62,602 nucleotides of DNA from Alphaproteobacteria bacterium (GTDB lineage Bacteria; Pseudomonadota; Alphaproteobacteria; MPNO01; VGEU01), in assembly GCA_016869145.1 (NCBI GenBank), contig VGEU01000007.1:1-62602 (forward strand), given 5' to 3'. The notes below the pieces were generated by a model, which was not told the DNA's origin, searched no databases, and worked only from the letters and a program-made list of their open reading frames with translations. This document shows, piece after piece, positions 1-62,602 of the stretch. Within the stretch, counting starts at the first letter, position 1. Each line of letters starts with the position of its first letter. Both the position numbers and the translations under genes were made by a program.

Positions 1-89
1 TCAGACGGCGAGCCGGCAAAAACCATCTATCCCGCCGACCCCGTCGCCAACCCAAAAGCGACGTTCCGATCGACTTCTTCAGCAGCCTG

Positions 90-158
90 CTAGAGCATTC
101 GCCGGCGAAGTGGAATCCGGTTCGCCGTAGAGAACGCGACCATCGAAGAGTCGAGAGC
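90..158. repeat. Intergenic palindromic repeat, REP/RIME-like
   Basis: This stretch resembles a family of short intergenic repeats common in alphaproteobacterial genomes, which typically begin TAGAGCAT, contain AAGTGGAATCCGGTTCGC, and end near TCTAGAGC. Here TAGAGCATT is at 91, the core is at 108-125, and a TCGAGAGC-like end is at about 151-158. A perfect 7-bp inverted repeat (CGGCGAA at 103-109, TTCGCCG at 121-127) gives a hairpin with an 11-base loop. Resemblance is from memory of the family, and no second copy was found by eye. Positions 1-196 hold no supportable gene. Confidence 0.5.
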
Positions 159-196
159 GGCGCGCGGTCGCGCCTGATCGGATGCCGCTCGAATGC

Positions 197-841
197 TCAG
201 CCGCCCGGCGCGAAGATCTCGAGCCGGACCGGCGTGCAGCGATAGCCGTTGGTCGGCGCAATGACGTCCATCGGGCAGTTCGACAGCGCGACGATCACGT
301 CCATCAGCGAGGCGAACTCGATATAGTCGCCGGGCTTCGACACGCCCTGCTCGAGCACCCAGTGCCCCTTGGCGCAGTCGTGGTGGTAGTTCATGAACAG
401 ATCCATCGTGTCCGGCACGTCCTCGGGCAGGATGCCGTAAGGTGCCATCACGCGGCTGATGATCTCGTGGCAGCCATCCTGCGAGGGGTGGCCGTAATAC
501 TCGTAGAGAAGCCGGTTGCACATCCGGTTGTGAACGTCGTGGATGCCCTTCGGCTCCGGCGTCTCCTTGACGATCTTCATCAAGGGCGTGCAGATCGTCG
601 ACAGGAGCGTATCGCCCTCGGTCAGGCGGTCGCGCGGTACGAAGGGCTGGCCCGGCTTCGGCACGTAGCGCGTGCGCGAGTACGACGTGGAGAGCTTCTC
701 GCGCGGGTTCCGCTCGCTGAAGATCGCCATGTCGACGACCTGGAGCCCCTCGAGATCGGTGACGCGGAGGTGCTGGCCGTTCTTCACGATGATCGCGATC
801 CCCATCTTCGGCGCCAGGACCTGATCGAGGATCGTCTTCAT
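197..841 (-). CDS. DUF1989 / urea carboxylase-associated family protein
   Basis: A 214-residue protein of the DUF1989 family, which includes proteins encoded beside urea carboxylase and annotated as urea carboxylase-associated. Family hallmarks visible are the N-terminal block ending in QVVDMAIF (about residues 34-41), a central HDVHNRMCNRLLYEYYG block (about 102-116), and the C-terminal APTNGYRCTPVRLEIF segment. No signal peptide or membrane segment is seen, so it is probably cytosolic. Its start codon overlaps the stop of the upstream hydrolase gene by four bases (ATGA), so the two are translationally coupled. There is no urea carboxylase or allophanate hydrolase nearby, so the substrate is unknown; an amide or carbamate role is only a guess. 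Confidence 0.85.
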   Translation of the reverse strand: MKTILDQVLAPKMGIAIIVKNGQHLRVTDLEGLQVVDMAIFSERNPREKLSTSYSRTRYVPKPGQPFVPRDRLTEGDTLLSTICTPLMKIVKETPEPKGIHDVHNRMCNRLLYEYYGHPSQDGCHEIISRVMAPYGILPEDVPDTMDLFMNYHHDCAKGHWVLEQGVSKPGDYIEFASLMDVIVALSNCPMDVIAPTNGYRCTPVRLEIFAPGG

Positions 842-1701
842 CGGATTCCCATCTGCGCGAAAATCGCGGCGCGCAGTGGGCTCCCGGCTGCGCCGATCGC
901 ACCGACGATGGAGAAGTGCTGCGTCCCCGGCACCTCGAGATAGACGAGCGGGAAGCCCCGGTCGATCCAGGCGCGGCCATAGCTGCGCGACTGGCGGAGG
1001 AACTCGTCCGATTCGTTGGCGCCGACCGCGACGATGAGAGGCCGCCCCCGGTCGGGGAGAAGGCGGATCGGGCTGTTGCGCGTGATGTCGGCCTCGTCGA
1101 GGCGAAGCCAGCCGTTCTGGCTCATGTCACGGAACTGCTCGAGCTCGAACAGGCCGCTGATCGCGCAGCCGCCGGCGATCGCGGTATCGGGGAGGCCGAG
1201 CGGCTCCTTCCAGCCCGGCGCCATCAGCATCGCGACGAGATGCCCGCCGGCCGAATTGCCGCAGACGTGAATGCGGTCGCGGTCGCCGCCGATCTCGGCG
1301 GCGTGATGCCAGACCCAGGCGATCCCGGCGCGCACCGCCGCGACGAGGCGATCGAGCGTCACGCCCGGCGTCAGCGGATATTCGAGCGAGATATAGATCG
1401 CGCCGGCGTCGCAATAGGTGGGCGCGAGAAAGGCGCGGAACTCCTTGTTGCCGCCCTTCCAGTAGCCGCCATGGATGAATACGAGGATCGGCGCGTTTGG
1501 CCGGTCGGCGAGGAAAATGTCCATCGTCTCGCCGGGAAGCGTCCCGTAGGCGACATCGAGCCGCGAACGCCGGTCTCTCCGCACGCCCGCGCTGTCGCGC
1601 TCATAGGCCCGAACGAAGCTGACCGAGTCCGGCTTCTCGCCGTCGGTTTCGTATTGCAGCTCGAGCGCGGCGCGGTCATAGGCGCGGTAGTCCCTGAGCA
1701 T
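838..1701 (-). CDS. Alpha/beta hydrolase, kynurenine formamidase/esterase-like
   Basis: A 287-residue cytosolic alpha/beta hydrolase. The oxyanion-hole motif HGGYW lies at residues 77-81, and the nucleophile elbow GNSAGGH places the catalytic Ser near residue 150. A C-terminal His occurs in the GTQHFS segment. HGGYW plus GNSAGG is the pattern of the kynurenine formamidase / HSL-like esterase group. Formamide or ester hydrolysis is therefore likely, but no other tryptophan-catabolism gene is adjacent. It is the first gene of a two-gene unit with the DUF1989 gene (4-bp overlap). Pairing with an unrelated cytosolic protein of unknown substrate suggests a shared small amide or ester pathway. The exact substrate cannot be named. 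Confidence 0.85.
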   Translation of the reverse strand: MLRDYRAYDRAALELQYETDGEKPDSVSFVRAYERDSAGVRRDRRSRLDVAYGTLPGETMDIFLADRPNAPILVFIHGGYWKGGNKEFRAFLAPTYCDAGAIYISLEYPLTPGVTLDRLVAAVRAGIAWVWHHAAEIGGDRDRIHVCGNSAGGHLVAMLMAPGWKEPLGLPDTAIAGGCAISGLFELEQFRDMSQNGWLRLDEADITRNSPIRLLPDRGRPLIVAVGANESDEFLRQSRSYGRAWIDRGFPLVYLEVPGTQHFSIVGAIGAAGSPLRAAIFAQMGIR

Positions 1702-1797
1702 GGCCGAGATCCCGTTGCGAAGCCGGCTTCGAGCATATCGGCCGGCCGCCGGCCGCGCTACACTCGCCGCGAGCCACGCTCGTCAGGGAGACCCGCC

Positions 1798-2184
1798 ATG
1801 CCGAAGAAGATCCTGGTCCCGAGGGACTCGGCGCCGCCGCTCGCGCCCTATTCGCCGGGCACGCTCGCCGACAACATCGTCTACGTCGCCGGCACGCTCG
1901 CGATGGACAAGGACGGCAAGACCGTCGGCGTCGGCAATGCCGGCGCCCAGACCCGCCACATCCTGGAATCCATCCGGTCGGTGCTGGCCGAAGCCGGCGG
2001 AACGATGGCCGACGTGACGATGGCCAACATCTTTCTTAAGACGTTCGACGACTATGCCGCGATGAACACGGTCTACCGCGAGTTCTTCCCGACCGAGCAT
2101 CCGGCGCGCTGGTGCGTGGCCGCGACGCTGGTGAAGCCCGAGTTCCTGGTCGAGATCGCGGTGACCGCACACGTCCGCCGCTAG
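1798..2184 (+). CDS. RidA family protein (YjgF/YER057c/UK114)
   Basis: A 128-residue RidA-family protein. RidA enzymes hydrolyse reactive enamine/imine intermediates from PLP enzymes; RutC-like members act in pyrimidine or other amide catabolism. The sequence shows the N-terminal APYSPGTLADNIVYVAG block, a central AGGTMADVTMANIF, and the C-terminal ARWCVAATLVKPEFLVEIAVTA block. The usual substrate-gripping Arg is present in the ARWC segment. ATG 1798 was chosen over upstream in-frame codons because the protein then begins where the family begins, and AGGGAG lies 8 bases ahead. It is transcribed away from the preceding hydrolase and converges on the FNR-like regulator gene. Confidence 0.9.
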   Translation: MPKKILVPRDSAPPLAPYSPGTLADNIVYVAGTLAMDKDGKTVGVGNAGAQTRHILESIRSVLAEAGGTMADVTMANIFLKTFDDYAAMNTVYREFFPTEHPARWCVAATLVKPEFLVEIAVTAHVRR

Positions 2185-2200
2185 TGGGTCCGCGCGCGCC

Positions 2201-2983
2201 TCAGTGCGCGCGCGTGGCCCCTTGCGCGATCCAGTTTTCGACGATCTCGGGCGCCAGGTCGGCGACCTCGATCAGCCGGTCGGGATCGAGAATGCGCAGC
2301 CGGCCGAGCTTGAAGTGCAGGACGCCCTCGCGGCGGAGGCTCGCGAGCGTGCGGTTGACGTGGACCGCGGTGAGCCCGAGCGTGTCGGCGATCAGCTCCT
2401 GGGTCAGCGGCAAATCGATCTGATCGCCCGCGGTGTCCGGCCAGTGCATGCGGCGGCGGACATAGAGCTGAAGGAGGAGATGCGCGACGCGCTCGCGCGC
2501 GCTCTGGCGGGTGACGCTCGTCAGATGGTCGTAGGTGAGCGACAGGTTGCGCGACAGCATCCAGGCGACGCGCATGCCGATCTCGGGATGGTCGCGGTTG
2601 AGCCGCTCGATCCCGTCGCGCGCCATGACGCAGAGGTTGAGATCGGTCAGGGCCTGCGCACCATAGGTGATGGCAGCGCCCGCGCCGGGGTGGAACCCGA
2701 TGAAATCGCCGGGCAGGGCGTAATGCAGGATCTGGCGGCCGCCGTCGGGACGGAGCGCGTAGAGATAGGCCCAGCCGTCCGAGATCGTGTAGACCGAGTT
2801 GCAGTTGTCACCGTGCAGAAAGATCGTCTCGCCGGCACGCAGCGCGCGGTCGCCGGTCTTGCACTGCTCGATCCCCGCCATGATTTCGGGCGCGCAGATC
2901 CGACAAAGACCTCCGGCCCGGGCGCCGCAGCGTGCGCATGCATGGCTGAGGCGCGCATTCCCCTCGTGTCGCACCACGCTCAT
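2201..2983 (-). CDS. Crp/Fnr-family regulator with FNR-type Fe-S cysteines
   Basis: A 260-residue transcription factor with an N-terminal cyclic-nucleotide-binding fold and a C-terminal winged helix. The N-terminus carries C16-x2-C19-x7-C27 plus C30 and C41. An internal Cys at residue 118, in the context QALTDLNLC, sits where E. coli FNR has its fourth cluster ligand, Cys122. That is the cysteine layout of FnrN/FnrL oxygen sensors, which hold a 4Fe-4S cluster. The recognition helix reads GLTAVHVNRTL rather than the FNR-type E-x-x-S-R, so its DNA target may not be the classic TTGAT-N4-ATCAA box. It lies about 1.1 kb from the cco locus, a typical FNR/FixK target, but on the opposite strand. Direct control is inferred only. 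Confidence 0.88.
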   Translation of the reverse strand: MSVVRHEGNARLSHACARCGARAGGLCRICAPEIMAGIEQCKTGDRALRAGETIFLHGDNCNSVYTISDGWAYLYALRPDGGRQILHYALPGDFIGFHPGAGAAITYGAQALTDLNLCVMARDGIERLNRDHPEIGMRVAWMLSRNLSLTYDHLTSVTRQSARERVAHLLLQLYVRRRMHWPDTAGDQIDLPLTQELIADTLGLTAVHVNRTLASLRREGVLHFKLGRLRILDPDRLIEVADLAPEIVENWIAQGATRAH

Positions 2984-3098
2984 CGGCGCTCCCCCACTGA
3001 TCCATCCTCGCGCCGCCGTTCCGGTTCTTCGCGCGATCCATTCCGCTCGACATTGGGATGCCGATCCGGAGGCGCAAGGGGTGGCGCGGCACTTCGCC

Positions 3099-3857
3099 TC
3101 ACATCGCCTTGGCGATCAGATTGAGGCCGACGACGAGGAGGAACGCGAACACGATCTGGCGGAAGCGCTCCTGCGACAGTATCGCGCTCAGCAATTGGCC
3201 GATCCGCATGCCGGCGAGCGCCGGCAGCAGGAGAAGCGCCGACGCGAGCGCGACGGGCGCGTTGAAGCCGCCGTGGCTGATCAAGGCGAGGCCTAGGAAC
3301 ACCCCGCTCACCAGGAAGATCAGGCTGATCGCGCGGAGATAGGTGTCCTTGTCCATGCCGAGCGCCTGGAAGAACATCGCCGGCGGCAGGCCGACCGAGC
3401 CGGTCATGCCGGTGATGATGCCGGACACGAAACCGACGACGGGGCCGTAGCGCCGCTCGGCCCGCGGTGCGATGCGGATGCGGACGGCGAACAAGTTGAT
3501 CAGGGAATAAGCCGCGACGATGGCGCCGAGGCCCGCGACGAGGATCAGCGGGTTGACCGCGAAGAGGATCGCGGTGCCGACCCAGACGCCGAGGCTCGCC
3601 GCGAGCGCGATCGGCCAGAAGCGGCGGAGGATCTCGATTGCGCGATTGCCCTGAACGACCTGCCAGATATTGGTGACGATGGCCGGAATCACGACCAGCG
3701 GGATCGCCGTCCGCGGATCGAGGACGGTCACCATGATCGAGATCGAGGTGAGCGGCAGGCCCATGCCGATGATCCCCTTGACGATGCCGGCAAGGAAGAA
3801 CGCGGCGATCGCGGTGACGACGAGGACCGTGTCGAGATCGGCGAGAAATCCGTTCAT
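3099..3857 (-). CDS. TauE/SafE-family membrane exporter
   Basis: A 252-residue polytopic inner-membrane protein of the TauE/SafE (DUF81) family, implicated in export of sulfite, sulfoacetate or other small organic anions. The typical N-terminal repeat is present (VKGIIGMGLPLTSI near residues 27-40, then DPRTAIPLVVIPAIVTN). A second copy of the motif follows in the C-terminal half (GIITGMTGSVGLPPAMFFQALGMDK). Around eight hydrophobic segments can be traced. It starts with ATG on the minus strand, and about 195 bp separate it from the divergent ccoN. No sulfur-metabolism gene is next to it, so the transported anion is unknown. Confidence 0.9.
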   Translation of the reverse strand: MNGFLADLDTVLVVTAIAAFFLAGIVKGIIGMGLPLTSISIMVTVLDPRTAIPLVVIPAIVTNIWQVVQGNRAIEILRRFWPIALAASLGVWVGTAILFAVNPLILVAGLGAIVAAYSLINLFAVRIRIAPRAERRYGPVVGFVSGIITGMTGSVGLPPAMFFQALGMDKDTYLRAISLIFLVSGVFLGLALISHGGFNAPVALASALLLLPALAGMRIGQLLSAILSQERFRQIVFAFLLVVGLNLIAKAM

Positions 3858-4052
3858 CGTTGTGCGGCGGCTTGACGCAGGCAGGATTGCGCGTGGCCGA
3901 ATGTCGCGGCCACGACGATGCGCGCGACATTATGCGCGATTGAGGACTTGCGTGACGACACCCAATCTCCGGGCGAGACGCGGCGCCTCGTCGGCGACCG
4001 TGCGGGGTGCGGGGCTGCAATGGCGGGTCTCGCGACGTGACTGTGGGCGCTG

Positions 4053-5642
4053 GTGCTCGGTAGCGGCGCGCTCCTCGGGCTCGTTCTCGCCGCCGGTGCC
4101 GTCGACGGCGCGTTTCAGGCGCACGCGCTGATCTTCACGACGGCCTGCATCCTCGCCGTGTTCATGCTGGTGAAGGCGGTCTACGACGCCAGGGAGCGCG
4201 GCGAGACCGAGCCGAGCGGCTACAACGACGCGGTCGTCCGCGCCGGCGTGGTCGCGACCACGTTCTGGGGCATCGTCGGGTTCCTGGTCGGCGTCGTCAT
4301 CGCCTTCCAGCTCGCGTTCCCCGCGCTCAACTTCGACCTGCCGTGGACCAATTTCGGCCGGCTGCGGCCCGTCCATACCTCCGCCGTGATCTTCGCCTTT
4401 GGCGGCAACGCGCTGATCGCGACCTCGTTCCATGTCGTCCAGCGCACGTGCCGCACACGGCTCGCCGGCCACTGGGCGCCGTGGTTCGTGTTCTGGGACT
4501 ATCAGATTTTCCTCGTGATGGCGGCGTCCGGCTACCTCCTCGGCGTCACGCAGGGAAAGGAGTATGCCGAGCCCGAGTGGTACGTCGATCTCTGGCTCAC
4601 CCTCGTCTGGGTGGTCTATCTCTTCGTCTTCCTCGCCACCATCTGGCGCCGGCACGAGCCGCACATCTACGTCGCGAACTGGTTCTACATCGCGTTCATC
4701 GTGACGATCGCGATGCTCCACATCGTCAACAATCTCGAGATCCCGGTGTCGTGGACGGGGGCCAAGAGCTATTCGCTCTTCGCCGGCGTCCAGGATGCGT
4801 TGACCCAGTGGTGGTACGGCCACAACGCGGTCGGGTTCTTCCTGACCGCGGGGTTCCTCGGGATGATGTACTACTTCGTGCCCAAGCGCGCGGAACGGCC
4901 GGTCTATTCCTACCGCCTCTCGATCATCCACTTCTGGTCGCTGATCTTTCTCTACATCTGGGCCGGGCCGCACCATCTCCACTACACCGCGCTCCCCGAC
5001 TGGGCGCAGACGCTCGGCATGACGTTCTCCATCATGCTATGGATGCCGTCCTGGGGCGGCATGATCAACGGGCTGATGACGCTTTCGGGCGCGTGGGACA
5101 AGCTCCGCACCGACCCGGTGCTCCGCATGATGATCACCTCGGTCGCCTTCTACGGCATGTCGACCTTCGAGGGGCCGCTGATGTCGGTGAAGGCGGTGAA
5201 CGCGCTCAGCCACTACACCGACTGGACGGTCGGCCACGTGCACTCGGGCGCGCTCGGCTGGGTCGGCTACATCTCGTTCGGCGCGCTCTACCATCTGGTG
5301 CCGGTGCTGTGGAGATGCGAGCGCCTCTACTCGATCCGCCTCGTCGGCTGGCATTTCTGGATCGCGTCGATCGGCATCGTCCTCTACATCACGGCGATGT
5401 GGGTGTCGGGCATCATGCAAGGGCTGATGTGGCGCGCCTATGACGCGCTCGGCTTCCTCGAATACTCGTTCGCGGAAACGGTCGCGGCGATGCATCCCTT
5501 CTATGTCATCCGTGCGCTCGGCGGGATCCTCTACCTCGCGGGTGCGCTCCTGATGGCCTACAATTTGTGGCGGACGGTGCGCGGTGAGGTCCACGAGGAG
5601 CGGCCGATGATATCGGTCGCGCCGATCCGCGCGGCGGCGTGA
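4053..5642 (+). CDS. ccoN: cbb3 cytochrome c oxidase subunit I (CcoN), start region damaged
   Basis: The catalytic subunit of cbb3 oxidase, which reduces O2 at low oxygen tension. The body is intact: twelve or so membrane helices, a haem-ligand segment [10 protein letters not shown] (His about 108), YGHNAVGF (His257, CuB), [14 protein letters not shown] (His307-308, CuB), and [17 protein letters not shown]. The start is odd. The only start codon in frame after the last stop is GTG 4053, with a poor ribosome site. A better-looking ATG at 4020, preceded by a GGGG run, runs six codons into TGA (4038-4040). Reading that TGA as Trp restores a plausible N-terminus MAGLAT(W)LWALVLG. The gene therefore may be inactivated at codon 7 or translated inefficiently from GTG 4053. 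ccoO starts 7 bp downstream. Confidence 0.9.
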
Positions 5643-5649
5643 GGTGGCC

Positions 5650-6375
5650 ATGCCCTCGCACGGTCGCATCGAACGACACTCGACACTCCTCCTCGTCCTC
5701 GTCCTGATCGTCGTGTCGATCGGCGGGCTGGTCGAGATCGTGCCGCTCTTCTATCTCGAGAGCACGATTGAGAAGGTGCGCGGCATGCGCCCCTATTCTC
5801 CGCTCGAACTCGCCGGTCGCAACATCTATATCCGCGAGGGCTGCTACAATTGCCACAGCCAGATGATCCGCTCGCTCCGCGACGAGGTGGAGCGCTATGG
5901 TCATTACAGCCTGGCCGCCGAGAGCATGTACGACCATCCGTTCCAGTGGGGCTCCAAGCGGACCGGTCCCGACCTCGCGCGCGTCGGCGGTCGCTATTCC
6001 GACGAGTGACACGTCGCGCACATGGCCGCGCCGCGAGCGGTCGTGCCCGAGTCGGTGATGCCCGGCTATCCGTTCCTCGCACGCACCGCGCTCCGCTACG
6101 ATCTCATCGGCGATCACCTTCGCGCCGAGCGGGCGGCCGGAGTGCCCTATACCGATGCCATGGTCGCCGAGGCCGTGCGCGATCTCGAGGCCCAGGTGAA
6201 TCCCGATTCGGAGGGCGCCGCGGCGCTGCTCGAGCGCTATCCGAAGGCGCAGGTGCGCGACTTCGACGGCAATCCGGCGATGATCTCCGAGCTCGATGCG
6301 CTGATCGCCTATCTCCAGATGCTGGGGACGCTCGTCGATTTCGCCGCCTACCGCTCGGCCGAGCACCTACAGTGA
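5650..6375 (+). pseudogene. ccoO: ccoO (cbb3 oxidase monohaem c subunit) interrupted by in-frame TGA
   Basis: Subunit II of cbb3 oxidase, a membrane-anchored monohaem cytochrome c. The N-terminal anchor (residues about 11-35), the haem motif C65-Y-N-C68-H69, and the later Met ligand in PESVMPGYPF (about residue 137) are all present in one frame. Codon 120 is TGA (6007-6009), exactly where the family has Trp in the conserved block YSDEW-HVAHM. A single G-to-A change of TGG explains it. Truncation there removes the Met ligand, so the product would be non-functional unless the stop is read through. An ATG at 6022 could restart the C-terminal half, but without the haem motif. It overlaps neither neighbour. 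Together with ccoN and ccoP lesions, this looks like real operon decay. Confidence 0.88.
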
Positions 6376-6379
6376 TGCC

Positions 6380-6529
6380 ATGAGCTACGCCGATCTCGCC
6401 GCCTTCGCCAGGACCTTCGGGCTCGTCTATCTCGTCGCGATGTTGGCAGTCGCCCTGTTCTATGCCCTGCGGCCGCGCAATCGCGGCAAGTTCCGCGACG
6501 CGGCGATGATCCCGCTCAGGAAGGACTGA
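6380..6529 (+). CDS. ccoQ: cbb3 oxidase accessory subunit CcoQ/FixQ
   Basis: A 49-residue protein beginning [15 protein letters not shown], with one membrane helix (about residues 13-30) followed by a short charged tail [16 protein letters not shown]. Small size, one helix, the RPxNRxxF-type cytoplasmic segment, and position between ccoO and ccoP are all diagnostic of CcoQ/FixQ, which stabilises the assembled cbb3 complex. The ATG at 6380 lies 4 bp after the ccoO stop, and the gene ends 2 bp before the GTG of the ccoP remnant. It appears intact, although its partner subunits are broken. Confidence 0.88.
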
Positions 6530-6531
6530 TC

Positions 6532-6756
6532 GTGCCGACCAAGGTCGAGAAGGACACGATCACCGGCACGGACACGACCGGCCACGAGTGGGACGGGATC
6601 AAGGAGCTCGACACGCCGCTGCCACGCTGGTGGCTGATCGTCTTCTACGCCACGATCGTGTGGACGATCGGCTACTGGATCGCGATGTCGACGTCCTCGA
6701 TCGCCGTGACGCTGAACGCGCTCCGTCTGCGGGGAGGCATTCTGTGGCGATCCTGA
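6532..6756 (+). pseudogene. ccoP'-'ccoI in-frame deletion fusion
   Basis: A 74-residue ORF starting with GTG. Residues 1-51 are the N-terminus of CcoP, the dihaem subunit of cbb3 oxidase: the hallmark [17 protein letters not shown] block and first membrane helix ending IGYWIA. From about residue 52 the sequence changes abruptly to [17 protein letters not shown]. This is the extreme C-terminus of a copper P1B-type ATPase, matching CcoI/FixI. Both CcoP haem domains and nearly all of CcoI are absent, as are ccoG and ccoH, which usually lie between. The product cannot bind haem. The junction falls near 6680-6690. The tail overlaps ccoS by 13 bp, just as the end of ccoI commonly abuts ccoS. Confidence 0.85.
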
Positions 6757-6872
6757 TGTGGCTGATACCGGCCGCGCTCTTCCTCGGCCTCCTCGGCCTC
6801 GGCGCGTTCCTGTGGTCGCTGCGGTCAGGCCAGTACGAGGACCTCGACGGCGCCGCGGAGCGGGTCCTCTAG
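6744..6872 (+). CDS. ccoS: cbb3-type oxidase assembly protein CcoS
   Basis: A 42-residue single-helix membrane protein with the family signature [17 protein letters not shown] immediately after the helix. CcoS/FixS is required for haem and CuB insertion into CcoN. The GTG start at 6744 follows a strong GGGGAGG (6731-6737) and overlaps the end of the ccoP'-'ccoI remnant. The gene seems intact, but with CcoP, CcoG, CcoH and CcoI missing it probably has no functional complex to mature here. It is the last gene of the cco locus and converges on the DUF2189 gene. Confidence 0.9.
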
Positions 6873-6888
6873 GACGACCCGCCGCCCG

Positions 6889-7665
6889 TCAGTGTGCGGC
6901 GTCGCCGTTCACGAGCTCGCGATAAGCGTGCCACGTCGCGTGGCCGACCAGCGGGAAGGTGACGATCAGGCCGACGAACAGGGTCGCGATCCCGACCGCG
7001 GACAAAAGCGCGATCAGCCACGCCCACACCATCATCGTCCAGAAGTTCTCGAGCACCGCGCGCACGCTCACGATGATCGCAGTGATCGCATCGCAATCGC
7101 GCGCCATCAGGAGCGGCACCGATACCGCGCTGATCGCGAAGGCGGTGAGGGCGAGACCGGCGCCGATGATCGTGCCGATAGCGAGGAAGATCAGCCCGTC
7201 ATAGGTGAAGACCAGCATCGTCACGAACGTGGGGAGCGGCGGAAACTCGGTGCCGAAAAAGAGCGCGAACAGGAGCGTCGCGAACCGCACCCAGGCGAGA
7301 AGGAACAGCATCAGGATCAGGCCGAGCCAAGCGAGCTGGGTCGGCGACTTGGTCGCAACGAAAGCGACCTGGAACAGCCCGACCGGGAGCCCCGCCTCGA
7401 CCCGACGGCTCGCCTCGTAGAGCTCGACCGCGAGCATCGGCCCGACGAACATGAAGGCCGCCGCGAGCGGGAGAAAGAGATAAGGCAGGTCGAGATAGAA
7501 CAGGAAGCCGAGGAGCGCGATGGATGCCGCGGCGACGAGGATGCCGTAGGTGAAGCTGATCGACGGGATCCGCATCATGTCGCGCCAGCCGGCGGCGAGC
7601 CAGCGCCATGGCGCATCGGGCTGCATGCAGCGGATCGCGGGAAAGCTCGTAATGGCGGCGGTCAT
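6889..7665 (-). CDS. DUF2189 integral membrane protein
   Basis: A 258-residue polytopic membrane protein matching the DUF2189 family. It has an N-terminal WRWLAAGWRDMMRIPSISFTYG block, about six hydrophobic segments, and a C-terminal FPLVGHATWHAYRELV motif. DUF2189 proteins are often encoded beside cytochrome oxidase clusters in Alphaproteobacteria, and this one ends 16 bp from ccoS. A respiratory or assembly link is inferred from that context only; no cofactor-binding motif is evident. The ATG start gives the family's usual length. About 157 bp separate it from the amidase gene on the same strand. Confidence 0.82.
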   Translation of the reverse strand: MTAAITSFPAIRCMQPDAPWRWLAAGWRDMMRIPSISFTYGILVAAASIALLGFLFYLDLPYLFLPLAAAFMFVGPMLAVELYEASRRVEAGLPVGLFQVAFVATKSPTQLAWLGLILMLFLLAWVRFATLLFALFFGTEFPPLPTFVTMLVFTYDGLIFLAIGTIIGAGLALTAFAISAVSVPLLMARDCDAITAIIVSVRAVLENFWTMMVWAWLIALLSAVGIATLFVGLIVTFPLVGHATWHAYRELVNGDAAH

Positions 7666-7822
7666 CGCTCTCCTCCCTCGGCGCGAACGCGGTCGCGGTC
7701 GGGGAACTCTAGGCCCGTGCGTCGTCCGGCCGCCGCCTCAAAAGAGCACGTGCGACGATGCTGACCGGGGCCTCACTGGGGTCTCACCGGGGCGCCGCCT
7801 CAGCCTTGTCGGCCGGTCCGCG

Positions 7823-9163
7823 TCATCCCGCGAGAGCGGCCTCGACACCCTGGCCGATCGCCAGGAGACGCGAATCCGCCATGGTCTCGCCCATCAGATT
7901 GAGCCCGACCGGCGCCTCGCCCGGGCGATGGATCGGCACGGTCAGCGCGCAGCGGTCGAGGAAGTTCGACACCACCGTGTTGCGGATGATGAGGCCGTTG
8001 ATGCGGAGCCAGGCGTCGGTGTCGCTGATCGCCGCGATGGGCGGTGGCACGATGGCCACGGTCGGCATCAGGACCGCGTCATAGGGCGCCGTCACGCGGT
8101 CGGCGCGCGCGATCATGTCGGCGCGCGCCTCGCCGAGCGCGATGTAGTCGGCTGCGCCCATCTCGGCGCCGCGCTTCATGCGCGATGCGATCACCGGGTC
8201 GTAGCGGTCGCCCGCCTTGGCGAGGAGCGCGCGGTGCCAGGCATAGGATTCCGCGACCGGGAAGCCGCCCAGGCGGTTGATGTGGGCGAGCTCGCCGAGC
8301 TCGGCGAAGGCGATCTCGGTGATCCGCGCCCCGGCCGCCGAAAGCCGCGCCAGCGCGCGCTCGAACGCCGTCGCGACCTCGCGGTCGAGCGCATCGAGGA
8401 CGAGTGTCTTCGGCACCGCGAAGCGCAATCCGGCGACCGCGAGCGGCGACGGGACCACGGACGGCGCGCCGGCGAAGATCGCATCGACCACGGCGCAGCA
8501 CGCGACCGAGGGCGCGAGCGGGCCGACCGAATCGAGCGAGACCGCGAGCGGCACGATGCCGTCGATCGGAACGCGGCGCGCGGTCGGCTTGAAGCCGGCG
8601 AGCCCGGCGAAGGTCGCCGGCACGCGTACCGATCCCGCGGTGTCGGTGCCGAGCGCGGCGACGGCCATGCCTTCGGCGACCGAGACGCCGGCGCCCGACG
8701 ACGAGCCGCCCGGGATGCGGCGCTGAGCGCGGTCCCACGGGTTGGCGGGCGTCCCGTAATGCGGGTTGAGCCCGAGGCCGCCCATCGCGAACTCGGTCAT
8801 GTTGGTGCGCCCGACGATCACGGCGCCGGCGGCGCGGAGCCGGGCGACTACCGGCGCGTCGGCGCGCGCCGGCGGTGCGTCGGCAAGCGCGATCGAGCCG
8901 GCCCGCGTCGTCTCGCCCGCCACATCGGCGAGGTCCTTGATCGAAACCGGGATCCCGGCGAGCGGCGAGGGGACGACCCCGACCCGGCGCAAGCCATCGG
9001 ACGCGGCGGCCGCGGCGAGCGCCGCCTCGCGATAGACCCGAATGAACACGCGGGCGCCTTCGCCCGCCGGGTCGTCGATGCGGGCGAGTGCGGCCTCGAC
9101 CAGCGCGCGGCTCGTTGTCCGGCCGGCGGCGAGGGCGCGGGCGTGATCGGCGACGGTTCTCAT
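7823..9163 (-). CDS. Amidase signature family amidohydrolase
   Basis: A 446-residue amidase-signature enzyme that hydrolyses C-N bonds of carboxamides. The catalytic triad can be placed: Lys76 in PVSIKDLADV, the cis-Ser at about 155 in PGGSSSGAGVSVA, and the nucleophile Ser178 in GTDTAGSVRVPA. No signal peptide is seen, so it is cytosolic. GatA is unlikely because no gatB or gatC is adjacent and the C-terminal half lacks GatA-like blocks. Substrate is unknown; aryl or aliphatic amides are possible. It is divergent from the 4-hydroxybenzoyl-CoA reductase genes and shares with them a 113-bp intergenic region that contains an operator-like palindrome. Confidence 0.9.
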   Translation of the reverse strand: MRTVADHARALAAGRTTSRALVEAALARIDDPAGEGARVFIRVYREAALAAAAASDGLRRVGVVPSPLAGIPVSIKDLADVAGETTRAGSIALADAPPARADAPVVARLRAAGAVIVGRTNMTEFAMGGLGLNPHYGTPANPWDRAQRRIPGGSSSGAGVSVAEGMAVAALGTDTAGSVRVPATFAGLAGFKPTARRVPIDGIVPLAVSLDSVGPLAPSVACCAVVDAIFAGAPSVVPSPLAVAGLRFAVPKTLVLDALDREVATAFERALARLSAAGARITEIAFAELGELAHINRLGGFPVAESYAWHRALLAKAGDRYDPVIASRMKRGAEMGAADYIALGEARADMIARADRVTAPYDAVLMPTVAIVPPPIAAISDTDAWLRINGLIIRNTVVSNFLDRCALTVPIHRPGEAPVGLNLMGETMADSRLLAIGQGVEAALAG

Positions 9164-9204
9164 GATGTTTGCCCCCGGGGAAAGACGGATCGGCTGAAAT
9201 CAGT

Positions 9205-9234
9205 TTGCCTTTGTTGAGGGTTCAACAATATCGT
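9205..9234 (+). promoter_or_regulatory. Putative promoter with internal operator palindrome upstream of hcr genes
   Basis: A perfect 7-bp inverted repeat with a 4-base spacer, TTGTTGAGGGTTCAACAA, occupies 9211-9228. It is flanked by a -35-like TTGCCT (9205-9210) and a -10-like TATCGT (9229-9234), spacing 18. The palindrome thus fills the promoter spacer, the classic position for a repressor such as a MarR- or IclR-type aromatic-acid or acyl-CoA sensor. It lies about 50 bp before the hcr small-subunit ATG and about 50 bp before the divergent amidase ATG. No regulator gene is adjacent. Promoter boxes are inferred; the palindrome is directly visible. Confidence 0.5.
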
Positions 9235-9276
9235 ATCCGAGTTTCTGCTGACACCCAACCGGCGAGGCGCTGGCGC

Positions 9277-9747
9277 ATGAAGACGGTCCTGTCGCTGCGG
9301 CTGAACGGGCGGCCCCGTGACGACGTGGTGCCGGACAATCTCCTGCTCGTGGACTATCTGCGCGAAGCGGTTGGGCTCACCGGCACCAAGATCGGCTGCG
9401 ACGGCGGCGAGTGCGGCTGCTGTACCGTCCTGATCGACGGCCGGCCGCGGCACGCCTGCCTGACGCTCGCTGCCGCCTGCCAGGGCACGGTCGTCGAGAC
9501 CATCGAAGCGCTCGAGACGGGCGGCCGTCTGTCGGCGATCCAGCGCGCCTTCCACGAGAAGCTCGGCGCCCAGTGCGGCTTCTGCACGCCCGGCATGGTG
9601 ATGGCGGCCGAGGGGCTGCTGCGCGCCAACCCGCGCCCGAACGAGGCCGACATCCGCGACGGCATGGCGGCCAATATCTGTCGCTGCACCGGCTATGTGA
9701 AGATCATCGAGGCGGTCGAGGCCGCCGCGCGGGAGATCGCGCCATGA
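9277..9747 (+). CDS. hcrC: 4-hydroxybenzoyl-CoA reductase small [2Fe-2S] subunit (HcrC/HbaB-like)
   Basis: A 156-residue iron-sulfur subunit of a xanthine-oxidase-family molybdoenzyme. The plant-type cluster ligands are C41, C46, C49 and C61 ([11 protein letters not shown], then HAC). The second, alpha-helical cluster uses C100, C103, C135 and C137 ([16 protein letters not shown]). Both clusters relay electrons between the FAD and molybdenum subunits. By itself this subunit does not reveal the substrate; the assignment rests on the FAD subunit two genes downstream. ATG 9277 gives the standard family length, and the stop overlaps the large-subunit start (ATGATG at 9744). Gene order small-large-FAD matches hbaBCD of Rhodopseudomonas as I recall it. 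Confidence 0.85.
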
Positions 9748-12065
9748 TGGACGGAGCCGGTCCGGTCCGCTCGATCGGCGTGCCGACGCCGCTCGTCGAC
9801 GGTCCCGAGAAGGTCTCCGGCAAGGCGCGCTACGCGGCCGACTATCTCGGCCACGACATCCTGGTCGGGCGCATCTGGCGGAGCCCGGTCGCGCACGCGC
9901 GCATCCTCGCCGTCGACGTCACGAAGGCCCAGGCGCTGCCGGGCGTCGTCGCGGCCGTGACCGGTGCGGACTGCGACAAGACCTTCGGCGTCTTGCCGGT
10001 CGCGATGAACGAGTATCCGCTCGCGCGCGAGCGCGTGCGCTACCGCGGCGAGCCGGTCGCGGCAATCGCGGCGATCGATGCCGAGACCGCGCAGCGCGCG
10101 CTCGATCTCATCGCGGTCGAGTTCGCGCCGCTGCCGGCCTATTTCTCGGCCGTCGATGCGCGCGCGCCGGGTGCGGTCCTCCTCCACGACGACAAGCCGG
10201 GCAATGTCGAGCGTCACGCGACCTACGCGATCGGCGATGTCGATGCCGGTTTCGCCGCCGCCGATCTCGTGCGCGAGGAGACCTATCACTGCGCCGAGGT
10301 CTGCCAGGTGCAGAGCGAGCCGCACGCGGCGCTCGCCGAGTACGACGCCGAGCGCGACGAGCTCACGGTGCGCTGCTCGACCCAGGTGCCGTTCTATGTG
10401 CACCTGATGCTCGCGCGCACGCTCGATATGGAGAAGTCGCGCATCCGCGTGATCAAACCGCATATCGGCGGCGGCTTCGGCTGCCGCACCGAGACGCTCG
10501 CGATCGAGCTGATCGCGGCACTTCTCGCGCGGAAGGCGAAGGGCCGTGTGCGGATCGTCGCCACGCGCGAGGAGACCTTCATCACCCATCGCGGCCGGCC
10601 GGAGCAGACGACGCGGCTTAGGATCGGTCTTACCAGGGACGGCCGCATCACCGCGGTCGAATGCGAGACGGTGCAGCGCGGTGGGGCCTATTCCGGCTAC
10701 GGCATCGTCACGATCCTCTATTCCGGCTCGATGATCTTCGCGATCTACGACGTCCCGGCCGCGCGCTATGACGGCTACCGCATCGCGACCAACACGCCGC
10801 CGCCCGGCGCGTTCCGCGGCCACGGCACGGTCAATGTCCGCTTCGCCTTCGAAAGCCTCCTCGATCGCATGGCGGCCGAGCTCGGGCTCGATCCATTCGC
10901 CGTCCGCCGCGCCAACCTCCTGAAGGCGCCGACGTTTACCGCGAATGATCTGATGGTGAACTCCTACGGCCTGCCGGACTGCCTCGATCGGGTCGAGGCG
11001 GCGAGCGGCTGGCGGACGCGCAAGGGACGGCTCGGGCCCAATCGCGGTCTCGGCATGGCGTGCTCGCATTATGTCTCCGGCGCCTCGAAGCCGGTGCACT
11101 GGACCGGCGAGCCGCATGCGACGGTCAATCTCAAGCTCGACTTCGATGGCTCGATCACCCTCCTGACCGGCGCGGCCGAGATCGGCCAGGGGTCGTCGAC
11201 CGTTCTCGTCCAGTGCGTCGCCGAGGTGCTGGGTCTCGACATCGGCCGCATCCGCATCATCGCCGCCGACAGCGCGGTGACGCCGAAGGACAACGGCTCC
11301 TACTCCTCGCGCGTCACCTACATGGTCGGCAATGCCGCGATCGAGGCGGCGAACAACCTCAAGGCTGTGCTGGTCAAGGCTGCCGCCGATCGTCTCGGCG
11401 TGCGCGTCGAGGACGTCGAGTGCCTGGGCGAGAGCTATCGCGCCGGGAGGCAGGACGAGGGACTGTCGTTCGACGACGTGGTCAAGGCGGCGCTCGCCGA
11501 TGCCGGCACCATCACGGTGAAGGGCAATTTCTCGACCATTCCCGCCTCGCACGGCGGCAAGAAATATCGCGGCGCCGCGATCGGCGGCACGATGGCCTTC
11601 GCCTATGCCGCGCAAGTCGTCGAGGTGAGCGTCGATCCCGACACCGCCGAGATCCGGGTGGAAAAGGTCTGGGTCGCGCATGATTGCGGCCGCGCCCTCA
11701 ATCCGCTCGCGGTTGAAGGCCAGGTGCAGGGCTCGGTGTGGATGGGGATGGGCCAGGCGCTGTCGGAGGAGACGCGCTACCACGACGGCCTCGGCATCAC
11801 CGGCAATATGCTCGATTATCGCGTCCCGACGATCGTCGAATCGCCGCCGATCGAGGTCCACATCGTCGAAGCGGCCGATCCGCATGGACCGTTCGGCGCC
11901 AAGGAGGCGGGTGAGAGTTCGCTCGCCGGCTTTCTCCCCGCGCTCGCCAACGCGATCGAGGACGCGATCGGCATCCGCCCGACCGAGCTCCCCGTGACGC
12001 CCGACCGCCTGATGGCGCTGATGGAAAAGCGCGCGCGCGACGGTCGCGCGACGAAGGCCTCGTGA
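9744..12065 (+). CDS. hcrA: 4-hydroxybenzoyl-CoA reductase molybdopterin subunit (HcrA/HbaC-like)
   Basis: A 773-residue molybdenum-cofactor subunit. It has the N-terminal aldehyde-oxidase hammerhead domain ([11 protein letters not shown] at about residue 25) and the molybdopterin-binding domains, with [34 protein letters not shown] and the C-terminal [18 protein letters not shown] block that contains the catalytic Glu. The family reduces 4-hydroxybenzoyl-CoA to benzoyl-CoA, removing the para-hydroxyl with ferredoxin-type electrons. Closely related dehydrogenases (CO, nicotinate, aldehyde) share these motifs, so specificity comes from the FAD subunit. The gene overlaps both neighbours by a few bases, indicating one operon and a 1:1:1 complex. 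Two adjacent ATG codons (9744, 9747) are possible starts. Confidence 0.85.
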
Positions 12066-13042
12066 TGGAATACATGCCCGCCTTCCGGCTGCATCGGCCG
12101 GCGAGCGTCGAGGAGGCGGTCGCGCTCGCCGCCGGCGACCCCGCGGTGCGCTTTCTCGCGGGCGGCACCGACATGGTGGTGAACATCCGCCGCGGCATCG
12201 AGCGGCCGACCGCGCTGGTCGATCTGTCCGCGATCCCCGAGCTCGGCGCGATCGACATCGACAGCGGCGCGCTTCGGATCGGCGCCGCGGTGACGCTCGC
12301 GCGGCTGGCGGCCGATCCGCGCGTCGCCGCCGTCTGGACCGCGGTCGCCGAGGCCGCCGGCTCGGTCGCCGGGCCGACGCACCGCGCCTACGGCACCGTC
12401 GGCGGCAATCTCTGCCTCGACACGCGCTGTCTCTACTACAATCAGAGCGAATGGTGGCGGTCGTCCAACGACTACTGCCTCAAGCATCGCGGCTCGGTCT
12501 GCCACGTCGCGCCCGGCGGTAAGCAGTGCTTCGCCGTGTTCTCCGGCGATCTCACTCCGGGTCTTCTGATCCATGACGCGACGGTCGATCTCGTCGGCCC
12601 GGGCGGGCGGCGGACGATCCCGCTCGGCGATCTCTATCGCGACGACGGCATGGACCATCTCGCGCTCGCCGCGGGCGAGATGGTGGCGGCGGTCCGTGTC
12701 CCGGCGCCGCCCCGGGGCGCGCGATCGGGCTATCTCAAGTCGCGTGTGCGCGGCTCAATCGACTTCCCGCTCGCCGGTGTCGCGGCGCTCGTCGTCTCAT
12801 CGGACGGACTCGCGACCGACATTCGTGTCGCGGTGACCGGCGTCAATCCGCGGCCGCACCGCATCCGTGGCATCGACGTCCATCGCGGCCACGCGCTCGA
12901 CGACAATGCGCTCGATGCGATCCGCGAGGCGGTGCGCACGCAGGCGAAGCCGATGAAGACTACGACGGTCGCGCCGTGGTATCGCCGGCGCGTGGTCGGC
13001 GCGCTCGCCCGCCGCCTCGTCGCGCGGCTCGCCTCTAGTTGA
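12065..13042 (+). CDS. hcrB: 4-hydroxybenzoyl-CoA reductase FAD subunit with extra [4Fe-4S] insertion (HcrB/HbaD-like)
   Basis: A 325-residue FAD-binding subunit with LAGGTDMVVNIRRG (residues 31-44) and THRAYGTVGGNL (about 105-116) gripping FAD. Between the FAD lobes is a cysteine-rich insertion, residues 117-155, with C122, C138, C146 and C155 in the context of NQSEWW, DYCLKHRG, VCHVAPGG and KQC. To my knowledge that insertion, binding one [4Fe-4S] cluster, is unique to 4-hydroxybenzoyl-CoA reductases among xanthine-oxidase-family enzymes, and its Cys positions coincide with those I recall for Thauera HcrB. This is the main ground for naming the operon. ATG 12065 overlaps the large-subunit stop (TGATG). 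The gene ends convergent with, and overlapping by 8 bp, the Sel1-repeat gene. Confidence 0.9.
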   Translation: MEYMPAFRLHRPASVEEAVALAAGDPAVRFLAGGTDMVVNIRRGIERPTALVDLSAIPELGAIDIDSGALRIGAAVTLARLAADPRVAAVWTAVAEAAGSVAGPTHRAYGTVGGNLCLDTRCLYYNQSEWWRSSNDYCLKHRGSVCHVAPGGKQCFAVFSGDLTPGLLIHDATVDLVGPGGRRTIPLGDLYRDDGMDHLALAAGEMVAAVRVPAPPRGARSGYLKSRVRGSIDFPLAGVAALVVSSDGLATDIRVAVTGVNPRPHRIRGIDVHRGHALDDNALDAIREAVRTQAKPMKTTTVAPWYRRRVVGALARRLVARLASS

Positions 13043-13832
13043 TCTTGGGCCGCCAGGCGCGCGAGCGTGCCTGGCCTTCCGCGATCTGCACCGGCGTCAT
13101 GTCCTGGGTCAAGAGATCGCGCGCGTCGCGGGCGTCATCATCGCCCTGCATCGCGGCGAGGTCGAACCACTTATAGGATTCGACGCGATCGACGGCGACG
13201 CCCATCCCCTTGCCATAGACGACGCCGAGATTGAACTGCGCGCGCGAGTAGTTCTGATCGGCCGAACGCTTGAGCCAGGTGATCGCCTTGTCCCAGTCGG
13301 TGTCGGTGCCGACGCCCTGGCCGTACATGATGCCGATGGTCATCAGGATCTCGGGGTCCTCGCTGACCGCGGCCTTCTGATAGAGCGCGAGCGCCTGGGC
13401 CTCGTCGGCCTCGACGCCGATGCCGTTGAGGTAGAGCCCGGCGAGCTCGGCGGCCGCCTCGGCGTTGCCGAGATCAGCGGCCTTGCGGTACCAGGAGGCG
13501 GCCTCCTTGGGGTCGTGGCGGACGCCGGTGCCGCGGAGATACATCATCGCGAGGTTGAGCTGCGCTTCCGTGTTGCCCTGCTCGGCTGCCCGGGTGAACC
13601 AGGACGCGGCCTTGTCGACGTTCGGCGGCACGCCGCGCCCGCTCAGGAGGAGCTCGCCCAAATGGATCTGCGCCACCACATCGCCGGTCTCGGCGAGCGG
13701 CTCGAACGCCCGCGCGGCTGCCGCGAAGTCACCCTTGAGGTAGAACCCGAGCGCATCGTCGAGCGCGTCCGCCCGGACGAGGACCGGCGTCGAGACAAGC
13801 GCGAGACAGAGGACCAACGTTCGCAGACGCAT
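13035..13832 (-). CDS. Secreted Sel1-repeat (TPR-like) protein
   Basis: A 265-residue protein with a cleavable-looking signal peptide (MRLRTLVLCLALVSTPVLVRADA) followed by five or so Sel1-like repeats of about 36 residues. Each has the pattern A-x-x-x-L-G-x-x-Y-x-x-G-x-G-V...A-x-x-W-x-x-x-A-A-x-x-G-x. Sel1 repeats form helical protein-binding solenoids, so it is probably a periplasmic scaffold or adaptor. No catalytic domain is present. Partners are unknown. It converges with the hcr operon, overlapping the last codons of the FAD subunit, which suggests no shared function. Confidence 0.85.
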   Translation of the reverse strand: MRLRTLVLCLALVSTPVLVRADALDDALGFYLKGDFAAAARAFEPLAETGDVVAQIHLGELLLSGRGVPPNVDKAASWFTRAAEQGNTEAQLNLAMMYLRGTGVRHDPKEAASWYRKAADLGNAEAAAELAGLYLNGIGVEADEAQALALYQKAAVSEDPEILMTIGIMYGQGVGTDTDWDKAITWLKRSADQNYSRAQFNLGVVYGKGMGVAVDRVESYKWFDLAAMQGDDDARDARDLLTQDMTPVQIAEGQARSRAWRPKIN

Positions 13833-13951
13833 GGGTCATCCTTCGGCGGGTGGAAATCGCGCAGAGCCTAGTTCAATCCGACCCGCCTGCACAGGGTGCG
13901 CCGTTAACCCGGCGATAACCATCGCCGTGGCACAACCGGCGTGCAGAGATC

Positions 13952-14125
13952 ATGGACCAGCACCGCCCGCCCGATCCCGAGCCGGCCCCCGTCGTCCTGG
14001 CGGCCGGCGACATCGTCGCCGACCACAGCGGCCGCGCGCTCGCCCGGCGCCGGCGCGTCCTCGCGCAATATGGCTGGACCGCGCCGCTCGACGACGATCC
14101 GGAGACCGGCTGGCTCGCCGCCTGA
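13952..14125 (+). CDS. Small hypothetical protein (57 aa)
   Basis: An unrecognised ORF of 57 residues, starting ATG and rich in Pro and acidic residues at the N-terminus, then ARRRRVLAQYGWTAPLDDDPETGWLAA. It has no membrane helix and no Cys pair. It sits in the 420-bp gap between the Sel1-repeat gene and pcm, in an otherwise gene-free region. Support is weak: coding potential is plausible by composition, but there is no clear ribosome site, and GC-rich DNA gives many chance ORFs. Apart from it, 13833-14253 shows nothing definite. Confidence 0.3.
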   Translation: MDQHRPPDPEPAPVVLAAGDIVADHSGRALARRRRVLAQYGWTAPLDDDPETGWLAA

Positions 14126-14253
14126 TCGCACCCCCGGCGCCCGCCCCCTGCACCTGACCCCCTGTACGCCCGGCGCCCGACGCACCACACTCTATCCGTG
14201 AGAACGCGGGAGGCGGGCTCGGCTCGACCGCACGCCGGCCCGTGGGAGGCCGC

Positions 14254-14925
14254 ATGGACGAGGCGCAGTTCGCGTTGCTGAGCGATCAGATGATCGCCGA
14301 GGTCGCCGCCCACGCGGCGCTCGCCGGCGAGATGACCGGCCGGCAGGCCATCGGCGCGCCGGTTCTCGCCGCGATGGCGGCGATCCCTCGCCACGAGTTC
14401 GTGCCGCTCGAGGTCCGCCCCTACGCCTATGTCAATGCGCCGCTGCCGATCGGCTTCGGCAAGACGATCTCGCAGCCGTTCATCGCCGCGCTGATGACCG
14501 ACCTCCTCGACCCCCGGCCCGAGGATACGATCCTCGAGATCGGCACCGGGCTCGGCTACCAGGCGGCCCTCCTCGGACGCTTGGCGCGGAAGGTCTATTC
14601 GGTCGAGCTGATCGAGGAACTCGCCGATCAGGCACGCGCGCGCCTCAAGCGGCTCGGCTTCGACAATGTCGTCGTCCGCCGCGGCGACGGCTCGCGCGGC
14701 TGGGTGGAGCACGCGCCGTTCGACAAGATCATGGTGACCGCGGCGCCCGAGCTCGTGCCGTCCGCCTTGATCCACCAGCTGAAGCCCGGCGGGACGATGG
14801 TGATCCCCGCCGGCATCGCGGATGCCCAGGAGCTCATGGTGGTGGAGAAATCGGCCGAGGGCCGGGTCAGGATGCGCGCGGTGCTCGCGGTGCGCTTCTC
14901 CGCCCTCGTCGTCGACGAGGTCTGA
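14254..14925 (+). CDS. pcm: Protein-L-isoaspartate O-methyltransferase
   Basis: A 223-residue SAM-dependent methyltransferase that repairs isoaspartyl residues in damaged proteins. Key blocks are PRHEFVP, PLPIGFGKTISQPFIAALMTDLL (substrate and Ser/Gln loop), the SAM-binding motif I ILEIGTGLGYQAALLG, and FDKIMVTAAPELVPSALIHQLKPGG. Size fits the family. The ATG at 14254 is preceded by GGGAGG (14244-14249); an upstream in-frame GTG lies before that site and is less likely. No surE or nlpD/lppB gene follows, unlike the common proteobacterial arrangement. It converges with the EAL-domain gene. Confidence 0.95.
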   Translation: MDEAQFALLSDQMIAEVAAHAALAGEMTGRQAIGAPVLAAMAAIPRHEFVPLEVRPYAYVNAPLPIGFGKTISQPFIAALMTDLLDPRPEDTILEIGTGLGYQAALLGRLARKVYSVELIEELADQARARLKRLGFDNVVVRRGDGSRGWVEHAPFDKIMVTAAPELVPSALIHQLKPGGTMVIPAGIADAQELMVVEKSAEGRVRMRAVLAVRFSALVVDEV

Positions 14926-14931
14926 CCGCGG

Positions 14932-15756
14932 TCAGACGACGAGCGTCGGGTCGACCGGCTCGAAGGAGAGGATCCAGCCGCGGCAGCTCTCGGCCGACAT
15001 CGGCCGGCACAGGAGGAATCCCTGGATCACGTCGCAGCCGTGCTCGCGGAGGAACGCGAGCTGGCGGCGGTTCTCGACGCCTTCGGCCATGACCTCGAGC
15101 CCGAGGCTGTGGGCGAGTGCGATCATCGCCGCGGTGATCTTCGAGTCTCCCGGATCGCCCGGGACTTCGCGGACGAAGGAGCGGTCGAGCTTGATGGCAT
15201 CGATCGGCAGATGCTTGAGCTGGCTGAGCGAGGAGAACCCGGTCCCGAAGTTGTCGATCGCGATGCGGACACCCATCTTTCGGATCGCACCCAAAGCGCG
15301 GGCGGCATCGACGAGATCGGCGGCGATCTGGCCCTCGGTCAGCTCAAGCTCGACGAGGCGCGGGTCGACGCCATGGCGCGCGATGGTCCGCTCCACCATG
15401 TCGACGATGTCGCCGTTCTGGATCTGGCGGATCGAGACATTGACCGCGAAACGGATCGCCGGCAGGCCCTCCTGGCGCCATTCGGCGAGCTGTCGACAGG
15501 CATCGGAGAGCACCCATTCGCCGAACGAGACGATCGAGCCGGTCTCCTCGGCGATCGGGATGAAGTGCTCGGGCGGGATGAGATCGAGCGTCGCGGTGCG
15601 CCAGCGCGCGAGCGCCTCGACGGCGACGATGCGCCCGGTGCGGAGATCGACCTGCGGCTGGAAACGGAGAATGACCTCGCCGCGATCGACCGCGCCCAGG
15701 AAGCGACTGCGGAGCGTCGTCCGGTCGAGGGTTAATGTGCTCACGGCCGATGTCAT
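14932..15756 (-). CDS. EAL-domain cyclic-di-GMP phosphodiesterase
   Basis: A 274-residue stand-alone EAL domain. The metal and substrate motifs can be traced in order: VEALARW (the EAL signature), NVSIRQI (Asn), LELTEGQI (Glu), AIDNFGTGFSSLSQLKHLPIDAIKLDRSFV, MAEGVE (Glu), and DVIQGFLLCRP (Gln). The usual DDFGTG is DNFGTG here, a fairly common variant that usually remains active. There is no N-terminal sensory, PAS, GGDEF or membrane domain, so it is likely a cytosolic c-di-GMP hydrolase or a receptor. The upstream 314 bp are gene-free and may hold its promoter. Confidence 0.92.
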   Translation of the reverse strand: MTSAVSTLTLDRTTLRSRFLGAVDRGEVILRFQPQVDLRTGRIVAVEALARWRTATLDLIPPEHFIPIAEETGSIVSFGEWVLSDACRQLAEWRQEGLPAIRFAVNVSIRQIQNGDIVDMVERTIARHGVDPRLVELELTEGQIAADLVDAARALGAIRKMGVRIAIDNFGTGFSSLSQLKHLPIDAIKLDRSFVREVPGDPGDSKITAAMIALAHSLGLEVMAEGVENRRQLAFLREHGCDVIQGFLLCRPMSAESCRGWILSFEPVDPTLVV

Positions 15757-16070
15757 GGGACCGGCTCGTCCGCGGCCGGGCCCGATCAGGCCGGCCTACG
15801 CCTCGGGGGGAAACGAGAGATCAACGAATCATTCCGATTGGCGCCGGGCGCCGTTGAACGTTGAAGCCTGTGCGATGCGAACACGATCCCCTCGCGCGGG
15901 TCTGGTGGCGGGACGGGCGCTGCGGGACCATCGTAATGGGTAAAGAGTCACACCACGATGCCACAATATCACCAAGGCTGATTCGCGAAAACGCGGTGTT
16001 TACACCAATGTCACAGGCCGGTAAAGGCGGACGAATGCTTCAAGCCGTCAAGCAATCATCGAGTGCGGTT
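15757..16070. other. Gene-free interval upstream of the EAL gene
   Basis: No convincing ORF or RNA gene is seen. It is more AT-rich than its surroundings between about 15935 and 16015, consistent with a regulatory region for the EAL gene. A short inverted repeat GGTGT-TT-ACACC is at 15995-16006, near a TAAAG run. No named operator family is recognised. Confidence 0.4.
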
Positions 16071-16625
16071 TCAGCGATCGCGGCGCGAGGCGTCCTCGAG
16101 CGTCGGGAGCGTGATCGGTCCGCCCGATCGCGCGTCGCGCTCCATTCGCCCGATCGCATCGGCGAGGCCGACGAGATCGAGCGGGCATGTCGCCGTCGCC
16201 CGGCCGGCCAGGAGTTGAGCCGCGGCCGCGGCATGCCGGGCGACACCGTGCCACGCGCCCTCGCGGGCCTTGAAGGCGGCGGCGGCGAGGCGGATCAGCC
16301 CACGATAGATGTCGGCCTCCGGCCCGCGCCGTCCCGCGGCGTGCCACAGCCCCTCCCACATCTCGTGCGCCTCCCAGAAGAAGCCATGATGGTAGAGATC
16401 GGCGCCGTGGCGGAACGCGAGAGAGGCGAACCCTTGCGTGACGTCGGGCGCCGCGCCGCGATCGCGGCCATGACCGGCGGGATCGCGGGTTGGATGCGGG
16501 GTACGGCCGGGCCGATAGGCGTAGGCCGGAAACGGAACCGACGGCGCGCGCCGCGGCAGATGCCGCCCCGGTCCGGCAACCGAGTGTGTGCTATCGTCCG
16601 CGTCGTCATGGTCGTGGTCCGTCAT
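16071..16625 (-). CDS. DUF309 domain protein
   Basis: A 184-residue protein. The C-terminal part contains the DUF309 signature: HHGFFWEAHEMWEGLWHAAG at about residues 84-103, followed by a helical segment IYRGLIRLAAAAFKAREGAWHGVARHA. The His/Glu-rich motif H-x-x-W-E is typical of this all-alpha family, whose biochemical role is not established; some members lie beside metabolic enzymes. The N-terminal 60 residues are low-complexity and Pro/Arg/Asp/His-rich, so the true start could be internal. It is divergent from the frameshifted epimerase gene, 52 bp away. Confidence 0.8.
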   Translation of the reverse strand: MTDHDHDDADDSTHSVAGPGRHLPRRAPSVPFPAYAYRPGRTPHPTRDPAGHGRDRGAAPDVTQGFASLAFRHGADLYHHGFFWEAHEMWEGLWHAAGRRGPEADIYRGLIRLAAAAFKAREGAWHGVARHAAAAAQLLAGRATATCPLDLVGLADAIGRMERDARSGGPITLPTLEDASRRDR

Positions 16626-16677
16626 CGCCGCCCTGCCGGCCCTTCGCCTCGTCGCGGCCCGGCCGGAGCCTGAACCG

Positions 16678-17570
16678 GTGGCCCGCTATCTCGTCACCGG
16701 CGGCTGCGGCTTCATCGGCTCGCATCTCGCCGACGCGCTGGTCGCCGCCGGGCATGGCGTCCGCATTCTCGACGATTTGTCGACCGGCAAGCGCGCCAAC
16801 GCGCCGGCCGCCGCCGAGATCGTCGTGGGCGACGTCGACGATCCGCCAACCGTCGCACGTGTCGCCGCCGGCGTCGACGGCATCTTCCACCTCGCCGCCA
16901 TCGCCTCCGTCGCGCGCTCGAACGAGGATTGGATCGGCACCCATCGGGTCAACCTGTCCGGCTCGATCGCCGTGTTCGAGGCGTCACGATCGGCGAAAGG
17001 CGGTCGTCCGGTGCCGGTCGTCTATGCCTCCTCGGCCGCGGTCTATGGCGACAACGACGCCGTGCCGCTCGGTGAGGACGCCCGGCTCCGCCCGCTCACC
17101 GCCTATGGCGCCGACAAGCTCGGGTCCGAGCTCCACGCCCGCGTCGCCGGCCATGTCCACGGTGTCGCGACGGTCAGCTCCGCTTCTTCAACATCTATGG
17201 ACCCCGCCAGGATCCGCACTCACCCTATTCGGGCGTGATCTCGATATTCGCCGAGCGCATCGCACGCGGCGAGGCGATCGATATCCACGGCGACGGCCGC
17301 CAGATTCGCGATTTCGTCTATGTCGCCTACGTGGTCCGCGTCCTCGTCCGCGCGATGGAGCGCGCGGCGCGCGCGCCGCAGGTTCTCAACGTGTGCACCG
17401 GTCGGCCGACCACGATCGGCGAGCTCGCGGCGATCCTCTGCCGTATCGCCGGGCGCGAGGTCGCGCGGCGGCCGCAGCCGGCGCGCGCCGCGTCCGCGCT
17501 CGGCATCGAGGCCGAGACCGCGGTCGAGGACGGCCTCACCCGGACGCTCGCGAGCCTCGTTGCCCGATAG
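16678..17570 (+). pseudogene. NAD-dependent nucleotide-sugar epimerase/dehydratase, frameshifted
   Basis: An extended SDR enzyme of the UDP-glucose 4-epimerase type that has lost its frame. The first part (GTG 16678 onward) has the Rossmann motif TGGCGFIGSHLADAL, then DVDDPPTV, YASSAAVYG and the Y-x3-K motif YGADK. After GVATV the frame must shift at about 17176-17177, where two bases replace a codon, to continue with LRFFNIYGPRQDPHSPYSGVISIFAERI and the C-terminal substrate domain to TAG 17568. A one-base deletion explains both halves. The N-terminal piece alone would lack the sugar-binding region. It could be a true pseudogene or a consensus error; either way the full-length gene is recognisable. 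Confidence 0.85.
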
Positions 17571-17615
17571 GCCGGGCCGCGGCTACCCTCGGCGGAGGCC
17601 ATCAGGGAGGACTCC

Positions 17616-18140
17616 ATGCCCCAACCGATCCGTCGCGTCGTCACCGGCCACGACAAGAGCGGCAAGGCGATCGTCGTCATCGACGGGCCGGCCGGGAACG
17701 TCCGCGTCCGTGAATCGACGGGCACCGCCTCGACCCTTCTCTGGGTCGCCGACAAGACGCCGACGAGCTATGCCGGCAACGAGGACACCGCGAACCAGCA
17801 GGTGCCGATCGCGCCGCCGCTCGCCGGCAGCATCTTCCGCACCGTCGAGTTCCCGCCCGAGAAGGACGCCAAGTTCGACACAGAGACCGTGCTCAAGGAG
17901 ATGGGCGTGCGGCCGAAGGCGTTCGGCGGCCAGCCGGCACGCCATCACGGCATGCACCGCACCGAGAGTGTCGACTACGCGATCGTCATGTCGGGCGAGA
18001 TCGACATGTGGCTCGACGATTCCGAGGTCCACCTGAAGGCGGGTGACGTCGTCATCCAGCGCGGCACCAACCATGCCTGGGTCAACAAATACGCCAAGCC
18101 CTGCGTGATCGCCTTCATCCTCGTCGGCGCGACGGGCTGA
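17616..18140 (+). CDS. Cupin-domain protein
   Basis: A 174-residue protein with a single C-terminal cupin barrel: HHGMHRTESVDYAIVMSGEIDMWLDDSEVHLKAGDVVIQRGTNHAW. This supplies a probable metal set (His/His/Glu and a distal His in TNHAW). The N-terminal 90 residues form an elaborated strand region without a recognised motif. Single-domain cupins include small-molecule isomerases, dioxygenases and binding proteins, so no reaction is proposed. ATG 17616 follows AGGGAGG with good spacing. It converges on the SDR and hydratase-lyase pair. Confidence 0.85.
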   Translation: MPQPIRRVVTGHDKSGKAIVVIDGPAGNVRVRESTGTASTLLWVADKTPTSYAGNEDTANQQVPIAPPLAGSIFRTVEFPPEKDAKFDTETVLKEMGVRPKAFGGQPARHHGMHRTESVDYAIVMSGEIDMWLDDSEVHLKAGDVVIQRGTNHAWVNKYAKPCVIAFILVGATG

Positions 18141-18146
18141 GCGGGC

Positions 18147-18920
18147 TCAGCGCGGCGGCGCGAGGCCGAGCGTCACGCCTGAGTCGATCCCGATCAGCTG
18201 GCCGGTCACGGTGCGCGCGCCGTCGACCAGCCACACGACCGCCTCGGCGACGTCCTCGTTGGTGACGGTCTTGCCGAGCGGCGCGATCTTCTCGAAACGC
18301 GCCTTGTGCACCGGGTAGTGCTCGGCGCCGAGATGGACCGCGACCCAGCGCCCCTCGACGAAGCCGGGGCAGACGGCGTTGACGCGGATCTCGGGCGCGA
18401 GCGCGCGCGCGAGCGACAGCGTCAGCGCATTGACGGCCGCCTTGGAGCACGCATAGGCGGACGAGCTCCCGGTGCCGTTGACGCCGGCCGACGAGGAGAT
18501 GTTGACGACCGAAGCCGAGCCCGTCGCCTTCATCGCCGGCGCCGAGGCGCGGATCATCTGGTAGATGCCGACGACGTTGACCGCATACATGCCGAGGAAG
18601 TCGTCCTTGGAGAGCGCGTCGAGATCGGCATGGTGGGCGAACTTGGTCGTGCCTGCGGCGTTCACGACGCCATCGATCCGGCCCCAGCGATCGAGCGCGG
18701 TCTCGGCGAGCAGACGACAATCGGCATCCTCGGTGACATCGCCCCGACACGATACGGCATCGCCCCCAGCGGCGCGGCAGGCGGCGACGACCGCCTCGGC
18801 ATCGGCGGCGCCGGTCCGGAAGTTGACCACGACCGCCCAGCCGCGCGCGGCGAGCGCCTCGGCGCTCGCCCGCCCCATGCCGCTCGAGGCGCCCGAGACG
18901 ATCGCGACGCGGCGGGTCAT
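18147..18920 (-). CDS. SDR-family oxidoreductase
   Basis: A 257-residue classical short-chain dehydrogenase. It shows the cofactor loop SGASSGMGRASA (about residues 9-20), NAAG, and the catalytic SSSAGVNGTGSSSAYACSKAAV with Ser, Tyr and Lys of the S-Y-K triad. FabG-like or alcohol dehydrogenase activity cannot be separated by sequence. Its ATG overlaps by four bases the stop of the hydroxycinnamoyl-CoA hydratase-lyase gene, which lies upstream on the minus strand. A role on products of that enzyme (aryl aldehydes or acyl-CoA intermediates) is therefore an inference from coupling. Confidence 0.9.
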   Translation of the reverse strand: MTRRVAIVSGASSGMGRASAEALAARGWAVVVNFRTGAADAEAVVAACRAAGGDAVSCRGDVTEDADCRLLAETALDRWGRIDGVVNAAGTTKFAHHADLDALSKDDFLGMYAVNVVGIYQMIRASAPAMKATGSASVVNISSSAGVNGTGSSSAYACSKAAVNALTLSLARALAPEIRVNAVCPGFVEGRWVAVHLGAEHYPVHKARFEKIAPLGKTVTNEDVAEAVVWLVDGARTVTGQLIGIDSGVTLGLAPPR

Positions 18921-19747
18921 TTCCTGCCCGGCATCGGCTGGAGACCCGGCCGGTAGGTCTTCTTGTCGAGGAACTCCTCCATGCCGCGCGAGCGGGTGTT
19001 GAGGCCGTCGCGGAAGCGCATCGATTCCGATTTCGCCTCGAGATACTCGTAGGCCTGGTCGACCGGCATCGAGCGGACGTGGCGGATCGCGTCCTTGGTC
19101 GCCTTGAGGACCTCGGGGCTCTTGGTCATGAGGTCCTTGGCGAGCGTAGTCACCTCGTCCTTGAGCCTGGCGCGCGGCACGGCGAGCGAGACAAGGCCGA
19201 TCTTCTCGGCCTCCTTGCCGTCGAAGGTGCGCCCGGTGACCGAATAGTAGATCGCCTTCCGAAGCGGCATGAAATCGGCGACGACCTTGCTCACGAGACC
19301 GCCGGGCAGGATGCCCCAGTTGACCTCGGAGAGCCCGAAGACCGCGTCGTCGGCGGCGATCGCGAAATCGCAGGCGCAGAGCGGGGTGAACGCGCCGCCG
19401 AAGCAATAGCCGTTCACCATCGCGATCGTGGGCTTCGAGAAATAGGCGAGCTTGTACCAGTTCCAGCGCCGGTCGGCATCGCGCGCAAGCTGGCGCTCAT
19501 AGGGCTTGTCGTCGAGGGCACGGAAGAAGAGCCGGAGGTCCATGCCGGCCGAGAACGCATCGCCCGCGCCGGTCAGCACCAGGACGCGGACGTCGGGGTC
19601 GGTGTTGAGCTCGGTCAACACCTCGAGCATGTCGAAGCAGAGACCCGGACTCATCGCGTTCCGCTTCTCGGGCCGGTTGAGCGTGACCCAGGCGATGCCT
19701 TCCTTCTTCTCGACCAGAACGTTCTCGTAGCTCGGCTTCAAGGCCAT
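18917..19747 (-). CDS. p-Hydroxycinnamoyl-CoA hydratase/lyase (feruloyl-CoA lyase)
   Basis: A 276-residue crotonase-fold enzyme closely resembling HCHL (Ech/vanillin synthase). That enzyme converts feruloyl-, caffeoyl- or 4-coumaroyl-CoA to the aryl aldehyde plus acetyl-CoA. Diagnostic segments are RPEKRNAMSP, LTGAGDAFSAGMDL (Met69), AMVNGYCFGGAFTPL, and FGLSEVNWGILPGGLVSK, with Glu141 matching the catalytic Glu143 of Pseudomonas HCHL. The residue at the Ser123 position is Thr121. The C-terminus, FLDKKTYRPGLQ, also matches. No feruloyl-CoA synthetase or vanillin dehydrogenase is adjacent. Its stop overlaps the downstream SDR start. It supplies 4-hydroxybenzaldehyde-type products that could, after oxidation and CoA activation, feed the reductase encoded 10 kb away. 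Confidence 0.88.
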   Translation of the reverse strand: MALKPSYENVLVEKKEGIAWVTLNRPEKRNAMSPGLCFDMLEVLTELNTDPDVRVLVLTGAGDAFSAGMDLRLFFRALDDKPYERQLARDADRRWNWYKLAYFSKPTIAMVNGYCFGGAFTPLCACDFAIAADDAVFGLSEVNWGILPGGLVSKVVADFMPLRKAIYYSVTGRTFDGKEAEKIGLVSLAVPRARLKDEVTTLAKDLMTKSPEVLKATKDAIRHVRSMPVDQAYEYLEAKSESMRFRDGLNTRSRGMEEFLDKKTYRPGLQPMPGRK

Positions 19748-19841
19748 CGTTCCCTCCCTGGGGCGTTGCGCGATCCCGGATGCGCGCCTGCCGCGACGCG
19801 CACCGTCTCACCGCCAGCATCGTGACCGGCGGGCCGGTCCG

Positions 19842-20789
19842 TCAATGGCGTTCCTCGAAGCACGCGACCGGCCGACCCTCCCGATAGGCAACGAGCGTAT
19901 CGGCGGCGGCATTGGCGAAATCGGCATAGGCCATATCGGTGGGCCAGCCGATATGCGGCGTCAGGATCACGTTGGAAAGGCCGGTGAACGGGCTCGCCGC
20001 GGGCAGCGGTTCCTCGCCGAACACATCGAGGCCGGCGCCGGCGATCCGGCCCGCCGCCAGCGCGGCCGCGAGTGCCGCCTCGTCGACGATGCGCCCGCGC
20101 GCGGTGTTGATCAGGATCGCGTGCGGTTTCATCAAAGCGAGGCGGCGCGCATCGATCAGCCCGCGCGTCTCCTCGCTCAGGGTGGCGTGGATCGAGACCA
20201 CGTCGGCACCAGCGAGGAGATCGTCAAGCTCCGATCGCGCCACGCCGTGCGCCGCCGCGGTCGCCGCATCGAGCCGGCGGCCCCACGCGATCACGTTCAT
20301 GCCGAACGCGCGCGCGATGCCGGCGACGTGGCGGCCGACATGACCGAGTCCGACGATGCCGAGCGTCTTGCCGCGCAGCACGCGGGTCATCGGCGGCTGC
20401 CAGGTTCCGCTCTTGAGCGCGCGGTCGCTGTCGGGAATCCGCCGCATCAGAGCGATCATGAGCCCGATCGCGAGTTCGGCGGCGCCGACGGAATAGCCGC
20501 CGGTCGCCTTGGCGACGAGGACGCCGCGGGTGGCGGCCGTCGCCATCTCGATGTGGTACACGTGATTGCCGGTCTGCGCGATGATGCGGAGATCGGGCAG
20601 CGCCTCGAGGAGCGCCTTCGTGAAATGCGTGCGCTCGCGGTTGGCGACGACCGCATCGAAGCCGGCGAGCGCGTCGGGATCGCCGAACGGGCCGGTGAAG
20701 ATGCGCACCTTGGCGCATGCGCGCAGCCGGCGCACGCCCTCGGTCCCCTCATAGGCCTCGTGGATGTCGTCGAGGATGGCGACGCGCAT
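19842..20789 (-). CDS. D-2-hydroxyacid dehydrogenase (NAD)
   Basis: A 315-residue D-isomer-specific 2-hydroxyacid dehydrogenase. The NAD motif GKTLGIVGLGHVGRHVAGIARAFG lies around residues 140-165, followed by INTARGRIVDEAALAAAL and LTPHIGW, the last containing the catalytic His. The Arg and Glu of the R-E-H triad are found in TARGR and GLDVFGEEP respectively. Family members include phosphoglycerate, glyoxylate and hydroxyphenylpyruvate reductases; nothing in the sequence selects one. Its ATG lies 33 bp from the stop of the first MFS transporter, so a shared transcript with the transporters upstream is possible. Confidence 0.92.
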   Translation of the reverse strand: MRVAILDDIHEAYEGTEGVRRLRACAKVRIFTGPFGDPDALAGFDAVVANRERTHFTKALLEALPDLRIIAQTGNHVYHIEMATAATRGVLVAKATGGYSVGAAELAIGLMIALMRRIPDSDRALKSGTWQPPMTRVLRGKTLGIVGLGHVGRHVAGIARAFGMNVIAWGRRLDAATAAAHGVARSELDDLLAGADVVSIHATLSEETRGLIDARRLALMKPHAILINTARGRIVDEAALAAALAAGRIAGAGLDVFGEEPLPAASPFTGLSNVILTPHIGWPTDMAYADFANAAADTLVAYREGRPVACFEERH

Positions 20790-20821
20790 CGCCGCGATCC
20801 CGGTCGTTTCGCCCTGCCGCG

Positions 20822-22036
20822 TCAGGCCCGTTCGGCCGCGAGACGCGCGACCGGCCGATCATTCATTGGCGAGTTGACGAGCGCGGCGACGAATCCCATC
20901 GCGATCGCGAGCCACCAGAACATCATGTAGCTGCCGGTGACGTCGTAGATCAGCCCGCCGAGCCAGACGCCGAGAAAGCTCCCGATCTGGTGGCTGAGAA
21001 ACGCGATCCCAAACAGCGTCGCCATGTAGCGGGTCCCGAATATCTGCGCCACGATGCCACTCGTGAGCGGCACGGTGCCGAGCCAGAGGAGGCCGAGCAC
21101 AGCGGCGAAAACGATCACCGAGACCTCGGTCACCGGCACGCTGATGAAGGCGATCATCGCGAACGACCGTCCGACATAGAGAAGGCTTAGCACGTATTTC
21201 TTGCGGATGATGCCGCCGAGCCATCCGGCGATCCAGGTGCCCATCAGGTTGAACAACCCGATCACCGCGATCGCGGTCGCGCCGAGCGCGGCGGATGCGC
21301 CGGAATCGGCGAGATAGGCCGGAAGGTGAGTCGCGACGAACTGCACCTGGAAGCCGCAGACGAAAAAGCCGATGACCAACAGCCAATAGCCCGAGTGTCG
21401 GCCCGCCTCGCGCAGCGCCTCGCCGAGGCTCTGCTGCGCCGGCCGGCCGAGGCCTTCGCGCGCGGCGGCGATCATGCCCGCGCCGAACGGCACGATCAGC
21501 GCGGCCATCGCCGCCATCAGCAGCATCGCGGTGATCCAGCCGAACGAGGAGATGTAGAGCTGGCTCAGCGGCACGACGACGAGCTGGCCACCGGTGCCGC
21601 CGGCGGCCGTGATCCCGAGCCAGAGGCTCCGCCGGTTCTCCGGCGCGACGCGGCCGACGACCGAGATGAGGAGCGGCAGACCGCAGCCCGAGATGCCGAG
21701 ACCCGCGAGCACGCCGGCAGTGAACACCATCCCCTCCGGTGTCGTCGAGTGCGCAACGAGCACCAGCCCGATCGCGTAGATCGTGCCCGCGATCATGATC
21801 ACCCGGATCGGTCCCCATCGATCGGCGATCATGCCGGCGAAGGGGACGCAGAGTCCTATCATCAGGTTCTGCAACGCGATGGCGAAGGACAGCGTCTCGC
21901 GCCCCCAGCCCATCGCCGTGGAGATCGGCGCCATGAACATCCCGAAGCTCTGGCGGATCCCGAACGACAGCATGATGATCGTCATCGCGCAGACGACGAC
22001 GACGAGCGGGTTGCGATAGAACGGGCGTGCGGTCAT
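20822..22036 (-). CDS. MFS transporter, paralog 1 of 3
   Basis: A 404-residue major facilitator with twelve predicted helices. The N-terminal half has SFGIRQSFGMFMAPISTAMGWGRETLSFAIALQNL, the loop motif GMIADRWG, and RRSLWLGITAAGGTGGQL. The C-terminal end reads PMNDRPVARLAAE. It is clearly paralogous to the next two minus-strand genes (22044-23255 and 23334-24542). The group resembles monocarboxylate/organic-anion MFS carriers of Alphaproteobacteria with no assigned substrate. Seven bases separate its start from the stop of paralog 2, so the three genes are likely one transcript. Aromatic or carboxylic acid uptake or efflux is an inference from nearby catabolic genes. Confidence 0.9.
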   Translation of the reverse strand: MTARPFYRNPLVVVVCAMTIIMLSFGIRQSFGMFMAPISTAMGWGRETLSFAIALQNLMIGLCVPFAGMIADRWGPIRVIMIAGTIYAIGLVLVAHSTTPEGMVFTAGVLAGLGISGCGLPLLISVVGRVAPENRRSLWLGITAAGGTGGQLVVVPLSQLYISSFGWITAMLLMAAMAALIVPFGAGMIAAAREGLGRPAQQSLGEALREAGRHSGYWLLVIGFFVCGFQVQFVATHLPAYLADSGASAALGATAIAVIGLFNLMGTWIAGWLGGIIRKKYVLSLLYVGRSFAMIAFISVPVTEVSVIVFAAVLGLLWLGTVPLTSGIVAQIFGTRYMATLFGIAFLSHQIGSFLGVWLGGLIYDVTGSYMMFWWLAIAMGFVAALVNSPMNDRPVARLAAERA

Positions 22037-22043
22037 CGCCGCG

Positions 22044-23255
22044 CTAGCCTTTCTGCGCCGCCATGCGCGCGACCGGCCGATCGTCCATCGGCAGGTTGAG
22101 GAGCGCGGCGAGGATGCCGAGCGCGACCGCCGCCCACCACATCACCGTATAGTCGCCGGTCAGATCGTAGAGCCGGCCCCCCAGCCAGACACCCGAGAAG
22201 CTCCCGATCTGGTGGCTGAGATAGACGACGCCATAGAGCGTCGCCATGTACCGGGTGCCGAACATCTGCGCGACGATGCCGCTGGTGAGCGGCACGGTCG
22301 AGAGCCACAGGAAGCCCATGCAGGCGGCGAAGACCATCACGCTGGTCGGCGTCACGGGCACGCTGATGAACGCGATGACGATCGCGGCGCGGGCGATATA
22401 GAGCGCGCTCAGGAGATATTTCTTGCGGAACCGTCCGCCGAGCCAGCCCGATGTCCAGGTGCCGAACAGGTTGAACAGGGCGATGGTCGCGACGGCGGTC
22501 GCGCCGATCGCGGCGTCGAGGCCGCGGTCGGTGATATAGGCCGGCAAATGCGAGCCGATGAACTGAACCTGGAAGCCGCAGACGAAGAAGCTGACGACGA
22601 GGAGGATGTAGCCGGAATGCCCGCTCGCCTCCCGGATCGCCTGACCGAGCGTCTGCTGCGTGGCCGCCGAGAGCGAGGTCTTCGCCGCCACCGAGAGCGC
22701 CGCGGCGAGCGGCACGATCAGCGCCGCGATGGCCGCCATGACGATGACGGCGACGACCCAGTCATAGTTGGTGATCAGGCCCTGGCACAGTGGCACGATC
22801 AGGAGCTGGCCGGCGGTGCCGCCGGTCGTGATGATGCCGAGCCAGAGGCTCCGGCGCGCCTCCGATGCGACGCGGCCGGCGATCGACAAGAGCATCGGCA
22901 GGCTGCAGCCCGAGACGCCGAAGCCGATGAGGAAGCCTGCGGAGAACAGCATCTCCGTCGGCGTCGTCGATTGCGACATCAGGAACACGCCGAGCGCGTA
23001 GAGCGCGCCGCCTGCCATCAGGACGCGGCCGGTGCCGATCTTGTCGGCGAGCGCGCCGGCGAAGGGTGCGCCGAGGCCGATGATCAGGTTCTGGATCGCG
23101 AGCGCGAAGGACAAGGGCTCACGCCCCCAGCCCAGGCTCGCGCTGATCGGCTGCATGTAGAGCCCGAAGGTCTGGCGCATGCCGAACGAGATCATCACGA
23201 TGCAGGTGGCGCAGCAGAGGACGAACAGCGGCGTGCGCCAGAACTTCTCGGTCAT
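22044..23255 (-). CDS. MFS transporter, paralog 2 of 3
   Basis: A 403-residue twelve-helix MFS carrier. It begins MTEKFWRTPLFVLCC and has SFGMRQTFGLYMQPISASLGWGREPLSFALAIQNL, GALADKIG and RRSLWLGIITTGGTAGQL. The C-terminal PMDDRPVARMAAQKG closely follows paralog 1. It lies centrally in a head-to-tail set of three and is visibly closer to paralog 1 than to paralog 3. The 78-bp gap to paralog 3 is the largest within the cluster, leaving room for an internal promoter. Substrate unknown. Confidence 0.9.
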   Translation of the reverse strand: MTEKFWRTPLFVLCCATCIVMISFGMRQTFGLYMQPISASLGWGREPLSFALAIQNLIIGLGAPFAGALADKIGTGRVLMAGGALYALGVFLMSQSTTPTEMLFSAGFLIGFGVSGCSLPMLLSIAGRVASEARRSLWLGIITTGGTAGQLLIVPLCQGLITNYDWVVAVIVMAAIAALIVPLAAALSVAAKTSLSAATQQTLGQAIREASGHSGYILLVVSFFVCGFQVQFIGSHLPAYITDRGLDAAIGATAVATIALFNLFGTWTSGWLGGRFRKKYLLSALYIARAAIVIAFISVPVTPTSVMVFAACMGFLWLSTVPLTSGIVAQMFGTRYMATLYGVVYLSHQIGSFSGVWLGGRLYDLTGDYTVMWWAAVALGILAALLNLPMDDRPVARMAAQKG

Positions 23256-23333
23256 GAGGTGGAGCGAGTCCGGATTCGTCGGGCGGCGGGAATCATAGCC
23301 AATGGGTCGCCCGGTGTCAGAGCAAAACCTCGG

Positions 23334-24542
23334 TCACGGCCGCTGCACGGACAGGCGCGCGAGCGGGCGCTCGTCGATCGGGAAGTGGAGGAGGGCGGCG
23401 ACCAGGCCGAGAACCACCCCGCCCCACCAGACGATCGCGTAGCTGCCGGTCACGTCGAACAGCCAGCCGCCGAGCCAGATGCCGAGAAAACTGCCAAACT
23501 GGTGGCTCATGAACGCGATGCCATAGAGCATCGACATGTAGCCGGTGCCGAAGATCTGGGCGACCAGCGCGCCGGTCAATGGCACGGTTGCGAGCCAGAG
23601 GATGCCGATCAGCGCCGCGAAGACGTAGACGCTCGTCTCGGTGAAGGGCAGGAGCACGAACACAGCCATCACGATCGCGCGGAGGAAATAGAGTGCGCTC
23701 AGGAGATATTTCTTGCTGAAGCTGCCGCCGGCCCAGCCCCAGAGGAAACAGCCGAAGATGTTGAAGAGGCCGATCAGCGCGAGCGAATCGGCGGCGATGC
23801 CGGTCGAGAACCCGGCATCGGTCAGGAAGGACGGCAGATGCGTCCCGAGAAACATCGTCTGGAAGCCGCAGACGAAATAGCCGATGGTGAGAAGAATGAA
23901 TCCGGTGTGCCTCTGCGCCTCGCGCAGCGCCTCGACCGCGGTCTGCGTGCGCGGCCCCGCATCGTCGCCGGCGCGGTGACCATTGGCGAGCGCCGCCGCG
24001 AGCGGAACGATGAGCCCGACGAGGACGGCGAAGATCAGGAGCGTCGCGACCCAGCCCATGTCGTCGATCAGCCACTGCCCGACCGGCACGAGGAGGAGCT
24101 GGCCCGACGAACCGCCGGCGGACGCGATCCCGAGATAGAGGCTCCGCTTCTCATAGGACGCGCAGCGGCTGATCACCGACAGCACGATGCCGAAACCGGC
24201 CGCCGCCATCGCGAACCCGGTGAGGACGCCGATCGAGATCAGGGCCTCGAGCGCGGTGTCGGCGACCGCCATCATGGCGAGGCCGCCGGCATAGGTGATG
24301 CCGCCGAGCGCGACGATCTTCCCCGGACCATAGCGGTCGGCGATCCCGCCGAAGACCGGCATCAGCGCGCCCCAGACAAGGCTCTGGAACGCGACCGCGA
24401 ACGAGAACGTCTCGCGCCCCCAGCCGAGCCCGACCGAGATCGGATCCATCAGGAGGCCGTAGACGTTGCGCGTCCCGAACGAGACAAGAAGGATGGTCGT
24501 CCCGCACAGAAGCACCACGAGCGGGGTCTGCCACGCCTTCAT
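23334..24542 (-). CDS. MFS transporter, paralog 3 of 3
   Basis: A 402-residue MFS carrier, the first gene of the tandem set on the minus strand. It has SFGTRNVYGLLMDPISVGLGWGRETFSFAVAFQSL, GGIADRYGPG, and KRSLYLGIASAGGSSGQL, ending FPIDERPLARLSVQRP. It keeps the common endings but is the most diverged of the three (GTRN for GMRQ, NVYG for TFG). Divergence suggests an older duplication and perhaps a different substrate. The 142 bp between it and the amidohydrolase gene probably hold the cluster promoter; no box is clear. Confidence 0.9.
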   Translation of the reverse strand: MKAWQTPLVVLLCGTTILLVSFGTRNVYGLLMDPISVGLGWGRETFSFAVAFQSLVWGALMPVFGGIADRYGPGKIVALGGITYAGGLAMMAVADTALEALISIGVLTGFAMAAAGFGIVLSVISRCASYEKRSLYLGIASAGGSSGQLLLVPVGQWLIDDMGWVATLLIFAVLVGLIVPLAAALANGHRAGDDAGPRTQTAVEALREAQRHTGFILLTIGYFVCGFQTMFLGTHLPSFLTDAGFSTGIAADSLALIGLFNIFGCFLWGWAGGSFSKKYLLSALYFLRAIVMAVFVLLPFTETSVYVFAALIGILWLATVPLTGALVAQIFGTGYMSMLYGIAFMSHQFGSFLGIWLGGWLFDVTGSYAIVWWGGVVLGLVAALLHFPIDERPLARLSVQRP

Positions 24543-24684
24543 CGGGTTGTCCCTGCTGGCACCAAGACGGCCTTCCTAGCACGGCTCGCGCCCCGGCCCC
24601 TAAACTAAAGGGTCGGACGACCGTTAGAAATCGAACGATCCCGTCGCGAAATCGGGCCGGCCGGCACGCCCGCTTCCGTCCGGC

Positions 24685-25686
24685 TCAGAGCTTGAGGAGC
24701 TTCCGCGCGTTGTTGATGTAGAGGTCCTCGCGCTGTTTCGCCGTGATGTCGAGATCGTTAAGGATCTTGATCGTCTCGCGGATATACATCGGTCCGCCCT
24801 CGGGATCGAACGGACAGTCGGAGGCGAACATCGCCCGCTCGGTGCCGAAGAAATCGAGGCCGCAGCGCGTCGCCGACGCCGAGCCGAACACGGCGGTGTC
24901 GGCGTAGAACATCTTGAAGTAGTCGACCGGGCGCTTCTTCATCGAGGCGAGCAGCGCGCCATAGTCCTCGTCCTCGGTTCGCGTGCCGAGCTGGTCCCAG
25001 CCGGGACCGACGCGCATCTCGAAATAGGGCACCATCGCGCCGAGATGGTGGGTGATGATCTTGAGGTTGGGCAGCGTGTCGAACATCTTGGAGAACACGA
25101 TGCGGGCCATCGCGGCGCTCGTCTCATAGGGCCAGCCGAAGGTCCACCAGATCTCGTATTTCGATTTCTTCTCGGTCGGATAGTCGGAGAACGTCGCGGC
25201 GCGCGCCGGATGGAGCCAGATCGGCTTGTCGAGCTGGGTCATGCGCTCGAACAGCGGGTAGAACTCCGGCTCATCGAGCGGCTTGCCGTTGACGTGGCTG
25301 AAGATTTGGATTCCGACGGCGTTGAGCTCGTTGCAGGCGCGATCGATCTCTTTCATCGTCGCCGGCATGTTGTTCATCGGCAGCGACGCGATGAAGCTCG
25401 GGAACCGGTCCGGCCATTTCCGGCAGAGCGCGTGCATGCCGTCATTGGCGAGCCGCGCGAGTTCAGGCGTCTGGTCCGGCCCGCCGATATATTCGAGCGG
25501 CGGCATCGAGTTCGACAGGATCTGCTGGTACTCGCCGAACGTCTCCATGATGCGGAGCCGCGCATCGATGTCGTAGAGCATCGGGATATTGAGCCAGCGC
25601 TTGATCGGCCCCTTGTTGGGGATCACGTCCTGCATCCGCTCGAAGTACTTGACCGGGAAGACGTGATTATAGATGTCGAGCTTCAT
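24685..25686 (-). CDS. Amidohydrolase-superfamily protein, ACMSD-like
   Basis: A 333-residue member of the aminocarboxymuconate-semialdehyde decarboxylase / resorcylate decarboxylase branch of the amidohydrolase superfamily. Metal-site blocks are the N-terminal KLDIYNHVFP, WLHPAR, KIITHHLGAMVPYFE and the Asp in MFASDCPFDPEGG. The first block normally reads D-x-H-x-H; here Tyr6 replaces the first His and only His8 remains, so metal coordination may be altered. Non-oxidative decarboxylation or hydrolysis of a ring-derived acid is possible. It is encoded on the same strand as the transaminase, 99 bp downstream of it, and may be cotranscribed. Confidence 0.83.
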   Translation of the reverse strand: MKLDIYNHVFPVKYFERMQDVIPNKGPIKRWLNIPMLYDIDARLRIMETFGEYQQILSNSMPPLEYIGGPDQTPELARLANDGMHALCRKWPDRFPSFIASLPMNNMPATMKEIDRACNELNAVGIQIFSHVNGKPLDEPEFYPLFERMTQLDKPIWLHPARAATFSDYPTEKKSKYEIWWTFGWPYETSAAMARIVFSKMFDTLPNLKIITHHLGAMVPYFEMRVGPGWDQLGTRTEDEDYGALLASMKKRPVDYFKMFYADTAVFGSASATRCGLDFFGTERAMFASDCPFDPEGGPMYIRETIKILNDLDITAKQREDLYINNARKLLKL

Positions 25687-25785
25687 GGGCGGTCCTCCTC
25701 GATGGCGTGCGCGATGGCGTGGTTCGTCAGGCCGATGCCGCGCAGGCTCGGATGCGGGCCGTCCGATCGCGCAGCGGACGCGCGA

Positions 25786-27114
25786 TCACGGCAGGTCGGC
25801 GAGCACCTTCCGGATCGTCGCGACGATCTCGTCGATGTGCTTCTTCTCGACGATCAGCGGCGGCGACAGCGCCAGCACCTCGCCGGTCTGGCGGATCAGA
25901 AGCCCGTGCTCGAAGCACTTGATGTAAGCCTCGAACGTACGCACGCCCGGTGCGCCGGCGTGCGGCTCGAGCTCGACCGCGCCCATCAGGCCGAGATTGC
26001 GGATGTCGACCACGTGGCGGACGCCCTTGAGGCTGTGGAGCGCATCCTCCCAGTAGGGGGCGAGGTTCTTCGCGCGCTCGAACAGCCCCTCCTTGGCGTA
26101 GATCTCGAGCGTCGCGAGGCCGGCGGCACAGGCGAGCGGATGGCCCGAATAGGTGTAGCCGTGGAACAGCTCCACCACGTGCTGCGGCCCGTCCATCATG
26201 CCGTCATAGATGAACTTCCGGACCGCGGTCGCGGCCATCGGCACGGTCGCGTTGGTGAGGCCCTTCGCCATCGTGATCATGTCGGGCACGATGTCGAAAT
26301 ACTGCGCGCCGAAGGGCGTCCCGAGGCGGCCGAAGCCGGTGATCACCTCGTCGAAGATGAGGAGGATGCCGTGCTTGTCGCAGATCTGGCGAAGCTTCTG
26401 GAGATAAACCTGAGGCGGCACGATCACGCCGGTCGACCCCTGCACCGGCTCGACGATGACGGCGGCGATCGTCGAGGGATCGTGCAGTGCGACGAGCCGC
26501 TCGAGCTCGTCGGCGAGATGCGCACCCCAGCTCGGCTGGCCGCGGGTGAACGCCATCTCCTTGAGATTGAGCGTGTGCGGCAGATGATCGACGCCGGCGA
26601 GGAGGTTGCCGAACTGTTTCCGGTTGTTCGAGATGCCGCCGACCGCGGTACCGCCGAAGCCGACGCCGTGATAGCCGCGCTCGCGCCCGATGAAGCGGGT
26701 GCGGTGGGCCTGGCCCTTGGCGCGCCAATAGGCGAGGGCGATCTTGAGCGCGGTGTCGACCGCCTCGGAGCCAGAGTTGGAGTAGAACACGTGGTCGATG
26801 TCGCCGGGGCAGAGGGCGGCGATCTTGGCCGCAAGCTCGAACGCGCCGGGATGACCCCACTGGAACGCGGGCGCATAGTCCATCCGCCCGACCTGCGCCT
26901 GGACGGCCTCGACGATCTCCTGGCGACAATGGCCGGCGTTGACGCACCACATGCCCGCCGTCCCGTCGAGGACCCGGCGGCCGTCGCCGTCGGTGTAGTG
27001 CATGTCCTTGGCGGAGACCATCATGCGCGGCGCCGACTTGAATTGCCGGTTCGCGGTGAACGGCATCCAATAGGGCTCGAGGGTGTTCGTGGTCATGCGG
27101 GTCGTGTCGGGCAT
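25786..27114 (-). CDS. Class III omega-aminotransferase (beta-alanine-pyruvate type)
   Basis: A 442-residue PLP-dependent class III aminotransferase. It has YSNSGSEAVDTALKIA (about residues 111-126), LIFDEVITGFGRLG with Asp255 that contacts PLP, and the Schiff-base Lys284 in TMAKGLTNA. The N-terminal WMPFTANRQFK block is typical of beta-alanine:pyruvate / omega-amino acid transaminases. It would convert omega-amino acids or amines to semialdehydes with pyruvate as acceptor. The start ATG leads a short extension; an internal ATG seven codons in is also possible. A divergent MFS exporter gene begins 155 bp away. Confidence 0.92.
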   Translation of the reverse strand: MPDTTRMTTNTLEPYWMPFTANRQFKSAPRMMVSAKDMHYTDGDGRRVLDGTAGMWCVNAGHCRQEIVEAVQAQVGRMDYAPAFQWGHPGAFELAAKIAALCPGDIDHVFYSNSGSEAVDTALKIALAYWRAKGQAHRTRFIGRERGYHGVGFGGTAVGGISNNRKQFGNLLAGVDHLPHTLNLKEMAFTRGQPSWGAHLADELERLVALHDPSTIAAVIVEPVQGSTGVIVPPQVYLQKLRQICDKHGILLIFDEVITGFGRLGTPFGAQYFDIVPDMITMAKGLTNATVPMAATAVRKFIYDGMMDGPQHVVELFHGYTYSGHPLACAAGLATLEIYAKEGLFERAKNLAPYWEDALHSLKGVRHVVDIRNLGLMGAVELEPHAGAPGVRTFEAYIKCFEHGLLIRQTGEVLALSPPLIVEKKHIDEIVATIRKVLADLP

Positions 27115-27268
27115 GTCGGTCTCTCTCCGGCGAGATTCGGCGGCAGGCTATCAGCCGCCCTCCGGAGCGACAAGGGTGTTGCCGGCACGCGATTCCGGAT
27201 AGAAAGGGTCGATCCGCAAGGAACGACAGCCGCGGCTTCTCCCGCGCAACTCCGATGAGGCCCGCCGC

Positions 27269-28552
27269 ATGAGCCAGGCGTCCGGGCTCCGCGCCGTGTG
27301 GCGTCCGCTACGCAGCCGGAACTACGTGATCTTCTCGACCGCGAGCGAGATCTCGCATGTCGGCACGTGGGCGCAACGCGTCGCGGTCGGCTGGCTGACC
27401 TGGGAGCTCACCCAGTCCGGGTTGTGGCTCGGTCTGATCTCCTTCGCCGATCTCTTTCCGACCATCCTGTTCGCGCCGCTGACCGGGGCCGTCGCCGACC
27501 GCGTCGATCGCATCTGGCTGATGAAGATCTGCCAGGTGCTCGCAATGCTCCAGGGCATCGTGCTCGCGCTCCTCACCTTCTACGACCTGATCACGATCGA
27601 GATCCTGTTCGCGGCGACGTTCCTCCTCGGCACCACGATCTCGTTCAACCAGCCAGCCCGGCTCGCGATCGTGCCGAGCCTCGTCGCACGCGAGGATCTC
27701 GCCGCCGCCATCGGGCTCAACTCGGTCATCTTCAACATCGCACGCTTCGTGGGTCCGGCCGTCTCCGGGCTCGTGATCGCGGGCTTCGGTGTCGGCGCCG
27801 CGTTCGCGTTCAACGCGTTCACCTACGCGGTGTTCCTAGTGTCGCTGTTCCTGCTCCGCGTGCCGGCGCGCGAGGCGGCGCCGACGCCGTCTTCGGTGCG
27901 CAATATCCCGAACGAGATCGCGACCGGCTATTCCTACGCGGCCCGCCATCCCGGCATCGGCCCGATGCTCGTCCTCCTGATCGTGCTCGCGATCTGCGCC
28001 CGGCCCTTTACCGAGCTCCTGCCGGGCTTCGCGGGCGCGGTGTTCAACGAGGGCGCCGACGGCCTCGCGGTCCTGACCTCGGCGACGGGGCTCGGCGCGG
28101 CGCTCGGCGGGCTCTGGCTCGCCCAGCGCGGCGGCGTCGCCGGCCTCACGCGCGTCTCGGTCTGGAGCATTCTCCTCTTCGCGCTCGCGCTTCTCCTGTT
28201 CACGGCGACGACGGATTTCGTGCTCGCCGTGGTGATCCTCTTCTTCGCCGGCTTCGCGATGATCATCACCGGCGTCGCCGAGCAGACCCTGATGCAGAAC
28301 GCCGTCAATCCGTCGATGCGCGGGCGCGTGATGGGGCTCTATGGCATGATCCAGCGCGGCGGGCCGGCGCTCGGCGCGCTCGGCATGGGCGCGCTGTCGG
28401 AGCATTTCGGTCTCAGATGGCCGCTCGCGGCCGGCGCGGTCGTGTGCATCGGGCTGTTCGTCTGGGCGCTCAGACGGTCGCCGACGATGGCGCCGGCGCT
28501 CGAGGGCGAGCCACCCGGCGGCGACAAGCGGCCGCCGGTCGTGCAGCACTGA
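27269..28552 (+). CDS. MFS transporter (EntS/DHA3-like)
   Basis: A 427-residue MFS protein of the EntS/DHA3 drug-efflux type. The N-terminal WRPLRSRNYVIFSTASEISHVGTWAQRVAVGWL block is characteristic, followed by LTGAVADRVDR and FNQPARLAIVPSLVAREDLAAAIGLNSVIFNIARFVGPAVSG. In the C-terminal half, NPSMRGRVMGLYGMIQRGGPALGALGMG is also a hallmark. Twelve hydrophobic segments can be counted. It is unrelated to the three tandem carriers at 20.8-24.5 kb. Export of a siderophore-like or toxic compound is suggested by family only. A CPBP-like membrane protein gene starts 13 bp downstream. Confidence 0.9.
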   Translation: MSQASGLRAVWRPLRSRNYVIFSTASEISHVGTWAQRVAVGWLTWELTQSGLWLGLISFADLFPTILFAPLTGAVADRVDRIWLMKICQVLAMLQGIVLALLTFYDLITIEILFAATFLLGTTISFNQPARLAIVPSLVAREDLAAAIGLNSVIFNIARFVGPAVSGLVIAGFGVGAAFAFNAFTYAVFLVSLFLLRVPAREAAPTPSSVRNIPNEIATGYSYAARHPGIGPMLVLLIVLAICARPFTELLPGFAGAVFNEGADGLAVLTSATGLGAALGGLWLAQRGGVAGLTRVSVWSILLFALALLLFTATTDFVLAVVILFFAGFAMIITGVAEQTLMQNAVNPSMRGRVMGLYGMIQRGGPALGALGMGALSEHFGLRWPLAAGAVVCIGLFVWALRRSPTMAPALEGEPPGGDKRPPVVQH

Positions 28553-28564
28553 GGGCGGGACCAC

Positions 28565-29326
28565 GTGGCGATGTCGATGCGGTTCCGCCTGGTCGCGGCG
28601 CTCCTCCTCGGGGTTCTGTGTGCCGCGGGCGTCGCGACCTTCGTTCCGTATAGCCTTTGGAACATGCCGCTTCCGGACGGATGGCCGCCGACGCCGTCCG
28701 TCATGGCCGGTGTCGCGGCGGCCACGCTCGTGGTCATGGCGGCGGCCGCCTATCTCGGGCTCGCGCTCGCGCAGCGAATCGGATTCGCGCCGTTCCCCTC
28801 GCTCACGAGCGAACCGTCGGATGGCGAGAGCGGGCGCGCCCGCGTCTTCCGCGCGATCGGCGCCGGCCTCGTCGCGGGAGTCCTCGCCGCCATCGCCTAC
28901 GAGATTGTGTCGTGGTCCGATGACACGCCCGAGCTCGATCCGGCGGCGCCGGTTGCAGAGCGCTCGATCCGCATCCTGGGCGGCATCGTGTTCGCCAGCA
29001 TTCACGAGGAGGTCCTGATGCGGCTCTTCCTCGTGACGACCATCGTGTGGGCGCTATCGATGCCGGCACGTCGGCGCGGAAGCGGGGTGCCGGCCTGGTG
29101 CTGGTGGGTCGCGATCATCGCGGCGGCGCCGGGCTGCTTGCCCCTGCTCGTTGTCATCGAAGGGATGATCCGGCCACTCACGACCGCCTATGTCGTCGCA
29201 TCGGTGGCCATCCACGCCGGCCTCGGAATCGTGTTCGGCTGCGAGTACCGTCGCCGCGGTCTCGAGGGCTCGATCCTGGCCCAGGCCGGGGCGCAGCTCG
29301 TGTTTCTGATCGCGGCGCGGTTCTGA
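28565..29326 (+). CDS. CPBP/CAAX-protease-like membrane protein, degenerate C-terminal motif
   Basis: A 253-residue protein with about seven hydrophobic segments. The segment IHEEVLMRLF near residues 146-155 matches the EExxxR motif of CPBP (CAAX protease and bacteriocin-processing) membrane peptidases. The later block, HAGLGIVFGCEYRRRGLEGSILAQAGAQL, aligns with the family's H-x3-G-x2-F-G-x2-Y...H-x3-N block, but the final H-x3-N His and Asn are replaced. Catalysis may therefore be lost or altered. The GTG at 28565 is used; internal ATGs at 28571 and 28577 are possible. It lies directly behind the MFS gene and may be cotranscribed. Confidence 0.65.
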   Translation: MAMSMRFRLVAALLLGVLCAAGVATFVPYSLWNMPLPDGWPPTPSVMAGVAAATLVVMAAAAYLGLALAQRIGFAPFPSLTSEPSDGESGRARVFRAIGAGLVAGVLAAIAYEIVSWSDDTPELDPAAPVAERSIRILGGIVFASIHEEVLMRLFLVTTIVWALSMPARRRGSGVPAWCWWVAIIAAAPGCLPLLVVIEGMIRPLTTAYVVASVAIHAGLGIVFGCEYRRRGLEGSILAQAGAQLVFLIAARF

Positions 29327-29334
29327 GCGTTGCG

Positions 29335-30447
29335 TCAGATCTGCGCCGCCATCCAGTCGAGCATGAACGCGGTCGAGGTGTTCCAGATATCGTACTGGCA
29401 GTGACCGGCGCCGCCCGACCCGTTGGCGCCGTCATAGATCTTGAGCGTCTTGTCCGTGGCGCCGATCGCCGCATGGAGCTTGCGCGAGCCCTCGACGCTC
29501 ATCAATCGGTCGGCGGTGCCGTGGGTGATCAGCGTCGGGCACACGATGTTCTTCGCGCAGTCCTTGAGGTTGAACGTCTTCAGCCGCTCGCGCGCCTCGG
29601 CGTCGGTAACGCCGCCGAGTAGACGCTGCACCGTCGCCTGCAGCGGCTGGTGAAAGAGATAGAGATCCGCGAGGAGATCGTAGCAGCCCGCCCAGGCGAC
29701 CAACGCCTTGACGCGACGGTCGAAGGCGGCGATGCGGGGCGCGTAGTAGCCGGCCATGCTGATGCCGATCAGTCCGATGCGGTTCGGATCGATCTCGGGC
29801 CGGCCGACCAGCCAGTCGATCGAGGCCATGCCCGGCACCTCGTAGTCGGCGCGGGTCGGTATCTTCTTGAGATAGGACGACGAGCCGCGGCCCGGCGTGT
29901 CGACGAGGAGCATCGCCCAGCCGCGCTCGATGATGGCGCGGCCGGAGAAGAAGATCTCCTCGGCGAAAGCGTCCGCGCCGCCGACCAGGAACACCGCCGG
30001 CCACTTGCCCGGCGCCGGGTTCACCGGGTGGCAGAAATAGCCGTCATAGGTCTCGGCACCGCAGCGGACCTCGATCACCTCGATCTTCGGCGCATGGAGC
30101 TTCGCGCCCTCGCGGAAGAGCTCCTGCGACTTCCGGAACGCCGCGGCCTTTTTCGGGTTGTCGTAGCCGGTGAGGAAGACGTCCGACTGGCGCCAGTACT
30201 GATTGGCCGCGAAGAAGGCCTTCATCGCGGTGTGGCGATGCCCGGCGGCGAGCGCCGCGCGCGCACGCGTCTCGGTCGCCTCGGCGAGCCCGCGCCAGCC
30301 CTTCTCCCAGCCATCCGCATCGCCGGCGTCGAGCGTCCGCGCGAGGCGGGCGATCTCGAACACGTCGCCGCCGCCCGCCTGCGCCTCGGCCGCGAGGCGG
30401 AGCGTCTGGGCCGAATAGGGCTCGGTCGGACTGAGGAAATCGAGCAT
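29335..30447 (-). CDS. Alpha/beta hydrolase (FrsA/dihydropseudooxynicotine hydrolase-like)
   Basis: A 370-residue hydrolase with a large N-terminal helical cap (residues 1-120) and a C-terminal alpha/beta core. The nucleophile elbow is GIGISMAG-like (LIGISMAGYY, Ser230), preceded by LLVDTPGRGSS. The layout of a helical cap followed by an esterase core fits the family containing FrsA-like esterases and 2,6-dihydropseudooxynicotine hydrolase, which cleave C-C or ester bonds. The substrate is not deducible. It is 10 bp from the flavin monooxygenase gene upstream on the same strand. Oxygenase followed by hydrolase is a typical ring-degradation pair, so joint action is likely but inferred. Confidence 0.85.
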   Translation of the reverse strand: MLDFLSPTEPYSAQTLRLAAEAQAGGGDVFEIARLARTLDAGDADGWEKGWRGLAEATETRARAALAAGHRHTAMKAFFAANQYWRQSDVFLTGYDNPKKAAAFRKSQELFREGAKLHAPKIEVIEVRCGAETYDGYFCHPVNPAPGKWPAVFLVGGADAFAEEIFFSGRAIIERGWAMLLVDTPGRGSSSYLKKIPTRADYEVPGMASIDWLVGRPEIDPNRIGLIGISMAGYYAPRIAAFDRRVKALVAWAGCYDLLADLYLFHQPLQATVQRLLGGVTDAEARERLKTFNLKDCAKNIVCPTLITHGTADRLMSVEGSRKLHAAIGATDKTLKIYDGANGSGGAGHCQYDIWNTSTAFMLDWMAAQI

Positions 30448-30457
30448 CGATGCCTCC

Positions 30458-31675
30458 CTATGCCGTGGCGTCCGCCTCGCGCACCATCGCGATCAGCGAC
30501 GAGCGCAGCATGAAGTCGTGGGCCAGAGCCTTGGTGTCGGCGGTGCGTTTCAGCTCGTCGAGACGTTTGCGTCGGATCGCGGGGTCCTTCTCCTGCAAGG
30601 TCTCCTTGTTCCGGATCGACTGCGCCTGGACGTATTTCTGCGCCGTCGGACGGCGCTGGCGGTCATACTGGTCGAGCACGGACTCGTCCGCCTCGCCGCG
30701 CCAGATGCGCCCGAGCTTGGTGGCGAGGTTGAGCCCGTCATGGATTCCGCTGTTCATCCCCATGCCACCGATCGGGTTGTTGACATGCGCGGAATCGCCG
30801 GCGAGGAGCGCGCGGCCGGCGCGGAAGCTCGCCGCCACGCGCTGGTGCACGTCGTAGAGATTGCGGTGGACGATGGTGAACGACGGCGCGAAGGGCAGGC
30901 ACTCCTGGAACCGCGCCTGGATCCACTCGTCGCTCGTCACCACCTCGTTCGGCTCGTCGGTGAGCGCTGGGAAGAGACAGCGCCATATGCCCTCGAACCG
31001 CTCACCCGGCACCTTCATCAGCGCGCACCACTGGTCGGGATGCGCGACATAGTTGCGGAACCGATAGCCGCCGGCGGCCGCGAAGTCGAAATGGGTCGCG
31101 ACGATGATGAAGCGTTCCTGCCAGGTGAAGCCGGGGAAGTCGATGTCGAAGGTCTTGCGCGTGATCGACCGGCCACCCTCGCAGCCGATCAGATAGCGCC
31201 CGCGATGCGTCTCGCGCCGCCCGTCCGGATGCTCGACCGTGATCTCGACACGGTCGGCGGTCTGGCCGACCTCGACGACGGTGCAGGGTCGCGTGAGCTG
31301 GAACGCCGAATGAAGCTGGGCGAGCTCGAGCGCGACGCCGATCGTCTTGTGCTGCTCGACCTGGAGCGCATAAGGGTGGCGCGTCTCGTCGCCGATGTCG
31401 CGATAGTCGAACTCGGCGACGATCTCGCCGGTGGCGCGGTCGCGATACTGGAAATGCGGCGAGGCGATGCCCTTGGCCATCAGCCGCTCGGTCAGCCCGA
31501 TGCCCTCGACCATGTCGAGGGTCGAGGGATGGAGCGTCGCCGCGCGGTGATCGGTCGGGATCTCGGCGAGCGTGTCGAACAGCTTGACCGGGATTCCCTG
31601 GCGCGCGAGCGCGAGGCCGGTGATGGTGCCGACGGGGCCGGCCCCGCTGATCAGGATGCAGTCGTCTGTGGCCAT
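30458..31675 (-). CDS. FAD-dependent aromatic monooxygenase (PHBH/MhpA-like)
   Basis: A 405-residue class A flavoprotein hydroxylase. It has the Rossmann G11-x-G13-x-x-G16 motif in ILISGAGPVG, the DG-type motif region RYLIGCEGGRSITRK, and the FAD-ribityl motif RALLAGDSAHVNNPIGGMGMNSGIHDGLNL. These are the three fingerprints of p-hydroxybenzoate hydroxylase-fold monooxygenases acting on phenolic acids (MhpA, PobA, salicylate hydroxylase). It would use NAD(P)H and O2 to hydroxylate an aromatic or heteroaromatic ring. The gene precedes the alpha/beta hydrolase and probably shares its transcript. The exact substrate is not predictable. Confidence 0.9.
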   Translation of the reverse strand: MATDDCILISGAGPVGTITGLALARQGIPVKLFDTLAEIPTDHRAATLHPSTLDMVEGIGLTERLMAKGIASPHFQYRDRATGEIVAEFDYRDIGDETRHPYALQVEQHKTIGVALELAQLHSAFQLTRPCTVVEVGQTADRVEITVEHPDGRRETHRGRYLIGCEGGRSITRKTFDIDFPGFTWQERFIIVATHFDFAAAGGYRFRNYVAHPDQWCALMKVPGERFEGIWRCLFPALTDEPNEVVTSDEWIQARFQECLPFAPSFTIVHRNLYDVHQRVAASFRAGRALLAGDSAHVNNPIGGMGMNSGIHDGLNLATKLGRIWRGEADESVLDQYDRQRRPTAQKYVQAQSIRNKETLQEKDPAIRRKRLDELKRTADTKALAHDFMLRSSLIAMVREADATA

Positions 31676-31806
31676 CGTCCGCTCGCTCCGCCGTCACCAG
31701 AGGGACGAGATAGACCGGGCGGACGGCCCTGTCCATGATTACCGCCAGATTGACGGGGGCGCCGACCCGTGATCCGCTTGGGCACCCCAGGCGATGGAGG
31801 CTCGCG

Positions 31807-32268
31807 ATGCGGCGCCTCGTTCCGTACTTCCTCGTCCTCGTCCTCGCGCTCGCCGTGCCGGCCGCCGCCTATATGCCGCCCTCGTTCTACATCAAGGCGC
31901 GCGCCGCGGCCGATTACCACGTCCAGCTCCGCGTCGGCGGTGTGTCGCCGAACACCGAGGCCGACGGCCACGGCATCTGCCTCGTGACCGGCGCGGTCGC
32001 CACGATTTTCCGCGACCGGGCGAACCAGCTCCGTGCCGACCAGTCGATCACCGTGGGCGTCCCCTGCACGGTGCCGCGCGCGAAGCCGTCGGCCGTCGCC
32101 GGCGGTACGTCCTGGCACGACTACGACAAGATCCGCACCGTCAAGGTGCTCGAGCTCTTCCTGCTCCGTCGCGACGGCCGCTTCGAGGTCGCCGATCTCG
32201 GCGATCGCATCGGCTACCTCGAGGCCCCGACCACGGCACCGACCATCGTCGACGAGGCTCAGCGCTGA
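31807..32268 (+). CDS. Secreted hypothetical protein (153 aa)
   Basis: A 153-residue protein with a clear signal peptide (MRRLVPYFLVLVLALAVPAAAY, cleavage likely after about residue 20). The mature part has two cysteines (in GHGICLVTG and GVPCTVP), which may form a periplasmic disulfide. No domain is recognised. ATG 31807 has GGAGG (31797-31801) 5-6 bases upstream. It is divergent from the monooxygenase gene and converges, with a 10-bp overlap, on the DMT transporter gene. A periplasmic location is well supported; function unknown. Confidence 0.75.
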   Translation: MRRLVPYFLVLVLALAVPAAAYMPPSFYIKARAAADYHVQLRVGGVSPNTEADGHGICLVTGAVATIFRDRANQLRADQSITVGVPCTVPRAKPSAVAGGTSWHDYDKIRTVKVLELFLLRRDGRFEVADLGDRIGYLEAPTTAPTIVDEAQR

Positions 32269-33191
32269 CGCGACCGTTCCGCTCGCGTCGCGAGATAGAC
32301 GCCGATCGCGATCAGCGCGATGCCGACCATGTGGAACATCGCGAAGGTCTCGCCGAGAAGGCCGATCGCGAGCAGGACCCCGATCACCGGCACCACGTAT
32401 TGCACCGCGCCGCCGGCATTGGCGCCGACGACGGCGACGCCCTTGCCCCAGAAGAGGTAGGCGATCGCCGACGGGAAGACGGCCGCGTAGCCGATCATGG
32501 CGAGGTTGCTCGCGCTTGCCGTGAAGCCGAGGCCGCTCGCGATCTCCCACAGATAGAGCGCGAGGAAAATCGGCAGCGAAAACCCGACCAGCGCGGTGAT
32601 GAAGCCGATCGGATCGAGGCCGGGCGGGGCGCGTCGGAGGATCACGGTGTAGATCGACCACGACAGATGCGAGGCGAGCACTAGGATGTCGCCGACATTG
32701 AGGCGGAACGCGATGAGGCTCTCCAGATTGCCGCGTGTAACGATGACGAACATGCCGGCCATCGCGACGGCGACGCCGACGATCTGGCGCGGCGTCACGC
32801 GGATGCCGTATATCGCGAGCGAGCAGAGGAGGATCAGGACCGGGCCCGCGGCGTTGAGGAGCGTCGCGTTGACGGCCTCGGTGTATTGCAGGCCGACATA
32901 ATAGGGCGCGGTGAAGCCGACGATGCCGAGCACGGCGAACAGCGTCATGCGTCGCCAATGGTGGAGGACGACGCGCCATTGTCGCGACAGCGCGACGTAG
33001 CCGAACGGCAGGAGAACGAGGAACGCCGCCGACCAGCGCCAGAACGACATCGCCATCGGCGGCACGTGGCCTGCCGCCATGCGGCCGACGATGCTGGAAC
33101 CGGCCCAGCAAAACGCGCAGAAGAAGAGGAGTGCGAACGCGAGCCACACCGGCATCGTGCCCGGTGCCGTCGCATCCTCGGCGCCCTTCAT
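32259..33191 (-). CDS. EamA/DMT-family transporter
   Basis: A 310-residue ten-helix drug/metabolite transporter with two EamA repeats. The first repeat has FCAFCWAGSSIVGRMAAGHVPPMAMSFWRW. The second has ILVLASHLSWSIYTVILRRAPPGLDPIGFITAL and LFWGKGVAVVGANAGGAVQYVVPVIGVLLAIGLLGE. Members export amino acids, nucleosides or other metabolites. It stands alone here, 57 bp downstream of the first Bug-type binding protein gene's stop on the same strand, with no functional partner evident. The ATG start gives the normal length for the family. Confidence 0.92.
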   Translation of the reverse strand: MKGAEDATAPGTMPVWLAFALLFFCAFCWAGSSIVGRMAAGHVPPMAMSFWRWSAAFLVLLPFGYVALSRQWRVVLHHWRRMTLFAVLGIVGFTAPYYVGLQYTEAVNATLLNAAGPVLILLCSLAIYGIRVTPRQIVGVAVAMAGMFVIVTRGNLESLIAFRLNVGDILVLASHLSWSIYTVILRRAPPGLDPIGFITALVGFSLPIFLALYLWEIASGLGFTASASNLAMIGYAAVFPSAIAYLFWGKGVAVVGANAGGAVQYVVPVIGVLLAIGLLGETFAMFHMVGIALIAIGVYLATRAERSRQR

Positions 33192-33248
33192 CGCGCCGCG
33201 CCCGTGCCGGCTCGCCGCTCCGCCAACGAGCCGGCGGCCGTCGTCACG

Positions 33249-34229
33249 TCACTCCGCCGTGATTTTCTCGGCGCGGATGAGCTGGCTCCACCGCTCGCGC
33301 TCGCCGCGGATGAAGCGGTCCGCGTCGGCGGTCGACATCGGCATCGGCTCCATGGCGAGGTCGGCGAATCGCGTCTTCCCCTCGGCGCTCACCAGCCCGC
33401 GATTGATCTCGCCGTTAAGCTTCTCGACCACGGCCCTCGGCGTCTGCGACGGTGCGAGGACGACGAACCAGGCCATGACGACGAAATCGGGCACACCGGC
33501 CTCGATCATCGTCGGCACATCGGGGAGCTGCGGCCAGCGCGTCGCGCTCGATACCGCGAGCGCGCGGTAGGTGCCGGCGCGCGTCTGGGCGACGACCTGC
33601 TGGATCGAATCGAATGCCCACTGGATCTCGCCCTTGAGCACGGCCTCGAGCACTTGCGGGTTGCCGCGATAGGCGATGTGCTCGAACTTGAGCCCCTCGC
33701 GGTTGGCGAACAGGGCCGAGGCGAGGTGGAGGCTGGTGGCGATGCCGGGCGTGCCGTAATTGAGCTTGCTCGGACTGGCCCGCGCGGCCGTGATCAGGTC
33801 CTTGACCGACCGGAACGGGCTGTCGGCCTTGACGACGACCGCGTTGGGCGCCTGCGCGATCATCGCGACGGGAACGATGTCCTTCACCGGGTCGAAATTG
33901 AGGTTCTTGTAGAGGAAGCTGTTGGTCGCGGGCGGCCCCATCGCGGTGACGGCGAGCGAGTAACCGTCCGGCGCAGATTGGGCGAGGAGGGCGGTGCCGA
34001 TATTGCCGGCCGCGCCGGCACGGTTCTCGATCACGACCGGCTGGCCCCACACCCGCGTCAGGTGCTCGCCGATCACGCGCGCGAGGAGATCGTTCCCGCC
34101 GCCCGCGGGATAGGGGACGATGATACGGATCGGCTTCGCCGGGTAGTCCTGCGCGGCGGACGGCGCCGCGCCGACGACCAGGGCGACGAGACCGAACGCG
34201 ACGCGACGGGCGAGACGGGCGTAGAGCAT
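33249..34229 (-). CDS. Bug/TctC-family periplasmic solute-binding protein, copy 1
   Basis: A 326-residue periplasmic receptor of the tripartite tricarboxylate transporter (Bug/TctC) family, with a signal peptide ending in AAPSAAQDYP. Family blocks are KPIRIIVPYPAGGGNDLLARVIGEHL, PVVIENRAGAAGNIGT, and LNYGTPGIATSLHLASALFANREGLKFEHIAYRG. Such proteins bind carboxylic acids, including aromatic carboxylates. No TctA or TctB membrane gene is adjacent, which is usual for these often orphan receptors. It is strongly similar in sequence and layout to the next gene, from which it is separated by 22 bp, so a tandem duplication is likely. Confidence 0.92.
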   Translation of the reverse strand: MLYARLARRVAFGLVALVVGAAPSAAQDYPAKPIRIIVPYPAGGGNDLLARVIGEHLTRVWGQPVVIENRAGAAGNIGTALLAQSAPDGYSLAVTAMGPPATNSFLYKNLNFDPVKDIVPVAMIAQAPNAVVVKADSPFRSVKDLITAARASPSKLNYGTPGIATSLHLASALFANREGLKFEHIAYRGNPQVLEAVLKGEIQWAFDSIQQVVAQTRAGTYRALAVSSATRWPQLPDVPTMIEAGVPDFVVMAWFVVLAPSQTPRAVVEKLNGEINRGLVSAEGKTRFADLAMEPMPMSTADADRFIRGERERWSQLIRAEKITAE

Positions 34230-34251
34230 GGTCCGATTCTCCGTGAGCGTG

Positions 34252-35235
34252 CTATTCGGCGATGATGTTCTCGGCCTTGATCAGCCGGCCCCAGCGCTCG
34301 TTCTCGCTCCGGGCGAAGCGGCCGAGCTCGGCCGGCGTCATCGGCGTGAACTCCATGCCGAGCCGGTCGAGGCGTTCCTTCGCCTCGGGCAGCATGAAGC
34401 CGCGCAGAATCTCGGCGTTGAGCTTGTTCACGATGTCGGCGGGCGTACCGGCCGGTGCCAGCATGCAGAACCAGGCGGTCGCGACGAAGTCGGCGACACC
34501 GGCCTCGCCCATCGTCGGCACCTCGGGGAGCACCGGCCAGCGCTTGGCGGTGGTGACGGCGAGAAGCCGGACGGTACCGGCGCGGAGCTGGGCGAGCGGC
34601 AGCGGGATGACGTCGAACGAGAACTGGATCTCGCCCTTGAGCAGCGCGTCCATCACCGCGGTCACGCCGCGATAGGCGATGTGCTCGACCTTGAGGCCTT
34701 CGCGGTTCGCGAGGAGAGCGGCGGCGAGATGGAGGCTCGAGCCCGCGCCCGGGGTGCCGTAGTTGAGCTTGCCCGGGTTGGCGCGCGCGGTCTCGATGAG
34801 ATCCTTCACCGACCTGATCGGGCTGTCGGCCTTGACCGAGAGCACGTTCGGACCCTGCGCCAGCATCGCGACCGGCGTCAGGTCACGGAACGGATCGTAG
34901 CTGATGTTCTTGTACAGAAGGACATTGACCGCCGCCGGCCCGATCGGGGTGACGAGCAGCGAATAGCCGTCGGGTGCCGATTTCGCGATCGCGTCCGCGC
35001 CGATATTGCCGCCGGCGCCGGTCCGGTTCTCGACCACCACGGGCTGGCCCCACGTCTTCGACAGATGATCGCCCGCAATGCGTGCCGACAGATCGACGCC
35101 GCCACCGGCGAGGAACGGAGCGACGATGCGGATCGGCTTGTTCGGATAGTCCTGCGCGCCGGCGTCGGGCGCGGTCTGGACCGCGAGCACAGCGGCCAAG
35201 AGCCCGAACGCGACGCGGCCAATCATGTTCCTCAT
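34252..35235 (-). CDS. Bug/TctC-family periplasmic solute-binding protein, copy 2
   Basis: A 327-residue Bug-family receptor with signal peptide (MRNMIGRVAFGLLAAVLAVQTAPDAGA). It shares the same order of motifs as copy 1: KPIRIVAPFLAGGGVDLSARIAGDHL, PVVVENRTGAGGNIGADAIA and LNYGTPGAGSSLHLAAALLANREGLKVEHIAYRG. The ATG at 35235 was selected because AGGGAG lies about 9 bases upstream and the signal peptide starts there; the frame stays open upstream only by chance overlap with the DMT gene. It is the first gene of the two-receptor unit. Ligand unknown; differences in the binding loop (FLAGGGVD against YPAGGGND) suggest distinct ligands. Confidence 0.92.
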   Translation of the reverse strand: MRNMIGRVAFGLLAAVLAVQTAPDAGAQDYPNKPIRIVAPFLAGGGVDLSARIAGDHLSKTWGQPVVVENRTGAGGNIGADAIAKSAPDGYSLLVTPIGPAAVNVLLYKNISYDPFRDLTPVAMLAQGPNVLSVKADSPIRSVKDLIETARANPGKLNYGTPGAGSSLHLAAALLANREGLKVEHIAYRGVTAVMDALLKGEIQFSFDVIPLPLAQLRAGTVRLLAVTTAKRWPVLPEVPTMGEAGVADFVATAWFCMLAPAGTPADIVNKLNAEILRGFMLPEAKERLDRLGMEFTPMTPAELGRFARSENERWGRLIKAENIIAE

Positions 35236-35337
35236 ACTCCGTCTCCCTTGCTGTCGGCGGATCTCGGCTCGACGTCGCGCGCCGCTCGATTGTTGTCGCA
35301 TGCTAGTCGAAGTAGGGTGCGCGTGACGAGGGGCGAG

Positions 35338-36237
35338 ATGCGCCCGGAACCAGCCGCCGTCCGTATGTCTACCGATCCCGTCCGCGCCATCCTCTGGATG
35401 ACCCTCTGCACGCTGTCCTTCGCCGGCACGCTGGTCGCGACGCGCGTCCTCCTCGAGACCTATCCGCCGGCCGAGATCATGCTGTTCCGGGCCGTCGTCG
35501 GCGTCGTTCTCCTCGCGCCCCTCGTCCGTCTCGGTGCGAGCCGTGCCGCCTTGCGGCGGTCCCCCGGCGGCTATCTGGCGGCCGGCGGATTCACCGGCCT
35601 CGGCGTCATCACCTTCTACTGGGCGGTCGCCTCCGTGCCGCTCGCCGATGCGACGGCGCTCAACTTCAACATTCCGATCTTCACGATGCTGTTCGCCGCC
35701 ATCTGGCTCGGCGAGCGCGTCGACGCGGCGCGGATCGCGGCCCTCGTCGGCGGCTTCGCGGGCGTCCTGATCGTCCTCCGACCGGGTGCGGCGGCGATCA
35801 GCCTGCCGGCGATCTCCGCGGTCGCCTCGGCGGCGATATTCGCGTTCGCCAACATCGCCATGAAACGCCTCGGGCGCGACGACCGTCCCGAGGTGATCGC
35901 GTTTACCATGCATGTCGTGATGGTGCCGATGGCCGTGGTCGCGACGCTCGCCGATTGGGTGACGCCGCGGCCCGCCGATCTCGGCTGGGTGATCGCGGTC
36001 GGCGCCTTCGGCGCGCTCTCCTATGTCGGCCTCACGCGAGCCTTCGCGCTCGCCGAAGCATCGGCGGTGATCCCGATCGACTTCCTCCGCCTGGTCTGGG
36101 CGAGCCTCGTCGGCATGGCCTTCTTCGGCGAGCGGCCCGACATTTGGACCTGGGTCGGGGCGGTGGTGATCTTCGTGAGCGCCTATGGCGCGATCCGTCG
36201 CGAGGCGCGAATGCGGCGCGAATCGGCGCCTCGGTGA
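35338..36237 (+). CDS. EamA/DMT-family transporter
   Basis: A 299-residue ten-helix DMT carrier with two EamA repeats. It has MTLCTLSFAGTLVATRVLLETYPPAEIMLFRAVVG in the first half and FANIAMKRLGRDDRPEVIAFTMHVVMVPMAVVATL in the second. The last helix pair contains SVIPIDFLRLVWASLVGMAFFGERPDIWTWVGAVVI, close to the block seen in RhaT/YdcZ-like and S-adenosylmethionine-type carriers. ATG 35338 follows an AGGGG; an internal ATG at 35365 is an alternative. It is divergent from the Bug genes and ends about 55 bp before the TPP riboswitch. Because thiamine genes follow, a role in thiamine-precursor transport is conceivable, but the riboswitch lies after this gene. Confidence 0.88.
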   Translation: MRPEPAAVRMSTDPVRAILWMTLCTLSFAGTLVATRVLLETYPPAEIMLFRAVVGVVLLAPLVRLGASRAALRRSPGGYLAAGGFTGLGVITFYWAVASVPLADATALNFNIPIFTMLFAAIWLGERVDAARIAALVGGFAGVLIVLRPGAAAISLPAISAVASAAIFAFANIAMKRLGRDDRPEVIAFTMHVVMVPMAVVATLADWVTPRPADLGWVIAVGAFGALSYVGLTRAFALAEASAVIPIDFLRLVWASLVGMAFFGERPDIWTWVGAVVIFVSAYGAIRREARMRRESAPR

Positions 36238-36292
36238 CCGGTCCGGCCGGCCTCGCCTTGACTCGCGCCATTCCGGCCGCCACGTTAGACCC

Positions 36293-36383
36293 GTGACCTG
36301 GGGTGCCCGGCGGCCATGCGGCGCGGGCTGAGAGAACACCCACCGAACCTGACCTGGTTCGTACCAGCGAAGGGAGCCGTCAC
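36293..36383 (+). promoter_or_regulatory. TPP riboswitch (THI element)
   Basis: All conserved THI-box elements are present in order: GGGGTGCCC (36300-36308), GGCTGAGA near 36328, ACACCC, GAACCTGACCTGGTT near 36344-36358, and GTACCAGCGAAGGGAG (36361-36376). The closing stem can be drawn with GTGAC (36293-36297) pairing to GTCAC (36379-36383). It lies about 94 bp before thiO and is co-oriented with thiO-thiS-thiG-thiE. Binding of thiamine pyrophosphate should lower expression of the thiazole and coupling genes; no intrinsic terminator is seen, so translational control is more likely. Confidence 0.95.
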
Positions 36384-36476
36384 GCCGCGGCGCGAATCCG
36401 TGCCCGCGATCAGGCTCCCGTCGAGAGGAGCCGAGGCTGTCGTGAACCGCCGGCCGCCCGTTCCCGGAACCGCCCG

Positions 36477-37658
36477 ATGATCGCGATCATCGGCGGCGGC
36501 GTCATCGGGCTCGCGATCGGCTGGCGGCTGGCGGCGGCCGGCCGCGCCGTGACCGTGTTCGAGCGCGCCGAGGCGGGTCGCGCGTCGACGTGGGCCGCCG
36601 CCGGCATGCTCGCACCGCAGGTCGAGGCCGAGCCGGGCGAGGAGACGCTCCTCCCGTTCCTCCTCGACAGCCGGGCGCGCTGGGCGGGTTTCGCGGCCGA
36701 GGTCGAGGCGGCATCGGGTCTTGCCGTCGACTATCGCACCGACGGCACGCTCGTCGTCGCCATCGACCGCGATGAGCGGGTGCGCATCCAGGACCGCATG
36801 GACTATCTCGCGCGTCTCGGGCTCGCGCTCGACTGGCTCTCGGGCTACGAGGCCCGCCAGCGCGAGCCGCATCTCGCGGGGACCGTCACGGCCGCGATCT
36901 TCAGCCCGCTCGACCACCAGGTCGACAATCGGAAGCTCGCCGTCGCGCTCCGCGCCGCCTTCGTCCGCGCCGGCGGTGCGCTCCGCGAGGGGACCGAGGT
37001 CGCGGCGCTCGTCCACGACGGCGCGCGTGTCAGCGGCGTCCGCGTCGCCGATACCGCGATCGCCACCGACACCGTCATCGTCGCCGCCGGCGCCTGGTCG
37101 CGCAATATCGAGGGGATCCCCGACGACTGCCGCCCGCCGGTGCGCCCGGTGAAGGGCCAGATGCTCGCGCTCGCGATGCCGCCCGGGGCGCCGCTCCTCC
37201 GTCACGTGATCTGGGGCCGCAAGGGCCTCTACATGGTGCCGCGGACCGATGGTCGGCTGATCGTCGGCGCGACCGTCGAGGAGATGGGTTTCGACACGAC
37301 GCTGACCGCCGGTGGCCAGTTCGAGCTCCTGCGCAATGCCTGGGAGACCGTCCCCGGCATCTATGATCTGCCGCTGGTCGAGAGCTGGGCCGGCCTCCGC
37401 CCCGGCAGTCGCGACGATGCGCCGATCCTCGGCCCGACCCGGCTCGGCGGCCTGGTGCTCGCGACCGGGCATCACCGGAACGGCATCCTCCTCGCGCCGA
37501 TCACCGCCGACATCGTCGCCGAGTACGTGCTGTCGGGCCGGCTCGCGGCGGCGGCGACCCCGTTTACGCTGGAACGGTTCACGCACCGGACGGACAATGT
37601 CGTCGGCGTGGCAGCGGCCGCAGGCGTGGGCGCCGGCGTCGCGGCGGAGGGTCGATGA
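36477..37658 (+). CDS. thiO: Glycine oxidase ThiO
   Basis: A 393-residue FAD-dependent oxidase that makes dehydroglycine for thiazole synthesis in thiamine biosynthesis. It has the Rossmann motif [19 protein letters not shown] at residues 4-22, [13 protein letters not shown] typical of ThiO, and the C-terminal [18 protein letters not shown] and [20 protein letters not shown] 36477 begins the standard N-terminus; it is the first gene after the TPP riboswitch. A short A-rich C-terminal tail is unremarkable. The stop overlaps thiS by four bases, so all four genes form one unit. Confidence 0.93.
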
Positions 37659-37864
37659 GCGACACCATCACCGTCAACGGCAAGACCCGGGTGTGGCGCG
37701 ACGAGACCATGCGCGATCTCGTGGTCGCGCTCGGTCTCGTGCCGGAGAAGGGCGGGATCGCGATCGCGGTCAACGCCGCGGTCGTGCCGCGCGCGGAGTG
37801 GCCCACACGCCGCGTCGCGCCCGACGACCGGGTCGAGATCGTCCAGATCGTTCGCGGAGGTTGA
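37655..37864 (+). CDS. thiS: Sulfur carrier protein ThiS
   Basis: A 69-residue ubiquitin-like sulfur carrier ending in the obligatory Gly-Gly (QIVRGG). The beta-grasp pattern is visible: [38 protein letters not shown] and [12 protein letters not shown]. The C-terminal glycine is adenylated and thiocarboxylated and donates sulfur to ThiG for thiazole formation. ATG 37655 overlaps the thiO stop (ATGA), and the gene ends 2 bp before thiG. Length matches the family. Confidence 0.95.
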
Positions 37865-37866
37865 GG

Positions 37867-38652
37867 ATGGATGCGGGAGTCGAGACCGCCGGCCTGACAA
37901 TCGCCGGCAAGACCTTCCGGTCGCGGCTGATGATCGGGACCTCGCGCTACCCGAACCAGCAGGTGATGCTCGACGCGATCGAGGTGAGCGGAGCGGAGAT
38001 CGTCACCGTCGCCGTCCGCCGCGTGAGCCTCGAGGCGGGCGGCGAGGGGCTCTATGACCGCCTCGGCGGCCGCTACCACCTTTTGCCCAACACCGCCGGC
38101 TGCTTCACCGCGAAGGACGCGGTGCTGACGGCCGAGCTCGCGCGCGAGGCGCTCGGCACGAACTGGGTCAAGCTCGAGGTGATCGGCGACGACGAGACGC
38201 TCTTTCCCGACGTCGAGCATCTCCTGCGGGCGGCGCAGGACCTCGTCAAGGCGGGCTTCATCGTGCTGCCCTATTGCAACGACGATCCGATCACCTGCAA
38301 GAAGCTCGAGGACATCGGCTGCGCCGCGGTCATGCCGCTCGCCGCGCCGATCGGCTCGGGCATGGGCATCCGCAACCCGTATAATCTCCGCATCATCCGC
38401 GACCAGGTGCGGGTGCCCGTCATCGTCGACGCCGGCGTCGGCACCGCCTCGGATGCCGCGATCGCGCTCGAGCTCGGCTGCGACGGCATCCTCCTCAACA
38501 CGGCGGTTGCCGGCGCGCGCGACCCGGTGAAGATGGCGCGCGCCATGCGGCTCGCGATCGAAGCCGGCCGCCTCGCCTTCGAGGCCGGCCGCATTCCGCG
38601 CAAGCTCTACGCCAACGCCTCGACGCCGTTCGACGGCCTGATCGAGACGTGA
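37867..38652 (+). CDS. thiG: Thiazole synthase ThiG
   Basis: A 261-residue (beta/alpha)8 enzyme that builds the thiazole phosphate carboxylate from deoxyxylulose 5-phosphate, ThiS-thiocarboxylate and dehydroglycine. Features are [24 protein letters not shown], and the imine-forming Lys in [12 protein letters not shown] (about residue 100). The ends contain [39 protein letters not shown] and [20 protein letters not shown]. Size is normal. The gene overlaps thiE by four bases (GTGA). It needs ThiO upstream for its glycine-derived substrate rather than the anaerobic ThiH, indicating an oxygen-requiring route. Confidence 0.95.
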
Positions 38653-39275
38653 GGGTCCCCGACCCGCCGCTCCTCGTCATCACCGACCGCGCCGCGGCCC
38701 GCCACGATCTCGTGACGGTGGCCGAGCGCGCCTTCGCCGCCGGTTGCCGCTGGCTGATGCTGCGCGAGAAGGATGTCGCACCCGATGCGCTCCGACGCCT
38801 CGCGGGCGATCTCGCGCCCATCGCGCACGCGCATGGCGCCCGTCTCGTCGTCCACGGCATCGCGGTGGCGGGAACCGACGGCGTTCACCTGCCGGCCGGG
38901 CGCGATGTTGCGGCGATGCGGCGGACGATCGGGCCGGACGCTCTCCTCGGCGCTTCGACGCACGACGCCGATGCCGTCTCAGCCGCAGCGGCGGCCGGCG
39001 CCGACTATGTGACGCTGAGCCCGGTATTCGTCACCGCGTCGAAGCCGGGTTACGGGCCGGCGCTCGGCGTCGCTCCGCTCGGGTCCATCGCGCGCCGGGC
39101 GCCGATCCCGGTGATCGCGCTCGGCGGCATCGATGCCGGCAATGCCGGCGCCTGCATGGCCGCCGGCGCCGCGGGCGTCGCGGTGATGGGCGGCGTTATG
39201 CGGGCCGATGACCCCGGCGCGGTGGTCGCCGGCTGGTCGCCGGCGATCCGGGCGGAGCGCCTCAGCGCCCGCTGA
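38649..39275 (+). CDS. thiE: Thiamine phosphate synthase ThiE (or TenI-like paralog)
   Basis: A 208-residue TIM-barrel protein. It has LLVITDR, the pyrophosphate-binding WLMLREKD (residues 35-42), [53 protein letters not shown] and [31 protein letters not shown]. These fit ThiE, which couples thiazole phosphate and HMP pyrophosphate to thiamine phosphate. Position behind thiG and HxS-type residues also allow a TenI thiazole tautomerase, a close homologue. It starts at GTG overlapping thiG, and no thiC or thiD follows. It converges on the enoyl-CoA hydratase gene with a 14-bp overlap. Confidence 0.88.
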
Positions 39276-40044
39276 ACCGCGGCTTCTCCTTGGCGAGAAA
39301 GGCCTTGTAGGCGGCGCGGTAGTCCTCGGATTCGGCGTAGGCGAGCGAGGCCTCGTGCTCGGCCTCGGTGATCGGTTGCGGCTCGCCGAGGCGGCGGATG
39401 GCGCGGCGGTGGAAGCGCGCGGCGAGCGGCGCGCCGTCGGCGATGCGCTCGGCCGTCGCGATCGCCTCGGCCTCGAGACCCGCGTCGTCGACGAGACGGC
39501 TGACCAGTTGGCGCTCGAGCGCCTCGGCCGCGTCGAACACCCGTCCCTCGAGCACGAGCTCCATCGTCGTCGCGCGGCCGGCGATCGCGATCAGCGAATC
39601 GAGGAGGTCGTAGGACAGGAACAGCCCCATCCGCTTCACCGGGATGCCGAAACGCGCGGAGCGGCCGGCGATCCGGATGTCGCAGTTGACCGCGATCTCG
39701 AGCCCGCCGCCGAGGCAGAAGCCGTGGATCATCGCGATCACGGGATGGCGACACGCCGCGATCGCGCGCGTCGCGCGGTCCGTGTCGTCGGTGTAGGTGC
39801 GCACCAGCGCGGGCGTCGAGCGCTCGGTCGGGAAGCCCGAGATGTCGGCGCCGGCGGCGAAGGCTTCCGTGCCGGCGCCGCGCAGGATCACGCAGCGGAG
39901 AGCCTCGTCGTGCGACAGGGCCTCGAACGCCGCGCCGAGACTCCGCCACGTCGCCTGATCGAGCGCGTTGCGCTTGGCCGGCCGGTTGATCACGACGGTC
40001 GCGATCGCGCCGTCGCGGCTGACCAGCAGGCTTTGCTCCGACAT
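39262..40044 (-). CDS. Enoyl-CoA hydratase/isomerase family protein
   Basis: A 260-residue crotonase-fold protein. It contains RPAKRNALDQATW, GAGTEAFAAGADISGF (the CoA/oxyanion segment), and HGFCLGGGLEIAVNCDIRIAG with the first catalytic-type Glu in GLEIA. The equivalent of the second Glu region reads FGIPVKRMGLFLSYDL, lacking the PE motif of true hydratases, so isomerase or a different lyase activity is likely. ATG at 40042-40044 is chosen because the protein then starts at the usual MSEQ-type N-terminus, although the frame stays open further upstream. It is divergent from the sigma-54 promoter and small membrane peptide. Confidence 0.85.
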   Translation of the reverse strand: MSEQSLLVSRDGAIATVVINRPAKRNALDQATWRSLGAAFEALSHDEALRCVILRGAGTEAFAAGADISGFPTERSTPALVRTYTDDTDRATRAIAACRHPVIAMIHGFCLGGGLEIAVNCDIRIAGRSARFGIPVKRMGLFLSYDLLDSLIAIAGRATTMELVLEGRVFDAAEALERQLVSRLVDDAGLEAEAIATAERIADGAPLAARFHRRAIRRLGEPQPITEAEHEASLAYAESEDYRAAYKAFLAKEKPRFSGR

Positions 40045-40203
40045 CGGGTTCCACTCGCGCCATGGTGGTTGCGGGGCGCATTCGGCCACACGACCGGGCC
40101 GCGCGGAAGTCTCGATCGCGCCCTGTCGGAATTTTTTACACCCGACCGCAAGCGGCCTGCGACACAACCCTTCAACTATTTGATCAACAAAATGATTCTG
40201 GCA
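40045..40203. other. Upstream region of sigma-54 promoter, AT-rich
   Basis: Gene-free stretch between the divergent enoyl-CoA hydratase start and the sigma-54 promoter. Positions 40130-40200 are strikingly AT-rich for this genome, with a run of six T and the palindrome TTGATCAA (40180-40187) flanked by ATTT and CAAAAT. This composition is what one expects of an IHF-bent or activator-binding region upstream of a -24/-12 promoter. No specific enhancer-binding-protein site such as an NtrC or NifA site is recognised. Confidence 0.4.
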
Positions 40204-40219
40204 TGGCACGAGGCTTGCA
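40204..40219 (+). promoter_or_regulatory. Sigma-54 (-24/-12) promoter
   Basis: TGGCACGAGGCTTGCA at 40204-40219 matches the sigma-54 consensus TGGCACG-N4-TTGCA at every conserved position, with the correct GG-to-GC spacing. It points along the plus strand, and the next ORF, a 53-residue membrane peptide with a good ribosome site, starts 73 bp downstream. The gene would be silent until an AAA+ enhancer-binding protein activates RpoN polymerase; no such activator is in the window. Confidence 0.75.
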
Positions 40220-40292
40220 TTCATCGTTCACGAAACGGGGCCGCACCGGGATTCGCTCGCCGGGCGCGCGCCCGACGGCACGGGAGGCGACA

Positions 40293-40454
40293 ATGGCGAC
40301 GGTAAGCACCAGGGGCGCACAGCGTGTGGTCCGCAACATGGCGATCCGGCGCCATTCGCGCCGCGTCGCGATCCTCGGCGCGATCGTCGTCGGCACCGCG
40401 CTGTGGGCGTTCGCGATGCTGAGCCTCGCCGGCTACGAGTTCAAGGCGCTCTAG
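40293..40454 (+). CDS. Small membrane peptide (53 aa) behind a sigma-54 promoter
   Basis: A 53-residue ORF beginning MATVSTRGAQRVVRN. It has a basic, Arg-rich N-terminus (residues 7-24) and then one hydrophobic helix AILGAIVVGTALWAFAML (about 26-43), ending SLAGYEFKAL. The positive-inside rule predicts a cytoplasmic N-terminus. ATG 40293 has GGGAGG (40282-40287) with ideal spacing. No family is recognised. It is the first ORF after a near-perfect sigma-54 promoter, which strongly suggests it is a real, regulated gene. An enoyl-CoA hydratase gene follows in the same direction 150 bp later and may share the transcript. Confidence 0.65.
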   Translation: MATVSTRGAQRVVRNMAIRRHSRRVAILGAIVVGTALWAFAMLSLAGYEFKAL

Positions 40455-40604
40455 CCGGCGCGATCATCGCCGCGACGCCTTCTTCAGCGCGCTCGCGATC
40501 CTCGTCGTCGCATGACCGATCACCCTCCCGCGCATCGACGGCCGCTCGTCTGGCCAAGCCGCGCCGCCCGCCTTATTGTCGCGCCCCGAACAGGGGAGGA
40601 CGCG

Positions 40605-41408
40605 ATGGACTACGCGGCGAAGCGACCGGACGTGCTCGGCGCGCTCGACGGCATCCGCTACGAGACCGATCCCGCATCGCGTTCGGCGACGATCGTGTTC
40701 GATCGGCCGCCCTTGAACGTCGTCTCGTTCGCCGCGCGGGCGCAGATCGCCGCCCTCCTCGAGGAGATGGACCGCGACCCCGCCGTCCGCGTGATCGTGA
40801 TCCGGGGCGCCAACGGCGTCTACAGCTCGGGCGGCGACATCGCGGGCTTCCGCGTGCCGCCGCGCGATGCGATGGTCGATCTCGCCTGGAACGTTGCCGC
40901 GCCCGAACGTTGCCGGAAGCCGGTGATCGCCGCGGTCGAGAGGTTCGCCATGGGCGTCGCCTTCGAGCTCGCGCTCGCCTGCGACTTTAGGATCGCGACC
41001 GAAACGGCGCAGCTCGCGCTGCCCGAGATATCGCTCGGCACCATCCCCGGCTCCGGCGGCACGCAGCGCGTGGCGCGCCTCGCCGGGCTCGGCCGCGCCA
41101 AGGACATGATCATGCGCGGTCGGCGCATCGGCGCGCGGGAGGCCTTCGACTGGGGGCTCGTCACCGAGGTGGTGCCCGACGGCACGCTCGACGCCGCGGT
41201 TGCGCGCTGGGTCGCCGACATGGCAGCGCGCCCGCAGGTGCCGCTCGCGACATTGAAGAGCGTTCTCGACGAGACCTACCGCTCGAGCCTCGACGCCGCG
41301 ATCCGGACCGAGGGCCAGGCGTTCGAGAAGCTCCGCTCGGGCCCCGAGTTCGCCCACGGCATCGAGGCGTTTCTCGCCAAGAAGAAGCCCGACTTCTCGG
41401 CCATGTGA
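40605..41408 (+). CDS. Enoyl-CoA hydratase/isomerase family protein
   Basis: A 267-residue crotonase-fold enzyme. It has FDRPPLNVVSFAAR, IRGANGVYSSGGDIAGF, and the catalytic-type Glu pair in VERFAMGVAFELALACDFRIA and LPEISLGTIPGSGGTQRV. Both acidic positions of true hydratases are kept, so hydration of an enoyl- or dienoyl-CoA is plausible, for example in ring or side-chain beta-oxidation. ATG 40605 lies 4 bases after AGGGGAGGA; upstream in-frame codons lack such a site. It follows the sigma-54 controlled peptide in the same direction. It converges on the hydrolase gene (5 bp gap). Confidence 0.9.
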   Translation: MDYAAKRPDVLGALDGIRYETDPASRSATIVFDRPPLNVVSFAARAQIAALLEEMDRDPAVRVIVIRGANGVYSSGGDIAGFRVPPRDAMVDLAWNVAAPERCRKPVIAAVERFAMGVAFELALACDFRIATETAQLALPEISLGTIPGSGGTQRVARLAGLGRAKDMIMRGRRIGAREAFDWGLVTEVVPDGTLDAAVARWVADMAARPQVPLATLKSVLDETYRSSLDAAIRTEGQAFEKLRSGPEFAHGIEAFLAKKKPDFSAM

Positions 41409-41412
41409 GCCG

Positions 41413-42297
41413 TCAGTCGCGAAGCCCCATCAGGCCGAGCGCGACGCGTCCGACGATGCTGTCGGGATCGGCGAGCTGCTCGGGCTGCTCGAAATGATTG
41501 GTGTTGAAGAGCTCGGTGCGGAAGGCGAGCCACCCCATGCCCTCGAGCGCATCGGCAAGGACGCGCGACTGGCGTTTGAACTCGGGGCTGTCCATGTCGG
41601 CGGTGACGACGCCGACCGGGCACAAGAGGCGGTGCAGATGGCGCATCGGGCTCAGCGCCGCGATCTCCTCGGCCGAGACATGCACATAGCTTCGCCGCGA
41701 CGACAAAAGGACCGCGTGGAGGTCGAACATGCCGCTCAGGAGAAGCGCGCCCTTCACCGGGTAGCGGTCGAGGCCATGGGTGTTCCAGTCGGTGGTCAGG
41801 AGACAGCCCGCCATGTGCGTGCCCGCGGAGTGGCCGGAGAGATAGATCCGGTCCGGATCGCCGCCGAACGCGGCCGCGTTCCGGACCACCCAGAGAGGGC
41901 CGCGCCGGCACTGATCGACCATGTCGGGGATGCGCACCGCCGGAATGCAGGCGAAATCGAGCGCGACATAGATCGCGCCGTTCGCGACGAAGGTGGGCGC
42001 CGGGTAGGACGCGTCGTTCTTGGTCATCCGCGTCCATGCGCCGCCGTGAACGAACACCATCACCGGGAGACCGCGCGCGCTTTGCGGCGCGAAGATGTCG
42101 AGCGTCTCGGCGACGGTTGGCCCATAGGCCTCGACGCGAGGCGGCATCCTCGCGCGTACCCGCGCGCTCGCCGGGCCGGTCTCGTCCTCGATCGATTTCC
42201 AGTGCGGCACCCAGGCCGACTGGTCATAGGCGCGGTCGAGCTCGTCCTGGGTGTAGTCGAGGAAGACCGTTTCGGTCTTCCGGGTCGTCGAGCTCAT
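41413..42297 (-). CDS. Alpha/beta hydrolase (esterase/lipase, kynurenine formamidase-like)
   Basis: A 294-residue alpha/beta hydrolase with the oxyanion motif HGGAW (residues 84-88) and the nucleophile elbow SGHSAGTHM (Ser157). A C-terminal FNTNHFEQPEQLAD supplies a probable catalytic His. It is of the same subfamily as the hydrolase at 838-1701, but not a close copy. ATG at 42297 was chosen because it begins a normal N-terminus and overlaps the dioxygenase stop by four bases; the reading frame stays open far upstream only inside the neighbour. Cleavage of the ring-fission product or of an ester precursor is a reasonable inference from the gentisate-dioxygenase-like partner. Confidence 0.87.
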   Translation of the reverse strand: MSSTTRKTETVFLDYTQDELDRAYDQSAWVPHWKSIEDETGPASARVRARMPPRVEAYGPTVAETLDIFAPQSARGLPVMVFVHGGAWTRMTKNDASYPAPTFVANGAIYVALDFACIPAVRIPDMVDQCRRGPLWVVRNAAAFGGDPDRIYLSGHSAGTHMAGCLLTTDWNTHGLDRYPVKGALLLSGMFDLHAVLLSSRRSYVHVSAEEIAALSPMRHLHRLLCPVGVVTADMDSPEFKRQSRVLADALEGMGWLAFRTELFNTNHFEQPEQLADPDSIVGRVALGLMGLRD

Positions 42298-43355
42298 GCC
42301 GTCCTGTCCTCGCGCCACAGACCGAGCGCCTCTTGCGCGGCGCGATCCGAGACTGAGAACAGGACCGCGCCCGTCTCGTCCGCCGCGTGTGCATAAGCGT
42401 GCCAGCCCGGTATCACGAAGACATCGCCCCGCGTCCAGTCGAACGTCCGCGACCCGATGGTCGTCCGTCCCGATCCGTCGGCGACGCAGACGATCTGCGC
42501 GTCGGTCGAGCGGTAGAGCGCGCCGCGGAAGCCCGCCGGCAGGGCCTGGAGGAACGCCGCCATCGTCGGCGTCGCGTATCCTCCCGTCATCGGATGCGCA
42601 TAACGCAGGCGATGGCCGTGACAGGGATCGATGTCGCCCGCCGCCGCGAGCCGCGCCAGCGCCGGGCGTGCCGTCGCGTAGCGGTAGTTGACGACGGGCG
42701 AGGCATCGTGCGCCGGGCCGGCGCCCTCCGGCACGAGCCCGGCACCATAGAGCGCGGGCGCGGTATCGTCGGGCCGGCGCACCGGATAGAGGGGCGCCGT
42801 CCAGCTCTCGCGAAAGACCGTGTCGAGGAAGCCGACCAGCGGCGTGTCGAGAACATCGAGCCAGATGACGGGTCCCGCACCCTCGTTGACGTGGTCGTGC
42901 CAGCTCCATTGCGGCGTCACCACGAAATCGCCCGGGTGCAGCCGGGTTCGCTCGCCGTCGACCGTGGAGTAGGCGCCCTCGCCCTCGATCACGAAGCGGA
43001 GCGCGGTCTGGGTATGGCGGTGGCAGGGCGCGATCTCTCCCGGCAGCACGAGCTGGAGCCCGGCATAGAGCGTATTGGTCGCGCGGAGCTCGCCGGCAAA
43101 GGCCGGGTTCTCGAGGACGAGCACGCGGCGGAACGCGTCCTCGGCGCGGATCAGCGCACCCGCCGTCATGATCTCGGGCCGCATCTCGGCGAACCGCCAC
43201 AACGCGGGCGCGGTCGGCGCGGCGGGCTTCGAGAGATCGACCCCGCGCCGCGCCACCCAGAGCGCCGCGAGATGCTTGGCGCCGATGCGTCGGTGGAACG
43301 CCGCCTGGCGATCGTCGGCGGCGTCTCCGGGTGCGCTCAGTCCTTCGGCGGCCAT
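42294..43355 (-). CDS. Gentisate 1,2-dioxygenase-like bicupin
   Basis: A 353-residue ring-cleaving dioxygenase of the gentisate / 1-hydroxy-2-naphthoate / salicylate dioxygenase type. Two cupin domains are present. In the first, PGEIAPCHRHTQTALRFVIEGEGAYS and TPQWSWHDH supply the Fe(II) triad His112, His114 and His153. The second domain (GSRTFDWTRGDVFVIPGWHAYAHAADE) is of the type that lacks a full metal set. It would open a ring between a hydroxyl and the carboxylate using O2. Its stop overlaps the hydrolase start and its own start region overlaps the TAXI binding-protein stop, so all three are one transcript. Confidence 0.88.
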   Translation of the reverse strand: MAAEGLSAPGDAADDRQAAFHRRIGAKHLAALWVARRGVDLSKPAAPTAPALWRFAEMRPEIMTAGALIRAEDAFRRVLVLENPAFAGELRATNTLYAGLQLVLPGEIAPCHRHTQTALRFVIEGEGAYSTVDGERTRLHPGDFVVTPQWSWHDHVNEGAGPVIWLDVLDTPLVGFLDTVFRESWTAPLYPVRRPDDTAPALYGAGLVPEGAGPAHDASPVVNYRYATARPALARLAAAGDIDPCHGHRLRYAHPMTGGYATPTMAAFLQALPAGFRGALYRSTDAQIVCVADGSGRTTIGSRTFDWTRGDVFVIPGWHAYAHAADETGAVLFSVSDRAAQEALGLWREDRTA

Positions 43356-44308
43356 TGCCCGATCTCGGTGAGGAACTTGATCGCGCCGGGGTGATACGGC
43401 ACCTCGTTGATCTCGCTCATCCGATGCGGCTCGAACTGGTTGAGGATCGGTGCCGAGGCGGCGAGCGCGGCTTGGTTCCCGTGGAGGATCTTCATCACGT
43501 TGTAGACGAGTTCGGGATCGGACTTATCGTGGGTGAACAGGAACGTCGAGTAGCCCATCAGCGCCGTCGGCGCGATGATTCCGACGAAATGCGGCGCGGG
43601 GTCGTAGACGAGCGGGCGCGTCGGCATGATCTTGCGCATGCGCTCGACCGCCGCGGGATCGGTGTTGATCGGAATGAAGCGGACACCGCCGCGCGCGGAG
43701 AGATCGACGTGAGCCTTCTGCACCTGCGCGACGCCGGGCGTGATCGTCGCCGCATCGACGCGGCCGGCCGCGAGCGCCTCGACGCCGGCAAAGCCGTTGA
43801 CGACCGGCACCTCGCGGACATCGGCCGGGCTGAGCCCGCCGGTCGCGAGCACGCCCTCCTGGATCACCCGCATGGTGAGCTGCGAGTTGTAGCCCGACGG
43901 CATGCGCAGGCCCTTGAGGTCCTCGATCTTGCGTACTGGCGAGTCCGCCGGCACCAGGATCGCGCCGGCGAGCGGGAACATCACCGACATCAGGCGGATG
44001 TTCGGGTTGGGCTTGCCGACGAAATTGCCAGCGCCCTTGTAGGCGCCCTGCATGTCATCGACATTGCCGAGCGCGAAATCGAGCTCCTGGCGATTGACGA
44101 GCGGGATATAGGTCGACGATCCGCCCATCGGCTGGACGCGGACCTGGAGCTTCAGCTTCTCGTCGATCGCCTTGGCGATCGAGGTCGCCGCGAAGAAGTA
44201 CTGCGAGCCCTGCGGGTTGGTGCCGATCGAGTAGACAGTGGCATGAGCGGGGCCCGACGCGACGAGCGCGGTGGCGAACGCGAGTGCGAGGACGCGCCGT
44301 TTGTTCAT
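43337..44308 (-). CDS. TAXI-family TRAP transporter solute-binding protein
   Basis: A 323-residue periplasmic receptor of the TRAP-TAXI family, with a signal peptide ending PAHA (about residue 23) and then YSIGTNPQGSQYFFAATSIAKAI. Other family blocks are VQPMGGSSTYIPLVNRQELDFALGN, LKGLRMPSGYN, and PYHPGAIKFLTEIG at the end. No TRAP membrane (DctQM) gene is adjacent. The ATG at 44308 has GGGAG upstream. As the first gene of the operon with the gentisate-dioxygenase-like enzyme and hydrolase, it probably binds the aromatic acid or a precursor taken up for that pathway. Confidence 0.9.
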   Translation of the reverse strand: MNKRRVLALAFATALVASGPAHATVYSIGTNPQGSQYFFAATSIAKAIDEKLKLQVRVQPMGGSSTYIPLVNRQELDFALGNVDDMQGAYKGAGNFVGKPNPNIRLMSVMFPLAGAILVPADSPVRKIEDLKGLRMPSGYNSQLTMRVIQEGVLATGGLSPADVREVPVVNGFAGVEALAAGRVDAATITPGVAQVQKAHVDLSARGGVRFIPINTDPAAVERMRKIMPTRPLVYDPAPHFVGIIAPTALMGYSTFLFTHDKSDPELVYNVMKILHGNQAALAASAPILNQFEPHRMSEINEVPYHPGAIKFLTEIGQWPPKD

Positions 44309-44391
44309 GATTGTCTCCCTCGAGTTGGTCGTCTCTTTCGTCGATCGAATGGTAGACCAACGCCGCGAGCGCCGCCAGTTGGCGGCCGCGC

Positions 44392-46020
44392 TCAACCGCG
44401 GAGCGCCTGGAGCTGGGCGGCATAGCCGGACGGGTCGACGGTGACGTCGACGACGACGGGTCCCTGCGCGGCGAAGGCCTTGAGGAGCGCGTCCGCGAGC
44501 ATGTCCTCGCGCTCGACGCGGAGCCCGAGGAGGCCAAGCCCGCGGGCGGTCGCGGCGAAGTCGATCGCGGGCGTGCGCACGCCGCGCATCGTCATGCGGC
44601 GCGCCTGCTGCTTGATGTCGATCAGCGAGAGGGCCGCGTCGTTGAACACGATGACGACGATGTTGACGCCGAGGCGGCGCGCGGTCTCGAGCTCGCCGAG
44701 GCACATCGCGAGCCCGCCGTCGCCGGTCATCGCGACGACCGGCCCGTCCGGCTCGTGCAGCGCTGCGGCGATCGCGGCCGGCAGCGCGAAACCCATGGTC
44801 GCGAGCCCGTTCGAGATCAGCGCGCCGTTGACCGTCCGCGCCGGCCAGAACGTGGTCGCCGGGATCATGTGCGCGCCGGCATCGATCGCGAGCCGCGCGC
44901 CCGCCGGTGCGTGGGCGTGGACCGCCTCGACGAGCGCCTGCGGGTCGATCGGGCCGCCTTGCGGCGAGGCGAGGCGATCGCGCATCTCGGCGCGGAGCCG
45001 GGTGATCTCGCCGCGCGACCATCGCGGCGCGCAAGGGACGTCGCGCAGCATCGCGACCGCCTGGTCGAGCGGCCCGATCATCCGCGCCGTCGGCGCCCGA
45101 TAATGCGCCAGGCCACCTTGCGGCGACAGCTCGAGGATCGGCGCCGCGTAGCGCCAGCGCTGCGGGATCAACTCGACCGGGTCGAGCCCGAACAGGATGA
45201 CGAGGTCGGCGGCGCCGACGCCCTCGGCTTCCGCCGCGCCGCCGGTGAACAGACCGACCGAGAGCGCATGGTCGTCGGCGAGCACACCCTTGGCCTTGTA
45301 GGTGACATAGACCGGGCAGTCGAGCTTTCGCGCGAGCGCGGCGAGCGCCTCGGGTGCGTCGGGCTCGCGGGCGAGGAGACCGGCGACGATAACGGGCCGC
45401 AGCGCCTTGTGGATCAGAGCCCGCGCCGCGTCGATCTCGTAGAGCCGGTCATCTCCCTCGCCGGCGCGCTCGCCGGCGCGGCCGCGATCGCGGTTGGGCA
45501 TGGCCGCGGGGCTCGCGGCGACCGTGCTTGAGAGGTCGATGTGGACCGGCCCGCGCGGCGGCGTCGTCGCAATCTCGAGGAGACGCGCGATCGCCTCGGC
45601 CGCGTTCGCCGCATCGAGCCGCGCGGAACCCTTGCTGACCGCGGCGAAGAGGCGCGCGTGGTCGATCGCCTGGTGCGTCACGTGGGAATCGCGGGCCGGA
45701 TCGAAGCAGTCGGTGACGATCACGAGCGGGGCGCGGTCGAGGAAGGCGTGCGCGATTCCGTTGACCGCGTTCGCCGCGCCAGGGCCGAGGCCGGTGAGGA
45801 CGACACCCGGGGCGCCGCCGAGCTCGGCCGTCGTCGCCGCCATGATCGCCGCCGCCGTCTCGTTCCGCGCGAGCATGAAGTCGATGCCGCGCGCGGCGCC
45901 CGCCTCGATCAGGTCGAGCGACGAGCCGCCGCCCGGCACGCCGAACATCCGCTTGACGCCGCGCTCGGCGAGGCGATCGACGAGAAGGGCCGCAACGGTC
46001 GGTGCGCCGGGGGCGCTCAT
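44392..46020 (-). CDS. Thiamine-diphosphate-dependent enzyme (acetolactate synthase/benzoylformate decarboxylase-like)
   Basis: A 542-residue ThDP enzyme with three domains. The N-terminal pyrimidine-binding domain carries the essential Glu in MLARNETAAAIMAA (about residue 55). The middle domain is Rossmann-like. The C-terminal diphosphate-binding motif is GDGGLAMCLGELETARRLGVNIVVIVFND. It resembles the broad acetolactate synthase-like group that also holds benzoylformate, oxalyl-CoA and phenylpyruvate decarboxylases. No ilvN partner is present, so a biosynthetic role is unlikely. Close to aromatic genes, 2-oxo acid decarboxylation is possible. It begins 13 bp after the stop of the amidohydrolase gene upstream on the same strand. 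Confidence 0.88.
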   Translation of the reverse strand: MSAPGAPTVAALLVDRLAERGVKRMFGVPGGGSSLDLIEAGAARGIDFMLARNETAAAIMAATTAELGGAPGVVLTGLGPGAANAVNGIAHAFLDRAPLVIVTDCFDPARDSHVTHQAIDHARLFAAVSKGSARLDAANAAEAIARLLEIATTPPRGPVHIDLSSTVAASPAAMPNRDRGRAGERAGEGDDRLYEIDAARALIHKALRPVIVAGLLAREPDAPEALAALARKLDCPVYVTYKAKGVLADDHALSVGLFTGGAAEAEGVGAADLVILFGLDPVELIPQRWRYAAPILELSPQGGLAHYRAPTARMIGPLDQAVAMLRDVPCAPRWSRGEITRLRAEMRDRLASPQGGPIDPQALVEAVHAHAPAGARLAIDAGAHMIPATTFWPARTVNGALISNGLATMGFALPAAIAAALHEPDGPVVAMTGDGGLAMCLGELETARRLGVNIVVIVFNDAALSLIDIKQQARRMTMRGVRTPAIDFAATARGLGLLGLRVEREDMLADALLKAFAAQGPVVVDVTVDPSGYAAQLQALRG

Positions 46021-46033
46021 GCGCGGGCGCCCG

Positions 46034-47149
46034 TCATGCGGCGACCGGTCCCGTGATGCGGAACAGCGCCGCGGCGCGGTCGAACAGGACGGCGCGGCGG
46101 GTCGCGGGGTCGATGCCGTCGAACATCCTCACCATCGGCGAGACGTCCGGCCAGGTGCCCTGATCGTGCGGGTAGTCGGAGCCCCATACGGCGACATCCT
46201 TGAGCCACGACCAGTCATAGGCCATCAGCTTGGCGCCGATATAGTCCTCCTCGAAGGCGAAGGTGACCTGGCGGCGGATGTACTCGCTCGGCATCAGCGT
46301 GAGCGGCGCCGTCGGGTCCGGCTCGCGCTCGACGACTTGACGATCCATCCACTGGATGAAGAACGGCACCCAGCCGATGCGGCACTCGCCGAACAGCACC
46401 TTGAGCGTCGGGTGGCGCTCGAACACCGCACCATAGACGAGCTGGGCGCAGGTGTTGGCGATGTTGAACGGCGCGGTCGACAGGAAGGCGTGGCGGGCGC
46501 CGTAGCGCGCCGGCGGGAGCGCCGAATCGGCCGCGCCGCCGATGTGCATGCAGAGCGGCGTTGCGGCCGCGGCGGCGGCGCGCCAGGTCGGATCCCAGAG
46601 CGGGTCGTTGACCGGGCTCGCGACGTCGAACGGGCAGAACTCGAACCCGCGCGCGCCCTTCCTCGCCAGCCGCTCGATCTCGGGCGTGCACGCCTCGGGG
46701 ATCGCGACCGGAAGCTGCGGCAGGATCAGGATGCGGTCGGGATCGGTCGCGCTGGTCTCGACCGCCCAGTCGTTATACGCTTGGTAGACGGCGAGGAGGA
46801 GCGACCGGTCGGCGATGTTCCACTTGCGCACATCGCCGAAGATCACGCTCGCATAGATCTTCGAGAGATCCATGTGCTCGCGGAGATAGCGCGGGTCGGA
46901 CGGCGGCAGCGCCCCGTCGGCGACCGGCGCGCCGGCCTTGCGGAAGCGGCGGATGTGCTTTTCGTTGTCGCGCCCGTCGGCCGAGGCGCCGCGGCGCCGG
47001 CCCTCCCACGTCCAGTAGGTGCCCTCGGCGGTCTCGACCACCTTGGGGCCGGTTTCGCGGAGCGCCTTCGGCAGGCGCTCCTGCCACAGCCGGCTCGGCA
47101 TCCACAGGAGGTCGAGATGGTTGTCGGCCGAGATGTAGTCGTACTGCAC
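46034..47149 (-). CDS. Amidohydrolase-superfamily protein
   Basis: A 371-residue metal-dependent hydrolase or decarboxylase of the amidohydrolase_2 group. The N-terminal metal block is SADNHLD, where the usual D-x-H-x-H has only one His (D-N-H). The later His and Asp ligands are in LCMHIGGAADS, and in the C-terminal VWGSDYPHDQGTW. The start was placed at GTG 47149 because GGAGG lies about 8 bases ahead and the usual short N-terminus begins there. The frame remains open upstream without family similarity. It is separate from, but similar in class to, the enzyme at 24685-25686. Probable substrate is a ring-derived carboxylate; not determined. Confidence 0.85.
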   Translation of the reverse strand: MQYDYISADNHLDLLWMPSRLWQERLPKALRETGPKVVETAEGTYWTWEGRRRGASADGRDNEKHIRRFRKAGAPVADGALPPSDPRYLREHMDLSKIYASVIFGDVRKWNIADRSLLLAVYQAYNDWAVETSATDPDRILILPQLPVAIPEACTPEIERLARKGARGFEFCPFDVASPVNDPLWDPTWRAAAAAATPLCMHIGGAADSALPPARYGARHAFLSTAPFNIANTCAQLVYGAVFERHPTLKVLFGECRIGWVPFFIQWMDRQVVEREPDPTAPLTLMPSEYIRRQVTFAFEEDYIGAKLMAYDWSWLKDVAVWGSDYPHDQGTWPDVSPMVRMFDGIDPATRRAVLFDRAAALFRITGPVAA

Positions 47150-47225
47150 GGGGCTTGCCTCCGTCCGGGGCGCGGGCGATGCGGATGATGCCGAAGCCCC
47201 CGGCCGCCGGCAAGCGAGGCCGCGG

Positions 47226-48317
47226 TCAATCGGGATCGACGGTGTGCCCCGATCGTCCCTGGCGGCGGAGAAAGCGCGCCGAGACCGGCGCGATGACAAC
47301 GACGAAGCTGAACCGGACCACGTGGTGGGTCGCGACGAAGACGACGTCGAGACCGAGCGCGAGGGCGACGAGGCACATCTCTGTCACGCCGCCGGGCGCA
47401 TAGGCGAGGAAGATCGCGCTCGTCGGGATCGCGGTGAGGCCGGAGAGGAGGACCGCCACGGCGAGGGTGAGGAGGATCACCATCCCGACCGAGACCGAGG
47501 CGATCGAAAGCGTGCGCACGATCATCGCCAGACGAACGCCTGCGAACGTGCACCCGATTGCCGCGCCGACGCCGACCTGCGCCGCGGCCGAGATCAGGGC
47601 CGGCGGCTTCGCTTCGAGGATCCCGGTCGCGTGCGCGATGGCGCTGAGGAGGAGAGGCCCCGTCATCTGCGGCGCCGGGATGCGGAGGCGGGCGGCGACC
47701 GGCCAGCCGAGAACGCCAGAGGCCGCGAGAAGGACGAGCTCGAGCGCGCCGAGATCTAAAAGGCCGCCCCCCAGGCCCTCGAGTCCCTGCGGCACGTAGC
47801 CGCCGAGGAAGCGGTAGCCGAGCGGGATCGACAACGCGACGATCACGACGCGCGCGCCGTGCGACAGCGCGATGGTGCGCCCATCGCCGCCCATCTCGGT
47901 GCCGATCATGGTCATCTCGACCACGCCGCCCGGCATCGCGGCGAAATAGGCGGTCACCGGGTCGTAGCCGAAGACGCGCCGGAAGACGACCGCGAGCGCG
48001 AGCCCGATCGCGAGGACATAGACCATGAGCGCGATGATGGTGACCGCCCAGCCGCCGAGCCGGTCGAGGATGTCGGGCGAGAAGCCCGAGCCGAGGAGGA
48101 CGCCGAGGACGACGTTGCACGCGGCGCGCAGCCAGAACGGAATCGCGATGCGCGCGCCGGCGGCGGCCGCGACGGTCACGAAGACCATCGCACCGAGGAG
48201 CCAGGCGAGCGGCAGCGTCGCCTGGTCGAACGCGAACCCGCCGGCCGTCCCGATCACGAGCGCCGCGGCGAGCGCGCGCCAGTCGGTCGGGCCGAACGAC
48301 CGCGGGGGGCGGCTCAT
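47226..48317 (-). CDS. AbrB-family membrane protein (AbrB duplication-domain permease)
   Basis: A 363-residue polytopic protein with the two-fold repeat of the AbrB (ammonia monooxygenase regulator-like) family. The N-terminal repeat has LPLAWLLGAMVF...CNVVLGVLLGSGFSPDIL and FAAMPGGVVEMTMIG. The C-terminal repeat has PQMTGPLLLSAIAHATG, VGVGAAIGCTFAGVRL and LAYAPGGVTEMCLVALALG. The paired MPGG/APGG-x-x-E-M motif is diagnostic. Such proteins are putative transporters of unclear substrate; earlier literature links the name to ammonia monooxygenase without proof. About ten helices can be traced. It stands between NAD kinase and the amidohydrolase gene, without an obvious partner. Confidence 0.88.
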   Translation of the reverse strand: MSRPPRSFGPTDWRALAAALVIGTAGGFAFDQATLPLAWLLGAMVFVTVAAAAGARIAIPFWLRAACNVVLGVLLGSGFSPDILDRLGGWAVTIIALMVYVLAIGLALAVVFRRVFGYDPVTAYFAAMPGGVVEMTMIGTEMGGDGRTIALSHGARVVIVALSIPLGYRFLGGYVPQGLEGLGGGLLDLGALELVLLAASGVLGWPVAARLRIPAPQMTGPLLLSAIAHATGILEAKPPALISAAAQVGVGAAIGCTFAGVRLAMIVRTLSIASVSVGMVILLTLAVAVLLSGLTAIPTSAIFLAYAPGGVTEMCLVALALGLDVVFVATHHVVRFSFVVVIAPVSARFLRRQGRSGHTVDPD

Positions 48318-48320
48318 GCG

Positions 48321-49088
48321 CTACGGGATGAACTGCTCGTTGAGGATGCGTTCCTCAAGATTGTGCTCCGGGTCGAACAGGAGCCGGAGCCCGACGCGGC
48401 GATCCTCGCGGATCGAGACGCGGCGCACGTCGCGCACCTCGGTGTAATCGGCGACCGCGCTGACCGGCCGCTTGCGCGGTTCGAGCACCTCGATCGCGAC
48501 CTTGGCCGCCGACGGCAGAAGGGCGCCCCGCCACCGGCGCGGCCGGAAGGCGCTGATCGGGGTCAGCGCGAGAAGCGCCGAGCCGAGCGGCAGGATCGGC
48601 CCGTGCGCCGAGAGATTATAGGCGGTCGAGCCGGCCGGCGTGCACACGAGCGCGCCGTCGCAGACGAGCTCGCTGATCCGGCTCTTGCCGTCGATCGTGA
48701 CACGGAGCTTGGCCGCCTGCCGCGTCTCGCGCAGAAGCGAGACCTCGTTGATGCTGATCGCCTCGACCGTGTCGCCGGCGACCGTGCGCGCGCTCATGCG
48801 AAGCGGGTGGAGCGTGACGACCTGTGCCGCCTCGAGACGCTGCATGAGCCGCTTCTCGTGATAGGCGTTCATCAGGAAGCCGACCGTACCGCGGTTCATG
48901 CCGTAGATCGGCACCCCGCGGTCGAGGAAGCGATGGAGCGTCTCGAGCATCAGCCCGTCGCCGCCGAGCGCGACGATCGCGTCCGCCTCCTCGGGCGGCA
49001 CATGGCGGTAGCGCGCGCGGAGCCGCGTCGCGGCGGTGGCCGCCGCATGACTCTCGCCGGCGACGAAGGCGATCTTCGGGTACCGCAT
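48321..49088 (-). CDS. nadK: NAD kinase
   Basis: A 255-residue ATP/polyphosphate-dependent NAD kinase making NADP. Diagnostic motifs are [13 protein letters not shown] (GGDG, Asp44), [13 protein letters not shown] (the N-E motif), and [26 protein letters not shown] 49086-49088 starts the canonical short bacterial-type N-terminus; the open frame upstream is inside the rplI neighbourhood and has no family similarity. It is 4 bp from the AbrB gene. rplI lies 49 bp upstream, and readthrough from the ribosomal operon is possible. Confidence 0.93.
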
Positions 49089-49137
49089 GGCGCGCCCCGG
49101 TCTGCCGGTCCCGCGCCGGATGGCTCGCCGCGGGCGG

Positions 49138-49695
49138 CTAGCGCTCGGACGGCTCCTCGCCGCCCTCCGTCGGCTCGGGTGCTCCGGCTTCCTCCTCCTC
49201 GTCGCCCGCGGTCTGCACGCGCTCGCCGCGCGCCTGGACCTCGCCCTCCTCGGGTGAACGTGCGACGTTGACGGTGACGGTGACCGACACCTCGGGATGG
49301 AGAACGACACGCAGCGGGTGGAGGCCCACGGTCTTGATCGGCTTGTCGAGCGAGATCTGGCGACGCTCGACGGAAAAGCCGGCGGCGGTGACGGCATCGG
49401 CGATGTCGCGGGCGGAGACCGAGCCGTAGAGCTGATCGGTCTCGCTCGCCTGGCGAATCACGACGACGGAAAGACCGTCGAGCTTCTTCGCGACGGATGC
49501 GGCCTCGCCGCGGCGCTCGAGGTTCTGCGCCTCGAGCTGGGCGCGGCGACCCTCGAAATAGGTCTGGTTCTCCTTGGTCGCACGGAGCGCCTTCTTCTGC
49601 GGCAGGAGATAGTTGCGCGCATAGCCGGGCTTCACGTTCACCACGTCGCCCATCTGGCCGAGCTTGCCGACGCGCTCGAGCAGGATGACTTCCAT
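49138..49695 (-). CDS. rplI: 50S ribosomal protein bL9
   Basis: A 185-residue bL9. The N-terminal RNA-binding domain is canonical ([32 protein letters not shown]), followed by the long connecting helix and a C-terminal globular domain ([14 protein letters not shown]). The last 35 residues form an acidic Glu/Pro/Gly-rich tail ([16 protein letters not shown]), longer than E. coli bL9, as is common in Alphaproteobacteria. Its ATG overlaps the DUF2232 gene stop (TGATG), so it is the last gene of the rpsF-rpsR-DUF2232-rplI operon. Confidence 0.97.
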
Positions 49696-50633
49696 CACTC
49701 GTTCTCCCGGGCCGGCGGCGGCTTGGCGAAGCGCCGCCGCAACTGGGCCCATTGTTCGATGATCCCGACACCCGCCACCAGGATCGCGGGGGTGCCCACC
49801 AGAAGGATGATCAGATACAGCAAACCGAAGATGAATGCACGGCCCGGCCATCGCTGCGAGATGGCATGTATAACCGCAAGCCCCAGAAAGAAAAAGGGGA
49901 GGAGGAGGATGATCGACGCGTTCTGGGCCAAATCGCCGATCTGGCCGGGCACGAACGCGCCGAGGAGCGCCGCGGCGAGCACGGCCCCGGTCCAGCGCGG
50001 CAGGTCGAGGTCGGCCATCCGCGCCGACGGCCGTATCGCGCGGCCGAAGCGGACCAAGGCCCCCTGCGCGAGGACGCCGTTGACCGCGATCATGATCGTC
50101 CACGACAGGACGATCGCGGCCGGGAAGAAGCCCGCGACCGCGCCCGCTACGCGCTCGACCTGACCCCTCTCGCTCGACGGCGCCAGCGCGGCGAGCGTCG
50201 CGCGGAGATAATCGCGCGCGGCCTGCACCATGCCACCATCCTCATCGAGGAACCAGATCGCGGCGAACGCGAGGAGCGCGACCCCGATCGCCGCCATCCA
50301 GGCGAGAAGATGCCCGGCCGGATACCAGGCCGTCCCACCGGCCGGCGTCGGCTGCGACTGGAGCGCGCGGCTCACCAGGAGCCACACCGGCGCCGCGGCG
50401 ATGACGACATAGAGGACCGCGGCGATGACGCTGCTCGAGGCGAGGACGACCAGCGATCCGACCGCGCCCGCGATCGAGACCGACGCGGCGCCGAGGCCGA
50501 GGCCGACGAGGAAGAGGGGCAGCTGCGCGAGATAGGCGAAGATCAGCGCGCCGGGCGAGCCGATGCCGATCGCGGCGTAGAAGAGGCCGCTCGCAAGGCC
50601 GCCCGCCAGGGTGAGGAGGACGTCCCTCGGCAT
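49695..50633 (-). CDS. DUF2232 polytopic membrane protein
   Basis: A 312-residue membrane protein with about eight hydrophobic segments, matching DUF2232. In Alphaproteobacteria this gene regularly sits between rpsR and rplI, as here. The family's function is not known; a link with membrane protein biogenesis or cell-envelope work has only positional support. ATG 50633 lies behind a GGGGGTGGG stretch; an in-frame GTG four codons upstream is also possible. It ends in overlap with rplI and is 31 bp downstream of rpsR. Confidence 0.85.
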
Positions 50634-50664
50634 CGGGCCACCCACCCCCGCGACGCGGGGGTCC

Positions 50665-50892
50665 TTATTTGATCAGGAAAGGCAGCAGGGCGAGATTACG
50701 CGCGCGCTTGATGGCCTGCGCGAGCTCGCGCTGCTTCTTCGCCGACACCGCGGTGATCCGGCTCGGCACGATCTTGCCGCGCTCCGACACGAACCGCTGC
50801 AGGAGCTTGATGTCCTTGTAGTCGATCTTGGGCGCATTGGGCCCCGAGAACGGGCAGGACTTCTGGCGGCGGAAGAACGGGCGGCGGCTCAC
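50665..50892 (-). CDS. rpsR: 30S ribosomal protein bS18
   Basis: A 75-residue bS18 with a Cys-containing N-terminus ([32 protein letters not shown]) and the RNA-contact block [33 protein letters not shown]. bS18 pairs with bS6 on 16S rRNA in the platform of the small subunit. Its start overlaps the rpsF stop by four bases (ATGA), consistent with tight coupling. Length is typical. Confidence 0.98.
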
Positions 50893-51365
50893 GGGCTGGT
50901 CTCCCCTTCCGCGGGCCGACGATCGCCGCGGTCGCGGTCGCGATCCCGGTCGCGATAGCCGTCACGGTCGCGGTCGCGATCCCGGTCGCGGAAGCCGTCG
51001 CGGTCGCGGAACCCGCCGCGACGCACCCGCTCATCGCGCGAGCCCTTGTTCTGCAACATCATCGAAGGGCCTTCCTCGAGCGTCTCGACCCGCACCGTCA
51101 GATAGCGTAGGACGTCCTCGTTGATCCGCATGTTGCGCTCGAGCTCGCGCACCGCCGCCGGCGGGCAGTCGAGGTTGAGGAGCGAATAATGGCCCTTGCG
51201 GTTCTTCTTGATCCGGTAGGTCAGGTTGCGGAGCCCCCAGTACTCCTTCTTCGCGACCGAGCCGCCGTTCTCCGTGACGATCTGGGTGAAGCGCTCGACC
51301 AGCGCATCCACTTGCGTCGCCGAAATATCAGGGCGCGCGATGAAGACGTTCTCGTAGTTGGCCAA
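50889..51365 (-). CDS. rpsF: 30S ribosomal protein bS6 with Arg-Asp repeat tail
   Basis: A 158-residue bS6. The core (residues 1-about 95) has [32 protein letters not shown] and [18 protein letters not shown]. It is followed by a 50-residue tail of near-repeating FRDRD/YRDRDRD units and an acidic end. Such a charged, low-complexity tail is much longer than E. coli bS6. The start codon is TTG: an in-frame TAG lies five codons upstream, and AGGAG (51376-51380) is correctly spaced, so no alternative start is possible. It is the first gene of the operon, with its upstream region containing a tandem-repeat array. Confidence 0.96.
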
Positions 51366-51394
51366 ATCGACCGGCTCCTATGACCTTTGACCTT

Positions 51395-51515
51395 GCGATC
51401 CCTGACGCGGCGATGCCCGACGCTGCGATGCCTGACGTTACGATGCCTGACGTTACGATGCCTGACGTTACGATGCCTGACGTTCGGGTGCGGCAGGACG
51501 TTCGGGTGCGGCAGG
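51395..51515. repeat. Tandem repeat array (15-bp and 18-bp units)
   Basis: Six head-to-tail copies of a 15-bp unit, consensus RCGATGCCTGACGTT, run from 51395 to 51484. The last three are identical, and copies become more divergent toward rpsF. Two near-copies of an 18-bp unit, CGGGTGCGGCAGGACGTT, follow at 51485-51515. The array fills part of the 356-bp interval between divergent rpsF and fabD. It has no spacers, so it is not CRISPR. It could tune either promoter. Nothing else is seen between 51516 and the fabD promoter. Confidence 0.85.
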
Positions 51516-51664
51516 GGACCCACGGCAATCCGTGCGCACGGCGGCGGGACCGACCGATGGCGGAGCCGCCCCGCGGACGCCCGGCCCTTGTGGAGGCGGG
51601 AACAAACCACAAAACCCCGCGCGACGCAAGGCGAGGACACCGTCGGGCGGCCCGCGCCGCGGCC

Positions 51665-51692
51665 TTGACAGCCGACCGGCACCCGTTATGAC
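51665..51692 (+). promoter_or_regulatory. Putative sigma-70 promoter for fabD
   Basis: TTGACA (51665-51670), an exact -35 consensus, is followed after 16 bases by TATGAC (51687-51692), which matches the -10 consensus at four of six positions. It lies 30 bp upstream of the fabD ATG and points toward it, so the fatty-acid operon would have a short leader. This is inferred from sequence only. Confidence 0.5.
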
Positions 51693-51721
51693 TGCCCGCC
51701 GCCGGGGACTGAGGGGGGACT

Positions 51722-52663
51722 ATGGCACGGGCGTTCGTCTTTCCGGGGCAGGGATCGCAGGCGGTCGGCATGGGCGCCGAACTCCTCGCGGCCTTCCCGG
51801 TCGCCCGCCAGGTGGTCGAGGAGGTCGACGACGCCCTCGGCCAGCGGCTGTCGCGGATCATCGCCGAGGGGCCCGAGGCCGACCTGACGCTGACCGAAAA
51901 CGCCCAGCCCGCTTTGATGGCGATCAGCCTCGCCGTGCTCCGCGTGCTCGAGACCGAGGGCGGGCTCGATCTCGCGAAATCGGTCCGCTTGGTCGCCGGC
52001 CACTCGCTCGGCGAATACTCTGCCCTGACCGCGGCGCGCACGCTCGCCCTCGGCGATGCCGCGCGCCTTCTGAAGCGGCGCGGCCAGGCGATGCAGACGG
52101 CGGTGCCGGTCGGCGCCGGCGCGATGGTGGCGCTCCTCGGCGCCGATCTCGACCAGGCGCGCGCGATCGCGGCCGAGGCGGCCGAGACCGAGGTGTGCGA
52201 TCCGGCGAACGACAATGCGCCGGGCCAGGTGGTCCTCTCCGGCAGCGCCGCGGCCGTCGACCGCGCGATCCGGATTGCCGGCGAGAAGGGCATAAAGCGC
52301 TCGATCCGGCTCCCAGTGAGCGCGCCCTTCCACTGCGCATTGATGGCGCCCGCGGCCGAGGCGATGGAAGAGGCGCTCGCGAGCGTGACGCTGAAGCGGC
52401 CGCTGGTGCCGGTCGTCGCCAACGTCACGGCGCGCCCTGTCGACGATCCGGCACGCATCCGCGAGCTCCTCGTCCAGCAGGTGACGCGCATGGTGCGCTG
52501 GCGCGAAAGCGTGATCGCGATGAAGGAGGCCGACGTCGATACCCTGGTCGAGATCGGCGCCGGCAAAGTTCTCGCGACGCTCGCGCGCCGCATCGACAAG
52601 GACGTGAACGGCATCTCGGTCGGAACTCCCGCCGAGGTCGAAGCCTTCCTCAGATCGGTCTGA
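51722..52663 (+). CDS. fabD: Malonyl-CoA:ACP transacylase FabD
   Basis: A 313-residue malonyl transferase that loads malonate on acyl carrier protein for fatty-acid synthesis. It has FVFPGQGSQAVGMG at residues 6-19, the nucleophile in GHSLGEYSAL (Ser95), and a C-terminal VPVVANVTARPV block. Size and order of motifs are canonical. ATG 51722 is 13 bases after GGGG; fabG follows 4 bp after the stop. It heads the fabD-fabG-acpP-fabF-mltG block that is standard in Alphaproteobacteria. Confidence 0.97.
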   Translation: MARAFVFPGQGSQAVGMGAELLAAFPVARQVVEEVDDALGQRLSRIIAEGPEADLTLTENAQPALMAISLAVLRVLETEGGLDLAKSVRLVAGHSLGEYSALTAARTLALGDAARLLKRRGQAMQTAVPVGAGAMVALLGADLDQARAIAAEAAETEVCDPANDNAPGQVVLSGSAAAVDRAIRIAGEKGIKRSIRLPVSAPFHCALMAPAAEAMEEALASVTLKRPLVPVVANVTARPVDDPARIRELLVQQVTRMVRWRESVIAMKEADVDTLVEIGAGKVLATLARRIDKDVNGISVGTPAEVEAFLRSV

Positions 52664-52667
52664 GCCG

Positions 52668-53405
52668 ATGTTCTCGCTCGACGGCAGACGCGCGCTCGTC
52701 ACCGGCGCCTCGGGCGGCATCGGCGGCGCGATCGCCGAAGCGCTCCACGCGCGGGGTGCAACCGTCGTCCTCAGCGGACGCAAGTCGGCCGAGCTCGAGG
52801 CGCTCGCCGCGCGGCTCGGCGCCCGCGCGCATGTCGCCGTTGCCGATCTCGCCGATCCCGCGGCGGCGGACGCGCTCGTCAAGGCGGCCGATTCGGCCGC
52901 CGGTGGCATCGATATCCTCGTCAACAACGCAGGCCTCACGCGCGACGGATTGATGGTGCGCATGAAGGACGAGGATTTCGAGGCCGTGCTCGCCGTCAAT
53001 CTCGGCGCCGCGTTCCGACTCTCGCGCGCGGTGCTGCGCGGCATGATGCGTCAGCGCTGGGGCCGCGTCGTCAGCATCACCTCGATCGTCGGCCAGACCG
53101 GCAATCCCGGCCAGGCGAACTATGCCGCGTCGAAGGCCGGCATTGTCGGCATGTCGAAGGCGCTCGCCGCCGAGGTCGCGGCGCGCGGCATCACGGTCAA
53201 CTGCGTCGCACCGGGATTCATCGCCACCGCGATGACGGACGCGATTCCGGCCGAGAGCCGCGAGCGCTTGACGGCGCATATACCGTGCGGGCGGCTCGGT
53301 GCGCCGCGCGACGTGGCGGCGGCGGTCGTCTATCTCGCGAGCGAGGAGGCGTCCTACGTCACCGGACAAACCTTGCATGTGAATGGTGGAATGGCCATGA
53401 TATAG
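52668..53405 (+). CDS. fabG: 3-oxoacyl-ACP reductase FabG
   Basis: A 245-residue SDR that reduces 3-oxoacyl-ACP with NADPH. The cofactor loop TGASGGIGG is at residues 12-20, NNAG at 86-89, and the catalytic triad Ser139, Tyr152 and Lys156 in [22 protein letters not shown]. The C-terminal [14 protein letters not shown] is canonical FabG. It lies between fabD and acpP in the fatty-acid operon. A 142-bp gap follows before acpP, with a GGCCCG-CC-CGGGCC hairpin at 53418-53431 that may be an attenuator or an RNA-stability element; it has no T tract. Confidence 0.97.
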
Positions 53406-53547
53406 GGCGCTTGTCCTGGCCCGCCCGGGCCGGGTACGACGAGGCGCGACCCGTCGCGTCGGGACCCTGTTCAGGGGCGGACGAACGACCTCGGGCCCGG
53501 CATTCTCCGAGAGATCACAGAGCGGCTTCCAGAGAAGGACACGCGGA

Positions 53548-53787
53548 ATGAGCGATACTGTCGAGCGGGTGAAGCGGATCGTCGTCGAGCATCTCGGCGT
53601 CGACGAGGCGAAGGTGACCGAGAACGCCAGCTTCATCGACGATCTCGGCGCCGACAGTCTCGACACGGTCGAGCTCGTGATGGCGTTCGAGGAGGAGTTC
53701 GGCTGCGAAATCCCCGACGAGGCCGCCGAGAAGATTCTCACCGTCAAGGACGCGATCAACTACATCGAGAGCCACGCGAACGCCTGA
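53548..53787 (+). CDS. acpP: Acyl carrier protein AcpP
   Basis: A 79-residue acidic four-helix carrier. The 4'-phosphopantetheine attachment Ser is residue 37 in [34 protein letters not shown] and [19 protein letters not shown] are typical of primary FAS ACP. The ATG lies 10 bases after GAAGGA. The large upstream gap (142 bp) suggests that acpP has its own additional promoter, as is usual for this very highly expressed gene. Confidence 0.98.
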
Positions 53788-53871
53788 GGGCGTCCGCCGC
53801 CGCATCGCGATGACAGGAAACGACGTCTTGTTGGTGCCGATCCACGCAACGGCAGCCGGGCGGGCGCAGCC

Positions 53872-55131
53872 ATGAGGCGCGTCGTCGTCACCGGGCTCGG
53901 CCTCGTCACGCCGCTCGGCTCCGGCGTCCAGCCGACATGGGAGCGGCTGATCAAGGGCGAATCCGGAATCCGCGCCATCCAGTCCTTCGACGTCTCGGAC
54001 CTGCCGGCGAAGATCGCGGCGCAGGTGCCGCAGGGCGACCAGCAGTCGGGGTTGTTCAACCCCAATGACTGGGTCGCGCCGAAGGACCAGCGCAAGATGG
54101 ACGACTTCATCCTGTTCGCGATCGCGGCCGCCTCGCAGGCGGTCGAGGATTCGGGCTGGAAGCCCGAGGCCGAGGAGGACCGCGAGCGGACCGGCGTGAT
54201 GATCGGCTCCGGCATCGGCGGGCTGCCGGCGATCAACGATGCCGCGATCACGCTCAAGGAACAGGGCCCGCGGCGCATCTCGCCGTTCTTCATCCCGGCC
54301 TGCCTGATCAACCTCGCCTCCGGCCAGGTGTCGATCAAGTACGGCTTCAAGGGGCCGAACCACGCCGTCGTGACCGCGTGCTCGACCGGCGCGCACGCGA
54401 TCGGCGACGCGACGCGGCTGATCCAGCTCGAGGACGCCGACGTGATGGTGGCCGGCGGTGCCGAGGCCGCGGTGTGCCGGCTCGGCCTCGCGGGCTTCGC
54501 CGCCGCGCGCGCCTTGTCGACAAAGTTCAACGACACGCCTGCGCGCGCCTCGCGCCCCTGGGACCGCGAGCGCGACGGCTTCGTGATGGGCGAGGGCGCC
54601 GGCGTCGTCGTCCTCGAGGAGTACGAGCATGCGAAGAAGCGCGGCGCGCGCATCTACGCCGAGGCGACCGGCTACGGCATGTCGGGCGATGCGTTCCACG
54701 TCACCGCGCCACCCGAGGATGGCAATGGCGGCTACCGCTCGATGCGCGCGGCGCTCAAGCGCGCCGGGCTCGGCACCGATGCGATCGACTATGTCAACGC
54801 GCACGGCACCTCGACGCCGCTCGGCGACGAGATCGAGCTCGGCGCGGTCAAGCGGCTGTTCGGCCAGGACGCCTACCGCCTTTCGATGTCGTCGACCAAG
54901 TCGGCGATCGGCCACCTCCTCGGCGCCGCCGGCAGCGTCGAGGCGATCTTCTCGGTCCTCGCGATCAAGAACGGCATCGTGCCGCCGACGCTCAACCTCG
55001 AGAATCCGTCGGAGGGCTGCGACATCGACCTGGTGCCGCGAACCGCGAAGGAGCGCAAGGTCCGCCACGCGCTCTCGAACTCCTTCGGGTTCGGCGGCAC
55101 CAACGCGACCCTGGTGTTCTCGGCCTGCTAG
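53872..55131 (+). CDS. fabF: 3-oxoacyl-ACP synthase II FabF
   Basis: A 419-residue beta-ketoacyl-ACP synthase. The active-site Cys is residue 170 in VVTACSTGAHAIGDA, followed by the two His of the C-H-H triad in VNAHGTSTPLGD and IGHLLGAAGSVEAIF. The N-terminal RRVVVTGLGLVTPLGSG starts the family. It elongates acyl-ACP with malonyl-ACP. The stop TAG is 4 bp before the mltG start. A gap of 84 bp from acpP holds no separate gene. Confidence 0.97.
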   Translation: MRRVVVTGLGLVTPLGSGVQPTWERLIKGESGIRAIQSFDVSDLPAKIAAQVPQGDQQSGLFNPNDWVAPKDQRKMDDFILFAIAAASQAVEDSGWKPEAEEDRERTGVMIGSGIGGLPAINDAAITLKEQGPRRISPFFIPACLINLASGQVSIKYGFKGPNHAVVTACSTGAHAIGDATRLIQLEDADVMVAGGAEAAVCRLGLAGFAAARALSTKFNDTPARASRPWDRERDGFVMGEGAGVVVLEEYEHAKKRGARIYAEATGYGMSGDAFHVTAPPEDGNGGYRSMRAALKRAGLGTDAIDYVNAHGTSTPLGDEIELGAVKRLFGQDAYRLSMSSTKSAIGHLLGAAGSVEAIFSVLAIKNGIVPPTLNLENPSEGCDIDLVPRTAKERKVRHALSNSFGFGGTNATLVFSAC

Positions 55132-55135
55132 GCCG

Positions 55136-56137
55136 ATGACGCGACCGCGGCTCCGGACCCTCGCGTTCCTGGCCGGCGGCGCCTTCGGGATGGTCGTCCT
55201 CGCGATCGCCGCGCTCTATGCGGGCTTCACCGGACGCGGGCCGCTCGACAAGCCGACCACGCTCGTGATCGCGAAGGGGACTTCCGTCGGCGCGATCGCC
55301 AGTCGGCTCGAGGCCGAGCGCGTGATCGACAGCGCGCTCATGTTCGAGATCGGCGCGCGGCTCACCGGCGCGGCGCGGCTTCTCCAGGCCGGCGAGTATG
55401 CTTTCACGCCGGCGATGAGCATGCGCGAGGTCGCGAGCCACCTCGTCTCCGGCCGCACCGTCAAGCGCCGCCTCACCGTCGCGGAAGGCATGATGAGCCC
55501 GCACGTGCTGATGCTCCTCGATCAGACCGAGGGGCTCGTCGGACCGCTGCCGACGCGCGTCGAGGAGGGCTCGCTCCTGCCGGAGACCTATTTCTACTCG
55601 CACGGCGACACGCGGCTCGAGGTGCTCGACCGCATGCGCCGGTCCGCGCGCGAGGCGCTCGATGTGGCATGGCGATCGCGTGCGCCCGACATTGCAGTCG
55701 CGACGCGCGACGAGGCCCTCGTGCTCGCCTCGATCATCGAGAAGGAGACCGGCGATCCCGCCGAGCGCCGCCGCGTCGCGGGCGTCTTCCACAACAGGCT
55801 CCGCATCGGCATGCGCCTGCAATCGGACCCGACGGTGATCTATGCCGTTACCGGCGGCGCGCGCGTTCTCGACCGCGACCTCACGCGCGAGGATCTGAAC
55901 ATCGATTCGCCGTTCAACACCTATCGCGCCGCGGGCCTGCCGCCGGCGCCGATCGCCAACCCGGGGCGCGATTCGATCGTGGCCGCACTCAACCCGGAGA
56001 AGACCGACCTCCTCTATTTCGTCGCCGACGGCAATGGCGGCCATCTGTTCGCCAAGACGCTTGAGGAGCACAACAGGAACGTCGCCAAGTGGCGCGCGAT
56101 CCAGCGCCGCCGCGCGACGCCTGGCAACGGCGGCTGA
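55136..56137 (+). CDS. mltG: Endolytic murein transglycosylase MltG
   Basis: A 333-residue YceG-like protein: one N-terminal membrane anchor (about residues 8-30), a LysM-like segment (LVIAKGTSVGAIASRLEAERVI), and the YceG catalytic domain. The essential Glu lies in VLASIIEKETGDPAERRRVAGVFHNRL. The C-terminal segment with PFNTYRAAGLPPAPIANPG and YFVADGNGGHLFAKTLEEHN is also typical. It cleaves nascent glycan strands in the periplasm. ATG 55136 is four bases after the fabF stop. Its place after fabF, where yceG is often found in Alphaproteobacteria, fits. Confidence 0.95.
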   Translation: MTRPRLRTLAFLAGGAFGMVVLAIAALYAGFTGRGPLDKPTTLVIAKGTSVGAIASRLEAERVIDSALMFEIGARLTGAARLLQAGEYAFTPAMSMREVASHLVSGRTVKRRLTVAEGMMSPHVLMLLDQTEGLVGPLPTRVEEGSLLPETYFYSHGDTRLEVLDRMRRSAREALDVAWRSRAPDIAVATRDEALVLASIIEKETGDPAERRRVAGVFHNRLRIGMRLQSDPTVIYAVTGGARVLDRDLTREDLNIDSPFNTYRAAGLPPAPIANPGRDSIVAALNPEKTDLLYFVADGNGGHLFAKTLEEHNRNVAKWRAIQRRRATPGNGG

Positions 56138-56180
56138 GCGTTTCCGGCCATCCGGCCATGCTCGTGACGTCGGTGAATTT

Positions 56181-58001
56181 GTGACCTGGACATTCCCTCG
56201 ACCGCCGCCTGTCCCAAGGCTCGAGACCGATGTCGCGACGCTCTTCGGCGCGCATGCGCGCGCGCGTCCCGACGCCGCGGCCATACTCGCGCCCGGACGG
56301 CAGGCCACGACCTACGCCGTCCTCGACGATCACATCCGCGCGTTCGCCGTCCGCCTCGCCGCACTCGGCCTCGGCCGCGGCGATCGGATCGCGGTGGTTC
56401 TGCCGAACGGTCCCGAGGCCGCCGTCGCCTTCGTCGCGATCGTCGCGACAGCGGTCCATTGCGGGCTCAATCCGGCCTATATGGTCGACGAGTTCCGCCG
56501 CTATCTCGCGCTCGTCCGACCGAAGGCGATGATCGTCGCGCGCGACGGCGCCGGCGCGGCCGCTTCCGTTTCGGTCGAGCTCGGCGTGCCGGTGCTCGCG
56601 CTCGCGCCCGTCGTCGACGGACCGGCGGGCGCATTCACGATCGAGGGCCCGGCCGTCGGCCCGCCGCGCGAGTCGCGATGGAACCGGCCCGACGACGTCG
56701 CCCTCATCCTCCACACCTCGGGCACGACGGAAGCGCAGAAGCTCGTGCCGCGCACGCTCGCCGCGACGCTGTCGCGGGTCAATGTCGTCCACTACGGTCT
56801 CAGCCCCGACGACCGCGGCCTTCTCCTGATGCCGATGTTCCACGGCCTCGGGCTGATGGCGACCGTCGGGCCGGCGCTCTCCTCGGGCGGCTCGGTGATC
56901 TGCCCGACCGGATTCGACGGCGTCGGATTTCCGACGCTCCTCCGCGATCTTCGCCCGACCTGGCTGATGGCCGTGCCGCCGATCCTCCGCGCGATCCTCG
57001 ATCAAGCCCGCGAAATCCGCGCCACGGCGCCCGAGGCACGGCTCCGCTTCGTGCGCACCGGCGCTGGTCGGCTCGATTCGGCCTTGCTGCACGGGATCGA
57101 GAGCCTGTTCCACACCGCCGTCCTCGACAGCTACGGCCTCTCCTAGGTCGGACCGGTCGCTTCAAGCCCGCTGCCGCCGCGGCCGCGGAAGCTCGGCACC
57201 GTCGGCGTTCCGATGGGCTCGACGGTCGCGGTGGTCGACGCCGACGGGCGCCCGCGCGGCCCGCTCGAGGACGGCGAGATCGTTGTCCAGGGCGACGACG
57301 TGTTCGCGGGTTATCTCGACGATCCGGCGGCGACCTCGGCCGTCATGCGCCACGGCTGGTTCCACACCGGCGATCTCGGCCATTTCGACGCCGACGGCTA
57401 TCTCGTCGTGCGCGGCCGGATCAAGGACATGATCAATCGCGGTGGCGAGAAGATTGCGCCGACAGAGGTCGAGGCGGCGCTGATACACCACCCGGCGGTG
57501 TACGAGGCCGCCGCGTTCGCGTTGCCGCATCCGACGCTCGGTGAGGAGGTTGCCGCGGCGGTCGTGCTGCGTGCCGGTGGCCGCGCGACGGAGGCCGAGA
57601 TCCTCGCGGTGGCGCGCCTCCATCTCGCGCCGTTCAAGCTGCCGCGCCGGATCATGTTCAGGGCGGCGCTGCCGCGTGGCGGCTCGGAGAAGGTGCGGCG
57701 CGCCGAGCTCGCGGCATCATGCCGGGCCGAGCTCGAGGCCGCCGACGCGACGGCGATCGCGCGCGCGCCGAGCCCGATGGAGGCGGCGCTCGCGGCGCTC
57801 TGGCGCGATGTCCTCGATCGCGGGGCGGTGCCGCTCGACCGGAACTTCTTCCTCCTCGGCGGCGACTCGCTCAAGGCGGCCGCCCTTCTCGCCCGCGTCG
57901 ATGCCGTGTTCGGCGTCAGGCTCGAGATCGGACGGATGTTCGAGGATATCGCGACGCTCGAGGCGATGGCGGCCGCCGTCGCGGCGGCGAGCGCGCGTTG
58001 A
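56181..58001 (+). pseudogene. Adenylation-carrier didomain (acyl-CoA synthetase/NRPS-like) with internal TAG
   Basis: A 606-codon frame encoding an AMP-binding acyl-activating enzyme fused to a C-terminal phosphopantetheine carrier domain. Adenylation blocks are LHTSGTTEAQKLVPRT, GLLLMPMFHGLGLMATVG, HTAVLDSYGLS, WFHTGDLGHFDADGYLVVRGRIKDMINRGGEKIAPTEVE, and PRGGSEKVRRAEL (A10 Lys). The carrier Ser is in FFLLGGDSLKAAALLARVD. Codon 322 is TAG (57144-57146), where the family has Glu in YGLSE-VGPVAS; one G-to-T change of GAG explains it. Without readthrough the C-terminal subdomain and carrier are lost. GTG 56181 is the likely start. It lies 43 bp after mltG; the activated acid is unknown. Confidence 0.85.
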
Positions 58002-58007
58002 TCCCGG

Positions 58008-58718
58008 TCAGCCGGCGCGTGCGCGGACGAAAAGCCGCCCGAGCGCATCCTCGCGCACGATCCAGTGGTGGAGGAGCCACACGATCGCGACGGTGAAGAC
58101 GCCGGCGAAGACGACATCGCTCAGATAGTGTCCCCCTTGCGCGATGCGGATCAGACTGACCGCGGCGCCGAACAGGGTTGCCGCGGCGAACACCGCCCGC
58201 CGACGCGCCGGTGCCGCGACGAGAAAGCCGAGCGCGACGAAATAGAACCCGAACGACGCCTCGCCCGAGACGAACGAGCAATTGCGCGCGCACTGATCGG
58301 CCGGCACGAAGGGCGGCGTGAACTGCCGCGTGCCGCCGAGACCCTCGGTCTGTGACGGGCGCGCGCGGCCCCAGTGCTCCTTGAGGATGCCGTTGACGAG
58401 GACGACGGGCGCGGCGATCGCGACGAGGAGGAGGAACGCGATCGCCTTGCGGTCGAGCCCGAGCCAGAAGCGCCCGCCGACGAGGCGGCGCACGATCGAG
58501 ACCAGGATCGCCGCGCCGACGAGATAGCCCGGCACGTGCGCGAGGCGGCGGAGGAATTGAACGGTGCGGTCGCTGTCGGCGGGGAAGCGTGTGCCGTCGA
58601 AGAAGAGCGCGGCGACTCCCCGGTCGATCGCCGGCACGACATGGAGGACGACGCCGGCGAGCGCGGCGAGGACCAGGAACGTCCAGGCGGCGCGGCTCAT
58701 CGGGGGCAGGATGCGCAT
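58008..58718 (-). CDS. PAP2-family membrane phosphatase (lipid A/isoprenyl phosphatase-like)
   Basis: A 236-residue six-helix phosphatase of the type-2 phosphatidic-acid phosphatase family. The first motif KEHWGRARPSQ is K113-x6-R120-P121. The second, normally PSGH, is VSGEASFGF here (S151, G152, Glu153 in the His place). The third is R191-x5-H197-x3-D201 in RIAQGGHYLSD. The second-motif variant and two cysteines (C143, C147) recall LpxE/LpxF-like lipid A phosphatases rather than PgpB. ATG 58718 begins just before an inner ATG at 58700. It is divergent from, and 106 bp away from, a PagL-like gene, supporting an envelope-lipid role. Confidence 0.82.
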   Translation of the reverse strand: MRILPPMSRAAWTFLVLAALAGVVLHVVPAIDRGVAALFFDGTRFPADSDRTVQFLRRLAHVPGYLVGAAILVSIVRRLVGGRFWLGLDRKAIAFLLLVAIAAPVVLVNGILKEHWGRARPSQTEGLGGTRQFTPPFVPADQCARNCSFVSGEASFGFYFVALGFLVAAPARRRAVFAAATLFGAAVSLIRIAQGGHYLSDVVFAGVFTVAIVWLLHHWIVREDALGRLFVRARAG

Positions 58719-58823
58719 GGCGCCTCGACGTCTGGCGGGAGCCATCGTGCTAACCCGGCGGCGCGCCCGGCGCAACCGTCCGTCGCGGCCGAATCGCTTG
58801 CCACGGGGGAGGCCGGCCCTATC

Positions 58824-59462
58824 ATGCCGCAACAACCGAGGGGGGCATGCTTGACGTTCCGCCGCTTCGTCCGCCGCGCCGTCGTCGGCGCCGTTGCCGC
58901 GCTCGCGCTCGCCTCGGCGACCGCAGCGCCATCGCGCGCGGATCCGGCCGTCCAGGGCATCACGCTGGTGTCGGTGCCGTTCCTGATCTGGGCGCTGTTC
59001 GCCGACTCGCCCGAGGGGCCGCAGCACGACCTCTTCACCTTCGGCGTCGGCTGGTTCGACGCGATCGACAAGAACGACCAGGCGGCCGAGTTCCGCTTCG
59101 AGTACAGGCCCGGGGTGTTCCTGTGGAAGTTCAAGCCGTTCCTCGGCCTCGCCGGGACCTCGGATTCGGGCTTCTACGCCTATGGCGGGCTCCGCATCGA
59201 CGCCTATTCCGGCCGCCGCATCGTCGTCTCGCCGAGCTTCGCGCTGGTCGGCTATCACCAGGGCGACGGCAAGGACCTCGGCGCCAACGGCGTCGCGCGC
59301 TCGGGCATCGACATAAGCTGGTGCTTCGACAACAACGCGCAGCTCGGTCTCGCCTTCCACCACATGTCGCACGGCCGGGTGATGGGCGATCTCAATCCGG
59401 GCACCGAGATGATCTCGCTCACCTATTCGATCCCGTTCGACACGATCTTCACGCGCCGCTGA
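58824..59462 (+). CDS. PagL-like acyloxyacyl hydrolase (lipid A 3-O-deacylase)
   Basis: A 212-residue outer-membrane beta-barrel candidate. The N-terminus is a signal peptide (about residues 10-38, ending SRADPA). The rest alternates hydrophobic and polar residues as in a small barrel. The C-terminal block LGLAFHHMSHGRVMGDLNPGTE corresponds to the PagL catalytic His-x-Ser region F-x-H-x-S...NPG-x-E. PagL removes the 3-O acyl chain of lipid A. ATG 58824 has a GGGGGAGG before it; a TTG at 58851 just after GGGGGG is an alternative start. With the divergent PAP2 gene it forms a probable lipid A remodelling pair. It overlaps the 3' end of the convergent SDR gene. Confidence 0.78.
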   Translation: MPQQPRGACLTFRRFVRRAVVGAVAALALASATAAPSRADPAVQGITLVSVPFLIWALFADSPEGPQHDLFTFGVGWFDAIDKNDQAAEFRFEYRPGVFLWKFKPFLGLAGTSDSGFYAYGGLRIDAYSGRRIVVSPSFALVGYHQGDGKDLGANGVARSGIDISWCFDNNAQLGLAFHHMSHGRVMGDLNPGTEMISLTYSIPFDTIFTRR

Positions 59463-60228
59463 CACCGCCCTCTTTCTCGGGAAGACGGCGCACCAGCGCA
59501 TCGCCGATCGAGGCGGGGAGTGCTGCGAACAACCACGCGCCGAACGCGACCGGCCACGGGAACGCGATCCGTGCCGCGCCACGGTCGAGCCCGCGCTTGA
59601 TGATCGCACCGGCGCGATCGGTCTCGACCAGGAACGGCATCGGGAAGCGGTTGCCCTCGGTCATGCGGCTCTTCACCCAGCCCGGGCAGATCACCGAGAC
59701 GGTGACGCCGTCCTTGGCGAGCGCGCCCCGCATCGCCTCGCCCCACGACTTCACCGCCGCCTTGGTCGCCGAATAGGCCGGCGCGCCGGGAAAGCCGCGA
59801 TAGCCGGCGAGCGAGCTCATGACCGCGATGTGTCCGGCGCGGCGCGCCCGCATCCGCGGCACGAGCGGCCACACGGTGTTGAACAGGCCGTCGACATTGA
59901 CGGCGAACAGCCGCCGCGTCTGCGCTTCGTCCTCGCCGGCCCCGCCCATGCCGGCCGAGATGCCGGCGTTGGCGATGACGAGATCGAGCCCGCCGGCATC
60001 GTCGGCGGCCTCGACCCAGGCGCGCGTCGCGTCGCGATCGGTGACGTCGATGGCGCGACCCTCGACCGTGGCGCCGCGCGCACGGGACTCGCCGACCACG
60101 ACGGCGAGGCGAGCCGCGTCGCGCCCGCCGAGGTGGAGACGAACGCCCGGCGCCGCGTAGGCATAGGCCAAGGCCTCGCCGATGCCGCTGGAGGCGCCGG
60201 TGATCAGGATCGAGCGGGCTCGCGGCAT
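59449..60228 (-). CDS. SDR-family oxidoreductase
   Basis: A 259-residue short-chain dehydrogenase. It has ILITGASSGIGEALA (cofactor loop, residues 7-21), NAGISAG, and the catalytic region MSSLAGYRGFPGAPAYSATKAAV with Ser, Tyr and Lys. The C-terminal ICPGWVKSRMTEGNRFPMPF and a terminal hydrophobic stretch (PWPVAFGAWLFAALPASIG) suggest membrane association, as in DltE-like SDRs. Specific substrate unknown. It converges with the PagL-like gene (14-bp overlap) and is divergent from yicC. Confidence 0.9.
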   Translation of the reverse strand: MPRARSILITGASSGIGEALAYAYAAPGVRLHLGGRDAARLAVVVGESRARGATVEGRAIDVTDRDATRAWVEAADDAGGLDLVIANAGISAGMGGAGEDEAQTRRLFAVNVDGLFNTVWPLVPRMRARRAGHIAVMSSLAGYRGFPGAPAYSATKAAVKSWGEAMRGALAKDGVTVSVICPGWVKSRMTEGNRFPMPFLVETDRAGAIIKRGLDRGAARIAFPWPVAFGAWLFAALPASIGDALVRRLPEKEGGVSGA

Positions 60229-60312
60229 CGGGTCCTCGTGGGTTTGCGACGGTCGGCGCCTAATCTATAGTGCCGGCCGTCGTTCGCGGCACCCGTCCGC
60301 ACGGAGAGGCGC

Positions 60313-61200
60313 GTGGCCATCCAGAGCATGACCGGCTTCGCCCGCGTCCAGGGCGCCCTCCAGGGCTATGGCTGGACCTGGGAGATCAAGAGCGTCAACG
60401 CGCGCGGTCTCGACATGCGGTTCCGCCTCGCCGCGGGCTTCGACCATCTCGAGCCCGAGGCACGCGCGCGGACGGCGGACGCGGTCAAGCGCGGCAGCCT
60501 CGCGCTCGGCCTCGCGGTCGTCCGGCCGCAGCGCCCGCCGCGGCTCGAGGTCAACCGCGACGCGCTCGACGCCCTGACGCGGCTCTCGGTCGACATCGGC
60601 CGCGCGGTCGCCGCGCCGCCGCCCAGGATCGAGCTTCTCCTCCAGGCGCCCGGCGTCCTCGTCGCGCAGCCGACCGAGGAGACCGAGGACGAGCGCGCCC
60701 GCCTCGACGCCGCCATGCTGGCCGATTTCACCCGCGCGCTCACACGCCTCGGCGAGGCGCGGACCGGCGAAGGCGCGCGTCTCGCCGCGATCGTCGACGG
60801 CCATCTCTCGACCATCGCCCGGCTCCGCGAGGCCGCCGCCGGCACCGCCGCGCTCGCGCCCGAGGCGATCGCCCGGCGCCTCCGCGAGCAGATCGCGGCC
60901 CTGCTCGGGCCGGACCGGCCGCTCTCGGAGGACCGGCTCGCGCAGGAAATCGCGCTCATCGCCGGCAAGGCCGACGTGCGCGAGGAGCTCGACCGGCTCG
61001 CCGCCCATGTCGCGCAGGCGCGCGAGATGATCGCCGCCGGCGGGCCGACCGGTCGACGGCTCGACTTCCTGTGCCAGGAGCTCAACCGCGAGGCCAATAC
61101 GCTCTGCTCGAAGTCGTCCGATATCGCGCTGACGCGGATCGGCCTCGATCTCAAGGCCGCCGTCGAGCAGCTCCGTGAGCAGATCCAGAACATCGAGTGA
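60313..61200 (+). CDS. yicC: YicC-family endoribonuclease
   Basis: A 295-residue YicC. The N-terminal SMTGFARV...WTWEIKSVNARGLDMRFRL and the C-terminal DUF1732 segment KADVREELDRLAAHVAQAREMIAAGGPTGRRLDFLCQELNREANTLCSKS are diagnostic. YicC proteins are metal-dependent ribonucleases; E. coli YicC affects sRNA turnover. It overlaps gmk by four bases (ATGA), a conserved pairing across Proteobacteria. GTG 60313 is used as start, preceded by GGAGAGG. Confidence 0.95.
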   Translation: MAIQSMTGFARVQGALQGYGWTWEIKSVNARGLDMRFRLAAGFDHLEPEARARTADAVKRGSLALGLAVVRPQRPPRLEVNRDALDALTRLSVDIGRAVAAPPPRIELLLQAPGVLVAQPTEETEDERARLDAAMLADFTRALTRLGEARTGEGARLAAIVDGHLSTIARLREAAAGTAALAPEAIARRLREQIAALLGPDRPLSEDRLAQEIALIAGKADVREELDRLAAHVAQAREMIAAGGPTGRRLDFLCQELNREANTLCSKSSDIALTRIGLDLKAAVEQLREQIQNIE

Positions 61201-61838
61201 TGATGACGACAGGGATCACCCGACGCGGCTTGATGTTCGTCCTGTCATCGCCGTCGGGCGTCGGCAAGACCACGATCGCGCGCCGGCTCCTCGCCGCCGA
61301 CGCTCGCATCTCGATGTCGGTCTCGGTGACGACGCGGCCGAAGCGCCCGGCCGAGATCGATGGCCGCGACTATCATTTCATCGACAAGGCGGCGTTCGAC
61401 CGCATGGTCACCTCGGGTGAGCTGATGGAGCATGCGGTCGTCTTCGGCCACCACTACGGATCGCCGCGCAAGGCGATCGAGGCCGCGCTCGAGGTCGGCC
61501 GCGATATCCTCTTCGACATCGACTGGCAGGGCACGCAGCAGCTCGCCCAGGCCGCGCCCAACGATCTCGTCCGCGTGTTCCTCCTGCCGCCGTCGCGCGA
61601 CGAGCTTCTCGCCCGGCTCCGCCGCCGCGCTCAGGACTCGGATTCCGTGGTCGCCGCCCGCATGGCGCGCGCCTTCGACGAGGCGAGCCATTTCGACGCC
61701 TACGACTATGTCCTGATCAACGAGGATCTCGATCGCTGTGTCGCCGAGGTGACGGCGATCCTCCACGCCGAGCGGGCGAAACGCGCGCGCCAGCAGGGCC
61801 TCGCGGATTTCGTCAACCGGTTGCGCGGTACCGGCTGA
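61197..61838 (+). CDS. gmk: Guanylate kinase
   Basis: A 213-residue GMP kinase. The P-loop LSSPSGVGKTTIARRLL is at residues 16-32. GMP-binding SVTTRPKRPAEIDGRDYHF and the HYGSPRKAIEAALEVGRDILFDIDWQGTQQL block follow. It makes GDP from GMP. Three Met codons open the gene (ATGATGATG); the first overlaps the yicC stop. It ends convergent with rsmA, overlapping its last codons by 26 bp. Confidence 0.97.
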   Translation: MMMTTGITRRGLMFVLSSPSGVGKTTIARRLLAADARISMSVSVTTRPKRPAEIDGRDYHFIDKAAFDRMVTSGELMEHAVVFGHHYGSPRKAIEAALEVGRDILFDIDWQGTQQLAQAAPNDLVRVFLLPPSRDELLARLRRRAQDSDSVVAARMARAFDEASHFDAYDYVLINEDLDRCVAEVTAILHAERAKRARQQGLADFVNRLRGTG

Positions 61839-62602
61839 GGGCGCGGGCGAGACAGGCGAAGGCCTCCACCGTGAGCGTCTCAGCGCGCGCGGTCGGATCG
61901 ATCCCGCAGCGCGCGAGGAGCGCCTCGGTATCGACGTCGAGCGAGCGGAGCGCGCTCCGGAGCATCTTCCGCCGCTGGCCGAACGCGGCCTCGGTGATGC
62001 GCTCGAGGTCGGCCATCGCGCAGGGCGCGAGCGGCGCGGGCCGCGGCACGAGGCGCACCAGCGTCGATGTCACCTTGGGCGGCGGCGTGAACGCGCGCGG
62101 CGCGACGTCGAACAGTCGCTCGACGGCCGCCCGCCATTGCACGATCACCGAGAGCCGGCCATAGCTGTGCCCGCCCGGCGCCGCGCCGAGGCGATCGGCG
62201 ACCTCCTTCTGCACCATCACGGTGATGTCCGCGAAGACCTCGATCGCGGCGAGCCAGCGGATCATCAGCGCGGTCGCGATGTTATAAGGGAGGTTCGCCA
62301 CGAGCTTCACGTCGCCTGCGGCGGTAGCGCCATGGCGGCGGGCGAGCGCGGCGATGTCGGTCGAGAGCGCATCGCCCTCGATGACGACGAGGCGGCCCGG
62401 ATAGGCGGATGCGAGCGCGGCGAGCGCCTCGACGCAACGCCGGTCGCGCTCGACGGCGAGGACGCAGCGTGCGCCCGCCTCGAGGAGCGCGCGGGTCAGC
62501 CCGCCCGGCCCCGGACCGATCTCAACCACGAGCGCGTCCGCGACCGGGCTCGCGCCGGCGACTGCGGCGCGAACGATGCGCCGCGTGACGTTGAGATCGA
62601 GG
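61813..62602 (-). CDS. rsmA: 16S rRNA dimethyladenosine transferase RsmA (5' end outside window)
   Basis: The C-terminal and central part of RsmA/KsgA, which dimethylates two adjacent adenosines near the 3' end of 16S rRNA. The visible frame begins LDLNVTRRIVRAAVAG, then motif I VVEIGPGPGGLTRALLEAG, VIEGDALSTD, the catalytic motif VANLPYNIATALMIRWL (N-L-P-Y), and the C-terminal helical domain FTPPPKVTSTLVRLVPRP. The first 20-25 residues, including the conserved Gln/Phe start, lie beyond position 62602. Products are encoded convergently with gmk. The usual pdxA partner would lie outside. Confidence 0.95.
   Translation of the reverse strand, partial: LDLNVTRRIVRAAVAGASPVADALVVEIGPGPGGLTRALLEAGARCVLAVERDRRCVEALAALASAYPGRLVVIEGDALSTDIAALARRHGATAAGDVKLVANLPYNIATALMIRWLAAIEVFADITVMVQKEVADRLGAAPGGHSYGRLSVIVQWRAAVERLFDVAPRAFTPPPKVTSTLVRLVPRPAPLAPCAMADLERITEAAFGQRRKMLRSALRSLDVDTEALLARCGIDPTARAETLTVEAFACLARALSRYRATG

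Follow-up and report, generated by a model that had tools for sequence, protein, structure and literature searches.

The window that we analyzed, 62,602 nucleotides of contig VGEU01000007.1 from an alphaproteobacterium, contains a small gene (40293..40454, plus strand) for a 53-aa peptide. Judging from the open reading frame, its composition, and its orthologues, this peptide has a basic N-terminal tail (residues ~1-24), one transmembrane helix (residues ~25-45), and a short C-terminal tail. Positions of third codon bases are rich in G and C (GC3 = 0.92), and AlphaFold2, run on the single sequence, gives one helix that spans residues 6-52 (mean pLDDT 84), which supports helicity rather than a fold. 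By the positive-inside rule, the predicted topology is N-in/C-out. A Shine-Dalgarno sequence, GGGAGG (40282..40287, plus strand), lies 5 nt ahead of the ATG at 40293. A sequence-only reading of this DNA was right to describe a single-helix membrane peptide of 53 residues with an ideal ribosome binding site. It was also right that no known family fits: searches of Pfam and NCBIfam with the peptide found no match even at E = 10. In particular, neither TIGR02595 nor PF07589 matched the peptide, and it does not have the layout of a PEP-CTERM protein (a signal peptide, and a C-terminal PEP motif followed by a helix and a basic tail), as its basic tail is N-terminal. Rfam gave no credible match at the locus, and an Rfam element was rejected.

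Two genes upstream of the peptide are relevant below. The nearer one is a divergent enoyl-CoA hydratase/isomerase gene (PF00378; 39262..40044, minus strand), which the sequence-only reading overlooked. Beyond it is thiE, for thiamine-phosphate synthase (PF02581; 38649..39275, plus strand). The gene downstream of the peptide also encodes an enoyl-CoA hydratase (PF00378).

The peptide gene is preceded by an exact -24/-12 site for sigma54 (RpoN), TGGCACGAGGCTTGCA (40204..40219, plus strand), which reads TGGCACG-AGGC-TTGCA. The exact pattern TGGCAC-N5-TTGC has a single occurrence in the window, at 40204-40219, and rpoN is encoded in the same genome. Taken alone, the -24/-12 site is weak to moderate evidence, because across the genome the pattern has 15 sites, as compared to 5 for a reversed control. 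(An exact sigma54 promoter is also found immediately 5' of a gene for a PII or GlnB-like protein, on contig C55 of this genome (L037), which separately indicates that RpoN is active in the organism.) Transcription would be expected to start at about 40230. The -12 element is 74 nt from the ATG, and the start of the -24 element is 89 nt from it. No patterns for a sigma70 promoter or a terminator were found around the peptide gene. Given the other elements that accompany the site, as described below, the exact match that was first noticed from the sequence is borne out as a genuine RpoN-type promoter.

We aligned all of the exact TGGCAC-N5-TTGC promoters that we retrieved from genomes of the order. 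The alignment exposed a second element, TGTCGG-N5-TTTACA, 60-65 bases 5' of the sigma54 site. In the window, this enhancer-like element is TGTCGGAATTTTTTACA (40124..40140, plus strand); it lies just outside the stretch that the sequence-only reading considered and was overlooked there. Haft et al. (2006, PMC1569441) described a 17-nt "motif 1" that ends in TTTACA and is found before the sigma54 site of PEP-CTERM genes, and they predicted that PrsR binds it. In their data, the distance from motif 1 to the sigma54 site averages 62.8 nt (SD 10.6, range 32-92), and the distance from the promoter to the start codon averages 71 nt (PMC1569441). In the window, the gap between motif 1 and motif 2 (the sigma54 site) is 62-64 nt, depending on which edge of motif 2 is chosen, so both this spacing and the 74 nt to the ATG agree with the published values. 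TGTCGGAATTTTTTACA corresponds to their motif 1 and is a candidate site for a PrsR-type activator of the PEP-CTERM regulon. As the published logo is given as a figure, this match rests on the description in the text (the TTTACA end, the 17-nt length, and the spacing) and on the genes that lie downstream.

The composite pattern, with motif 1 followed by motif 2, matches the window once and never matches any of 100 shuffles, which puts it well outside the expectation from chance. Across the order, we found about 100 distinct composite sites, spread over 11 of the 27 genomes; the genome of the window has 7. A further 11 genomes, which belong to other families in the class, have composite sites too. 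The reversed pattern, as a control, had no matches throughout (385 genomes). The genes that follow composite sites mostly encode secreted proteins with PEP-CTERM tails. In the source genome itself, two genes at composite sites on contig C78 pass the Pfam cut-off for PEP-CTERM, and one of them also passes the TIGR02595 cut-off. The sequence-only reading had suggested a role for the peptide in nitrogen or carbon stress, but the enhancer motif is the element of the PEP-CTERM regulon and is common to dozens of genes for PEP-CTERM surface proteins. There is no clear indication that the peptide gene serves in nitrogen or carbon stress.

Contig C78 carries three tandem genes for related secreted proteins (L179: 2319-3065, 3192-3929, and 4064-4759, minus strand). 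Two of these proteins match HpiC1-like and PEP-CTERM models, and the third is without a detected PEP-CTERM tail (NCBIfam only). A different type of sigma54 promoter is found in several genomes of the order before a gene for an orthologous-looking GGDEF-like protein (L031, on contig C4 of the source genome, and L127, L152, L170, and L173); these promoters have another upstream element, which resembles GGCAATATTTGCCYAATTGGCAA.

Between motif 1 and the sigma54 site lies a third element. At 40173..40185 (plus strand) is CAACTATTTGATC, which has one mismatch to the IHF consensus YAANNNNTTGATW (scored as YAAN4TTGATW) and ends 18 nt before the -24 element, a spacing that is shared by most of the 121 composite promoters. 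An AT-rich, IHF-like region with a palindrome had been noticed here from the letters alone, and the palindrome is present as well (TTGATCAA at 40180-40187, inside the AT-rich stretch). Matches to the consensus with 0-1 mismatches are found in 71 of the 121 composite spacers, as compared to about 6 expected, and they end 18-19 nt from the -24 element in nearly every case. (A further example is at about 1312-1324 of L002.) We also considered CAAN4TTG as an NtrX-like site, and dropped this idea because CAAN4TTG is the IHF-consensus box, at a fixed spacing across the promoter class. An enhancer, then an IHF site, then the sigma54 promoter is the classical layout for sigma54 promoters. The IHF-like box is a conserved third part of the PEP-CTERM-type composite promoters and is absent from the 2006 description, as neither "IHF" nor "integration host factor" occurs in the text of that paper (PMC1569441). 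The same IHF consensus has been applied at other sigma54 promoters, such as that of hcp in the Vibrio T6SS2 (PMC5963220). The hcp promoter is like the one in the window in that it has the IHF consensus at a fixed spacing 5' of the -24/-12 site, but it has another enhancer motif and belongs to another regulon.

One genome of our set, G022, has composite sites (for example, L256, L257, L261, and L263) in which the usual IHF-like box gives way to another conserved spacer, approximately CTTAACCAYTGTCATCGGCYT...TTAACCCGGT. These second-class promoters often precede genes without an obvious PEP-CTERM tail.

The peptide had been called an orphan, which it is not: it has look-alikes, discussed below, and syntenic orthologues in two relatives. 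In both relatives, the peptide and the promoter have been kept together, which was the conservation check that the sequence-only reading had named. The first orthologue (L002:1435-1596) is in the public MAG Dino_bin58 (G013), which represents another family of the same order. It has 53 amino acids, is 36% identical to the peptide from the window, and lies directly after thiE (in the window, thiE is one gene away). It has a composite promoter, and its ATG is 90 nt from the start of the -24 element, as compared to 89 nt in the window. The second orthologue (L325:1370-1534, in G006) is from a third family, has 54 amino acids, and also has a composite promoter. It adjoins the same divergent enoyl-CoA hydratase gene, in the same order, and the two hydratases are 50% identical. 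When the G006 peptide was used as the query, the peptides from the window and from G013 scored 11.8 and 11.1 bits, above all 222 transmembrane decoys (the best of which scored 7.4); this is the only HMM query for which the decoys are unbiased, because some of the decoys were fetched as matches to two of the peptides. Also, in all three pairwise comparisons of the orthologues, the annotated frame gave the top-scoring frame pair. When the peptide sequence was searched by itself against relatives, the class, and 84,980 species genomes, only the match in G013 rose above noise, and the flanks of thiE in the remaining genomes of the order contained no additional pair of sigma54 promoter and peptide.

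The enoyl-CoA hydratase that had been pointed out downstream of the peptide is indeed there. However, we rejected it as a conserved partner, because the downstream gene is different in G013 and in G006. As for the thiamine genes, thiE is a neighbor of these peptides in three genomes, one of which is not from the order, and a gene for an enzyme that uses TPP is near two other peptides. These thiamine-linked cases are too few for a claim.

Small membrane peptides also follow other composite promoters. We looked for ORFs of 33-80 codons that begin with an ATG within 130 nt and whose products have a net positive charge at the N-terminus and a hydrophobic helix toward the C-terminus. Such ORFs follow 9 of the 119 testable composite sites (a count that includes the window as its seed, with criteria that were fixed after the first examples were known), as compared to 0.7% of random positions and 0.3% of Markov-shuffled sequences. 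Beyond the orthologues, six composite promoters precede small single-helix peptides (predicted to be N-in), or about ten times the random rate. Two of these peptides, one in G013 and one in G022, are syntenic: each is encoded with a TPP-enzyme/DUF1499 region on one side and a dehydratase gene on the other. In G014 (contig C291, L327: 1757-2400), two small membrane peptides are encoded in tandem, each with a complete composite promoter of its own, and the pair is flanked by a PsuG-like and a MazG-like gene. Another peptide, in a genome from another family, adjoins thiE. Outside of the three orthologues, the sequence similarity among the set is weak, at the level of noise, and we therefore limit our claim to a shared architecture and regulon rather than common descent.

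If motif 1 is the binding site of PrsR, then PrsR should be the activator of the peptide gene. We found no PrsR above the cut-off in the source assembly, and no exosortase was detected there either (the assembly is estimated to be 99% complete but is fragmented, with 247 contigs). The only full sigma54 activators that we found in this genome are NtrC and NtrX, whose genes flank ntrY on contig C100. It could be that one of them activates the promoter and that the product is a membrane peptide for nitrogen or redox stress. This seems unlikely because the upstream element is motif 1, which is common to PEP-CTERM genes in this genome and in relatives that encode PrsR, and because the orthologue in G013 has the same element in a genome with both PrsR and exosortase. 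Furthermore, the genes for PrsR and exosortase are within ~10 kb of each other in G013 and in G010, so a single gap in the assembly could hide both of them. Relatives with many composite sites likewise have no detectable exosortase; these include G007, which is a single-contig genome and has a broken reading frame for PrsR. In the source species, control by NtrC or NtrX or a decaying regulon is possible.

The other explanations concern the product. The transcript is short and apparently monocistronic, and no gene is evident after several of the composite sites, as would be expected if the functional product were a small regulatory RNA or a leader and the ORF were incidental. But it is the amino-acid frame that is best conserved (in 3/3 pairwise comparisons), the ORF has a Shine-Dalgarno sequence and high GC3, and Rfam has no credible match, so we think that an RNA product is quite improbable. 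The small size of the peptide, its single helix, and the tandem pair in G014 might instead suggest a hydrophobic membrane-toxic peptide, similar to a type I toxin, under the control of RpoN. Yet every copy retains the enhancer-IHF-sigma54 promoter that is common to secreted structural proteins, and we did not identify an antisense RNA, which makes a toxin very unlikely. Last, as PEP-CTERM genes are the usual targets of composite promoters, the promoter could be the remnant of a lost PEP-CTERM gene, with a small ORF after it by chance. It would be extremely surprising for a remnant to be kept together with the same peptide in three families, with two shared neighbor genes, and composite sites are followed by ORFs of this kind about ten times as often as random positions are.

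Overall, the peptide gene is probably real and probably belongs to a PEP-CTERM/exopolysaccharide regulon of the RpoN-PrsR type. In our model, the locus would be a single-gene transcription unit of this regulon. A PrsR-type enhancer-binding protein would bind motif 1 (40124-40140), IHF would bend the DNA at 40173-40185, and sigma54 RNA polymerase would open the -24/-12 promoter (40204-40219). A short mRNA from about 40230 would then be translated, beginning at 40293, to give the 53-aa peptide. The peptide would be inserted in the inner membrane so that the Arg-rich tail faces the cytoplasm and the C-terminus is on the outer side.

This arrangement is like the PEP-CTERM/exosortase regulon with PrsK/PrsR (PMC1569441) in both of its cis motifs, in their spacing, in the distance to the start codon, and in being an intergenic single-gene unit; also, PEP-CTERM genes with the same promoter are present in the source genome. 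It is unlike that regulon in that the product is a predicted N-in membrane peptide of 53 amino acids with neither a signal peptide nor a PEP-CTERM tail, in that the source assembly yielded neither PrsR nor exosortase, and in that a conserved IHF-like box lies between the motifs. Another of the closest known systems is pepA of Aquincola tertiaricarbonis, which is RpoN-dependent (PMC9850573).

The role of the peptide is more speculative. Because hardly any of the peptide would reach the periplasm and its cytoplasmic tail is basic, the helix and the tail must carry the function, and binding to a larger membrane protein is the simplest way in which they could do so. The helix might act on such a protein, either as its adaptor or as its regulator, with the partner being one that is made or needed during the production of exopolysaccharide and PEP-CTERM proteins; we offer this membrane role within the PEP-CTERM/exopolysaccharide program as a tentative proposal. 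The closest known working model is MgrB, which is a membrane peptide of 47 amino acids that belongs to the PhoP regulon and inhibits PhoQ (PMC2789325), with PrsK as the speculative analog of PhoQ. MgrB is similar to our peptide in size (47 vs. 53 amino acids), in having a single helix, and in that its transcription is linked to the regulon of a two-component system. The differences are that the peptide in the window is predicted to be sigma54-dependent and that some species have several divergent copies per genome, and we do not claim any relationship in sequence. That the peptide acts by feedback on the sensor kinase PrsK, in the way of MgrB, is speculative and, we think, doubtful. Because there are several divergent copies per genome, not every copy can be the same feedback inhibitor. 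More broadly, it is conceivable, if far from certain, that the single-helix peptides regulated by PrsR and RpoN form an undescribed family of small regulators or adaptors in the membrane that evolves quickly. This family would be a functional arm of the PEP-CTERM/exopolysaccharide program, for example by feedback on PrsK or by controlling exosortase or the exopolysaccharide machine.

The control of PEP-CTERM genes by PrsK/PrsR and RpoN underlies flocculation and the biofilm matrix in many environmental bacteria, and the regulon has so far been described chiefly as secreted PEP-CTERM proteins. If our proposal is true, then tiny membrane peptides under this control, which gene finders overlook, would count among the regulators or machine parts that have been missing from view. 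The conserved combination of enhancer, IHF-like box, and promoter is a precise signature with which to find more members, and it makes the question of what else PrsR targets directly testable in floc-forming bacteria that can be cultured.
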